Shown here in pieces: positions 1-43,125 of a DNA stretch of 43,125 nt. A program made the translations under genes and the position numbers. The notes below the pieces were generated by a model that ran no database searches, was not told where the DNA came from, and saw only the letters and a list, made by a program, of their open reading frames with translations. The stretch is from an uncultured Flavobacteriaceae bacterium (GTDB taxonomy: Bacteria; Bacteroidota; Bacteroidia; Flavobacteriales; Flavobacteriaceae): assembly GCA_905479625.1 (NCBI GenBank), contig CAJQNF010000112.1:1-43125 (forward strand), in the 5' to 3' direction. Position 1 is the stretch's first letter; every line of letters starts with the position of its first letter.

Positions 1-201
1 AGCAAATCCTGTAAAATTGTAAAATCTTTTTAGTCCGTTAAAGGCTCCTGAAACAGTGGAGTCTAATTCATTGTCAATATTTTGAGAGATTCCGTCGAGT
101 GAGGCAATCTCAATAGGTTCGGCCAGGCCGCCCAAGCTCATTAAAGGTTGCAATAGCAGCAGCAAGGCAAGTGATCCGAATATGATAAATAATTTTTTCA
201 T
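1..201 (-). CDS. oadB: Sodium-pumping decarboxylase beta subunit, N-terminal part (truncated by window edge)
   Basis: Only the first 67 codons lie in the window; the frame runs open off the left edge. The start is followed by a signal-like or membrane segment (MKKLFIIFGSLALLLLLQP), then a short acidic stretch and a segment ending FYNFTGFA, which resembles the region before the first membrane helix of beta subunits in Bacteroidota. In this family the beta subunit is the large integral membrane protein that couples decarboxylation of carboxybiotin to Na+ export. It is the last visible gene of the mce-mmdA-oadG-mmdC cluster, 71 bases after mmdC. The identification rests mostly on gene order plus this short N-terminus. 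A gcdB or mmdB label would be equally fair. Confidence 0.72.
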   Translation of the reverse strand, partial: MKKLFIIFGSLALLLLLQPLMSLGGLAEPIEIASLDGISQNIDNELDSTVSGAFNGLKRFYNFTGFA

Positions 202-272
202 TGTTTTTCTTTTCTGTAAATAAATAGGTTTCAATTTTCTGTGGGGCTTGAATTGAGCCTTTGAAATCTATT

Positions 273-692
273 CTATTCAAGTTCTATCATCACCTCGTTT
301 TGTAATACTTTTTGACCTGCACTCACCAGTACAGCAGTAATCTTACCTGCTTTTTCGGAAGTGATGTTATTTTCCATCTTCATAGCTTCTAATTGGACCA
401 AACGATCTCCTACTTTAACGGTATCACCTACTTTTACATCCACAACCATTATAGATCCGGGGATAGGGGCGAGAATTTTTGTCTTTTTAGAAGAGGGGTT
501 CACTTTTAGCGGTTCAACCGGTCTTTTGGAGGCTGATCTCACTAAAGTTGGTGTTTTGGTGGTTTTGACCTCCTCCTTGAGTTGTACTTCATATTTTGTT
601 CCATTTACCTCAAGCTCAATATTATTTCCTTCGTGCGACAAGAGCGTAACATGGTAATTATTTTCGTGTACTTTGAATTTGAATGATTTCAT
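273..692 (-). CDS. mmdC: Biotin carrier subunit of sodium-pumping decarboxylase / acyl-CoA carboxylase
   Basis: A 139-residue protein whose last 70 residues form a biotinyl/lipoyl attachment domain. The biotinylated lysine is K105 in the AMKMEN motif, with conserved PIPGS at 76-80 and GD turns at 89-96. Residues 43-72 are a basic, proline-containing linker, shorter than the long Ala/Pro linkers of Propionigenium-type subunits. The N-terminal 40 residues form a small beta-rich segment. The biotin arm carries CO2 between the carboxyltransferase (mmdA product) and the membrane subunit. It lies 46 bases after oadG and 71 before oadB, so it is co-transcribed with both. The same carrier could also serve a propionyl-CoA carboxylase; the sequence alone does not settle the direction of flux. 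Confidence 0.9.
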   Translation of the reverse strand: MKSFKFKVHENNYHVTLLSHEGNNIELEVNGTKYEVQLKEEVKTTKTPTLVRSASKRPVEPLKVNPSSKKTKILAPIPGSIMVVDVKVGDTVKVGDRLVQLEAMKMENNITSEKAGKITAVLVSAGQKVLQNEVMIELE

Positions 693-738
693 TTTTTCTG
701 AATTTCTGTTTTTTTAAGTCAATTAGGATGCTCTCTTA

Positions 739-1098
739 TTATAATTTATGATGAATACCATAAATTTTGGAACTCCATGGTGAATATGACTTTTCAGCCT
801 TTTTAATAGTCAATATCGGATTTTCAAAATCGTGCTGTTCATTTAGGTACATGTGAATTGCTGCAGCTATGACAGCAGCTTCTTCACCGGTAAATCTTTC
901 ATTGGCAGCTATGGATATATCCTTGATCTTCTTGTCGGGACCTTTTGTAATGATCTTGTATACAAAAAGTACCATGGGTAAACCGAATTTAAAAAATAAA
1001 GACAGGATAAGTAAAGCGCTGAAAACGATCACCAATCCGGAAAACAGGATCAGATAACCTTCTCTAATTTGCGACATTAAAATAATAGTTGGTATCAT
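739..1098 (-). CDS. oadG: OadG-family gamma subunit of sodium-pumping decarboxylase
   Basis: A small 119-residue membrane protein. One hydrophobic helix spans about residues 13-48 (YLILFSGLVIVFSALLILS), and a cytoplasmic tail follows with charged residues and an EEAAVIAAAIHMYL segment that is typical of OadG/MmdD proteins. The gamma subunit anchors and stabilises the decarboxylase complex at the membrane next to the beta subunit. Its ATG overlaps the stop codon of mmdA by one base (TAATG), which indicates translational coupling. Size, topology and position between the carboxyltransferase and biotin carrier genes all fit. Confidence 0.85.
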   Translation of the reverse strand: MIPTIILMSQIREGYLILFSGLVIVFSALLILSLFFKFGLPMVLFVYKIITKGPDKKIKDISIAANERFTGEEAAVIAAAIHMYLNEQHDFENPILTIKKAEKSYSPWSSKIYGIHHKL

Positions 1099-2657
1099 TA
1101 TAATGGAAGATTTGAATGTTTCTTTGGAGGGTTGACCTCTTTTTTATTAGCTAACAATTCAAGGGCCCTGATAATTCTGAAACGGGTGTTCCTTGGCTCT
1201 ATAACATCATCGATAAAGCCATATTTTGCAGCTTCATACGGATTGGCGAATTTTTTTGTGTATTCATCTTCTTTCTGAGAGATATATTCTCTTTTTTCTT
1301 TTTCATCATCAATTTTATTGATGTTTCTTCCCTCTAAAACCTCAACTGCACCTTTGGCCCCCATCACCGCTATTTCGGCTGTTGGCCATGCATAATTGAC
1401 ATCTCCTCTTAGTTGTTTACAACTCATTACGTCATGTGCTCCTCCGTATGACTTACGCAATGTAATGGTGACCTTAGGAACAGTGGCTTCACCATAAGCG
1501 AATAGTAATTTAGCGCCATGGAGGATGATTCCTCCGTATTCCTGACCTGTTCCCGGCAGGAAGCCTGGAACGTCAACAAGCGTGACAATTGGAATGTTGA
1601 AGGCATCACAAAAGCGTACAAAACGAGCTGCTTTTCTTGAAGCTTCAATATCAAGTACTCCAGCATAATATTTAGGCTGGTTTGCCACAATACCAACAGG
1701 TCGGCCATTAAAACGTGCAAATCCCACTACGATATTCCTGGCATAGTTTCTGTGAACTTCCATAAATTCACCACGGTCTGTAATGGTGGAAATTACATTG
1801 ACCATGTCATAAGGCTGGTTGGGGTTTTCTGGAATGAATTCGTTTAATACATCTTCAAGTCTATCAATAGGATCCGTACATTTAATAATTGGTGGATCTT
1901 CCAGATTGTTTGAAGGCAGATAACTCATTAATTTTCTGATCAATAAAATGTTCTCCTCGTCATTTTCGGCTAGAAAATGTGAAACTCCTGATTTTGTAGA
2001 GTGGATGTGTGCCCCTCCTAACTCTTCTGCTGATACCATTTCTCCCGTAACAGTTTCAACTACTTTTGGTCCCGTAACAAACATATAACTTGTCTTGTCG
2101 GTCATGATGGTAAAATCAGTAAGTGCCGGAGAATATACAGCGCCCCCTGCACAAGGTCCCAGAATAGAAGAGATCTGCGGAATAACCCCGGAAGCCATTA
2201 TGTTTCTTTGAAAAATCTCCGCATAACCTGCCAAAGATCTTACTCCTTCCTGAATTCTCGCACCGCCACTATCATTTAATCCGATGACAGGGGCCCCAAT
2301 TTTCATGGCCATATCCATAACCTTACATATTTTTAAGGCATAGGTTTCAGAAAGTGACCCACCAAAAACAGTGAAGTCTTGTGAAAATACATAGACGATT
2401 CTTCCGTCTATGGTTCCGTGACCTGTAACAACGCCATCAGAAAGAAATTTTTGTTTATCAAGTCCGAATGATTTTGTTCGGTGAGTTACGAACATATCGA
2501 ATTCTTCAAAACTGTCATTATCAAGAAGTAAATCTATTCTTTCGCGCGCTGTTAATTTACCTTTGGCGTGCTGAGAATCTATCCTTTTTTCGCCTCCTCC
2601 TAATTTGGCTTTGACTCTTTTTTGAATGAGTTCGTTAATTTTTGTTTGATTAACCAT
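1098..2657 (-). CDS. mmdA: Methylmalonyl-CoA decarboxylase / propionyl-CoA carboxylase carboxyltransferase subunit
   Basis: A 519-residue acyl-CoA carboxylase beta-type protein covering both halves of the crotonase-like carboxyltransferase fold. Visible signatures are GGARIQEGV and the [12 protein letters not shown] acyl-CoA/oxyanion region in the N-terminal half. In the C-terminal half they are [20 protein letters not shown], which binds carboxybiotin, and [10 protein letters not shown]. It transfers CO2 between methylmalonyl-CoA/propionyl-CoA and the biotin on the mmdC product. Length is normal for the family. With mce upstream and oadG-mmdC-oadB downstream, the simplest reading is a Na+-exporting methylmalonyl-CoA decarboxylase. 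Closely similar subunits work as propionyl-CoA carboxylase, and a biotin carboxylase gene is absent from the visible part. Confidence 0.9.
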
Positions 2658-2713
2658 GGGTTTTAATTTAAATGGGAGCTAATGTTTTTATTTCCTTTTC
2701 GGATTTGAGGCGA

Positions 2714-3115
2714 TTACTTTGAGCAAAGTTCTGTAAGGACTCCATGTGTAGATCTTGGATGAAGAAACCCTATGTTTAAACCTTCTGCACCTGCTCTGGA
2801 AACTTTATCTACCAGTTGTACGCCCTTTTCAGAAATGTTTTCTAGTGCTTCAGTAGTATTGGGCACTGCAAAAGCAATATGATGCATGCCTTCCCCTTTT
2901 TTTTCTATGAATTTACCAATGGGCCCATCAGGAGATGTACTTTCTAATAATTCAATTTTTGTGTCTCCAACTTGAAAAAAGGCGGTTTTCACTTTTTGGT
3001 CTTTAACTTCTTCAACAGCATAGCATGTTAAGCCCAAAACTTCTTCGTAATATTTTCTGGACTCCTCAATGCTTTTAACTGCGATTCCGATGTGTTCGAT
3101 GTGACTGATATTCAT
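2714..3115 (-). CDS. mce: Methylmalonyl-CoA epimerase
   Basis: A 133-residue VOC-fold (glyoxalase-like) protein, the usual size for bacterial epimerases. It interconverts (R)- and (S)-methylmalonyl-CoA in the propionate/succinate route. Candidate metal ligands are visible: H8 in HIEHIGIAV, H79 in MHHIAFAV and E129 in GVLTEL, in the spacing expected of the family. It is the first gene of the decarboxylase cluster, 56 bases before mmdA, and feeds that enzyme the correct isomer. A -7 type promoter box lies about 40 bases upstream. Confidence 0.92.
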   Translation of the reverse strand: MNISHIEHIGIAVKSIEESRKYYEEVLGLTCYAVEEVKDQKVKTAFFQVGDTKIELLESTSPDGPIGKFIEKKGEGMHHIAFAVPNTTEALENISEKGVQLVDKVSRAGAEGLNIGFLHPRSTHGVLTELCSK

Positions 3116-3153
3116 ATGGTGAGATTTTTGTTAATCGTATTTGAAATACCATG

Positions 3154-3161
3154 CAAAAATA
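3154..3161 (-). promoter_or_regulatory. Candidate -7 box for the mce-mmdA-oadG-mmdC-oadB operon
   Basis: On the minus strand the sequence reads TATTTTTG, an exact match to the Bacteroidota TAnnTTTG -7 consensus, about 40 bases before the mce ATG. A TTTG lies 16 bases further upstream (3178-3181 read in reverse), slightly closer than the usual spacing to a -33 element. The 294-base gap 3116-3409 holds no open frame I trust. It contains this box, a small dyad ATGAC-TAAT-GTCAT at 3184-3197, and otherwise AT-rich sequence. Confidence 0.45.
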
Positions 3162-3409
3162 TTCATAAGAATGACTTCAAAACATGACTAATGTCATCAG
3201 TTGATTTAAGGTCAATACATGTTTTGTATTTTTTAATAAGAATGAGGTTTAGTTTTTAAATTTTAAACCACAAGTGTAGATGCGACAAATTATTCTGAAA
3301 GAATCATCACTTTCATTAGGAATTCAATAAGGTGTTAATTTCATCTTTTACAGCGAATTAGACACTCAATTGAGGTGATTTAAAACAAGGTATTTAGTTG
3401 GTTTGAGAA

Positions 3410-3880
3410 TTACTTTTCTTTATCCCTAATCATTTTTTTTATTAAAGAAATTTGACCCAAGTGATAATGACAATGTTCAATAATACCTTGAAAATTTCTG
3501 TAATAGGTGTCATATTTTTTATCGATCATGATACTCCAGAGCTCCTCTTCAGTCAAATTTTCGATAAGTTTCGCAAATTCCTCTGCTTCGTCCCATGTTT
3601 TTGCGAGTAAAAGATCCCAATCTTTTTTAGAATTGATGGGAGGGAGGTCAAAACTGTATTTATCTCTGGCCTCTAAGGGTTTGTTTTGTAAAACTTTTAA
3701 CACCGCATTGATGTAGTAATTGATATGAAATACAAGAACTGCAATTGAGTTAAGGTTTTGTACCTGAACATTGGCTTCTTTCCAGCTAAGGTCTTCAAGT
3801 AATTGTTTTAAAGAAACATCGGTCCAGTTCTCACCAAAATGGACCTCTCTGATATGTTTAGCAATTTGAACAGACAACAT
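3410..3880 (-). CDS. DinB-like / DUF1572-type four-helix protein
   Basis: A 156-residue soluble, helix-rich protein. DinB/YfiT-like folds carry three histidines that bind a metal; here the candidates are H52 in LVFHINYYIN and H136/H140 in EHCHYHLGQI near the C-terminus, the usual placement. Members are often thiol-dependent transferases or stress-related proteins of unknown substrate, so only the fold can be named. It follows the secreted hydrolase gene by 15 bases and is probably co-transcribed with it, although nothing in either sequence explains a shared role. The fold assignment is fairly secure; the function is unknown. Confidence 0.7.
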   Translation of the reverse strand: MLSVQIAKHIREVHFGENWTDVSLKQLLEDLSWKEANVQVQNLNSIAVLVFHINYYINAVLKVLQNKPLEARDKYSFDLPPINSKKDWDLLLAKTWDEAEEFAKLIENLTEEELWSIMIDKKYDTYYRNFQGIIEHCHYHLGQISLIKKMIRDKEK

Positions 3881-3895
3881 GATAGGGATATGTAT

Positions 3896-4771
3896 TTAAG
3901 GGGTGACAATTCCTTCTGCCACTGACCAATCATAAAATCTTTCTATCCAGTAATCTGATGGAGAACCTTGTTTTTTCATGCCAAAGCCATGGCCACCTTT
4001 GGCATACATGTGAAGTGCTACATTTAATTTTTCCTGATACCATGAATTATAGAGGTTTATTGATCCGGTTGCCAAACCTAAAGGATCATCCGAAGCGCAG
4101 ATCAAAAGCATTGGGGGTGATCCTATTCTTGGTTTTTGGACTGGCATGGCATCGGTCCAGGCATAAACAGGTACGAGAAAATCAGGTCTGTTAGTTTCGT
4201 TATAATGATAGGCAACTCCCATGGTGACGGCGCCACCAGCCGAAAATCCCATAAAACCGATTTTATTTGCATCTATACCCAGCTCCTGCGCATGTTGTCT
4301 TGCGAAAGAAATAGCCTCCAATCCGTCAGCAACAGAATAAGGGATCACTTTAGCCACTTCTTCACCAATTTTTGATGGGTTTTTTTGACTGAGTTCGGAA
4401 ATTTCTGCGACACCATCGTCTCCCGTAGGAACTAATCTATATTTTAATACGAGTGCTGTGATTCCCTTCTCATTAAGCCATTTAGCGACTTCTCTCCCTT
4501 CACTTTCAATACTGAGTGCATAAAGTCCTCCACCGGGAGCAATAATAACACAAGTACCAGTATTGAGGCCCTCTTTGGGTTTGAAAACAGATAGCGTAGG
4601 TATCGAAACATTGGTGACCACTTGATTCGTCCAAATTTTGGAGAAATATTCCTTTTCTTCTCCTTTCCAGGTTACATGATCGGGTTTTTCGTAGGGAAGT
4701 TCTACGATTTTTTGGGCTGTAGCGAATACGCAGAAATTGAGCAGTAAAATAAAAATGATTGAATTTTTCAT
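3896..4771 (-). CDS. Secreted alpha/beta hydrolase, esterase/acetyl-xylan-esterase-like
   Basis: A 291-residue protein with an N-terminal signal peptide ending at FATAQ (residue 20), so it is exported to the periplasm or surface. The alpha/beta-hydrolase signs are an oxyanion APGGG at 79-82, the nucleophile elbow GFSAGG with S177, an acidic residue in CASDDP (D228 or D229) and the histidine H261 in GGHGFG. The arrangement resembles BD-FAE/carbohydrate-esterase-like hydrolases that remove acyl groups from polysaccharides. No glycan-utilisation genes lie nearby, so the substrate remains open. An 18-base perfect palindrome lies 26 bases upstream of the start. Confidence 0.75.
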   Translation of the reverse strand: MKNSIIFILLLNFCVFATAQKIVELPYEKPDHVTWKGEEKEYFSKIWTNQVVTNVSIPTLSVFKPKEGLNTGTCVIIAPGGGLYALSIESEGREVAKWLNEKGITALVLKYRLVPTGDDGVAEISELSQKNPSKIGEEVAKVIPYSVADGLEAISFARQHAQELGIDANKIGFMGFSAGGAVTMGVAYHYNETNRPDFLVPVYAWTDAMPVQKPRIGSPPMLLICASDDPLGLATGSINLYNSWYQEKLNVALHMYAKGGHGFGMKKQGSPSDYWIERFYDWSVAEGIVTP

Positions 4772-4796
4772 CTGTAATGGTTTGGATCATATAAAG

Positions 4797-4814
4797 ATGC
4801 AAAATATTTTGCAT
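4797..4814. repeat. 18-bp perfect palindrome upstream of the hydrolase gene
   Basis: The sequence ATGCAAAATATTTTGCAT is its own reverse complement over 18 bases. It lies in the 85-base gap between the hydrolase start and the end of the DUF5103 gene. Its position suits an operator for the hydrolase operon. It lacks a following T tract, so a terminator for the upstream DUF5103 gene is less likely. Confidence 0.5.
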
Positions 4815-4856
4815 GCATCAAACCCTACCTTGAAAATGTAGTCCGCAATAATTAAT

Positions 4857-6125
4857 TTAATTGAGTAATTTTTTAGAATTGGTTGAGCCCAATCCTATGG
4901 CCTGGTCATAGCGATCACCAAATTTTCTGTAATATACGATGACCGTATATTCATTTTCTGTTTGGTAAAAGGAGCCTTCCACCTTGTATGGATTGATCCT
5001 GAAATCTTTGTTTACCGCCACATGGGTATAATTATAAAAGCCCTGTTTAAAAAGCATGGTAGCTTCATAAAGACCAGTGTTGGGATTATAGGTCATCTTG
5101 TTTTCAGGAGTAATCTGCCAGTCATTAAAATTTCCATATATATAGACGTCATCCTGATCAAAATTCTCCTCATACTTTAAGTTAAAATGCACAAAGGAAT
5201 AGTCTCCTTCAAGAGAAACATCTTCAGCATCAAGGGTTCTTAACACGAAGTTACCATTTACATCAGGGTAAAAAGAATAGGGTAGACTTCCCCTGGCTTC
5301 GTTAGCATATAAAAAGGTGTTGAAAATATTGTCTAAGCGGGTCTTAAAAATATTGTTTGTCGCATTGCGAATCTCCTTGGTGTCAAAATAGAGATATTCA
5401 TTACCTGCCCAGTAAGCGATGCCATCAACATAGTTATACCATAGCTGGGTACCTCTGGTATATTTAGGTTTGATATCCTTGATCACTGAATTCCAATCGT
5501 TATTTTGGTAAATATCAACTTTGATCTCCCGGTTAGGATCGTTCAATAACAGGTTAGGGTGGTTGACCTGGAATTGTATGCTGTGTTGCTCATTTATTTT
5601 TGACGGATCAGTACTTCTATGGGCTGATACTGCAACATTCACCTTGGGTTGATACATAATAAATCTTCTTGTAAACAAGACATTCCCATAATCGTCCAAA
5701 ATACTGATCAAATAATTGCCACTTATTTTGATCCTGTTATTTTCATTAGGAACTTCAAGCTCATAGTGGGTGTAGTATTGCAGGGTATTAAAGGAATTTT
5801 GGTAGTTTCTGATCCTGTCTGAGGCATATCCTGTCATAAATTCAGTAGAGGATAAATTTGACACCTGCCAATTGTAATCACAGTGTTCAATCTTATAGGA
5901 ATAGATCCTTTGTTCCGCATTGATGTCATCAAAACTAAGCCGGAGTTTTTCGCCCAATTTTACAATAGGTGCGTAAGCTTCAGGATCTAAGGGCTTAAAT
6001 TCAATGGTTTTAATGTGTAATGGTGGCGGGATGATATTATTTTGCTGAGCCTTTAATTGAAAGAAACAGAGTGCAATTGCCGCTAAAAACATTATTTTTC
6101 TACTACTTATTGAATCTATATGCAT
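4857..6125 (-). CDS. DUF5103 protein, type IX secretion system plug family
   Basis: A protein of about 422 residues from the chosen ATG. The frame is open for 22 more codons upstream (to 6191), but starting here gives a proper signal peptide (basic n-region, MFLAAIALCFFQLKAQ, cut near AQ). The mature protein is beta-rich and aromatic: an N-terminal domain (IEFKPLDPEAYAPIVKLGEKLRL onward) and a C-terminal domain with YIYGNFNDWQ and ending near YYRKFGDRYDQAIGLGSTN. This matches DUF5103, the family of the flavobacterial Plug protein that closes the SprA translocon on the periplasmic side. It is divergent from nqrA, and no other T9SS gene is nearby. The family call is solid; a plug role for this copy is inferred. 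Confidence 0.78.
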   Translation of the reverse strand: MHIDSISSRKIMFLAAIALCFFQLKAQQNNIIPPPLHIKTIEFKPLDPEAYAPIVKLGEKLRLSFDDINAEQRIYSYKIEHCDYNWQVSNLSSTEFMTGYASDRIRNYQNSFNTLQYYTHYELEVPNENNRIKISGNYLISILDDYGNVLFTRRFIMYQPKVNVAVSAHRSTDPSKINEQHSIQFQVNHPNLLLNDPNREIKVDIYQNNDWNSVIKDIKPKYTRGTQLWYNYVDGIAYWAGNEYLYFDTKEIRNATNNIFKTRLDNIFNTFLYANEARGSLPYSFYPDVNGNFVLRTLDAEDVSLEGDYSFVHFNLKYEENFDQDDVYIYGNFNDWQITPENKMTYNPNTGLYEATMLFKQGFYNYTHVAVNKDFRINPYKVEGSFYQTENEYTVIVYYRKFGDRYDQAIGLGSTNSKKLLN

Positions 6126-6249
6126 CTGTTTTGTAGGATGTTGTGTAATGATCACCTTCTTTTCTACTTGGATTGGTGAACAAAAAATCATTCATTTATT
6201 CATTCCAAATAAATGTTAATTAAATGCTAATCTATAAAATATTAATTAT

Positions 6250-6257
6250 TAAATTTG
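6250..6257 (+). promoter_or_regulatory. Candidate -7 box for the nqr operon
   Basis: TAAATTTG matches the TAnnTTTG consensus 80 bases before nqrA, in the gap shared with the divergent DUF5103 gene. I see no good -33 TTG at the expected distance. The leader would be about 75 bases long. Confidence 0.35.
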
Positions 6258-6337
6258 CAATCGATTAAGAAACAATTAATTTGTCCTTTTTTGCAGCGAT
6301 TGTATAACAAAGGATAATATATTTAATTAAGCAAAGT

Positions 6338-7684
6338 ATGTCTACAGACATTAAAATCAAAAAGGGCTTAAATATTAAGCTCAAAGGAGTGGCCAATCAA
6401 GAGATATCTACGGCGAATCGCTCAAAAACATTTGCTATCGATCCATCAAATTTTCACGGAATTATACCTAAATTATCTTTAAAAGAGGGTGAGAAGGTTA
6501 ATGTTGGAGATACGGTCTTTTATGCAAAGAAAAATGAGAAGATAAAGTTTGTTTCTCCTGTAAGTGGAGTGATCAAAGAGATTGTTCGAGGGGCAAAGCG
6601 AAGGATTTTATCGGTTAAGATCACAGCAGATCAGAAAGATTCCTATGTTGATTTTGGAGTTAAAACCCCAAGTAAATTAGCAGGACCTCAGGTAAAGGAA
6701 TCCTTGTTGGAAAGCGGATGCTGGCCTATGATCAAACAACGTCCATATGATGTTGTTGCGGATCCTTCAGATTCTCCAAAGGCGATTTTTATTTCTGCGT
6801 ATGCCACTGCGCCGTTAACAGCTTCTCACAAAGTAGTGTTAGAAGGTAAAGAAAAGGAGTTTCAAACAGGGATTGACGCCTTAGGTAAATTAACTGAAGG
6901 AAAAGTTCACCTATCTGTTGGTGCTTCGGATACCTTTTTAGACCAGATTACCGGAGTAGAGCTTCATAAAGTTGCCGGAAAGCACCCTGCAGGAAATGTA
7001 GGTGTTCAAATAGCCGAAGTGGATCCTGTTAATTCAGGAGATAGAGTATGGGTAGTGAGCCCGCAGGATGTTGTCTCTATTGGATCTATGTTTCTAACAG
7101 GAAAATATGACCCAAGCAGAATTATTGCATTATCAGGAAGTCAGGTTGAAGGCCCACAATATTATTCGGTGATTCAGGGAGCTCAAATGAGTGATCTTGT
7201 AGCTGGAAAATTGAAATCAGGTAAAAGCAGGATGATCAGCGGAAACCCATTGACAGGTTCAGCTGTAGGTCCAAAAGATTCATTAGGTTTTTATGATGAT
7301 ACTGTTAGTGTGATACCAGAAGGTGATCACCATGAATTTTTTGGATGGATGCCTTTTATTGGAAACCACAAGTTTAGCATGAGCAGAACATTTTTCTCCT
7401 GGTTGTCTCCAAATAAGGAATATGATCTTGATACCAATCTTAATGGAGAAGAAAGAGCGTTTGTTATTACGGGAGAAATGGAAAGGGTTTTTCCTATGGA
7501 TATTTTCCCGATGCAGTTGCTAAAGGCAACCATGATTCAGGATATAGAAAAAATGGAAAACTTAGGAATCTATGAAGTAGCTCCTGAAGATTTCGCATTG
7601 ATCGACTTTATAAGCACATCCAAGATCGAAGCTCAGGCGATTATTCGTGAAGGATTAGATTTAATGATTAAAGAAGTAGGCTAA
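6338..7684 (+). CDS. nqrA: Na+-translocating NADH:quinone reductase subunit A
   Basis: A 448-residue soluble subunit of the sodium-pumping NADH dehydrogenase, with the family's normal length and N-terminus (KIKKGLNIKLKGVA). It has a biotinyl-like fold region (SPVSGVIKEIVRGAKRRILSVKI at about 84-106), followed by the Rnf/Nqr core. NqrA sits on the cytoplasmic side of the complex and contributes to the quinone site. It is the first gene of the nqrA-F operon; nqrB begins on the base right after its stop codon. Confidence 0.96.
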   Translation: MSTDIKIKKGLNIKLKGVANQEISTANRSKTFAIDPSNFHGIIPKLSLKEGEKVNVGDTVFYAKKNEKIKFVSPVSGVIKEIVRGAKRRILSVKITADQKDSYVDFGVKTPSKLAGPQVKESLLESGCWPMIKQRPYDVVADPSDSPKAIFISAYATAPLTASHKVVLEGKEKEFQTGIDALGKLTEGKVHLSVGASDTFLDQITGVELHKVAGKHPAGNVGVQIAEVDPVNSGDRVWVVSPQDVVSIGSMFLTGKYDPSRIIALSGSQVEGPQYYSVIQGAQMSDLVAGKLKSGKSRMISGNPLTGSAVGPKDSLGFYDDTVSVIPEGDHHEFFGWMPFIGNHKFSMSRTFFSWLSPNKEYDLDTNLNGEERAFVITGEMERVFPMDIFPMQLLKATMIQDIEKMENLGIYEVAPEDFALIDFISTSKIEAQAIIREGLDLMIKEVG

Positions 7685-8827
7685 ATGAATTTTCTTAGAA
7701 AACAATTAGATAAAATTAAGCCCCATTTTGACAAGGGGGGTAAGTTTGAAAAATACGCACCGGCTTTTAACGGGATAGATACTTTCCTTTTTGTGCCGAA
7801 CCATACCACCAAACACGGGGCGCATATCAGAGATGGAATTGACCTGAAAAGGGTCATGATCACTGTGGTTATTGCTCTGTTACCGGCACTTATTTTCGGA
7901 ATGTGGAACGTTGGTTATCAGAATATGGGTGATGGACATGAGTTCATGGACTATTTTATTTTTGGTGCCATTCGTTTTTTACCCTTGATCATTGTATCCT
8001 ACGGAGTAGGCTTGGGTATCGAATTTGCTTATGCTGTGTTTAGAGGACATGATGTTAATGAAGGATATTTGGTTACAGGATTACTTATTCCTATGATCAT
8101 GCCAATTGATCTTCCTTTATGGATGCTAGCAGTCTCAGTTGTATTTGCGGTTATTCTTGGTAAAGAGGCATTTGGAGGAACAGGAATGAATATACTGAAC
8201 CCTGCACTTGTTGCCAGGGCTTTTGCCTTATTCTCTTATGCTCCTTATATGTCTGGAAATACAGTTTGGGTAGCAGATTCTGTTGCTGATGGTGTTTCCG
8301 GAGAGACTATCTTAGGATCACTTGCCGGAGGAACCACTCCAGCATATGGTTGGTTTGACATGTTTATGGGATATATTCCTGGGTCAGTAGGTGAAACATC
8401 GGTATTGATGATTCTGATTGGAGCGGCGTTGTTGCTGTTTTCGGGTATTGCAAGCTGGAGAATCATGATTTCCTGTTTGCTGGGGGCTTCTCTTATGGGG
8501 CTTCTTTTTAACGCAATAGGATCAGAGACAAATGAATTATTGAACTTTCCATGGTGGCAACATTTATTGGCTGGTGGTTTTGCTTTTGGTCTTGTATTTA
8601 TGGCAACTGACCCTGTGTCAGGAGCGCAAACAACAAAGGGAAAATGGATATACGGTTTTCTTATAGGGATTTTTGCTATTCTGATCAGAGTAGTGAATCC
8701 TACACTTCCAGAAGGAATGATGATGGCCATTTTATTGATGAATGTTTTTGCACCGACCATTGATCATTATGTAGTTGAAGGTAATGTAAAAAGAAGAAAA
8801 AAGAGATTACAAAAAGTTAACGCTTAG
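7685..8827 (+). CDS. nqrB: Na+-translocating NADH:quinone reductase subunit B
   Basis: A 380-residue polytopic membrane protein, the main Na+ channel subunit. It carries covalently bound FMN; the acceptor is T208 in DGVSGET, matching the D-G-x-S/T-G-x-T target of ApbE. Other conserved stretches are TGLLIPMIMPIDLPLWMLA and FGGTGMNILNPALVARAF, with a C-terminal cluster of helices and a basic tail. The start ATG directly follows the nqrA stop with no gap, and nqrC follows after two bases. The FMN transferase gene apbE is encoded 4.7 kb downstream. Confidence 0.97.
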   Translation: MNFLRKQLDKIKPHFDKGGKFEKYAPAFNGIDTFLFVPNHTTKHGAHIRDGIDLKRVMITVVIALLPALIFGMWNVGYQNMGDGHEFMDYFIFGAIRFLPLIIVSYGVGLGIEFAYAVFRGHDVNEGYLVTGLLIPMIMPIDLPLWMLAVSVVFAVILGKEAFGGTGMNILNPALVARAFALFSYAPYMSGNTVWVADSVADGVSGETILGSLAGGTTPAYGWFDMFMGYIPGSVGETSVLMILIGAALLLFSGIASWRIMISCLLGASLMGLLFNAIGSETNELLNFPWWQHLLAGGFAFGLVFMATDPVSGAQTTKGKWIYGFLIGIFAILIRVVNPTLPEGMMMAILLMNVFAPTIDHYVVEGNVKRRKKRLQKVNA

Positions 8828-8829
8828 TT

Positions 8830-9525
8830 ATGGATAGAAATAGCAACATTTACACTTTTGTTTTTGCCATTATTATGGTTATAGTTGTAGCAGCAGCGCT
8901 TGCGTTTACTGCGACAACTTTAAAACCTTTACAGGCTGAAAACGTCAGGCAGGAAAAGATGCAAAACATCTTATCGACCATTGGTATCAACATCACCCGT
9001 AAGGAAGCCAGCGAACAATTTTCACAATATGTGAAGCAGGAATTGGCACTTAATTCAGATGGTACAGTTAACGAACAGGTAGATGCCTTTAAGATCGAAT
9101 TGATGAAGGAGACGAAGAAATCTTCAGAAGAACAGGCATTTCCATTATATATTGCTGAGAAAGAGGGTAAGACTTTTTATGTTATTCCGCTTTTTGGAGC
9201 TGGACTTTGGAAAGAGATCTGGGGTTATATCGCATTGGATGAAGACAAGAACACGATTGTGGGTGCTTCATTTGACCATGCCGGTGAAACTGCTGGTTTG
9301 GGCGCAGAGATCAACCAATCTTGGTATGAAGATCAATATATCGGAAAGACCATTTTGGATGATGACAATAATTTTGTGTCAGTTGTAGCGGTTAAAGCAG
9401 GTGCTGTTGCAGATCCTAAGCACTCAGTAGATGCTATTTCCGGAGGAACGATTACTTCTGATGGGGTGTCACTTATGATAGAAGAAAGATTAGGAAACTA
9501 TTTACCATACTTTAAAAATAATTAA
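8830..9525 (+). CDS. nqrC: Na+-translocating NADH:quinone reductase subunit C
   Basis: A 231-residue protein with one N-terminal membrane helix (residues 7-30) and a periplasmic FMN-binding domain. The second covalent FMN attaches to T207 in SGGTITSDGV. Most characterised NqrC proteins read SGAT here, so Gly206 replaces the usual Ala while the acceptor Thr is retained. NqrC passes electrons between the 2Fe-2S/iron centre and FMN-NqrB. Its stop overlaps the nqrD start (TAATG), so the two are translationally coupled. Confidence 0.96.
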   Translation: MDRNSNIYTFVFAIIMVIVVAAALAFTATTLKPLQAENVRQEKMQNILSTIGINITRKEASEQFSQYVKQELALNSDGTVNEQVDAFKIELMKETKKSSEEQAFPLYIAEKEGKTFYVIPLFGAGLWKEIWGYIALDEDKNTIVGASFDHAGETAGLGAEINQSWYEDQYIGKTILDDDNNFVSVVAVKAGAVADPKHSVDAISGGTITSDGVSLMIEERLGNYLPYFKNN

Positions 9526-10199
9526 TGATGGCAGGAGAAAAAGAAGCTTTGTTTTCGCAGAAGAACAAAAGGTTATTAATTGATCCTTTGAATGATGATA
9601 ATCCGGTTACGGTTCAGGTTTTAGGGATCTGTTCAGCATTGGCAATTACGGTACAGTTAAAGGCAGCCGTTGTAATGTCGTTGGCGGTAATGTTCGTATT
9701 GGTATTTGGAAACTTGATCGTGTCTTTGTTGAGAAATCTAATTCCTAACAGGATAAGAATTATCGTTCAGTTACTAATTGTAGCCTTTTTGGTAATCTTG
9801 GTAGATCAGGTATTAAAAGCTTATTCATATGACGTCAGTAAACAGCTTTCAGTATTCGTTGGCCTTATTATTACAAACTGTATTATCATGGGTAGGTTTG
9901 AAGCTTTTGCTTTAGGTAACGGACCTTGGAAGTCAATTTTGGATGGCGTTGGAAACACTATTGGTTATGCAGTTATTTTGATCATCGTATCGTTTTTTAG
10001 AGAACTTTTTGGTGCTGGAAAATTGTGGGGATATGAAGTGTTGGGCCATAAAGGGAAGACTATCGCTGAATCAACCGGCTTGTACCATTACGGTTATGAG
10101 AATAATGGATTTATGATGCTGGCGCCAATGGCATTGATTACGGTGGGCATCTTGATCTGGTACCAAAGGTCTAAGAATAGAAAACTGATAGAAGAATAG
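9525..10199 (+). CDS. nqrD: Na+-translocating NADH:quinone reductase subunit D
   Basis: A 224-residue six-helix membrane protein of the NqrD/RnfE type. The two conserved cysteines that help hold the intramembrane iron centre are present: C36 in VLGICSALA and C119 in IITNCIIMGR, each in one half of the inverted repeat shared with NqrE. Two ATG codons in a row offer the start; the first overlaps the nqrC stop by one base. It is about 25 residues longer at the C-terminus than NqrE but normal for NqrD. Confidence 0.96.
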   Translation: MMAGEKEALFSQKNKRLLIDPLNDDNPVTVQVLGICSALAITVQLKAAVVMSLAVMFVLVFGNLIVSLLRNLIPNRIRIIVQLLIVAFLVILVDQVLKAYSYDVSKQLSVFVGLIITNCIIMGRFEAFALGNGPWKSILDGVGNTIGYAVILIIVSFFRELFGAGKLWGYEVLGHKGKTIAESTGLYHYGYENNGFMMLAPMALITVGILIWYQRSKNRKLIEE

Positions 10200-10245
10200 A
10201 ATTATAGTATAAACCTTTTATCACAAAGGAATAAAAAAGTAAAAC

Positions 10246-10863
10246 ATGGAAGCATTAGTAAGTTTGTTTGTTAGAAGCATATTCATAGACAATATGGTAT
10301 TTGCCTATTTTCTGGGAATGTGTTCTTATCTCGCGGTTTCAAAAACTGTGAAAACAGCAGTTGGTTTAGGGGCTGCAGTTATTTTTGTATTGGTTATAAC
10401 GGTACCTGCGAATTACCTTTTAGATACTTATATTTTGAAGGAAGGCGCTTTGGTGTGGTTAGGACCTGAATACGCATCGATTGACTTAAGTTTTTTGAGT
10501 TTTATCATGTTTATTGCAGTAATCGCCTCTATGGTGCAATTGGTTGAAATGATTGTAGAAAGATTTGCTCCGGCGCTTTATAGCGCATTGGGTATTTTCC
10601 TTCCTTTGATCGCTGTTAACTGTGCAATTTTAGGAGGTTCCTTATTTATGCAACAAAAGAATTTTACCACAGTAACGGAATCGTTAGTATATGGTTTAGG
10701 GTCAGGTATAGGATGGTTTCTCGCCATTGTCGCTATCGCGTCGATCAGAGAAAAAATAGCCTATTCAAATGTGCCACAACCATTGAAAGGTTTGGGAATT
10801 ACTTTTGTGATTACAGGCTTAATGGCCATCGCTTTCATGAGTTTTTCAGGAATAAAATTATAA
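10246..10863 (+). CDS. nqrE: Na+-translocating NADH:quinone reductase subunit E
   Basis: A 205-residue membrane protein, paralogous to NqrD with opposite topology. C26 in [11 protein letters not shown] and C126 in AVNCAILGG are the matching cysteine ligands of the iron centre between NqrD and NqrE. It lies 46 bases after nqrD and 21 before nqrF, in the invariant nqrABCDEF order. Confidence 0.96.
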
Positions 10864-10884
10864 TAAGTTAAGATCATATAGACA

Positions 10885-12177
10885 ATGAGTCCAATCGTAG
10901 CAAGTATCGTATTTTCATTAGTGTTGATACTCATCTTAGTAACCGTTTTACTTGTAGCTAAAGCGAAATTGCTTCCGTCAGGAAAGGTAAAACTTTTGAT
11001 CAACGGGAAAAAGGAAATTGAAGTTGAAACAGGTAGTACACTGTTGAATACTTTAAGTAATGAAAAGATATTTTTACCTTCAGCTTGTGGAGGTGGAGGT
11101 ACCTGTTTACAGTGTGAATGCCATGTATTAAAAGGTGGTGGAGAAGCCTTACCTACTGAAGTGCCAAACTTTACCCGGAAAGAATTAGCTGAGGGTGCTC
11201 GTCTGGGATGTCAGGTAAAGGTCAAGGAAGATATGGAAATCACTATTCCTGAAGAGATATTCGGTATCAAGAAATTTGAGGCTACTGTAGTCTCCAATTA
11301 TAATGTGGCTTCTTTTATCAAGGAATTCGTTGTGGAATTACCAGAAGACATGGATTATAAGGCAGGGGGTTATATCCAAATTGAAATCCCTAATACTGAG
11401 GTAAGTTTTGATCAAATTGATATTACCGCGCACCCAAAGGAACATCCAAATGATCCTGAAAAGTTTAAGTTGGAATGGGATAAATTTGACTTATGGCCTT
11501 TGAAAATGAAAAACAGTGACGATGTTGAAAGAGCTTATTCCATGGCTTCCTATCCTGCAGAAGGAAGGAACATCATGTTGAATGTGCGTATTGCCACGCC
11601 ACCATGGGACAGGGCTAAAAACAGCTGGGCAAGTGTCAACCCTGGAGTAGCTTCATCCTATATATTTAGTAAGAAAGCAGGTGATAAGGTGATTGTTTCA
11701 GGACCTTATGGTGAATTCTTTATCAATGAATCTGATTCTGAAATGCTTTATGTAGGTGGAGGTGCAGGTATGGCACCAATGAGATCTCATTTGTATCATT
11801 TATTCAAAACATTGCAAACTGGAAGAAAGGTGACCTATTGGTATGGAGGAAGATCGAAAAGAGAATTATTCTATACGGATCACTTTAGAGATCTTGAAAA
11901 AGAGTTTCCTAATTTCAAATTCTATATTGTTCTTTCAGAGCCTTCAGAAGAGGATGATTGGAAGGTGATGAAGGATATTGATGATAAAGAAGGTGACGGA
12001 TTCTTAGGATTTGTACATCAAGCTGTAATAGATCAATACCTTTCAAAACATGAAACACCAGAAGACCTTGAATTGTATTTCTGTGGTCCTCCAATGATGA
12101 ACCAGGCGGTTCAAAAAATGGGTGAAGATTTTGGAATGGCAGATGAGAATATTAGATTTGATGACTTTGGCGGATAA
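10885..12177 (+). CDS. nqrF: Na+-translocating NADH:quinone reductase subunit F (NADH-oxidising)
   Basis: A 430-residue protein that takes electrons from NADH. It has an N-terminal membrane anchor (residues 5-28) and a ferredoxin domain with 2Fe-2S ligands C68, C74, C77 (ACGGGGTCLQC) and C109. An FAD domain contains RAYSMASYPAE, and the NADH domain has GGGAGMAPMRSHL and YFCGPPMMNQAV. It ends with the aromatic-rich tail FDDFGG typical of NqrF. It is the last gene of the operon; a strong intrinsic terminator follows 26 bases after the stop. Confidence 0.97.
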   Translation: MSPIVASIVFSLVLILILVTVLLVAKAKLLPSGKVKLLINGKKEIEVETGSTLLNTLSNEKIFLPSACGGGGTCLQCECHVLKGGGEALPTEVPNFTRKELAEGARLGCQVKVKEDMEITIPEEIFGIKKFEATVVSNYNVASFIKEFVVELPEDMDYKAGGYIQIEIPNTEVSFDQIDITAHPKEHPNDPEKFKLEWDKFDLWPLKMKNSDDVERAYSMASYPAEGRNIMLNVRIATPPWDRAKNSWASVNPGVASSYIFSKKAGDKVIVSGPYGEFFINESDSEMLYVGGGAGMAPMRSHLYHLFKTLQTGRKVTYWYGGRSKRELFYTDHFRDLEKEFPNFKFYIVLSEPSEEDDWKVMKDIDDKEGDGFLGFVHQAVIDQYLSKHETPEDLELYFCGPPMMNQAVQKMGEDFGMADENIRFDDFGG

Positions 12178-12203
12178 GCTATAAATGCCGCATATAAAAT
12201 ATA

Positions 12204-12228
12204 AATCCCGCCATTGGCGGGATTTTTT
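12204..12228 (+). terminator. Intrinsic terminator of the nqr operon
   Basis: A perfect 9-bp stem, AATCCCGCC paired with GGCGGGATT around the loop ATT, followed by a run of T. It ends transcription after nqrF. Confidence 0.9.
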
Positions 12229-12520
12229 ATTTGTATAACACATCTTTTTAACGCTGCTTACAGTTATTGAGGTTGCACCTTGTAGAAGGTGTTTCCGGAC
12301 TTTAATTCAGTAGTTTACATAGGATCTGTATGGATTCTTGAGAGATATAAGGGGATCATGTCTCTATGGGTATAATATTGGCCTGCATCCAAAAAGAATC
12401 ATAGGTTGCTTAAAGCTATTCCTTATGCATCAAATGGATCTTTATGGTATAAACCCTTTGTGTCGAATAAAAACACTTCTGGCCTCACTTAATAAGGGCG
12501 GTTTAATGAAACTATAGGTC
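12229..12520. other. Non-coding stretch between two inward-facing terminators
   Basis: About 290 bases with no frame I can support; the longest plausible one is about 30 codons (ends near 12513) and has no recognisable features. A small hairpin, CACCTT-GTAG-AAGGTG, lies at 12276-12291. I see no RNA gene, promoter or mobile-element remnant. Confidence 0.5.
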
Positions 12521-12546
12521 AAAAAAAAATCCTGCCAATGGCAGGA
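12521..12546 (-). terminator. Intrinsic terminator of the OmpA-family gene
   Basis: On the minus strand a 7-bp stem, TCCTGCC paired with GGCAGGA around loop ATT, is followed by nine T. It lies 28 bases after the stop of the OmpA lipoprotein. An A/T tract on the other side could also let it act on the plus strand. Confidence 0.85.
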
Positions 12547-12573
12547 CTTTTTTTATGATTATAAGACTAAAAA

Positions 12574-13401
12574 CTATTCAGGTTTTTGTTCCAAAATATC
12601 AAAGAATTCTTCCAATTTAGGTAGAATCACGATTCTTGTTCTTCTGTTGATAGATCTTCCTTCTGCTGTATCATTTGATGCTAAAGGAACATATTCACTT
12701 CTACCTGCAGCAATTAGCCTGCTCGGTGCAACTTCAAAATCGTTTTGAAGCACTCTAACTACTGAAGCAGCTCTGGCAACACTAAGATCCCAGTTGTCTT
12801 GCATGCTTTTTGTACTGATCGGCACATTGTCGGTATAGCCTTCTACCTGAACTTCCATTTCCGGTTTGCCGTTCACCACTGTTGCTACTTTACCAAGAAC
12901 TTCTTTCGCTCTGTCAGAAACAGTTGCGCTTCCGCTTTTGAAAAGCATTTTGTCTGCAATTGAGATATAGACTACTGTTTTCTCAACATCTATCTGAATG
13001 TCTTCATCCTGAATACCAGCTGCAAGATCTTTTTTCAACTGAAAAGCAAGGGCCAGATTGATTGAATCTTTTTTGGTCATCGCATCGCGAACTCCATTGA
13101 TGTATTTGTCTTTCTCACTAAGTTGTGCAATAACTTCTTTAATATTGTCTGAAGAAGATTGTGTCAAAACAGTTAAGTTCTCTACCTGCTGAATTGAACG
13201 TGCCTTGTCTTCTTTTAATGAATTGTTTAATTCCATCAAGTGATCTTTATCCACCAAACATGATTGCAGATCAGCTTTGGCATCTACCAGATCTTGTTTT
13301 GTTTTGTTGTGTTGCGTTTCGAGATCAGCATATTTTTTACTTGAAATACATGAAGTTAAGAGAACCGATACAAACAGGGCTCCAAAAAATAATTTTTTCA
13401 T
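12574..13401 (-). CDS. OmpA-family peptidoglycan-binding lipoprotein
   Basis: A protein of about 275 residues starting at MKKLFFGALFVSVLLTSC. This is a lipoprotein signal with cysteine 18 in the lipobox, so the protein is anchored in a membrane, probably the outer one. The open frame extends 26 codons further upstream, but that would bury the signal peptide and include a promoter box. Residues 20-100 form a likely coiled coil rich in K, D, Q and L. The C-terminal 120 residues are an OmpA-like domain with VEGYTDNVPI, the NWDLSVARAASVVRVL helix and the AAGRSEYVP segment that binds diaminopimelate. It is divergent from apbE and convergent with nqrF, with its own terminator. It probably links envelope and cell wall. 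Confidence 0.85.
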   Translation of the reverse strand: MKKLFFGALFVSVLLTSCISSKKYADLETQHNKTKQDLVDAKADLQSCLVDKDHLMELNNSLKEDKARSIQQVENLTVLTQSSSDNIKEVIAQLSEKDKYINGVRDAMTKKDSINLALAFQLKKDLAAGIQDEDIQIDVEKTVVYISIADKMLFKSGSATVSDRAKEVLGKVATVVNGKPEMEVQVEGYTDNVPISTKSMQDNWDLSVARAASVVRVLQNDFEVAPSRLIAAGRSEYVPLASNDTAEGRSINRRTRIVILPKLEEFFDILEQKPE

Positions 13402-13427
13402 AATTTGAATAGAATTTAATTTAAATA

Positions 13428-13435
13428 CAAAATTA
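13428..13435 (-). promoter_or_regulatory. Candidate -7 box for the OmpA-family lipoprotein gene
   Basis: The minus strand reads TAATTTTG, an exact TAnnTTTG match, 26 bases before the chosen ATG at 13401. No clear -33 TTG is visible. It supports the shorter protein, because the longer frame would start upstream of the promoter. Confidence 0.4.
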
Positions 13436-13502
13436 TTAAATATTTTGCTTTCTTTAACATATTTTACTAAAAAAAACACAAAAGCAAAACTAAGATAAAA
13501 CT

Positions 13503-13510
13503 TATCTTTG
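13503..13510 (+). promoter_or_regulatory. Candidate -7 box for apbE
   Basis: TATCTTTG is an exact TAnnTTTG match and sits 27 bases before the apbE ATG. Its last three bases are the TTG that would be the upstream alternative start, which makes that start unlikely. Confidence 0.45.
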
Positions 13511-13537
13511 TATGTTAAAGAATCTATAATTTTTAGG

Positions 13538-14536
13538 ATGAAAAAAATATTTTTTATACTGCTTTTTACGATGATCTGGTCATGTGATAAGGAGCCTTTA
13601 AAGGATTACAGACAAATAGGAGGTGTGGCTTTTGGAACTAGTTTCAATATCACTTTTGATGACGCTAAAACAAATATATCTGAAGTCGATATTGATAGTT
13701 TGATCCACGCCATGAATAAATCTTTATCGACCTATATACCAAATTCGGATATTTCAAAGATCAATAGAGGTGATACAACTGTTATTGTCGATGCGCTTTT
13801 TCAAGAAGTTTTTGAAAAATCAGCAAAGATTTATCTGGAAACAGACGGAGCGTTCGATCCAACTATAGGTACCCTGGTCAACGCCTGGGGATTTGGGCCT
13901 GAAGACAGTTTGGGTCAAATGGAACAAGGAACCGTAGATAGCCTGCTGGTTTTTGTAGGGTTTGATCAGGTGCGTCTTGACAATGGGAAGTTGATTAAAA
14001 AGCATCCGGAAACCTATCTCGATTTTAATGCGAATGCCAAAGGGTTTGCAGTAGATGTAATAGGTAGATTTCTGGAGAGTAAAGAGATTCTTAATTATTT
14101 GATTGAAATAGGAGGAGAGATAAGGGCCCGGGGTGTAAACTCTAAAACCCAACCCTGGAGAATAGCCATAGAAGAACCAAATTTTGATGGAAGCCGGTCT
14201 TTTCAAACTATAGTAGCCTTGAACAACGAATCTATTGCTACTTCGGGGAATTACCGAAAGTTTAAAATTGATTCTTTAAGTGGTGAAAAGTATGCCCATA
14301 CCATCGACACGCAAACTGGATATCCAAGTAAAAGTAACTTATTGAGCGCCTCCGTGATTGCTAAGCTAGACTGTGCAGACGTTGATGCATATGCCACAGC
14401 TTTTATGGCCATGGGTCTTGAGAAAACAAAACAATTTATTGAAAAGCACGATGAGATAAAAGTTTTTCTGATTTACAACGATGGGGAGAATGGTTTAAAA
14501 ACTTTTAGAACTGAAAACCTGATACTTGAAAATTAA
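13538..14536 (+). CDS. apbE: FAD:protein FMN transferase
   Basis: A protein of about 332 residues, starting at the ATG of a lipoprotein signal peptide (MKKIFFILLFTMIWSC, lipid-modified Cys). A TTG ten codons earlier is in frame but overlaps a -7 promoter box. ApbE splits FAD and attaches FMN through a phosphoester to Thr of target proteins on the outer face of the inner membrane. Family motifs are visible: GTSFNITFDD near the N-terminus, DGAFDPTIGTLVNAWGFGP, DFNANAKGFAVDVIG, EIGGEIRARG, and the C-terminal HTIDTQTGYP and DCADVDAYATAFMAMG that bind metal and flavin. The natural substrates here are NqrB T208 and NqrC T207 encoded just upstream. It is a separate unit from the nqr operon. Confidence 0.93.
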   Translation: MKKIFFILLFTMIWSCDKEPLKDYRQIGGVAFGTSFNITFDDAKTNISEVDIDSLIHAMNKSLSTYIPNSDISKINRGDTTVIVDALFQEVFEKSAKIYLETDGAFDPTIGTLVNAWGFGPEDSLGQMEQGTVDSLLVFVGFDQVRLDNGKLIKKHPETYLDFNANAKGFAVDVIGRFLESKEILNYLIEIGGEIRARGVNSKTQPWRIAIEEPNFDGSRSFQTIVALNNESIATSGNYRKFKIDSLSGEKYAHTIDTQTGYPSKSNLLSASVIAKLDCADVDAYATAFMAMGLEKTKQFIEKHDEIKVFLIYNDGENGLKTFRTENLILEN

Positions 14537-14613
14537 GAGATGATATCACTTTTATTGATCTAAAACTTTTAATAAAAAAATATTCCAACCCAATGAGCCA
14601 CTCAAAATTGTAG

Positions 14614-15582
14614 TTATTTTTGTTGAAGTGTTTTTAGAATTGCTTCAAGTTCAAAGACGACATCCCTTTTTTTAGAAGATGGCGAAAAGCTAAAACCTTC
14701 CACAACGATCAGGCGATCATTCGCTTTATCTTCAATTGTGTAGCTGATAAATGGACCACCCATAAAATCACCTTCAACGAACCACAATCCTCTAGATTCG
14801 ATGGCTTTGACTTTGTTAAATTCAACGTCTCTGGTTACTGGTGTGAATTTAGGTTCAGTTCTCATATAGGTGTTGTCAAACTGACCCGGGATATAACTTT
14901 TGCCAATAGAATCTCTAAAGGAAACAAGTGACTCCATCGTATAGGGCTCACCAAAAACAGGGATTTCATAAGCAATAATATTTAATAACCCTCTTTCAAA
15001 AGTATTTCTATACCATAAAAATTGCCCTGAGTCTTCTACCATTCTGTACTCCGAAGGAATTTTCATAGAAATACCAAGGCTGTTTAATGTTTCAATTGTT
15101 TCAGGATCATGAAAATCCTTTGTTACCTTTCTTTGATAAAGGGCCAAATCATTTTTCTTAAAAATATCAATGATTTCAGTTGAATGGGACCGAATATTTT
15201 GAATTAAAGCCTCTTTATCTTTTGATAAAATGGTAACCGTTGTCTGCGGACTTGCATGAACATTGTGATTGGTATAAAAATTCTCTTCATTATCAAGACC
15301 TACAAATAGGATATTTCGATTTCTTTTAAAGAGACTGTTAAAGGTAAAAGGGTCTACTTGGTTAATTGAAAACTGATTTTCCTCCTGAGGCAAACCTATA
15401 ACAGGTTCGCTGATGATATTTTTAAGTTCATCACCTACCTTGCCCTGCCAATCTTCATCGTTCATAACGATTAAAACATGATTAATTCGACCAGTTGAGG
15501 ATACAAGGGTTACGGTATCACTTTTGCCGCAAGAGATCAGTAATCCTAAGGATAAAATGGCAAATGAAATTCTTTTCAACAT
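14614..15582 (-). CDS. DUF4837 family lipoprotein
   Basis: A 322-residue protein with a lipoprotein signal (MLKRISFAILSLGLLISC). The N-terminal pattern STGRINHVLIVMNDEDWQGKVGD matches DUF4837, a family found almost only in Bacteroidota, of unknown function. The rest contains a repeated ion of alpha/beta elements, SFRDSIGKSYIPGQF, and ends in a beta-rich domain with GPFISYTIEDKANDRLIVVEGF. It is convergent with apbE and 41 bases downstream of the first lytic transglycosylase gene, so it is probably co-transcribed with the cell-wall genes. An envelope role is inferred from this context only. Confidence 0.8.
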   Translation of the reverse strand: MLKRISFAILSLGLLISCGKSDTVTLVSSTGRINHVLIVMNDEDWQGKVGDELKNIISEPVIGLPQEENQFSINQVDPFTFNSLFKRNRNILFVGLDNEENFYTNHNVHASPQTTVTILSKDKEALIQNIRSHSTEIIDIFKKNDLALYQRKVTKDFHDPETIETLNSLGISMKIPSEYRMVEDSGQFLWYRNTFERGLLNIIAYEIPVFGEPYTMESLVSFRDSIGKSYIPGQFDNTYMRTEPKFTPVTRDVEFNKVKAIESRGLWFVEGDFMGGPFISYTIEDKANDRLIVVEGFSFSPSSKKRDVVFELEAILKTLQQK

Positions 15583-15623
15583 CGTGAAGGTTTAAGACGG
15601 AATACCGCTGATCAAAAAGAATA

Positions 15624-17207
15624 CTAGTAGATTTTGAGCTCGGTTCCTGGTTTGAGACTTTTGGTACTCCAAATATTGTTCCATTCTTTCAATTGTGCAA
15701 CAGAAACTTGTGGATATTTTTGAGAGATTAACCATAAGGAATCTCCTTTCTTGACAACATAGATTGCATATTTACCTTTTGGAGCTTCTTTTTTTACAGT
15801 TGTTTTCTTTTTAGCTGGAGCAGAAGCTGCCGCCATTGGTCTTCTTGGATATATCGTAAGGCGTTGCCCTACCCTAAGGTCATTATTTTTTAATCCGTTC
15901 CATCGTTTGATACTGCTTACAGAGACCCCGTATCTATTTGCGATCTTACCCAGGTAGTCGCCACTTTTTACCCGGTATCGGATTCTGTCATTGGCTTCAA
16001 AATATTTAGGTAATGGTTTTTCTCTTTTGGCATCTTCCTCTTCCGCATAGGCGTAGATTTGTGCCTCATTAGAAACAAAGTTTCCAACCATATATTTTGG
16101 CAAAGTCAAGGTGTATCCCCTGTCTTTAACAACAGGTATAATTTTCAACTTGTATTGTGGGTTTAGAAAAGTGATTAATTCCATATCAGCACCTAAGACA
16201 CTATTGACCTGTTCAAATGAAATTTGTCTTTTCACCACTATAGTATCGGTTTCAAAAGTGTTCAACACTTCATTTGTTGCATATAATTGGTGTTCATCAG
16301 CATATTCAAAAATATAGTAGGTAGCATAGAACGCAGGTAAATATCCGGCGGTTTCTCTTGGTAAATAGTGACGAATATTCCAATAGTTCTTTTGTCCTCC
16401 GGCTCTTCGGATGGCTTTATTTACATTTCCCGGACCAGAATTATAAGCGGCAAGGGCAAGATCCCAATCATTGAAAATCCGGTGTAATTTTGAGAGATAC
16501 TGACAGGCAGCTTCTGTAGCTTTGATCGGATCACTCCTTTCATCAACATAAGAACTCACTTTCAAATCGTATTCTCTTCCTGTTCCATACATGAATTGCC
16601 ATAATCCTTTGGCGCCAACTCGAGAAGTCGCATTGGCTTTTAAAGCCGACTCAACAATGGCCAGATATTTGAGTTCCATCGGAATATCATATTTGGCGAG
16701 GTGCTCTTCAAACATAGGAAAGTAATATTTTGCTTTCCCCATCAGATTGGCAAGCGTTTGCTGTCTGTTTTTTAAATAATGTTTGATAATTTTTTCCAGT
16801 GATGGATTGTATTCAAAATTGAATGGGGTTTGGCTATCTAAATGGGCAATTCTTTCTTTTAATTGCTCAGTTGTAAAATTTTCGATCACTACCTTTCCTA
16901 TGGTATCTTCCGGCTTAATGACCAAACTACTGTCGATAACATTGTTTTTCCAGGATTCAAGCCATTTTTTATCAAACTCGCTCACCTCGATATGATCGAT
17001 CAGGGCAATCGCCTTTCCTTCGATCAGTGTGGTATCAATTCTTACTGTGTCAATAAGTTTGTTTTGAGTTAGAAAGTCAGTATTGGATAAGGAATCTCCA
17101 GTGATTTCCATTGGCTCATTTAACACTTCAGCTTGTTGATCCTGAGCTTGGATCAGGCTCATAAAAAGGCAAAGGCTTAGGGATAAATATTGGCGCATCA
17201 ATTTCAT
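15624..17207 (-). CDS. LysM-containing lytic transglycosylase (MltD-like)
   Basis: A protein of about 527 residues. Several in-frame ATGs cluster at 17198-17216, and I chose the one giving [22 protein letters not shown], a signal peptide. A helical region precedes the SLT goose-lysozyme-type domain (about 160-300). The catalytic Glu is in IVESAL (about residue 186), followed by [29 protein letters not shown] and [12 protein letters not shown]. Two LysM domains follow at the C-terminus ([19 protein letters not shown] and [20 protein letters not shown]) separated by a basic Ala/Lys linker. It cuts peptidoglycan glycan strands in the periplasm. It is a paralogue of its upstream neighbour. Confidence 0.9.
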
Positions 17208-17332
17208 TATCATCATCTTTGTTGTGAGTATGTTCGGTATCAAAACGGTAAAAATAGAACAAAATTTTATTTATTCAATTTTTTTTAAGCCTTCCCAAAA
17301 CATTTAGCATTACCTTAAGATATACAGGTCAT

Positions 17333-18847
17333 TCAACTTTGATGCTCAGGAGTTCTTTTTTTAATCTTCAGTCTGGTGCCAGGTTTCAAATAATTAACAT
17401 TATCAAGATCATTCAAGGTTCTTAGCTCAGAAATAGGAATGTTCCCAAATTTTCTTGAGATTTTAAACAGTGTGTCCCCATACTTCACTGTATAATTAAC
17501 TAACTGGTTCTTATTTTGAACCGCTTGCGGTGACTTAGTTTCTTGTGGGACACTTTTTTTTATTTTGTTTGAAAATTGCCGCTTACTATCGGTTACTACA
17601 AGTCTTTGCCCTGAAATCAGAAAATTACTATCAAGACCATTCCAGATTTTTAATTGTTCCATACTGATATGATGCTCTTTGGCGATACTGTTCAAATTGT
17701 CTCCGTTTGTAACCAGATAACTGTTAAATGCAGTGATGGGAATAACTTCGGATTTTGTATAGGTAACTTCGGTATGCAACAAGTTATTATAAAGATCTTT
17801 TTCAGAGGCGATGAAACGTGGCATCAATGTAACAGGTAAGGTCAAGCTCATGGTTTTGTCCTTAAGTGCTGGAATCAGGTCTTTTTTATAGACCGGATTA
17901 AAGGATCTTAAGACATCCATATCAATTCCGGTATTTTTTTCGATGGCTTTAAAAGTCAAACTGCCTTTTAATTGAATCGTGTCTGTTTCAAAATAAGACA
18001 GTTCAGTTTTTACAGGACTTAGTCCATGGTTTTCCGCATGTGTAAACAAGTACATGGTGGCATAGAATGCGGGTACGTAGCTGCTGGTTTCTCTGGGTAG
18101 GAATTGTCTTATTTCCCAGTAATTGGTTTCTCCACCAGCCCTTTTGATTGCTTTTCTTACGTTTCCAGGCCCAGAATTATAGGCTGCTAATGCCAGATCC
18201 CAACTACCGAATGATTCATAAAGGTCTTTCAGATAAGCGCAGGCTGCTTGGGTGGATTTCATGATATCGAACCTTTCGTCAATATAGGAATCAATATAAA
18301 GATCGTATTCTATCCCAGTTCCATACATGAATTGCCAGAGACCTTTAGCTCCTGAAGGGGAAATTGCCACCGGATTTAAAGCAGACTCAACCACAGCAAG
18401 ATATTTTAACTCAAGGGGTAAATCATAAGCGTCCAGCTGCTCTTCAAATACCGGAAAATAATAGATTGACTTGTAAATTAACTTGTTTAAATAGGCTTTC
18501 CTATCCCTTAGATATACCCTGACAAAACGCTCTAAAGTGGCATTGTGCAAAACTTTAAATGGTGTGGAATGGTCGAGTTTTTCAAGTTGTTCCTTAAGAA
18601 TTAGAGATGAAAAATTATCCGAATCAAAACTATCCAAAGGGATTAGATTTTTAGCCAACAGCAAATTCTTAACTTCTCTTTGAAGGTTTTGGTCAATAGG
18701 TGCAAGGTTACTAACGGAGATTTTATAGGTGTCCAAAAACCCGGAACCCAAATTCGAAAAGCTATTGTCATTAAAAACCAGAGCGCTGTTCTGGGCTAAC
18801 AGGTGCGGAGATAGCATCAATAAATAAAGAATAAGTAAGTTTTTCAT
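17333..18847 (-). CDS. Second LysM-containing lytic transglycosylase (MltD-like)
   Basis: A 504-residue protein with signal peptide MKNLLILYLLMLSPHLLAQ. It has the same architecture as the gene 126 bases downstream. An SLT domain contains E154 in [35 protein letters not shown] and SSYVPAFYATMYL. A spacer with SLTLPVTLMPRFIASEKDLY follows, then two LysM repeats (YLVTNGDNLNSIAKEHHIS and YTVKYGDTLFKISRKFGNI). All catalytic and substrate motifs are kept, so both copies should be active. The two have diverged strongly in the N-terminal 80 residues and in the linker, so the duplication is old. It ends in a basic tail, KIKKRTPEHQS. Confidence 0.9.
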   Translation of the reverse strand: MKNLLILYLLMLSPHLLAQNSALVFNDNSFSNLGSGFLDTYKISVSNLAPIDQNLQREVKNLLLAKNLIPLDSFDSDNFSSLILKEQLEKLDHSTPFKVLHNATLERFVRVYLRDRKAYLNKLIYKSIYYFPVFEEQLDAYDLPLELKYLAVVESALNPVAISPSGAKGLWQFMYGTGIEYDLYIDSYIDERFDIMKSTQAACAYLKDLYESFGSWDLALAAYNSGPGNVRKAIKRAGGETNYWEIRQFLPRETSSYVPAFYATMYLFTHAENHGLSPVKTELSYFETDTIQLKGSLTFKAIEKNTGIDMDVLRSFNPVYKKDLIPALKDKTMSLTLPVTLMPRFIASEKDLYNNLLHTEVTYTKSEVIPITAFNSYLVTNGDNLNSIAKEHHISMEQLKIWNGLDSNFLISGQRLVVTDSKRQFSNKIKKSVPQETKSPQAVQNKNQLVNYTVKYGDTLFKISRKFGNIPISELRTLNDLDNVNYLKPGTRLKIKKRTPEHQS

Positions 18848-18860
18848 AGCGTTCTTATTT

Positions 18861-19697
18861 TTAAGGTTTTGTTATTTGTTTTTTTATCCAATCACAGATT
18901 TGATCTAAAACCATGTCTTTTTCTATGTCATGGTGCAGTTCGTGATACCCATTTTCAACAGGAACAAATTTTACCTGTCCGTTGGCCTTCTCTGCAAATT
19001 CTTTTGAGGCCAAATGGGAAGTAATTTGATCTTTTGTACCATGCATCAATAACATAGGTATTGTTAAAGAAGAGGCATGTTGGATGGCCCATTCGCCCAT
19101 TTTCATCATTTGAAGTGAATACCTAGTGCTCACGCTGTCATGTATCAGCGGGTCATTTTTATAAGCATCTATTTCTTCTTGATCTTTAGACAGAAACTTC
19201 AGATCCAGTTCATTAGGCATTGTTATAGAAGGGTAGATCCTGTCAATGATTTTACCGAAGAACATTTTCCATCCTGGTGGATCAAAAGCAAGCTTAAGAA
19301 AGGGGCTTGTGACTATAACTCCCTTCAAATTATGTTTCCTGCGCAATGTAAAATTGATCACCACGTTGCCACCCATACTATGCCCATAAAGAAATACTGG
19401 GTTTGAAGGAAACAAACTTTCTGCTTTCTCAATCATGTGGCTTATTGAATCCAGTAGGTAATTATACCCAGGGTGATGTCCTTTTTTTGCTTCAGAATGG
19501 CCATGACCAAATTGATCATAAGATATGACTGCAATGGACGATTTTAAAAGAGAAGGAACCACTGTTCTTTCATATCTTCTGGCATATTCACCCATGCCGT
19601 GAACCAAAACCACCACAGCCTGTGTGTTTACTGGCTTATAATATTGACCTTTAAGGGTCAGTCCGGCAATTTGAAATTCGAAATTGTTTCGGGTCAT
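18861..19697 (-). CDS. Alpha/beta hydrolase, monoacylglycerol lipase / lysophospholipase-like
   Basis: About 278 residues from the internal ATG (MTRNNFEFQIAGLTLKG). The frame is open 17 codons further upstream, but that extension is not conserved-looking. Serine hydrolase signs: oxyanion VLVHGMGEYARRYE, the Asp-containing SYDQFGHGHSE, nucleophile elbow LYGHSMGG, LLMHGTKDQIT with the acidic residue, and a C-terminal His in NGYHELHHD. The pattern matches Hydrolase_4 (lysophospholipase/monoglyceride lipase). No signal peptide is present, so it is cytoplasmic. It lies 13 bases upstream of the second transglycosylase gene, in the same direction, and so heads that run. Its substrate cannot be read from the sequence. 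Confidence 0.82.
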   Translation of the reverse strand: MTRNNFEFQIAGLTLKGQYYKPVNTQAVVVLVHGMGEYARRYERTVVPSLLKSSIAVISYDQFGHGHSEAKKGHHPGYNYLLDSISHMIEKAESLFPSNPVFLYGHSMGGNVVINFTLRRKHNLKGVIVTSPFLKLAFDPPGWKMFFGKIIDRIYPSITMPNELDLKFLSKDQEEIDAYKNDPLIHDSVSTRYSLQMMKMGEWAIQHASSLTIPMLLMHGTKDQITSHLASKEFAEKANGQVKFVPVENGYHELHHDIEKDMVLDQICDWIKKQITKP

Positions 19698-19955
19698 GAG
19701 GTAGGTGATTGTACTCAAAAATAGAGAAGCGCAGCTTCGAAATTGCAAAATTGTTGAAAACTGATAAAAACTTAGATATTAACTAGTATAAAACCAAACA
19801 CTTAAGTTGTGTATTCATTGTTTTACGCACGATTTCGCCACTGTTTTAATGTCAATAATCAGCAATTGATTTCTTAATTAAACTGATAATAATCCTTAAT
19901 ATGAATTTAGAAATGCCACATATTTCGTAACTTTAGAAGACACATTAAATGCCTT

Positions 19956-20651
19956 ATGATGATGACTTCAATAAACAACAACTCCGGCCAGAATCCAGAA
20001 AAAAAAACATTAACCATTGTACACCTTTTGCAACCTTATACAAAACAACGTATCAGGGTTGGAGAAATTATGGGTTATTTTCCTAAGAATATGTATCAGT
20101 CAAATGAAATTATTGATGAGGTTGTTTTGGAGGCCTATGAACAGGGAATTCAAAAAAGTAAAAATGCTGAAGACCTGAGATTGGCCATGTTTGATATTTT
20201 GAATAGGCGCATATCAGCTTTGTATAAAGCCGAAGAATGGCATAAAGATTCGATAAGTACGAGGTATATACTTGAAGAAGAATTAAAACAATTGGAGGAG
20301 AATTTCACCACTGACGGGGGCAATGATTTGATTATGAATGAAGAGCTTGACGATATTTCTTATCATCAAAATGATTCCGGACCAAAAGGATTGCCCTATG
20401 ATGAGGAGGAAGAGGGCGTTAAAACTTTTTTGGGTCTGGACAAGATCAAACAAAATGAAAATTTTCATGACCGAAATACACTTCGTAAGGTTTATTATAA
20501 ACTTCCTGTCAACACCTCTAATATTGTTGATTTATATATTCTGGGAAAGCTGAGCTTTCATGAGATATCCGGAATACTGAAGATGGAGGTTGGGGAAGTT
20601 AAAGAAATTGTTAATTCTGTAAGAGAAACGATTAAAAATCAACTCGAATAA
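19956..20651 (+). CDS. Sigma-70-like small regulator, function unknown
   Basis: A 231-residue acidic protein that I do not recognise with certainty. Residues about 20-80 (VHLLQPYTKQRIRVGEI, then EIIDEVVLEAYEQG) resemble a weak sigma region 2. A long acidic middle (residues 105-165) follows, with a run of four Glu near DEEEEG. The C-terminal 45 residues (SNIVDLYILGKLSFHEISGIL, then a second helix) look like a sigma region 4 helix-turn-helix. That order suggests a divergent sigma factor or sigma-like adaptor. Three consecutive ATGs offer a start. It stands alone and is the last gene before the arginine operon leader, 87 bases before the first short Arg-rich frame, so a regulatory link is possible but unproven. 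Confidence 0.5.
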   Translation: MMMTSINNNSGQNPEKKTLTIVHLLQPYTKQRIRVGEIMGYFPKNMYQSNEIIDEVVLEAYEQGIQKSKNAEDLRLAMFDILNRRISALYKAEEWHKDSISTRYILEEELKQLEENFTTDGGNDLIMNEELDDISYHQNDSGPKGLPYDEEEEGVKTFLGLDKIKQNENFHDRNTLRKVYYKLPVNTSNIVDLYILGKLSFHEISGILKMEVGEVKEIVNSVRETIKNQLE

Positions 20652-20660
20652 TAGTTGATT
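20637..20660 (+). terminator. Possible weak terminator hairpin at the end of the sigma-like gene
   Basis: An 8-bp stem, AATCAACT paired with AGTTGATT around an 8-base loop, overlaps the stop codon region. It is AT-rich and the T-rich stretch after it is interrupted, so termination may be partial. It could separate the sigma-like gene from the arginine leader. Confidence 0.35.
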
Positions 20661-20738
20661 CTCAATAGATTTTGATTTTGATTGAAAAATGTTGAAAGTT
20701 TTCTTTTTCAGAAAGAATTAATATTGTAATATTGCAGG

Positions 20739-20810
20739 GTGAATACGAAAACGCTACATACTTCAGATAGAAAGAATCGCCGCCGCCCCTTGCGCCGCTT
20801 GGGCCAATAA
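20739..20810 (+). CDS. Candidate arginine leader peptide 1 (GTG start, 23 residues)
   Basis: GTG start, 23 sense codons, TAA stop at 20808. It begins MNTKTLHTSDRKN (GTG read as Met) and ends RRRPLRRLGQ. Six Arg codons occur: AGA, then three CGC in a row at 20778-20786 and two more CGC at 20793-20798. CGC is not the codon used most in the neighbouring genes, which favour AGA, AGG and CGT. A stop codon (TAA, 20727) closes the frame four codons upstream of the GTG, so no other usual start is available. The frame sits in a GC-rich patch inside very AT-rich flanks. Regulatory leader peptides for arginine control would have exactly this content. Translation is not shown. Confidence 0.5.
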   Translation: MNTKTLHTSDRKNRRRPLRRLGQ

Positions 20811-20853
20811 TTAGGTTAGATCAATTTTTCAATTCACATTTCAAATTATTACA

Positions 20854-20943
20854 ATGCATTTTCAGGACAATTTCAAAACGATACAAGTTTATAACAGTCA
20901 AACTTTGCTTCACCTTGTTCATGTTTCTCGCCGTCGCCCGTAA
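20854..20943 (+). CDS. Candidate arginine leader peptide 2 (ATG start, 29 residues)
   Basis: ATG start, 29 sense codons, TAA stop at 20941. It starts MHFQDNFKTIQVYNSQ and ends HVSRRRP, so three consecutive Arg codons (CGC, CGT, CGC) and one Pro codon precede the stop. It begins 43 bases after leader 1 ends and lies 84 bases upstream of the first arginine gene. A run of the regulatory amino acid right before the stop is the classic position for ribosome stalling. The RRRP string is shared with leader 1, though the rest of the two peptides is unrelated. An overlapping frame from ATG 20921 also exists but lacks this feature. Confidence 0.5.
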   Translation: MHFQDNFKTIQVYNSQTLLHLVHVSRRRP

Positions 20944-21027
20944 GGGTATACTATATTCTTGGAGAAAGGTGTGTCCATCTCTGCACAATCATTATATTAT
21001 TTCAAAAACTTACTTTAATTCAATACA

Positions 21028-21654
21028 ATGGAAATTGTAATTGCTACAGATAAACATATAAAATATGCCACTACCATCAGCCAGACTATCGATAAATCGG
21101 CAGAACAAAGAGGTACTGGTATCGCGAAAAGAACCCCCGAGTATGTTGAAGCAAAGATTAGGAATGGAAACGCTGTGATCGCATTAGATGGCGATAAGTT
21201 TGCAGGTTTTTGTTATATAGAAACATTTGGAGACAAGAATTTTGTCGTCCATTCCGGCTTGATCGTACATCCAGATTTTAGACATCAGGGTCTGGCAAAA
21301 AGGATAAAGACCAAAGTGTTTAAATATTCCCAGAAGAAGTATCCTGATTCAAAGATCTTTGGAATCACTACAGGATTGGCAGTGATGAAGATCAACTATG
21401 AACTGGGTTATAAACCGGTTACATTTTCTGAGTTAACTGATGATCCTGAATTTTGGAAAGGTTGTCAAACTTGTACCAATTATGATGTGCTGCAGCGTAC
21501 AAATAAGAAAATGTGCCTTTGTACAGGTATGTTGTATGATGGGAAAAAGGATGAGAAACAAGAACATCCCTATAATTCTAAAAGCCTTAGTAGACTGAAA
21601 AGAATTAAGCAAAGTTTGTTTTTGAAAAAGAAAGACCAGAGTAAGGACAAATAA
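21028..21654 (+). CDS. GNAT acyltransferase, probable first enzyme of arginine synthesis (N-acetyl- or N-succinylglutamate synthase)
   Basis: A 208-residue GNAT protein. The acetyl/acyl-CoA motif RHQGLAKRIK is at 85-94, after the beta strands FCYIETFG and SGLIVHPDF. Unusual for GNATs, a C-terminal cysteine cluster follows: C146-x2-C149 in GCQTCTNYDV and C163-x-C165 in KMCLCTG, a possible zinc site. The C-terminus is very basic. It is the first gene of the arginine operon, in the place where a glutamate N-acyltransferase is needed, because no ArgJ or classical ArgA is encoded in the operon. The Bacteroides thetaiotaomicron counterpart of such a gene has been reported as an N-succinylglutamate synthase. 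The acyl donor here is unknown. Confidence 0.65.
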   Translation: MEIVIATDKHIKYATTISQTIDKSAEQRGTGIAKRTPEYVEAKIRNGNAVIALDGDKFAGFCYIETFGDKNFVVHSGLIVHPDFRHQGLAKRIKTKVFKYSQKKYPDSKIFGITTGLAVMKINYELGYKPVTFSELTDDPEFWKGCQTCTNYDVLQRTNKKMCLCTGMLYDGKKDEKQEHPYNSKSLSRLKRIKQSLFLKKKDQSKDK

Positions 21655-21717
21655 AATAAACCATAATTCGATAGTGCATCTTAACTTGATGGTATCGGAA
21701 ACGTAAAGATATAAAAA

Positions 21718-22899
21718 ATGAAAAAATTAGTATTGGCATATAGTGGAGGTTTAGACACTTCTTATTGTGCAAAGTACCTCTCGAAGGTTGAAGGATTTGA
21801 AGTGCATGCCGTCAGTGTAAATACAGGAGGGTTTGAGAAAGAAGAGATTGCTTCAATCGGAGAGAAAGCAATTCAGCTTGGGGCAAGCAGTTATGTTTCG
21901 ATAGATGCCGTTCAAATTTTCTATGATAAGGTTGTGAAGTATTTGATATATGGTAATGTTCTTAAAAATAACACTTATCCACTTTCAGTGAGTGCTGAAA
22001 GAATTATTCAGGCGATTGAAATTGTAAATTATGCAAAGAAAGTTGGCGCCAACTACATTGCTCATGGAAGTACAGGTGCCGGAAATGATCAGGTTAGATT
22101 TGATATGATCTTTCAAACCCTGGCGCCCGAAATAGAGATCATTACGCCCATCAGAGATCTGAAATTATCGAGACAAACGGAAATCGATTTTTTAAAGGAA
22201 AATGGGTTGGATCTTCCATGGGAAAAAGCCAAGTACTCCATCAATAAAGGCCTGTGGGGTACAAGTGTTGGAGGAGAAGAAACCCTTACATCGCATGCCG
22301 GGTTGCCAAGTGAGGCCTATCCGAGTCAATTGGTCAAAAATGATGAAACTGATGTAAAACTGACCTTTGAAAAGGGTGAATTAATTGCAGTTAATGGTAA
22401 AAAGGATAGCCATATTAACAATATTGAAGCCTTGGAAAAGTTGGCTTCAGCCTATGCCATTGGCAGGGATATACACGTTGGAGATACGATCATTGGGATC
22501 AAAGGCAGGGTTGGATTTGAAGCAGCCGCTCCACTTGTAATCATAAAGGCGCATCATTTGCTTGAAAAGCATACCCTTACCAAATGGCAGCAGCATCATA
22601 AGGAACAGCTGGGAAATTGGTACGGGATGTTATTGCACGAAGGACAATACCTGGACGAGGTCATGAGAAATTTTGAAGTCTTTTTAACAGATACCCAAAA
22701 AAATGTGAGTGGAGACGTTTTTGTAACGCTTCATCCTTACAGATTTACACTGAACGGAATCGCGTCAAAACACGATTTGATGAACTCCTCTTTTGCCAGT
22801 TATGGAGAGACCAATGAAGGATGGACCGCTGATGACGCCAAAGGATTTATCAAAATTACTGCAAATCAGGGTAAAATATATAACCACGTAAATTCATAA
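21718..22899 (+). CDS. argG: Argininosuccinate synthase
   Basis: A 393-residue enzyme that joins citrulline and aspartate with ATP. The N-terminal AYSGGLDTSYCAKYL is the PP-loop for ATP. Citrulline/aspartate region signatures are IAHGSTGAGNDQVRFD and SINKGLWGTSVGGEE. Length is within the family range. It is 63 bases after the GNAT gene and two bases before argC. It catalyses the seventh step of arginine synthesis although placed early in the operon. Confidence 0.96.
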   Translation: MKKLVLAYSGGLDTSYCAKYLSKVEGFEVHAVSVNTGGFEKEEIASIGEKAIQLGASSYVSIDAVQIFYDKVVKYLIYGNVLKNNTYPLSVSAERIIQAIEIVNYAKKVGANYIAHGSTGAGNDQVRFDMIFQTLAPEIEIITPIRDLKLSRQTEIDFLKENGLDLPWEKAKYSINKGLWGTSVGGEETLTSHAGLPSEAYPSQLVKNDETDVKLTFEKGELIAVNGKKDSHINNIEALEKLASAYAIGRDIHVGDTIIGIKGRVGFEAAAPLVIIKAHHLLEKHTLTKWQQHHKEQLGNWYGMLLHEGQYLDEVMRNFEVFLTDTQKNVSGDVFVTLHPYRFTLNGIASKHDLMNSSFASYGETNEGWTADDAKGFIKITANQGKIYNHVNS

Positions 22900-22901
22900 A
22901 A

Positions 22902-23879
22902 ATGATCAAGGCAGGAATTATAGGAGGAGCGGGTTATACAGCTGGAGAGTTGATCAGACTTCTTCTGAATCACCCTGAGGTTGAGCTGGATTTTATCTAT
23001 AGCACATCAAATGCAGGAAATAAAATTCACGAGGTCCACAGGGATTTGTTAGGTGATACAGACATGAAGTTTTCTAGTAAAGTCAACCTTGATATAGATG
23101 TTTTGTTTTTATGCCTGGGTCATGGAAATTCTTCAGCCTTTTTAAAGGTGAATGAGTTTAGTAAGAAGACCAAAATCATTGACTTAAGTAATGATTTCAG
23201 ACTGACCAAGGACAGTTTTTTTATGAATAAAAAGTTTGTCTATGGCCTGACCGAAGTATTTAGAGAAGAAATCAGTAAAGCGCAATACATCGCAAACCCT
23301 GGTTGTTTTGCAACAGCTATACAATTAGGACTCCTTCCTTTGGCCAATGCATCTTTGCTAAAAGATGATATCCACGTAAACGCTGTTACCGGTGCAACCG
23401 GAGCAGGAGTTTCTTTGTCAAAAACAACCCATTTTACCTGGAGAGATAATAATTTTTCTCACTATAAAGCTTTTGACCATCAACACCTTGGAGAAATTAA
23501 TCAACACATCGAAATCCTTCAACCTGGTTTTGATCATGAGGTGAATTTTATTCCTAACAGGGGAAATTTTAGCAGAGGAATTTTTGCTACCGCTTATACC
23601 AAATATGACGGGAGTATTGAGGAGGCAAAAAGCTTGTATAAAGATTTTTATAAAGAGACTGTTTTTACTCATGTATCTGATCAGGAGATTTTCTTAAAAC
23701 AGGTGGTTAACACGAATAAATGTTTGATCCATCTGCAAAAACATAAAGATAAATTATTGGTGACAAGTGCGATTGACAACTTGTTGAAAGGAGCCTCGGG
23801 GCAAGCCATTGAAAATATGAACCTGATGTTTGGTTATAGCCAGTCAGCAGGTCTTAGATTAAAAGCTAACTTTTTTTAA
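22902..23879 (+). CDS. argC: N-acyl-gamma-glutamyl-phosphate reductase
   Basis: A 325-residue NADPH enzyme. The Rossmann motif GIIGGAGYTAGELIRLL opens the protein, and the catalytic cysteine is C135 in NPGCFATAI. It reduces N-acyl-glutamyl phosphate, made by ArgB, to the semialdehyde used by ArgD. In Bacteroidota it may work on N-succinyl rather than N-acetyl intermediates, which the sequence does not show. It starts two bases after argG, so they are translated together, and proC follows after nine bases. Confidence 0.95.
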   Translation: MIKAGIIGGAGYTAGELIRLLLNHPEVELDFIYSTSNAGNKIHEVHRDLLGDTDMKFSSKVNLDIDVLFLCLGHGNSSAFLKVNEFSKKTKIIDLSNDFRLTKDSFFMNKKFVYGLTEVFREEISKAQYIANPGCFATAIQLGLLPLANASLLKDDIHVNAVTGATGAGVSLSKTTHFTWRDNNFSHYKAFDHQHLGEINQHIEILQPGFDHEVNFIPNRGNFSRGIFATAYTKYDGSIEEAKSLYKDFYKETVFTHVSDQEIFLKQVVNTNKCLIHLQKHKDKLLVTSAIDNLLKGASGQAIENMNLMFGYSQSAGLRLKANFF

Positions 23880-23888
23880 AATGAACAT

Positions 23889-24686
23889 ATGAAAATAGCC
23901 ATCATAGGAGTGGGAAATTTAGGCTACTCAATAGCAGTAGGGATCTTAGGCCAGAAAAAGGAAATAAATTGTAAATCATTGTACCTGACAAAAAGGAATA
24001 CGACTTCTTTAAGTCATTTGGAAAAGGTATCTATGGTAAAAACTACTTCTGATAACAGACGTGCGGTTAAGTATTCAAATGTGGTCATTCTGGCTGTGCA
24101 ACCTGCTCAACTCATGGAAGTGTTAGACGAAATTAAAGATCTTATTGATCCAAAGAGGCACACGATTATCTCTGTTGCTACAGGCAGAAAGATAGACGAA
24201 ATTGAAGCTATGGTTAAGCCGGATGTACCGGTGATCAGGTGTATGCCGAACACGGCCATTTCTGTGGGCCAGTCTATGACCTGTATCAGCGCCAATGAAA
24301 AAGGAAAGGAGAATTTTCATATTGCCAAGACGATATTTAACGCCCTGGGCGAAACCATGTGTATTGATGAAAGCCTCATGCAGGCAGCAACTGTTATTTG
24401 TGCAAGTGGTATTGCCTTTTGGATGAGATTGATAAGAGCTACCACGCAGGGAGCTGTGCAATTAGGTTTTCATAGTGAGGAAGCACAAAAACTTTCGATG
24501 CAGACCTGTTTAGGCGCTGCAAGTTTACTGATAGATTCTCAAAGCCATCCGGAACAGGAAATAGATAAGGTAACGACACCTAGCGGATGTACCATAGAAG
24601 GATTGAATGAAATGGAACACCAGGGATTAAGTTCCTCAATTATCAAGGGACTGGTGACCTCATATGAAAAAATAAATCAGATTTAA
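23889..24686 (+). CDS. proC: Pyrroline-5-carboxylate reductase
   Basis: A 265-residue enzyme that makes proline from pyrroline-5-carboxylate. The NAD(P)-binding motif IIGVGNLGYSIA starts the chain; RCMPNTAISVGQSMT is the conserved dimer/active-site segment; and TTPSGCTIEGLNEME near the C-terminus matches the family signature (TSPGGTT...). It belongs to the proline branch but sits inside the arginine operon, between argC and argD. Confidence 0.93.
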   Translation: MKIAIIGVGNLGYSIAVGILGQKKEINCKSLYLTKRNTTSLSHLEKVSMVKTTSDNRRAVKYSNVVILAVQPAQLMEVLDEIKDLIDPKRHTIISVATGRKIDEIEAMVKPDVPVIRCMPNTAISVGQSMTCISANEKGKENFHIAKTIFNALGETMCIDESLMQAATVICASGIAFWMRLIRATTQGAVQLGFHSEEAQKLSMQTCLGAASLLIDSQSHPEQEIDKVTTPSGCTIEGLNEMEHQGLSSSIIKGLVTSYEKINQI

Positions 24687-24696
24687 GCGTATTGAT

Positions 24697-25851
24697 ATGG
24701 AACTATTTGATGTATACCCTTTGTATGATGTAAGCCCGGAAAGTGCTGAAGGATCTTATGTAACGGACAATAAAGGTCGAAAATATCTTGATCTTTACGG
24801 GGGTCATGGGGTGATCTCTATCGGTCATAGCCATAAGGACTATGTAGCAGCTTTAACCAGCCAGCTGAAGAAAATGGGTTTTTATTCTAATTCTATACAA
24901 AACCCTTTACAAGAAACACTGGCTCAAAAACTCGGAAGGCTATCCCAATGTGAAGATTATAATTTGTTTTTATGCAATTCAGGGGCCGAGGCCAACGAAA
25001 ATGCGTTAAAAATGGCTTCATTCGCCACAGGGAAAAGTAAGGTGATCGCATTTGAAAAAGCATTTCACGGCCGAACTTCAGCGGCTGTTGCAGCCACTGA
25101 TAACCCAAAGATCAATGCCCCATTGAACAGTCAACATGAAGTTGTATTTCTTCCCTTGAACGATGTAGCGTCTTTAGAAAAGGAACTCTCAAAAAAGGAC
25201 GTGGCTGCGGTGATCATAGAAGGGATACAAGGGGTAGGTGGTTTAAATGAAGGCTCTACTGCATTCTTCCAATCTTTAGAGAAATTGTGCAGACAATATG
25301 GAGCTATCCTTATTCTTGATGAAATTCAATCTGGTTATGGAAGGAGTGGAAAATTCTTTTCTTTTCAACATCATGGTATTCATCCTGACATTATTAGTAT
25401 GGCTAAGGGTATGGGGAATGGATTTCCTGTTGGAGGCATACTTATTTCCAATCACATAGAGGCATCATATGGACTATTGGGCACAACATTTGGTGGAAAT
25501 CATCTGGCCTGTGTAGCGGCTATTTCAGTGCTAGATGTGATTGAAAAGGAGCAATTAATGGACAATGTGAATAAGGTTTCATCACATTTTTTGGAAAGAA
25601 TCAAAGAGATCGATCAAATTAGATCTGTAAAGGGTAAAGGTTTGATGTTGGGCGTAACTTTTGACTTTCCCGTTGCTCAATTGAGGAAACAACTGATTTT
25701 TGAAGAGGGAATTTTTACAGGAGGATCTGCTGATCCGAATCTTTTAAGAATACTACCACCACTATCAGTAGAAACTGAAGAAATTGACTTTTTCATAGAT
25801 GCCTTAAAAAGCGTTCTGAAAAGCATTAATAATAGCGTAAAAAGTAACTAA
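24697..25851 (+). CDS. argD: N-acylornithine aminotransferase
   Basis: A 384-residue class-III PLP aminotransferase. The PLP lysine is K237 in ISMAKGMGNGFPVGG, with NSGAEANENALKMA, FHGRTSAA and LDEIQSGYGRSGK as expected. It converts N-acyl-glutamate semialdehyde and glutamate to N-acylornithine. It begins with a plain LFDVYPLYDVSPESAEG, as seen in Bacteroidota ArgD. The genes before and after it are proline genes. Confidence 0.94.
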   Translation: MELFDVYPLYDVSPESAEGSYVTDNKGRKYLDLYGGHGVISIGHSHKDYVAALTSQLKKMGFYSNSIQNPLQETLAQKLGRLSQCEDYNLFLCNSGAEANENALKMASFATGKSKVIAFEKAFHGRTSAAVAATDNPKINAPLNSQHEVVFLPLNDVASLEKELSKKDVAAVIIEGIQGVGGLNEGSTAFFQSLEKLCRQYGAILILDEIQSGYGRSGKFFSFQHHGIHPDIISMAKGMGNGFPVGGILISNHIEASYGLLGTTFGGNHLACVAAISVLDVIEKEQLMDNVNKVSSHFLERIKEIDQIRSVKGKGLMLGVTFDFPVAQLRKQLIFEEGIFTGGSADPNLLRILPPLSVETEEIDFFIDALKSVLKSINNSVKSN

Positions 25852-25856
25852 AACTC

Positions 25857-27053
25857 ATGGAGTCAATTTTATCTATAGAACAGAGAAATAATGTGTTGCT
25901 TTCCATGGCTCGCCTGGTGAGTGATCAACAAAATGATATTTTAAAGGCAAATGAGAAAGACCTGAAAGGAAATGACCAACTTGACCTTGCCATGTATGAC
26001 AGGTTAAAGGTTGATCAGGAAAAAATCAACGGCATGGTGCTTTCTTTGGAACAATTGGCCGCTCAGAAAGATCCGGTTGGTATTGAAAGGTTTCATTTTA
26101 AGCATGAGAATGGCTTGGATATCTATAATAAAACGGCCTCTTTTGGCACGATCATGATCATCTACGAATCAAGGCCCGATGTTACTATTGAAGCCGGAGG
26201 GATCGCTTTTAAATCAGGAAATAAAATTCTTCTTAAAGGAGGAAAGGAATCGTTGAATTCAAATCTGGCGATAGTTGATTTATGGCATAAAGCCCTTAAA
26301 GAAAATAAGGTGAGTAAGGATTGGGTTACGTATTTAAATTATGATCGTGAGGAGACAAGAGCATATTTAAAGCAACCGAAACAAAAGATCGATCTGATTA
26401 TTCCAAGAGGCGGTGAAAAGTTGATCGCATTTGTCAAACAACACGCTACCTGCCCGGTCATTGTGAGTGGAAGAGGTAATAATTTTGTGTATGTTGCCAA
26501 AGAAGCGGATCAGAAGAAGGCCATGCAAATCATTCTCAATGCGAAAACCGATAAGATCTCTGCATGTAATGCCCTGGATAAGGTGCTGATCAATAAAGGT
26601 TTACCGGGATATAATGAATTTGTAACTAGTTTGGTTGAAAACCTGCAGGAGCATAAAGTACAGGTTTTAGGCGCTGAAACGATGAAATCATTGAAAGGAG
26701 TTGAACCTGTATCAGGAGAAGAAGTTTGGTATGAGGAATTTCTTGATTATAAAATTATGCTGGGAGATGTGGTTTCAACTGAGGAGGCCATAAGAATGAT
26801 TAATAAGTTTGGTGGCGGACATTCAGCATCGATCATCACGGAAAACAATACGGAGGCCCATGCCTTTATGAGTGCAGTCGATGCGGCGGCAGTTTACCAT
26901 AATGCATCTACCCGATTCACAGATGGTTTTCAATTGGGTTTAGGGGGTGAATTGGCCATCAGCACAGATAAATTACACCAAAGAGGGCCAATTGGTCTTG
27001 AGCATTTGGTGACTAACAAATGGTATATATATGGGAATGGGCAGATCAGGTAA
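25857..27053 (+). CDS. proA: Glutamate-5-semialdehyde dehydrogenase (gamma-glutamyl phosphate reductase)
   Basis: A 398-residue ALDH-superfamily protein. The catalytic Cys is C237 in DKISACNALDKVL; IYESRPDVTIEAGGIAFKSGN and LIIPRGGEKLI are family signatures. It reduces glutamyl-5-phosphate made by ProB. Its 3' end overlaps the proB start by 23 bases, so the two are coupled. The order proA-proB is the reverse of the E. coli proBA operon. Confidence 0.95.
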   Translation: MESILSIEQRNNVLLSMARLVSDQQNDILKANEKDLKGNDQLDLAMYDRLKVDQEKINGMVLSLEQLAAQKDPVGIERFHFKHENGLDIYNKTASFGTIMIIYESRPDVTIEAGGIAFKSGNKILLKGGKESLNSNLAIVDLWHKALKENKVSKDWVTYLNYDREETRAYLKQPKQKIDLIIPRGGEKLIAFVKQHATCPVIVSGRGNNFVYVAKEADQKKAMQIILNAKTDKISACNALDKVLINKGLPGYNEFVTSLVENLQEHKVQVLGAETMKSLKGVEPVSGEEVWYEEFLDYKIMLGDVVSTEEAIRMINKFGGGHSASIITENNTEAHAFMSAVDAAAVYHNASTRFTDGFQLGLGGELAISTDKLHQRGPIGLEHLVTNKWYIYGNGQIR

Positions 27054-27816
27054 AAAGAGGGTACTCCTTAAAATAGGCACCAATACTTTGACCAAAGAGA
27101 CAAACCAGATCTCAAGAGGGAAGATAGAAGATATTGGGAGGCAGATTTCTCTATTAAATGAGGACTATGAGTTTGTCATTGTGAGTTCAGGGGCCATTGC
27201 CGTGGCCAAACAGTTTGTTAAGCTGGAATCAAATGGCAGGGAAATCAACGTTAAACAGGCGCTCGCTGCAATTGGCCAACCGCATCTAATGCGTATCTTT
27301 CAGGAGAATTTCAGGGAGTTAGGATTGCTCACATCGCAGTGTTTATTGTCATATGCTGATTTTAATCGTGAAAAGTCAAAAGAAAACATTGTCAATACAA
27401 TCAATGTCTTGATAGACAACCATTATATTCCGATCATCAACGAAAATGATACAGTGGCTACTGATGAGATCCAATTTGGTGATAATGATAAATTGGCAGC
27501 CTTAACAGCCGCATTAATCGGGGCTGACCTTGTCATTATAGCAACCAATACTGATGGTATTTATACCAAGAGTAGTATAGGAAATGACATAAAATCGACT
27601 ATAGAGGAGGTAAGGGATCTAAAGGAACTTCGAAATGAAATTGCCGATGGTAAAAGTTCACAAGGAACGGGAGGCATGCTGTCGAAAATAGAAGCCGCTG
27701 AAATATTAAAAAATGAAAAAATAGAAACTTGGATCGTAAATGGTATTGGGGATAATTTTATGATCAATGCCATGAATAAACAAATACCTTTTACTAAAAT
27801 TTTAAAAGATCAATAA
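27031..27816 (+). CDS. proB: Glutamate 5-kinase, short form without PUA domain
   Basis: A 261-residue amino-acid kinase. KIGTNTLTKE near the N-terminus binds ATP; VSSGAIAVAKQF, NENDTVATDEIQFGDNDKLAAL and TDGIYTKS are family signatures. E. coli ProB has about 367 residues with a C-terminal PUA domain, and this protein ends after the kinase domain. The start overlaps the proA 3' end; an ATG two codons later is an alternative. Its stop overlaps the argF start (TAATG). Feedback inhibition by proline may differ from that of the two-domain form. Confidence 0.93.
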   Translation: MGMGRSGKKRVLLKIGTNTLTKETNQISRGKIEDIGRQISLLNEDYEFVIVSSGAIAVAKQFVKLESNGREINVKQALAAIGQPHLMRIFQENFRELGLLTSQCLLSYADFNREKSKENIVNTINVLIDNHYIPIINENDTVATDEIQFGDNDKLAALTAALIGADLVIIATNTDGIYTKSSIGNDIKSTIEEVRDLKELRNEIADGKSSQGTGGMLSKIEAAEILKNEKIETWIVNGIGDNFMINAMNKQIPFTKILKDQ

Positions 27817-28778
27817 TGAATTATTTATCGGTTAAGGATATAGATTCGATTGCTGAATGGGTGTCAGAAGCGAGAATATTAAAGGAGAACCCTTTGGCAG
27901 ATAGTCATTTGGGTAAAGATAAAACCATAGGTCTATTGTTTTTTAACCCCAGTTTAAGAACCCGGTTAAGTACGCAAAAAGCGGCGCAAAACCTTGGTAT
28001 GACTACCATGGTTATGAATTTTGACAAGGAGGGTTGGGCCGTTGAATATGAAGATGGGATCATCATGGATCAGGGAAAATCTGAACATATCAAGGAGGCC
28101 GCTCAAGTCATTTCTCAATTTTGTGATATTATTGCGATCAGGGCCTTTGCTTCTTTGGAGGATAAGGAAAAAGACAAGGCTGAAATCGTATTGAACGGAT
28201 TCGCTAAGTACGCTTCTGTTCCCATAGTCAATATGGAAAGCTCGGTCGGACATCCTTTGCAGGCACTTGCCGACGCGATCACCCTCGAGGAAGACAAAGA
28301 CAGGTTAAAGGGGCGAAAGCCTAAAGTGATATTATCCTGGGCGCCGCATCCCAAAGCTTTGCCTCATGCAGTTGCAAATTCCTTTGTTGAAATGATGCAC
28401 AAACAGGACGCAGATTTTGTCATCACACACCCTAAAGGATACGAATTGGATCCTGAAATTACAGGAACAACCAGCATTGAATATGATCAGGCCAAAGCCT
28501 TTGAAGGAGCGGACTATATTTACACCAAGAACTGGAGTTCTTTCAACCAATACGGAATGGTTTTATCAAAGGATCCTTCCTGGATAATAAGTGCTGAAAA
28601 AATGGCTTTAACAAATGATGCCAGATTTATGCACTGTTTGCCTGTAAGAAGAAATGTAGTTGTCGCAGATGCTGTCCTCGACAATCCGCAGTCATTGGTG
28701 ATCAAACAGGCAAATAACAGGACTTTTTCGGCGCAGACAGTGTTAAAGAAAATTCTTAAAAATCTTAAGCAGGACTAA
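27816..28778 (+). CDS. argF: N-acylornithine carbamoyltransferase (N-succinyl- or N-acetylornithine type)
   Basis: A 320-residue transcarbamylase with carbamoyl-phosphate loop FFNPSLRTRLSTQKAA, the motif MHCLPVRRNVVVADAVLD, and VINMESSVGHPLQALAD. It resembles the acylornithine transcarbamylases of Bacteroides and Xanthomonas rather than ornithine enzymes. The residue that separates these types is in the segment GKSEHIKEA: Bacteroides fragilis succinylornithine enzyme has Pro and the Xanthomonas acetylornithine enzyme has Glu; here it is Ser89. Substrate is therefore not decided by this site. Overlaps proB by one base. Confidence 0.88.
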   Translation: MNYLSVKDIDSIAEWVSEARILKENPLADSHLGKDKTIGLLFFNPSLRTRLSTQKAAQNLGMTTMVMNFDKEGWAVEYEDGIIMDQGKSEHIKEAAQVISQFCDIIAIRAFASLEDKEKDKAEIVLNGFAKYASVPIVNMESSVGHPLQALADAITLEEDKDRLKGRKPKVILSWAPHPKALPHAVANSFVEMMHKQDADFVITHPKGYELDPEITGTTSIEYDQAKAFEGADYIYTKNWSSFNQYGMVLSKDPSWIISAEKMALTNDARFMHCLPVRRNVVVADAVLDNPQSLVIKQANNRTFSAQTVLKKILKNLKQD

Positions 28779-28789
28779 TAACTAAGCTG

Positions 28790-29569
28790 ATGAAAAAGCA
28801 ACTGAGTATCGTAAAAATAGGAGGTAATGTGATCAATAATTCAGAACAACTTGATTTGTTTCTTCATAATTTTGCCAAGTTGGATGGTTTGAAAATACTG
28901 GTGCATGGCGGAGGAAGGAGAGCAACCGAAATGGCTGATTCTTTGGGTTTACATCCTAAAATGATTGGAGGAAGACGGGTTACAGATGAGGCAAATTTAG
29001 AGGTAGTTACGATGGTTTATGCGGGATTGCTTAATAAGAATATCGTTGCAAAACTTCAGGCGAAAGCATGCAATGCATTGGGTTTGTCAGGTGCAGATGC
29101 GAATGTGATCAAAGCACATAAACGGGTCGTAAAAGAAATTGATTACGGCTTTGCCGGAGATATAGATGAGGTAGAAAACAAAGCAATTGCCCTATTTTTG
29201 AACGGAGGAATTACACCTGTATTTTCTGCTATTACGCATGATGGGCAAGGACAACTTTTAAATACGAATGCTGACACTATAGCGGCTGAACTGGCTAAAG
29301 GTCTCTCCCTTTTATTTGAAGTAGAATTAATATACTGTTTTGAAAAAAATGGTGTACTCCGGCAAGTGGATGATGATGATTCTGTTATAGATCAAATTGA
29401 TAAGATAACATATGAGCGGTTAAAGAAGGAGGGCGTAATTGCTGAGGGAATGTTGCCCAAGATGGAGAATTGCTTTGACGCTTTGCAGGAAGGCGTTCAT
29501 AAGGTACTTATCGGGAAACCTGAACTCATCTCGGATAAGCATATAAAACACACAACATTACTGTTATGA
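28790..29569 (+). CDS. argB: N-acylglutamate kinase
   Basis: A 259-residue amino-acid kinase. KIGGNVINN and LVHGGGRRATEMADSLGL bind ATP and substrate; NTNADTIAAELAKGL is a family signature. It phosphorylates N-acetyl- or N-succinylglutamate in the second step. It lacks the N-terminal helix of the hexameric, arginine-sensitive kinases, consistent with the short, E. coli-like form that is not allosterically inhibited by arginine, so control would need another level, such as the operon leader. Its stop overlaps the argE start by four bases. Confidence 0.94.
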   Translation: MKKQLSIVKIGGNVINNSEQLDLFLHNFAKLDGLKILVHGGGRRATEMADSLGLHPKMIGGRRVTDEANLEVVTMVYAGLLNKNIVAKLQAKACNALGLSGADANVIKAHKRVVKEIDYGFAGDIDEVENKAIALFLNGGITPVFSAITHDGQGQLLNTNADTIAAELAKGLSLLFEVELIYCFEKNGVLRQVDDDDSVIDQIDKITYERLKKEGVIAEGMLPKMENCFDALQEGVHKVLIGKPELISDKHIKHTTLLL

Positions 29570-30624
29570 TAAGCGAACTGGGCGATAAAGCAAAACAACT
29601 ATTGATCAACCTGATCAATACCCCGTCGTTTTCCGGAGAGGAAGATCAGACGGCTTTGCTCATAGAAAAATTTTTAAAGGATCACGGGATTTCCTGTAGG
29701 AGAGAAGTGCATAATATTTGGGCAGTGAATGAACATTTTGATGCCTCAAAGCCTAATATCCTATTGAATTCTCATCATGATACGGTAAGACCAAATAAAG
29801 GCTATACCAAAAATCCGCATAAAGCAGAGGTTGTTGATGGTAAAATTTATGGCCTGGGATCAAATGATGCAGGTGGATGCCTGGTTTCATTAATGGCCAC
29901 TTTTATTCATTTTTACAAACAGGAAAACCTGAACTATAATTTGATCTTATTGGCTTCGGCGGAAGAGGAAAGTTCTGGTAATCATGGTATTCGTTCAATG
30001 GTGCCTCTCATGCCTGAGATTGATTTTGCAATCATTGGAGAACCCACATTAATGCATCTTGCTATTGCCGAGAAAGGCTTATTGGTTCTCGATTGTTATG
30101 CACATGGTACGGCAGGTCATGCGGCTCATATACGAGGAGATAATTCAATTTACAAGGCGATGGAAGCCATTAGTTGGTTTGAATCTTTTAAGTTCCCTAG
30201 GGTGTCTGAAACGCTTCATGACACTAAAATGACCGTAACCCAGATCAACGCAGGAAGTCAGCATAATGTAGTGCCTTCAACCTGTCATTTTGTTGTGGAC
30301 ATCAGGGTAAATGACTTGTATTCCAATAAGGAAGTACTTGATCTCATAAAAGACCATGTTGGGGTTGAGGTAAAAGAAAGGTCTCTGAATTTGAATTCCT
30401 CCTCTATCCGAAAAGATCATGATATAGTTCTTGCCGGGGTTCATTTGGGAAGAGAGATCTATGGGTCACCTACCTTGTCGGATCAGGCGAATTTGAGCTG
30501 CCCTTCTTTAAAATTGGGCCCAGGAGATTCGTTGAGATCGCATACTGCGGATGAATTTATCTATGAAAAGGAGATCTTTGAAGGAATTGAGCTTTACATT
30601 AAAATTTTAAAAGAAATAGTATAG
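29566..30624 (+). CDS. argE: M20-family N-acylornithine/acylcitrulline deacylase (ArgE)
   Basis: A 352-residue M20 metallopeptidase. Metal-site motifs are LLNSHHDTVRPN, GLGSNDAGGCLVS, the catalytic EE in ASAEEESSG, and IGEPT; the dimerisation domain begins near ALIAEKGLLV. In Bacteroidota, the acyl group is removed from acylcitrulline after the transcarbamylase, so this enzyme most likely releases citrulline from N-acylcitrulline. It overlaps argB by four bases (ATGA-type) and lies 29 bases before argH. Confidence 0.88.
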   Translation: MISELGDKAKQLLINLINTPSFSGEEDQTALLIEKFLKDHGISCRREVHNIWAVNEHFDASKPNILLNSHHDTVRPNKGYTKNPHKAEVVDGKIYGLGSNDAGGCLVSLMATFIHFYKQENLNYNLILLASAEEESSGNHGIRSMVPLMPEIDFAIIGEPTLMHLAIAEKGLLVLDCYAHGTAGHAAHIRGDNSIYKAMEAISWFESFKFPRVSETLHDTKMTVTQINAGSQHNVVPSTCHFVVDIRVNDLYSNKEVLDLIKDHVGVEVKERSLNLNSSSIRKDHDIVLAGVHLGREIYGSPTLSDQANLSCPSLKLGPGDSLRSHTADEFIYEKEIFEGIELYIKILKEIV

Positions 30625-30653
30625 TCTTAAAAAGGCTTTTTAAAAAGAAACAT

Positions 30654-31946
30654 ATGAAACTTTGGGACAAAGGATTTAGTACGGATAAGAAAATAGACTT
30701 GTTTACTGTTGGTAATGACAGAGAACTTGATCTTGTACTTGCCAAATATGATGTAATTGGCTCACTCGCTCATGCTAAAATGCTGCATAAAATTGGCTTG
30801 CTCACCGCGAGTGAAATAAACCAGGTGGAGAAGGAGTTGGCTGAAATCACTAGCCTTATCGAAAAGGGTGATTTTATCATCGAAGAGGAATTTGAAGATG
30901 TACATTCCAAAGTGGAATATATGCTTACGGAAAAGTTGGGTGACACGGGTAAAAAGATACATACAGCACGCTCTAGAAATGATCAGGTCCTAGTGGATGT
31001 TCATTTGTATTTGAGAGAAGAAATAAAAGAAATCAGAGGAATGATCATCGATTTTTTTAACCTCTTGATGAGATTATCAGAATCCAATAAAGACAACCTC
31101 TTACCGGGATATACGCATTTTCAAGTGGCCATGCCTTCTTCTTTTGGGATGTGGTTTTCTGCTTATGCCGAAAGTTTGATCGATGATATATACATGTTAA
31201 ACGCTGCCTATAGCGTGGTAGATCAAAACCCTTTGGGATCAGCAGCAGGTTATGGGAGCTCATTCCCAATAGATCGCGATTATACCACTGCAGAAATGGG
31301 GTTTAGTGAGTTAAAAGTAAATTCTGTTGCTGCACAAATGAGCAGGGGTAAAACGGAGAGAACCGTCGCTTTTGCAATGAGTTCGGTCGCGGGTACCCTT
31401 TCAAAATTTGCCATGGACATTTGTTTGTATATGAGTCAGAATTTTGGATTTGTTTCTTTTCCTGATGAGTTGACAACCGGATCGAGTATCATGCCGCATA
31501 AAAAGAATCCTGATGTTTTTGAGCTCATTAGAGGAAAATGCAATAAAATTCAAGCGCTGCCCTATGAACTTACCTTGATTATTAATAACCTGCCAAGTGG
31601 TTATCACAGAGATCTGCAATTATTAAAAGAGGGGTTGATTCCAAGCATCCAAGCCTTAAAATCATGCTTAGAAATGTTTACTTTTTCATTAAGCACTATT
31701 GAAGTCAATAAAAATATTGTAGACAAAAAAATCTATGATTACCTGTTTACCGTGGAGGAGGTGAATAAACTTGTTCAGGACGGAGTTCCTTTTAGAGATG
31801 CTTACAAAATTGTTGGTGGAAAAGTAGGCGACGGTAGTTTTATGCCAAATAAGGAAGTTGTACATACCCATATTGGTAGTGTTGGAAATTTATCCTTAGA
31901 CAGGATAAAGGCTAAGATGGAAAAGGCAAATGCCCATAATTCGTAA
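30654..31946 (+). CDS. argH: Argininosuccinate lyase
   Basis: A 430-residue member of the fumarase/aspartase superfamily. GSSIMPHKKNP at 276-286 is the signature carrying the catalytic Ser; TARSRNDQV at 104-112 and THFQVAMP with H155 are also conserved. It splits argininosuccinate into arginine and fumarate. It is about 30 residues shorter than the E. coli enzyme, the C-terminal end being reduced. It ends the arginine part of the operon; a methyltransferase follows after 20 bases. Confidence 0.95.
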   Translation: MKLWDKGFSTDKKIDLFTVGNDRELDLVLAKYDVIGSLAHAKMLHKIGLLTASEINQVEKELAEITSLIEKGDFIIEEEFEDVHSKVEYMLTEKLGDTGKKIHTARSRNDQVLVDVHLYLREEIKEIRGMIIDFFNLLMRLSESNKDNLLPGYTHFQVAMPSSFGMWFSAYAESLIDDIYMLNAAYSVVDQNPLGSAAGYGSSFPIDRDYTTAEMGFSELKVNSVAAQMSRGKTERTVAFAMSSVAGTLSKFAMDICLYMSQNFGFVSFPDELTTGSSIMPHKKNPDVFELIRGKCNKIQALPYELTLIINNLPSGYHRDLQLLKEGLIPSIQALKSCLEMFTFSLSTIEVNKNIVDKKIYDYLFTVEEVNKLVQDGVPFRDAYKIVGGKVGDGSFMPNKEVVHTHIGSVGNLSLDRIKAKMEKANAHNS

Positions 31947-31966
31947 AAAATTCAGGATATAAAAAA

Positions 31967-32719
31967 ATGAATTGGAACGTATCTCTTTATAATGAAAAAC
32001 ACGGTTTTGTCTATCAGTATGGTTCCCAACTGATCGATTTACTCAATCCCAAAGAAGGAGAACTAATCCTTGATTTAGGTTGTGGTTCAGGGCAATTGAC
32101 TTCTAAGATTTCGGAGTCGGCATCGGTAATTGGAATCGATAGTTCTGAAGAGATGATCAAAGCCTCTCAGGATTTGTTTCCTGAAATAGATTTTTATCAG
32201 ATGAATGCCGATTCATTTTCGTTCGATCAGTCCTTTGATGCCATTTTTTCAAATGCCGTTTTACATTGGGTAAAAGACCAAAAGACGACAACAACTAATA
32301 TGTTCAATCACTTGAATACAGGAGGGAGGCTGGTAGTTGAATTCGGAGGGTATGGAAATGTAGCAACCATTGTAGATGCTTTGAGATGGAGTTTGAAAAA
32401 TCACGGATTTGATGAAAATGCTGTGCTGGAAAGATGGTATTTCCCGAGTATAAGTGAATACACCAGCCTTTTGGAAGATGCTGGTTTTGAAGTTAGCCTT
32501 GCGCAGCTTTATGACAGGCCTACGCTTTTAGAGAGTAAAAATGAAGGAATAAAAGATTGGATTGAAATGTTTGGAACTCATTTTTTCCAAGGAATCGACA
32601 CAAAAGATAAGGCAGCTATTTTAACTGAAGTGCAAGACAAGGTAAGGTCAACATGTTTTAAAGATGGTCAATGGCATGCAGATTATCGCAGAATAAGAAT
32701 TATGGCGGTTAAAAAATAG
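31967..32719 (+). CDS. Class I SAM-dependent methyltransferase
   Basis: A 250-residue methyltransferase with SAM motif LDLGCGSGQLTSKI at about 35-48, an acidic SAM-ribose site VIGIDSSEEMI and motif IFSNAVLHWV. This pattern is close to trans-aconitate 2-methyltransferase-like proteins. The substrate is unknown. It follows argH by 20 bases with no terminator between, so it is probably read through from the arginine operon. It ends two bases from pabB, which is transcribed in the other direction. Confidence 0.82.
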   Translation: MNWNVSLYNEKHGFVYQYGSQLIDLLNPKEGELILDLGCGSGQLTSKISESASVIGIDSSEEMIKASQDLFPEIDFYQMNADSFSFDQSFDAIFSNAVLHWVKDQKTTTTNMFNHLNTGGRLVVEFGGYGNVATIVDALRWSLKNHGFDENAVLERWYFPSISEYTSLLEDAGFEVSLAQLYDRPTLLESKNEGIKDWIEMFGTHFFQGIDTKDKAAILTEVQDKVRSTCFKDGQWHADYRRIRIMAVKK

Positions 32720-32721
32720 AA

Positions 32722-34026
32722 TCAACCTATCAATGCCTCTTTCAAGGCTTTTGCCTTTAACAAGCATTCCTCATATTCATTTTCTATAACCGATAGAGAA
32801 GTAATAGCGCTTCCTACAGAAAAGGAGGCATATTTTTTTGAAGCATTGTAAAGTATGCTTCTGATTACTACGTTAAAATCAAAATTACCTTCAGGACTAA
32901 AATACCCTACAGCACCTGAGTAGAGACCTCTTTTGGTCTCTTCTTCCTCTTCAATGATCTTCATCGCAGATATTTTAGGCGCACCCGTCATGCTGCCCAT
33001 AGGAAATAAGTTTTTGATGATATCAACGTCGTTGTCATCCTTGTCTACGGTGCAAACAATAGTAGAAATAAGTTGATGAACTTGCTTAAATGAATAGACT
33101 TTGCATAATTCTTCAACATGAACACTTCCCTTTACTGCGTTCTTAGAAAGATCATTCCTGATCAAATCTACGATCATGATATTTTCAGCCCTCTCTTTGG
33201 GGTCATTGACAAGGGATTGAGCAAGTTTTTTGTCTTCGATTTTATCGTTTAATCTTCTGGCTGTACCTTTTATCGGTTGTACAATGATCTTGTTATTTTG
33301 TTTTTTGACAAACCTTTCGGGAGAGGCACACAGCAAGAATTGATCTCTCAGTTTTATGTAACTGGCAAAAGGAGCCTGAGAAATCTGATTTAATTTCTGA
33401 TAGACATCAATCGTATTGATCTCACAAGATTCAGCATAAAATTCCTGACAATAATTAACTTCGTAGATGTCTCCTCTATGAATGTGTTTTAACACATTTG
33501 TGACTTTGTCAAAATAGTCTTGCTTAGAAAGCCTCGACGAAATTTGACAAGGTTTTGAAGGTATATCAGATCTAAGTGTAAGTTGGCTGATTGCTTGCGT
33601 ATCTTTTTCGACCTCATGCTGATATGGCTCTAAATACAAGAATTCAACCGTTTCATTTTTCCAAAGCAGCACCTTTTTGGGTTGAAAGAAAAATAGCTCA
33701 GGAAAATCTAGATGATCAGGATTATTTGAGCTTAGCGCTTCTGTATCGTTTTTGAGATCATAGCTCAGGTAACCAAAAAGAAAATCTTTATGCTTTTGTC
33801 TAAAATGTTTCAACTTGTCAAAAGCACCTTTTGAATCTGCAGAAAGAATATCATGAGCGCCAATAGCTAAAATCGCTTCCACCTCTCCGTACTTCTCTTG
33901 TTCAGCTTGGGTATCTTTATTAGATTCCAGAAAAATAACCTCATCAAATTGTTGAGCCCACTGTAACGCATGTTCCTTTGAAAGTTTGGATAATCCATTC
34001 GATACATTTTTTGATATCCGCTTCAC
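32722..34026 (-). CDS. pabB: Aminodeoxychorismate synthase component I (PabB-type)
   Basis: A 434-residue chorismate-utilising enzyme, one domain with the catalytic half well conserved: IHRGDIYEVNYCQEF, CASPERFV, MIVDLIRNDLSK, and GSMTGAPKISAMKIIEEEE and GAVGYFSPEGNFDFNVVIRS. The motif PIKGTARR has Lys at 253; PabB proteins have PIKGT where anthranilate synthases have PIAGT. The N-terminal 160 residues are less conserved. It makes 4-amino-4-deoxychorismate for folate. No glutaminase partner (PabA) or lyase is visible nearby. Confidence 0.86.
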   Translation of the reverse strand: MKRISKNVSNGLSKLSKEHALQWAQQFDEVIFLESNKDTQAEQEKYGEVEAILAIGAHDILSADSKGAFDKLKHFRQKHKDFLFGYLSYDLKNDTEALSSNNPDHLDFPELFFFQPKKVLLWKNETVEFLYLEPYQHEVEKDTQAISQLTLRSDIPSKPCQISSRLSKQDYFDKVTNVLKHIHRGDIYEVNYCQEFYAESCEINTIDVYQKLNQISQAPFASYIKLRDQFLLCASPERFVKKQNNKIIVQPIKGTARRLNDKIEDKKLAQSLVNDPKERAENIMIVDLIRNDLSKNAVKGSVHVEELCKVYSFKQVHQLISTIVCTVDKDDNDVDIIKNLFPMGSMTGAPKISAMKIIEEEEETKRGLYSGAVGYFSPEGNFDFNVVIRSILYNASKKYASFSVGSAITSLSVIENEYEECLLKAKALKEALIG

Positions 34027-34049
34027 AGTAACATGACATTTTTAAATTT

Positions 34050-34895
34050 TTACTCAAAAGTATAGACTTTTTTGTCTACTTCTGACAATCTGAAATAGCC
34101 AAAAGCATAATTCTCAGGGCTGTTAATATTGATACAGTTTCCTTTGATCTCGGCCGGTGTCGTGCTGAAAGGCCCTCCTACACCTCCAGATTGCTGAATA
34201 AGTAATTTTATATAGTTATAATATTGCTCAGATATTCCGTTAAGATCAATGTCTACAATGTCACCCGGTACAAATTCAGTTTCACCGGTGTCATCATTAT
34301 TTATTTTTTCATAAAAGATAGACATTTTATTCCCATCCGTAAATTCATCTTTTACATCGAACAAAGTTTGCAGAAGATCTCCTCTCCTTTGAAATTTGGT
34401 TAAATAAAAGTTTTTAATATCTTTTGGATCATTAAACTCAATATTTACTTCCAGAGCTTCTTTGTCAAAACCATTTTCTCTTGATTGAAATACAGTGGTA
34501 ATATCAGTTACCGGAGTCATTGTTTCAGAGGCACGATAGATTTCATTATCATACAAGATTTCCAAAGTATAGGACTGATCCATAACAGGAACAAACTCAT
34601 TTGTTGTATAGTTGCCATTATTCTGATCGGTAAATATGACTTCCCTTGAATCAGTATCATTGATCACCTTGACAATAGCACCTTTAACCGGGTTTTCAAC
34701 AAGGTTGTCAAAAAAGGGTGTTGATGTACTTAATTTGATGGTCTGTTGACTCCCTGAACTGCCTTTGATCCAATCCATGGATGCTTCTACGACAAGTCTT
34801 GGAGCAGCTTCGGGAACTTCAATATCGATCACATCAGTACAAGACGCTAGAAGTAGCGATAGAGATAGTAATATTTTATAGATATAATTTTTCAT
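34050..34895 (-). CDS. DUF4249 family lipoprotein paired with TonB receptor
   Basis: A 281-residue protein with lipoprotein signal (MKNYIYKILLSLSLLLASC) and a beta-rich mature part with RLVVEASMDWI near the N-terminus and a GTYTLEI-like segment SYTLEILYD. This matches DUF4249, proteins encoded next to carboxypeptidase-like TonB receptors in Bacteroidota and placed at the outer face of the outer membrane. It begins four bases after the receptor gene ends, so the two form one operon and probably one uptake complex. The ligand is unknown. Confidence 0.85.
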   Translation of the reverse strand: MKNYIYKILLSLSLLLASCTDVIDIEVPEAAPRLVVEASMDWIKGSSGSQQTIKLSTSTPFFDNLVENPVKGAIVKVINDTDSREVIFTDQNNGNYTTNEFVPVMDQSYTLEILYDNEIYRASETMTPVTDITTVFQSRENGFDKEALEVNIEFNDPKDIKNFYLTKFQRRGDLLQTLFDVKDEFTDGNKMSIFYEKINNDDTGETEFVPGDIVDIDLNGISEQYYNYIKLLIQQSGGVGGPFSTTPAEIKGNCININSPENYAFGYFRLSEVDKKVYTFE

Positions 34896-34899
34896 TTGT

Positions 34900-37269
34900 C
34901 TAAAATTTAAAATTATAAGTTACAGAAGGTACTATGCCAAAAATGGCAATTCTGGTCGCTTCATTAAGGCCCGTTTCTCTATTCTGAGAAAAAGATATTG
35001 AAGCCGCGTTCCTGCGATTATAAATATTATAGATACCAAATACCCATTCTCCTTGCCATTTTTTATTTGGTTTTCCGGGAACAAGAATAGCTGAGATATC
35101 AATTCTATGATAAGCTGGTAACCTGTCCGAATTTCGATCTGAATAACTAGCTATTGACAAACCTTCGTATTGGTATTGTCCGGTTGGATAAGTAACCGGC
35201 CTTCCAGTCTGGTAAAGGATATTGGCACTAAAACTCCATTTCTTATTCAATCTGTATACACCTGTAAATGATAGGTCATGCGTTCGGTCATAAGGATTGT
35301 AATACCAGTTTCCATTATTTATTCCAGGGCCGCCTGCATTACCACCAGGAGTTCTTTGCTCCGATTTGGATAGGGTATAGGCAAGCCAACCTGTAAAACT
35401 ACCTTTGGTTTTTCGAAGTAAAAATTCAAGCCCATAGGCTCTGGATTCTCCATTCAAAATCTCTGTTTCTATGGTGTTGTTTCCAATAAGGTCAGAGCCG
35501 TCAATATAATCGATTCGGTTCTCAATGTCCTTGTAATAAGCTTCAACTTCGATAGAGTATTGATTGTTATTGAGTTTCTTAAAATAGCCAAGAGCGTATT
35601 GGTTGGCTAACTGAGGTTCTATATAGCTTCCACTTGGTGCCCAAACATCGAGTGGGGTAACAGAGGTAGTATTTGAGATAAGGTGTATATACTGTGCCAC
35701 ACGAGAATACCCTGCCTTTACTGAAGATCGTTCGTTTAGCTCATAAGCAACGGCTAGTCTGGGTTCAAAGTTTCCAAAGCTTTTGATGACTTCTCCTTTG
35801 TCATATTCAATGGCATCTATGGGTTTTCCTCTTTCATATATGCCAAGTTGTTCATTATATACAACTGGTTGGTCATTTTCGTATTGGACGATTTTCTGGC
35901 CTCCCATTCTTGCAAAATTGCTATATCGCAAGCCGTATTGTAATGATACCTTTGGTGAAATTCTATGTTCAGCACCCACGTATAACCCTCCTTCAAAAGC
36001 TCTCTTTTGGTCAAGTTTCATATAGTTGATTCCGGAAGTCTCCGAAGTTGGGCTGATGATACCTGGATTGAATAGGTAATGTATTCCATTGACACCAAAA
36101 TCAAGTTTAATATTATTGTTTAAATAATAACTTAAGGCATATTTCAAATTGTAATTATCGATTTGGGAAAGCCAGTCAAATTCAAAAGCATTGATCTCCA
36201 ATTGGTAATCATATTTGCTGTAATTCACAGATAAATTAGAAAATATCTTATCATTAAATATATGATTCCATCTTAAATTCCCTGAAGAATTCCCATAGGA
36301 ACTGTTGAAGTTTTCGTTGAATTTAAAGACATCCCTTCCAAAATAACCGGAAAGAAAAAGTTGGTTATTTTCATTGATTTCATAATTTCCCTTTAGGTTC
36401 AGGTCATAAAAATAAGCACTGTTATCTTTTAAATCTTCACTAAGCTTTAGGAACAAATGCGCATAAGAACCTCGACCGGCAACTAAAAAAGAACTCCGGT
36501 CTTTTACTATTGGCCCTTCTACAGCTAGTCTTGTTGAAACGGTTCCAATTCCTCCTGTAAGCGCAAAATTTTTGTTGTTACCATCTTTTTGTCTTACATC
36601 AAGCACCGATGAAGCCCGTCCCCCAAAACGGGCTGGAATGTTCCCTTTGTATAGTTTGATGTCTTTGATCGCGTCAGAATTAAAAATCGAAAAGAAACCA
36701 AGCAGGTGCGACGTATTATAAATGATGGTCTCATCCAGCAAAACAAGGTTTTGATCTACCGATCCGCCCCGAACATTAAACCCACTTGAGCCTTCACCAT
36801 TGTTGGTTACTCCTGGAAGTAATTGAATCGATTTGATGATATCTACCTCTCCCAGAACCGCAGGCATCTGCTTGATAGTCGCCACATTGAGTTTTGACAC
36901 ACTCATTTGCGGTTTTCTAAGGTTGATGTCTTCAGATTCTTCAGTTTGTAAAACTATTTCATTGAGTTGGTTACTGCTTTCAGTAAGCTCAACGTCCAGG
37001 TTTTGATCACCAGTAAGTATGACTTCTTTGCTGATATCCTCAAATCCAAGATAGGAAATGATGAGTGTATAATTTCCTTCTGGAGCTGTAATTGAATAAA
37101 AACCATATTCATTTGAAGTGCCGCCAATACTGGAGTTTTGAATAAAAACTGTAGCGCCGAAAAGCGTTTCTCCACTGCTTTGATCTTTGATGGTCCCACT
37201 AATAGAGTAATTATTCTGGGCAAAAATAACAGAGGATATGAATAGAAATAAGATAGTTAATCTTTTCAT
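34900..37269 (-). CDS. TonB-dependent receptor with carboxypeptidase-regulatory-like domain
   Basis: A 789-residue outer-membrane receptor. Signal peptide MKRLTILFLFISSVIFAQ; a CarboxypepD_reg-like domain follows at about 20-105 (YSISGTIKDQSSGETLFGATV). A plug domain is at about 120-230 with LLPGVTNNGEGSSGFNVRGGS, and a beta-barrel with alternating aromatic strands ends at NFKF, a C-terminal Phe as in barrel proteins. It imports or displays an unknown ligand with the DUF4249 partner. It is shorter than the 1000-residue SusC-type receptors, and no SusD gene is present, so a glycan-import role is not indicated. Confidence 0.9.
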   Translation of the reverse strand: MKRLTILFLFISSVIFAQNNYSISGTIKDQSSGETLFGATVFIQNSSIGGTSNEYGFYSITAPEGNYTLIISYLGFEDISKEVILTGDQNLDVELTESSNQLNEIVLQTEESEDINLRKPQMSVSKLNVATIKQMPAVLGEVDIIKSIQLLPGVTNNGEGSSGFNVRGGSVDQNLVLLDETIIYNTSHLLGFFSIFNSDAIKDIKLYKGNIPARFGGRASSVLDVRQKDGNNKNFALTGGIGTVSTRLAVEGPIVKDRSSFLVAGRGSYAHLFLKLSEDLKDNSAYFYDLNLKGNYEINENNQLFLSGYFGRDVFKFNENFNSSYGNSSGNLRWNHIFNDKIFSNLSVNYSKYDYQLEINAFEFDWLSQIDNYNLKYALSYYLNNNIKLDFGVNGIHYLFNPGIISPTSETSGINYMKLDQKRAFEGGLYVGAEHRISPKVSLQYGLRYSNFARMGGQKIVQYENDQPVVYNEQLGIYERGKPIDAIEYDKGEVIKSFGNFEPRLAVAYELNERSSVKAGYSRVAQYIHLISNTTSVTPLDVWAPSGSYIEPQLANQYALGYFKKLNNNQYSIEVEAYYKDIENRIDYIDGSDLIGNNTIETEILNGESRAYGLEFLLRKTKGSFTGWLAYTLSKSEQRTPGGNAGGPGINNGNWYYNPYDRTHDLSFTGVYRLNKKWSFSANILYQTGRPVTYPTGQYQYEGLSIASYSDRNSDRLPAYHRIDISAILVPGKPNKKWQGEWVFGIYNIYNRRNAASISFSQNRETGLNEATRIAIFGIVPSVTYNFKF

Positions 37270-37335
37270 TTTTTTCGGGGGTAAATAATCATATCTAAAT
37301 CAACAACAAATAAAGTCTCTTTATAAGTCGAATAC

Positions 37336-38739
37336 TTAACTATGCAATGCTCTTCCGTCAACCGCGAGACAGGCTTCTTTGATCGCTTCAGTATAGGTTG
37401 GGTGGGCATGACTCATTCTGGCAACATCCTCACTTGATGCTCTGAATTCCATAGCCACAACTGCTTCAGCAATCAAATCAGCAGCTCTTGCACCTATCAT
37501 ATGTACGCCAAGAATTTCGTCAGTTTTGGCATCTGCTAATACTTTGATCAGCCCATCAATGTCCATACTCGCCCTTGCTCTGCCCAAAGCACGCATAGGG
37601 AAGCTTCCCATTTTATAATCAACACCAGCTTCTTTGAGTTGTTCTTCTGTTTTTCCGACAGAAGCCACTTCCGGCCATGTGTACACCACTCCGGGAATCA
37701 AATTATAATCGATATGAGGTTTTTGGCCTGCGATGATTTCAGCAGCCATCGTACCTTCTTCTTCTGCCTTATGCGCAAGCATTGCACCACGAACAACATC
37801 ACCAATCGCATAGATATTGCTTATATTGGTTTGTAGATGTTCGTTGACTTCTATTTGTCCTCTTTCATTGGCTATTACACCTGCAGCGTCAAGTTGTAAT
37901 CCATCGGTAAATGGTCTTCTTCCAACAGACACCAAACAATAATCTCCTTTGATCTCAACTTCATTACCTTTTTTATCATCAGCCAATACTGTGATTTCAT
38001 TGCCTTTTCTGCTGACGTCTTTCACCTTATGAGAAACATTGATCTTGAATTTATTCTTTTTAAAAACTTTAGCCAGTTCTTTCGACAGTGCGGCATCCAT
38101 GGTTGGGATGATCCTGTCCATATATTCAACTATCGTTACCTCAGCTCCAAGTCTTTTATATACTTGACCTAATTCAAGTCCGATCACCCCACCTCCAATA
38201 ACGATAAGGTGTTTTGGAATTTCTTTTAATTTTAATGCCTCAGTGGAAGTGATGATCCTCTCTTTGTCAATTTTGATAAAAGGTAAATTGGACGGCTTAC
38301 TTCCTGTGGCTATAATAGTGTTTTTAGAAGAAATTTCTTCAGTACTTTTATCCTCTTTTGTAATCAGGATGAGCTCTGAACTCTTAAAACTACCCAAGCC
38401 TTGATATACATCTATTTTGTTTTTCTTCATTAAGAAATCAATACCTCCCGTTGTCTGCTCTACCACAGTATCTTTGCGAGAGATCATCTTGGCAAGATTC
38501 ACTTTGATCTCCCCTGGAATTTCAATTCCATGCGTGTCAAAATGTTTTATCGCATCTTCATAGTGATGAGATGAGTCAAGCAAAGCCTTACTGGGAATGC
38601 AACCTACGTTAAGGCAGGTGCCTCCTAAAGTCTTATATTTTTCGATTAAAGCCGTTTTTAAACCCAATTGTGCACAGCGAATGGCAGCTACATATCCTCC
38701 GGGACCAGAACCTATTACGGTAACATCATATGATTTCAT
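37336..38739 (-). CDS. lpdA: Dihydrolipoyl dehydrogenase (E3)
   Basis: A protein of about 467 residues that reoxidises lipoyl groups of the 2-oxoacid dehydrogenase or glycine cleavage complexes. FAD motif VIGSGPGGYVAAIRCAQLG, redox disulfide TCLNVGCIPSK (C42, C47), second dinucleotide motif VIGGGVIGLELGQVY, and the C-terminal active base H446 in HPTYTEAIKEA. The frame extends nine codons upstream, but a -7 box overlaps that part, so the ATG at 38739 is preferred. E1/E2 genes are not nearby. Confidence 0.95.
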   Translation of the reverse strand: MKSYDVTVIGSGPGGYVAAIRCAQLGLKTALIEKYKTLGGTCLNVGCIPSKALLDSSHHYEDAIKHFDTHGIEIPGEIKVNLAKMISRKDTVVEQTTGGIDFLMKKNKIDVYQGLGSFKSSELILITKEDKSTEEISSKNTIIATGSKPSNLPFIKIDKERIITSTEALKLKEIPKHLIVIGGGVIGLELGQVYKRLGAEVTIVEYMDRIIPTMDAALSKELAKVFKKNKFKINVSHKVKDVSRKGNEITVLADDKKGNEVEIKGDYCLVSVGRRPFTDGLQLDAAGVIANERGQIEVNEHLQTNISNIYAIGDVVRGAMLAHKAEEEGTMAAEIIAGQKPHIDYNLIPGVVYTWPEVASVGKTEEQLKEAGVDYKMGSFPMRALGRARASMDIDGLIKVLADAKTDEILGVHMIGARAADLIAEAVVAMEFRASSEDVARMSHAHPTYTEAIKEACLAVDGRALHS

Positions 38740-38763
38740 AATGGTATTCAATTTTAATGATTG

Positions 38764-38771
38764 CAAAAATA
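38764..38771 (-). promoter_or_regulatory. Candidate -7 box for lpdA
   Basis: On the minus strand TATTTTTG matches TAnnTTTG exactly, with its near edge 24 bases upstream of the chosen lpdA ATG. No convincing -33 TTG is seen at the usual distance. Confidence 0.42.
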
Positions 38772-38887
38772 AGTTATTTCACTATATATAGAAAAGGATT
38801 GAGAAATTGATTTTATCATTTTTCAACCTCGCATGATGCCTAATAAGGCCTGTATCAGCTATAACATTTTCTTCTACTTCACACAAT

Positions 38888-40918
38888 TTAATGTAGAAGT
38901 CCGGCACGTTTTAATAGCGCATCCACTGTTGGTTCTTTCCCTCTGAACCTTTTATACAAGACCATTGGTTTTTCGGTACCTCCTTTGCTTAATACATTTT
39001 CTTTAAATCGATTGGCCACCTCTTTGTTAAAAATGCCAGCGTCTTTAAAGGCTTCAAATGCATCAGCATCAAGTACTTCTGCCCATTTATAACTGTAGTA
39101 GCCGGCTGAATAACCCCCTTGAAAAATATGGGAAAAAGCTGTACTCATGCAGTTTTCCGCAACGTCAGGATATAATTGAGTGTCTCCAAAGGCCTCTTTT
39201 TCGAATTTTTTTACATTACTGATACCACTGGGATCGTGAGCGTGATAAGACATATCGAGCATGCCAAAACTGAGCTGTCTTAAAGTAGCAATTCCTTCAA
39301 GAAAATTGGAAGAGTCCTTTATTTTTTGAACCAGTTCCATAGGTATAGGCTCTTTGTTTACATAATGTCTGGCAAACAACGTCAGGGCCTCCTTTTCAAA
39401 ACACCAGTTTTCAAGAATTTGACTTGGTAGCTCAACAAAATCCCAATACACATTGGTGCCTGATAAATTTGGGTAAGTCGTATTGGCCAGCATACCATGC
39501 AGGGCATGACCAAATTCATGAAAGAGGGTTGTGACCTCATTAAAAGTAAGTAATGAGGGCTTTGAAGCAGTAGGCTTTGTAAAGTTGCATACGATAGAAA
39601 TATGGGGCCTTGAATTTATTTCTCCCTCTACCCATTGTGCTTTATAACTGGTCATCCATGCCCCGTTTCGTTTTCCTTTTCGAGGAAAGAAATCAGCATA
39701 GAAAAGGGCAACTAATTCCCCCTTCGAATTACTCACCTCATAGGTTTTTACCTCCTTATGATAAGTATCAACATTATTTACAGATTTAAAACGTAAATCA
39801 TAAAGTTTACCGGCAATGTCAAATACGCCTTGAATTACATTTTCAAGTTTAAAATAAGGCTTTAGTTTTTCATCATCCAGGTCGAATAAGATCTTTTTCA
39901 GTTTTTCAGCATAATAGGCTCCATCCCATTTTTCAATCCTGTCAAGGCCATCTTTTTGGGCAAGGTCCTTGAGCATTTGGAATTCTTTTTCAGCAGCCGG
40001 TTTGGCTTTTGTCAAGAGTTTTTCCAGAAAAACCTGCACTTTTTCAGGCTCTTCTGCCATGCGTTCTTCCAATACATAATGTGCGTGAGAAGCATAACCC
40101 AATAAATTAGCACGTTGATATCTCAGATTAGCAATGTCTATAACAATTTGCTCATTGTTGTATTCATTTTTTTGCATACCTCTGGCGCCAAATGCTTTAG
40201 ATATTTTTTCCCGAAGGACCCGATTATCAGCATAGGTCATAAAAGGTATATAACTTGGGTAGTCTAAAGTAAAAACCCAGCCTTCTATTTTTTTATCTTC
40301 TGCCATCATACGAGCCGCTTCGATTACTCCCTCCGGCAAACCTGAAAGGTCTTTTTCTTCCTTAATGATCAGTTCATACTGATTCGTTTCGGCCAAAATA
40401 TTTTCGCCGAATTTCAAGCCTAATTTGGACTTTTTTTTATCGATTTCTCTGAGGATCTCTTTATCTTTTTCATTTAGATTTGAACCATTCCTGACAAAAG
40501 CCTTATAATTTTTTTCCAGAAGCATAAGTTGTTCTGGATTCAATCCCAAGTTCTTTCTTTTAGCATAAACTGCTTCTATTCTTTTGAACAGGTCTTTATT
40601 CAAGCTGATGTCATTGGCAAATTCACTTAACATGGGAGATACTTCCTGGGCAATTTTTTGAATTTCATCACTTGTTTCTGCAGCATTCAAATTGAAAAAA
40701 ACACTTGATATGCGGTTTAGTCTATTGCCGGAAAATTCAAGTGCTACCAAGGTGTTTTCAAAATCAGCAGGTTCAGGATTTGTAACAATTTGATTAATTT
40801 CTTTTTTAGCTTCTTTGATGGCAGTTTCAAACGCAGGTAAGAAATGATCATTTTTTATAGTTGAAAATGGGGCTGAACCAAAGGGTGTTTCAAAATCTTT
40901 GAGTAATGGATTATTCAT
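38888..40918 (-). CDS. M3-family metallopeptidase (oligopeptidase A / Dcp-like)
   Basis: A 676-residue cytoplasmic zinc peptidase with no signal peptide. Zinc motif HEFGHALHGM (HExxH) near residue 465, then a Glu ligand in the segment after it (FVELPSQILENW), and the C-terminal YSYKWAEVLDADAFEAF. Length and motifs match the Dcp/PrlC subfamily that degrades short peptides. It is followed by no gene in the same direction before lpdA. A 14-bp palindrome lies 19 bases upstream of its start. Confidence 0.92.
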   Translation of the reverse strand: MNNPLLKDFETPFGSAPFSTIKNDHFLPAFETAIKEAKKEINQIVTNPEPADFENTLVALEFSGNRLNRISSVFFNLNAAETSDEIQKIAQEVSPMLSEFANDISLNKDLFKRIEAVYAKRKNLGLNPEQLMLLEKNYKAFVRNGSNLNEKDKEILREIDKKKSKLGLKFGENILAETNQYELIIKEEKDLSGLPEGVIEAARMMAEDKKIEGWVFTLDYPSYIPFMTYADNRVLREKISKAFGARGMQKNEYNNEQIVIDIANLRYQRANLLGYASHAHYVLEERMAEEPEKVQVFLEKLLTKAKPAAEKEFQMLKDLAQKDGLDRIEKWDGAYYAEKLKKILFDLDDEKLKPYFKLENVIQGVFDIAGKLYDLRFKSVNNVDTYHKEVKTYEVSNSKGELVALFYADFFPRKGKRNGAWMTSYKAQWVEGEINSRPHISIVCNFTKPTASKPSLLTFNEVTTLFHEFGHALHGMLANTTYPNLSGTNVYWDFVELPSQILENWCFEKEALTLFARHYVNKEPIPMELVQKIKDSSNFLEGIATLRQLSFGMLDMSYHAHDPSGISNVKKFEKEAFGDTQLYPDVAENCMSTAFSHIFQGGYSAGYYSYKWAEVLDADAFEAFKDAGIFNKEVANRFKENVLSKGGTEKPMVLYKRFRGKEPTVDALLKRAGLLH

Positions 40919-40936
40919 GGATATATCTTGATTAAA

Positions 40937-40950
40937 ACCTTTTAAAAGGT
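40937..40950. repeat. 14-bp perfect palindrome upstream of the M3 peptidase gene
   Basis: ACCTTTTAAAAGGT is a perfect inverted repeat between purE and the peptidase gene. It has no following T tract in either direction, so an operator-like role is as likely as termination. Confidence 0.4.
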
Positions 40951-41014
40951 CGTATAATTTAATTCGAAAACAGATTGATATATAAGCGATTGTACCTTGA
41001 AGATACAGGGTGAA

Positions 41015-41500
41015 TTAGTGCTTTAGTCCCTCGGCAGCTTTGATGACTTTTTGCTTAAGACCTTCTTTAAAGGAAATGATTTTATGAAGGATCTCACTAT
41101 CTGATGCGCCTAAAATTTGAGCAGCAAGAATACCTGCATTTTTAGCGCCATCTAGTGCCACAGTAGCCACCGGGACACCTCCGGGCATCTGTAAAATGGA
41201 CAGTACAGAATCCCAGCCATCGATCGAATTTCTTGACTTTACAGGAACACCTATTACCGGGAGCGGGCTCATTGACGCCACCATTCCGGGAAGATGCGCT
41301 GCGCCACCGGCACCTGCAATAATCACTTTTATACCCCTTTTATGCGCTTCCGTGGCATAACTGAATAATTTTTCAGGAGTTCTATGGGCTGAAACGATAT
41401 CTACTTCTGTTGCTATTTCAAAACTTTTTAGAATATCAATTGCTTCTTGCATGATCGGTAGGTCTGAATCGCTACCCATGATAATTCCAACCTTGGCCAT
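41015..41500 (-). CDS. purE: 5-(Carboxyamino)imidazole ribonucleotide mutase
   Basis: A 161-residue class I PurE. GSDSDLPIMQEA binds the ribonucleotide phosphate; SAHRTPEKLFSYA holds the catalytic His; and GAGGAAHLPGMVASMSPLPVIGVPV is the family core. It moves the carboxylate from N5-CAIR to C4 in purine synthesis. The partner PurK is not adjacent. It is divergent from the GH3 gene. Confidence 0.95.
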   Translation of the reverse strand: MAKVGIIMGSDSDLPIMQEAIDILKSFEIATEVDIVSAHRTPEKLFSYATEAHKRGIKVIIAGAGGAAHLPGMVASMSPLPVIGVPVKSRNSIDGWDSVLSILQMPGGVPVATVALDGAKNAGILAAQILGASDSEILHKIISFKEGLKQKVIKAAEGLKH

Positions 41501-41526
41501 AATTTGTTAATTTTAGAAAAAACTTA

Positions 41527-41557
41527 TTGAATTCGACTGATAAAAATTGTATTTTTA
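41527..41557 (+). promoter_or_regulatory. Candidate promoter for the GH3-like gene
   Basis: A TTG at 41527-41529 and, after 20 bases, TATTTTTA at 41550-41557. The spacing fits a Bacteroidota -33/-7 promoter, with one mismatch at the last base of the -7 box (A for G). The leader would be about 33 bases. Confidence 0.42.
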
Positions 41558-41594
41558 AGGGCTAAAGGTAAGATAAAAAAGTGTTTTCATAACA

Positions 41595-43121
41595 ATGCAA
41601 ATTCCATTATTTAATACGGTTCTATCGTGGATTTTAAAAAAGCGAAAGTATCAGGTCGATATGTTTTTACATCATCCTGTAGATGTGCAGAATGAAGTTT
41701 TGTACAACTTATTATCTGATGCTAAACATACTTATTTCGGTGAGAAATATGGTTTTAAAGACATCAAGAATTATGCTTCTTTTGCCAAAAAAGTTCCAAT
41801 CCAGCAATATGAGAGCATTGAACCTTTGATCGAAAGGAACAGAAGGGGAGAGCAGAACCTTTTCTGGCCATCTAAAACACAGTGGTTTGCCAAATCCAGT
41901 GGTACGACCAATGCAAAAAGTAAATTTATTCCCGTAAGTAACGAAGCTATTGATGATTGTCACATGAAGGCAGGAAAAGATATGCTATGCCTGTTTATCA
42001 ATAATAATGAGGACACGGAGATCTTTAAGGGAAAGGGCTTGCGTCTTGGCGGAAGTTCAGCGATCTATGAGGATAACGATACTTTTTTTGGAGACCTCTC
42101 TGCCATTATCATTGAAAACTTGCCTTTTTGGGCGGATTTTAGCAGTGCACCTAGCCAGAAAACAGCTTTAATGAGTGAATGGGAGACCAAAATGGATGCC
42201 ATTATAAATGAAACGATACAGGAAGATATTACCAGTTTGACTGGTGTTCCCTCCTGGATGCTGGTGCTTTTGAACAGGGTGCTTGAAGTTACCGGAAAAA
42301 ATCATATACTAGAAGTATGGCCCAATCTTGAGGTGTACTTTCACGGGGGTGTAAACTTTAATCCCTACAGAGAACAATATGAAAAATTGATCCCAAATAA
42401 GGATTTTAGGTATTATGAAACCTATAATGCTTCTGAAGGATTTTTCGCCATACAGGACCGAAATGATTCAGATGAATTATTATTGATGCTTGATTATGGT
42501 ATTTTCTATGAATTTATTCCAATGGAGCATTACCAAGGTGAGAGCTCGAAGGCAATCCCTCTTCAAGAAGTGAAGGTAGGTATTAATTATGCCATTGTCA
42601 TAAGCACAAACTCCGGCTTATGGCGATACCTTATTGGTGATACCGTCAAATTTACCAGTGTGAAACCCTATAGAATTAAGATTACCGGAAGGACCAAACA
42701 TTTCATTAATGTTTTTGGTGAAGAATTGGTCATTGAAAATGCCGAAGATGCCTTAAAAATAGCCTGCTCAAAGTTTGATGCTTCCTTAATAGATTATACT
42801 GTAGCGCCTATTTTTATGAATGGTGAACACAGCGGAGGCCATGAATGGTTGATAGAATTTAAGAGGAGTCCGGAGAATTTGGAAGGATTTACAAGTTGCC
42901 TTGACACTGCACTCAAGGGACTGAATTCTGACTATGAAGCTAAGAGGTATCGCGACATGACCATTGGAATGCCAAAAGTGCATCAGGCTCCAAAGGGCCT
43001 TTTTTATCAATGGTTAAAAAGTAAAAACAAACTAGGAGGACAGCATAAGGTGCCCAGATTAAGCAACAAAAGAGATTATCTCGACGAATTACTTGAAATG
43101 TATCAAAGTGAGGCTGGCTGA
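41595..43121 (+). CDS. GH3-family adenylate-forming protein
   Basis: A 508-residue protein of the GH3 auxin-responsive family, a branch of the ANL adenylating enzymes. Visible motifs: the ATP loop FAKSSGTTNAKSKFIP near 100-115, FYETYNASEGFFAIQD-like segment (YETYNASEGFFAIQD), and GDTVKFTSVKPYRIKITGRTKHFINVFGEELVIEN, where the domain hinge lies. Plant members join amino acids to jasmonate or auxin. The bacterial members are widespread in Bacteroidota and their substrate is unknown. It is close to complete, ending four bases before the window edge, and has no visible partner. Confidence 0.88.
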   Translation: MQIPLFNTVLSWILKKRKYQVDMFLHHPVDVQNEVLYNLLSDAKHTYFGEKYGFKDIKNYASFAKKVPIQQYESIEPLIERNRRGEQNLFWPSKTQWFAKSSGTTNAKSKFIPVSNEAIDDCHMKAGKDMLCLFINNNEDTEIFKGKGLRLGGSSAIYEDNDTFFGDLSAIIIENLPFWADFSSAPSQKTALMSEWETKMDAIINETIQEDITSLTGVPSWMLVLLNRVLEVTGKNHILEVWPNLEVYFHGGVNFNPYREQYEKLIPNKDFRYYETYNASEGFFAIQDRNDSDELLLMLDYGIFYEFIPMEHYQGESSKAIPLQEVKVGINYAIVISTNSGLWRYLIGDTVKFTSVKPYRIKITGRTKHFINVFGEELVIENAEDALKIACSKFDASLIDYTVAPIFMNGEHSGGHEWLIEFKRSPENLEGFTSCLDTALKGLNSDYEAKRYRDMTIGMPKVHQAPKGLFYQWLKSKNKLGGQHKVPRLSNKRDYLDELLEMYQSEAG

Positions 43122-43125
43122 GGTT

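Follow-up and report, generated by a model that had tools for sequence, protein, structure and literature searches.

Introduction

Attenuation by leader peptides is described in textbooks, mostly from work on Proteobacteria and Actinobacteria. The leader of the arginine/proline operon described here resembles the his, trp, thr and leu leaders in that a short ORF at the start of the transcript is enriched in codons for the product of the operon, favours certain synonymous codons and is followed by hairpins. It departs from them in several respects: the amino acid is arginine, two frames stand in series in some lineages, a GTG lies at the predicted +1, the last regulatory codons are placed inside a hairpin (H1) and no intrinsic terminator was found.

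Within the same family, hints of leader-peptide attenuation ahead of amino-acid operons have been described in F. psychrophilum, together with structured 5' elements upstream of hisG and pheA (PMC9723704); the section of that paper on these candidates mentions neither arginine, nor tandem frames, nor a codon restriction. Arginine itself is sensed by consecutive Arg codons of a uORF in the Salmonella orf34/speF system, where a hairpin past the stop codon and Rho are also involved; this system differs from the present one in that it controls an ornithine decarboxylase, in the equivalence of rare and frequent Arg codons and in its conserved gammaproteobacterial core, as reported in PMC6386406. 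Similarly, in S. aureus rbfL the Arg codons of a uORF, read by one scarce tRNA, are reported to sense arginine limitation, but these are AGA/AGG codons and a biofilm regulator is repressed through a covered ribosome-binding site (PMC13009471). A study of uORF motifs deals with other phyla, and its main text contains no word beginning with 'Bacteroid' or 'Flavobacter' (PMC8632094). Among the matches listed from the open-licence literature, none described an arginine leader peptide of a Bacteroidota arginine operon.

The leader analysed here would be a variant of ribosome-mediated attenuation, a principle barely described in this bacterial group. If the proposal is true, a whole class of Bacteroidota uses leader-peptide attenuation for arginine, in the present case without an evident terminator. 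Moreover, the strict choice of CGY codons would constitute a natural test of selective-charging theory (which isoacceptor is the first to lose its charge), AGA being the common Arg codon of the genome, and the H1+H2 pair would provide a concrete marker for the annotation of arginine operons.

Layout of the leader and of the arginine/proline operon

The window, i.e. the whole stretch of 43,125 nucleotides from an uncultured Flavobacteriaceae bacterium that was analysed, contains the following features in the leader and the operon.

20727-20734, + strand: predicted -7 type promoter element, TAATATTG, with one mismatch to TAHHTTTG
20739-20810, + strand: uORF1, distal leader peptide, GTG start, 23 codons, MNTKTLHTSDRKNRRRPLRRLGQ; six Arg codons (AGA, CGC x3, CGC x2) at codons 11, 14-16 and 19-20
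20739-20744, + strand: 5' arm (GUGAAU) of a possible closing helix, including the uORF1 start codon, folding with 20832-20837
20832-20837, + strand: 3' arm (AUUCAC) of the possible closing helix, partner of 20739-20744
20854-20943, + strand: uORF2, proximal leader peptide ending in SRRRP-stop, ATG start, 29 codons, MHFQDNFKTIQVYNSQTLLHLVHVSRRRP
20929-20937, + strand: Arg codons of uORF2; the frame closes with CGC CGT CGC CCG TAA
20935-20948, + strand: H1, hairpin over Arg, Pro and stop codons, GCCC-GUAA-GGGU, with an additional C-G pair in many relatives
20944-20952, + strand: arm of an alternative helix, made of the 3' arm of H1 plus 5 nt, with 9/9 pairs to the H2 apex at 20968-20976
20961-20982, + strand: H2, hairpin with a nearly invariant GG-UGNGU-CC apex and compensatory changes
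21028-21654, + strand: GNAT acetyltransferase, operon gene 1 (Pfam Acetyltransf_1/_7; top NCBIfam match under the cut-off)
21718-31946, + strand: argG, argC, proC, argD, proA, proB, argF-type, argB, argE-like and argH-like genes, from the gene annotation of the window

Together with the GNAT gene, the genes of the last row make up the eleven genes of the operon. Its argF is of the N-acetylornithine-carbamoyltransferase type, the argE-like gene encodes an M20 peptidase and the argH-like gene belongs to the lyase family.

An earlier note on this DNA had described both frames, and their coordinates, their codon make-up and the gap of 43 bases between them were all exact to the base in the ORF list of the window. 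The same note placed the second frame 84 bases before the first arginine gene. The distance from the uORF2 stop to the gene at 21028 is indeed 84 bases, but this adjoining gene encodes the GNAT acetyltransferase and argG comes second. The motif CGCCGYCGCCC occurs twice in the window, both times in the leader frames, and was absent from 100 dinucleotide-preserving shuffles; its 13-base form was found nowhere but in the leader in the 2.67-Mb assembly, which is 84% complete.

A sigma-70 promoter scan of the leader region is uninformative for this phylum. Just upstream of the leader, on the same strand, a gene at 19956-20651 shows weak sigma-70/ECF similarity (E 8e-8, under the cut-off). Past the other end of the operon, a SAM-dependent methyltransferase gene (31967-32719, same strand) begins 20 bases after the argH-like gene, and may represent a twelfth gene of the operon transcript.

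The proximal frame in relatives and its codon choice

The GNAT protein was present in 61 of 100 genomes, the window's own counted in. Upstream regions were taken from 59 of these 61 loci, leaving aside the contig-edge loci of G011 and G096, and from 80 named loci, which gave 126 distinct regions. The proximal element, recognized by its H1/H2 pattern, was found in 108 of them. The 100 genomes had yielded 44 Flavobacteriaceae loci, of which 43 carry the element (L003-L045). The exception, L052, is a divergent member of the family in which the peptide ends in FRRRLLA and H2 has another loop. As the search pattern fixes the GG..CC apex of H2 and one CGC, it favours both, and counts over the 108 loci omit the 18 regions without the pattern, namely L046-L061 (15 loci of other families and L052) and the Lutibacter loci L111 and L131. 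Since many of the 65 named loci among the 108 are closely related, most weight was given to the 43-genome set. Loci referred to below as Lutimonas belong to the same genus as the window.

In L111, an Arg-rich frame about 60-140 nt before the GNAT start, MKINKLHTTNVRRFVRRPLRA (..VRRFVRRPLRA), is accompanied by an H1-like hairpin and by an H2 apex that reads, by eye, GA-UGAGU-UC instead of GG-UGAGU-CC, so that the pattern missed a true variant. The frame of L131 ends in RMRRIVR.

The frame of uORF2 was set by the CGC of H1, its openness being no criterion, and the 75 nt before this codon, the last for Arg, were scored. The uORF2 frame was stop-free in 43 of 43 Flavobacteriaceae genomes, compared with 8 and 3 for the other two frames; over all 108 loci the corresponding numbers were 105, 44 and 6. 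The peptide ends in RRP-stop in 99 of the 108 loci. Arg occupies the two codons preceding the pattern-fixed CGC in 83 and 104 loci, respectively, and Pro follows it in 107, then a stop codon in 102. The N-terminal portion, in turn, drifts freely in sequence and length across loci. Changes in the Arg codons of uORF2 within Lutimonas were synonymous in 8 cases and non-synonymous in 21, indicating that only the final Arg run is kept. Judged by this conservation, uORF2 behaves as a real, translated leader peptide.

The choice of Arg codons in this run is strict. Within the five codons before the fixed CGC, 92 of the 96 Arg codons in the 43 genomes were CGT or CGC (50 CGT, 42 CGC), the remaining 4 were CGA/CGG, and AGA/AGG did not occur. 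The same five codons in the 108 loci gave 259 CGT/CGC out of 263, the rest again being CGA/CGG and none AGA/AGG. The GNAT genes of the same 43 genomes use CGT/CGC for 54 of their 327 Arg codons, and in the operon of the window (n=105) these codons account for 8.6% and AGA/AGG for 80%. According to the usual decoding rules, CGT and CGC are the codons of tRNA-Arg(ACG). Separate tRNA-Arg genes with ACG, TCG, TCT and CCT anticodons are found in a complete genome of the same genus; ACG and TCG were seen in the window's own, incomplete assembly. Selective tRNA charging has been reported to account for leader codon bias in other systems (PMC1183508). Part of the CGY restriction could come from a constraint on the RNA, asking for a pyrimidine at the third base, and not from decoding.

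Proline was also considered as the main signal and rejected: the nearly constant Pro after the Arg run is constrained by H1, and many peptides contain that single Pro. It may have a minor role as a signal.

A distal frame restricted to some lineages

uORF1 is present in 13 of the 19 Lutimonas loci and absent from the other 6. A distal Arg-rich frame was also detected in 14 loci of other genera, which brings the tandem arrangement to 27 of 108 loci (L022 and L132 were omitted by hand, their upstream frame having been judged part of a neighbouring gene), and the same rule finds no frame of the uORF1 type in the 65 named loci of other genera. With 6 of 19 Lutimonas loci and 65 of 65 named loci lacking uORF1, the tandem is not a general rule. 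The two consecutive leaders of the earlier note are thus real in the window but lineage-restricted, and the comparison provides good support for a putative sensor.

Where uORF1 occurs in Lutimonas, the motif RR-x-P-x-R is kept in 13 of 13 loci, and stops within the uORF1 interval were found in 0 of 13 loci in frame 0, compared with 13 of 13 in frame +1 and 12 of 13 in frame +2. Twelve non-independent pairs showed 16 synonymous and 8 non-synonymous changes at Arg codons, and 12 and 70, respectively, at the other codons.

Relatives in which both frames were lacking or disrupted had been named in the earlier note as the observation to look for. The 75-nt stretch of the uORF2 frame proved free of stops in all 43 genomes and in 105 of the 108 loci, while uORF1 is missing from the 6 Lutimonas loci. 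Likewise, the expectation that the Arg runs are kept while the rest drifts holds for uORF1 and for the final run of uORF2, but not for the other Arg codons of uORF2. On this comparative evidence both frames behave as translated leader peptides with the Arg codons as their conserved part, ahead of an arginine/proline operon: argG is found downstream of GNAT in 93 of the 93 loci, out of 108, with more than 1 kb of downstream sequence.

An element of the TAATATTG type is located exactly 4 nt ahead of the GTG in 13 of 13 Lutimonas loci with uORF1. As probable promoters of F. johnsoniae are described with a spacing of 4-5 nt from such an element to the start site (PMC6847099), the GTG would be the first codon of a leaderless message, with the +1 of the transcript predicted at 20739 or 20740. 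Short 5' leaders are uncommon in the phylum: 87% of the predicted F. johnsoniae leaders are longer than 10 nt (PMC6847099), and about 3.7% of the 5' UTRs of B. thetaiotaomicron are below 10 nt.

The start codon of uORF1 could also be paired. The closing helix appears as GUG:CAC in 12 of 13 Lutimonas loci and as AUG:CAU in five loci of other genera (L031, L033, L035, L176 and L177). In the window alone the helix is weak (shuffle p 0.09), and the distal segment of the window folds no better than shuffles (z +0.3). Over 33 distal segments, the starts of some of which were placed by hand, the mean fold z was -1.8 versus +0.1 for a coding control, with the helix reaching p <= 0.05 individually in only 7 of the 33 sequences. 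From these folding predictions, the start-codon helix probably exists in the group but is unproven for the window.

Two Lutimonas loci without uORF1, L011 and L019, have instead a three-codon frame, ATG AAA AGA TAG, near the predicted transcript start, adjoining a small inverted repeat noted by eye (GATAGTT..AACTATC). Three loci of one other genus of the family (L176, L177 and L179) present a distal-type frame, LHITSLSRTN..SPEVR, with an ACUUC-UCCC-GAAGU hairpin; their start-codon region can pair with an arm further downstream (UUUAUUCAU in L177), and H1/H2 were not seen in them.

Two hairpins at and after the uORF2 stop codon

H1 reads CGCCC-GUAA-GGGUG and variants in the 43 genomes, and overlaps the last Arg codon, the Pro codon and the stop codon. 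H2 follows about 15 nt later as GGAGAU-A-GG-UGNGU-CC-AUCUCC and variants. In the 43 sequences, 87.4% of the H1 cells were paired with little variation, so that the support for H1 comes from conservation and not from covariation, and 91.9% of the H2 cells were paired, with changes on both sides in 5 of its 8 pairs. For both hairpins together, 90.2% of cells were paired and 46 cells carried both-side changes versus 15.6 in shuffled data (0/500); six pairs were concerned, five of them in H2. Two Flavobacteriaceae loci outside the 108 (L178 and L111) have GA..UC in place of the GG..CC apex, by eye, which is a compensatory change. The idea that H2 mimics a Shine-Dalgarno sequence was discarded because a base that would need to pair varies.

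A covariance model of H1+H2 yielded one strong match in the window's own genome (E 1.7e-18), the next one (E 1.34) being at chance level. In the 100 genomes it yielded 44 strong matches (E <= 3.2e-9), one per genome and all adjoining the GNAT gene, 43 of which are matches by construction since their sequences were built into the model. The partial locus of G011 was matched as well. No other strong copy was found in the 100 genomes under strict filters with 47 candidates scored per genome, a setting that may lose weak copies. There were four weak further matches (E 4e-4 to 2.5e-3): two correspond to L205 and L208, another lies about 0.5 kb from an alaS-like gene, with a small ORF on either side, and the last within an mnmA-like gene on the opposite strand, both genes being named by eye. 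An Rfam scan of the window and of 20650-21060 gave no match, even at E <= 1.

Arginine-rich frames in other families of the class

GNAT was found in 101 of 295 genomes of the class. Among 29 newly fetched class-level loci, which are the best matches and not a random sample, 22 have an upstream frame with at least 3 Arg in its last 14 residues, where shuffles predict 3.8; when only other families are counted, the numbers are 18 of 23 best-matching loci and 3.4 expected. Examples of the ends of these frames are ...RIRNRRPSRA, ...FRPSRRPHGGIC, ...SPRRRPGLPAC and ...PVRPVFYIRR. No Arg-rich uORF was found in the remaining 7 of the 29. A later hairpin with a five-base YNNGY loop was detected in 12 of 29 folded loci, a partly different set with 25 from other families, and 10 of the 12 come from these (10/25). 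With Arg-rich uORFs in 18 of the 23 loci of other families, the arginine uORF occurs widely across the class, whereas the RNA around it changes.

In the second hairpin of the arginine leaders, YNNGY loops were noted in L185-L188, L193, L194 and L202 (other orders), in L046, L048 and L049 (another family) and in L052, in the variants UACGU, UUCGC, UUCGU, UAUGC, CGAGC, CAUGU and UCCGU, with no clear U-tract. Two loci from 0.6-Mb genomes, L053 and L056, have no Arg-rich uORF by the counting rule; the upstream frames of both were noted as Tyr-rich (MKHYSYYYYQ.. in L053). In L053 the GNAT frame continues, by eye, into argG-like sequence, a possible fusion.

A more general picture can be put forward only tentatively, and we rate its chances as somewhat below even. 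Arginine synthesis in Bacteroidia would be under the control of ancient leader-peptide attenuators, with the regulatory codons in a stop-codon hairpin, a second hairpin without a U-tract and some output factor; their last regulatory codons would nearly all be read by one tRNA-Arg (ACG), and some lineages would have added a GUG-first sensor whose start re-pairs, allowing one reading per transcript.

Proposed mechanism

We consider it probable that ribosomes read this 5' leader as an arginine sensor for the arginine/proline operon. The comparison supports that the frames are translated, that Arg and the codon class are conserved, that H2 is an RNA hairpin and that the leader is specific to this operon; from these features we infer how the sensor would work. 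When charged tRNA-Arg(ACG) runs short, ribosomes would slow down or stall on the CGU/CGC run of uORF2. A stalled ribosome would cover the 5' arm of H1 and block this hairpin, and the 3' arm of H1, the linker and H2 would then fold otherwise than after normal termination and release, constituting a putative H1/H2 switch. Arginine shortage would in this way raise the expression of the operon. In some lineages only, uORF1 would be a second sensor in series that starts at or within 1-2 bases of the 5' end; its start codon may re-pair with RNA further downstream, so that initiation would be possible only until this RNA has been transcribed.

Output of the leader and alternative readings

As to the output, transcription that stops early, with no strong intrinsic terminator involved, appears likelier than a purely translational effect, and this stop would be of the Rho type or would occur at a weak terminator at H1 in some species. 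A weak hint at a Rho-type step comes from the stretch between H2 and the GNAT start, in which C exceeds G in 101 of 108 loci (0.173 vs 0.065; the values for 18 other genes of the window are 0.135 and 0.109).

Among the alternatives, control of translation or mRNA stability survives best. Leader ribosomes would alter access to the GNAT start or RNA decay, leaving transcription unaffected, and both the lack of a strong terminator and the Salmonella speF precedent, in which Arg codons are reported to be joined with Rho and RNase G (PMC6386406), would agree with it. However, 45 nt separate the end of H2 from the GNAT start codon in the window, and the intervening sequence is A/T-rich (A.39 and T.37 over 108 loci), so that this start is not visibly sequestered; we regard such control as unlikely, although a serious candidate.

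A classical attenuator of the his/trp type, with H1 as the 1:2 helix, the alternative helix as the 2:3 antiterminator and an intrinsic terminator afterwards, seems less likely than that. For the alternative helix the controls gave mixed results. At least 7 of its 9 pairs can form in 84 of 107 loci (L032, which has no GGG, was left out), and the RNA of the window past a masked Arg run and stop folds into the 9-bp alternative helix and not into H2, at one of three mask positions. For the linker, 0 of 1000 permutations reached the observed value, but shifting the register by 5-6 nt gives a value just as high; pairing at the middle position is seen in only 21 of 107 loci, and removal of the 5' arm of H1 gave a mean alternative-pairing probability above 0.3 in only 31 of 108. 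Relatives conserve the alternative helix only partly. When the terminator rule was re-implemented, H1 together with a U-rich tail passed it in 41 of 108 loci, compared with 5.0 expected from base shuffles, but the window is not among the 41. A terminator like that of the his leaders, which the comparison drawn in the earlier note implied, was not found either: the terminator tool returned no intrinsic terminator-like site in 20600-21100. H2 was ruled out as an intrinsic terminator, the longest T run within 16 nt after it being at most 3 in 98 of 108 loci. By comparison, all five Flavobacteriaceae genomes tested (L270-L274) have a his leader peptide (...LHHHHIHTCTQAR and variants) some 100-200 nt ahead of hisG, and the long terminator hairpin after it (AACCCGUUUGA..UCAAACGGGUUUU and variants) passes the same rule in 5 of 5. 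The lack of a terminator in the present leader is thus neither a property of the phylum nor an effect of the tool.

A structured RNA bound by a protein or a small ligand, with the reading frames incidental, is improbable to us. It would explain the almost invariant GG-UGNGU-CC apex of H2 in the 43 sequences, though this apex is favoured by the search pattern; it would not explain why the uORF2 frame is kept against both other frames, why Arg pairs stay in frame despite intervening codons or why Arg-rich uORFs persist in other families although the RNA differs, and the Rfam scan gave no match at E <= 1.

Proline ahead of a stop may slow release, and the fungal arginine attenuator peptide and SpeFL sense arginine in the style of nascent chains; to our knowledge, such sensors require a conserved peptide for stalling. 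That free arginine acts here on a ribosome that has reached the stop codon and still carries the ...RRP peptide, as RRP directly before the stop in 99 of 108 loci could suggest, is the least probable of these readings, given that the remainder of the uORF2 peptide drifts in sequence and length and only its end is conserved.

Thr leaders in the same family

Thr/Ile-rich leader peptides were identified 60-200 nt upstream of the aspartokinase gene in 5 of 5 genomes tested (L275-L279). Together with the his leaders, likewise present in 5 of 5 genomes, these predicted peptides show that the family uses leader peptides. The thr leaders end in TTPLG-stop, IITP-stop or similar, and pass the terminator rule in 2 of 5 cases. 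They share with the arginine leader a C-rich/G-rich stop-codon hairpin like H1 and differ from it in their Thr/Ile codons. By this stop-codon hairpin and by the terminator results, the Arg and thr leaders look similar, and both look unlike the his leaders.
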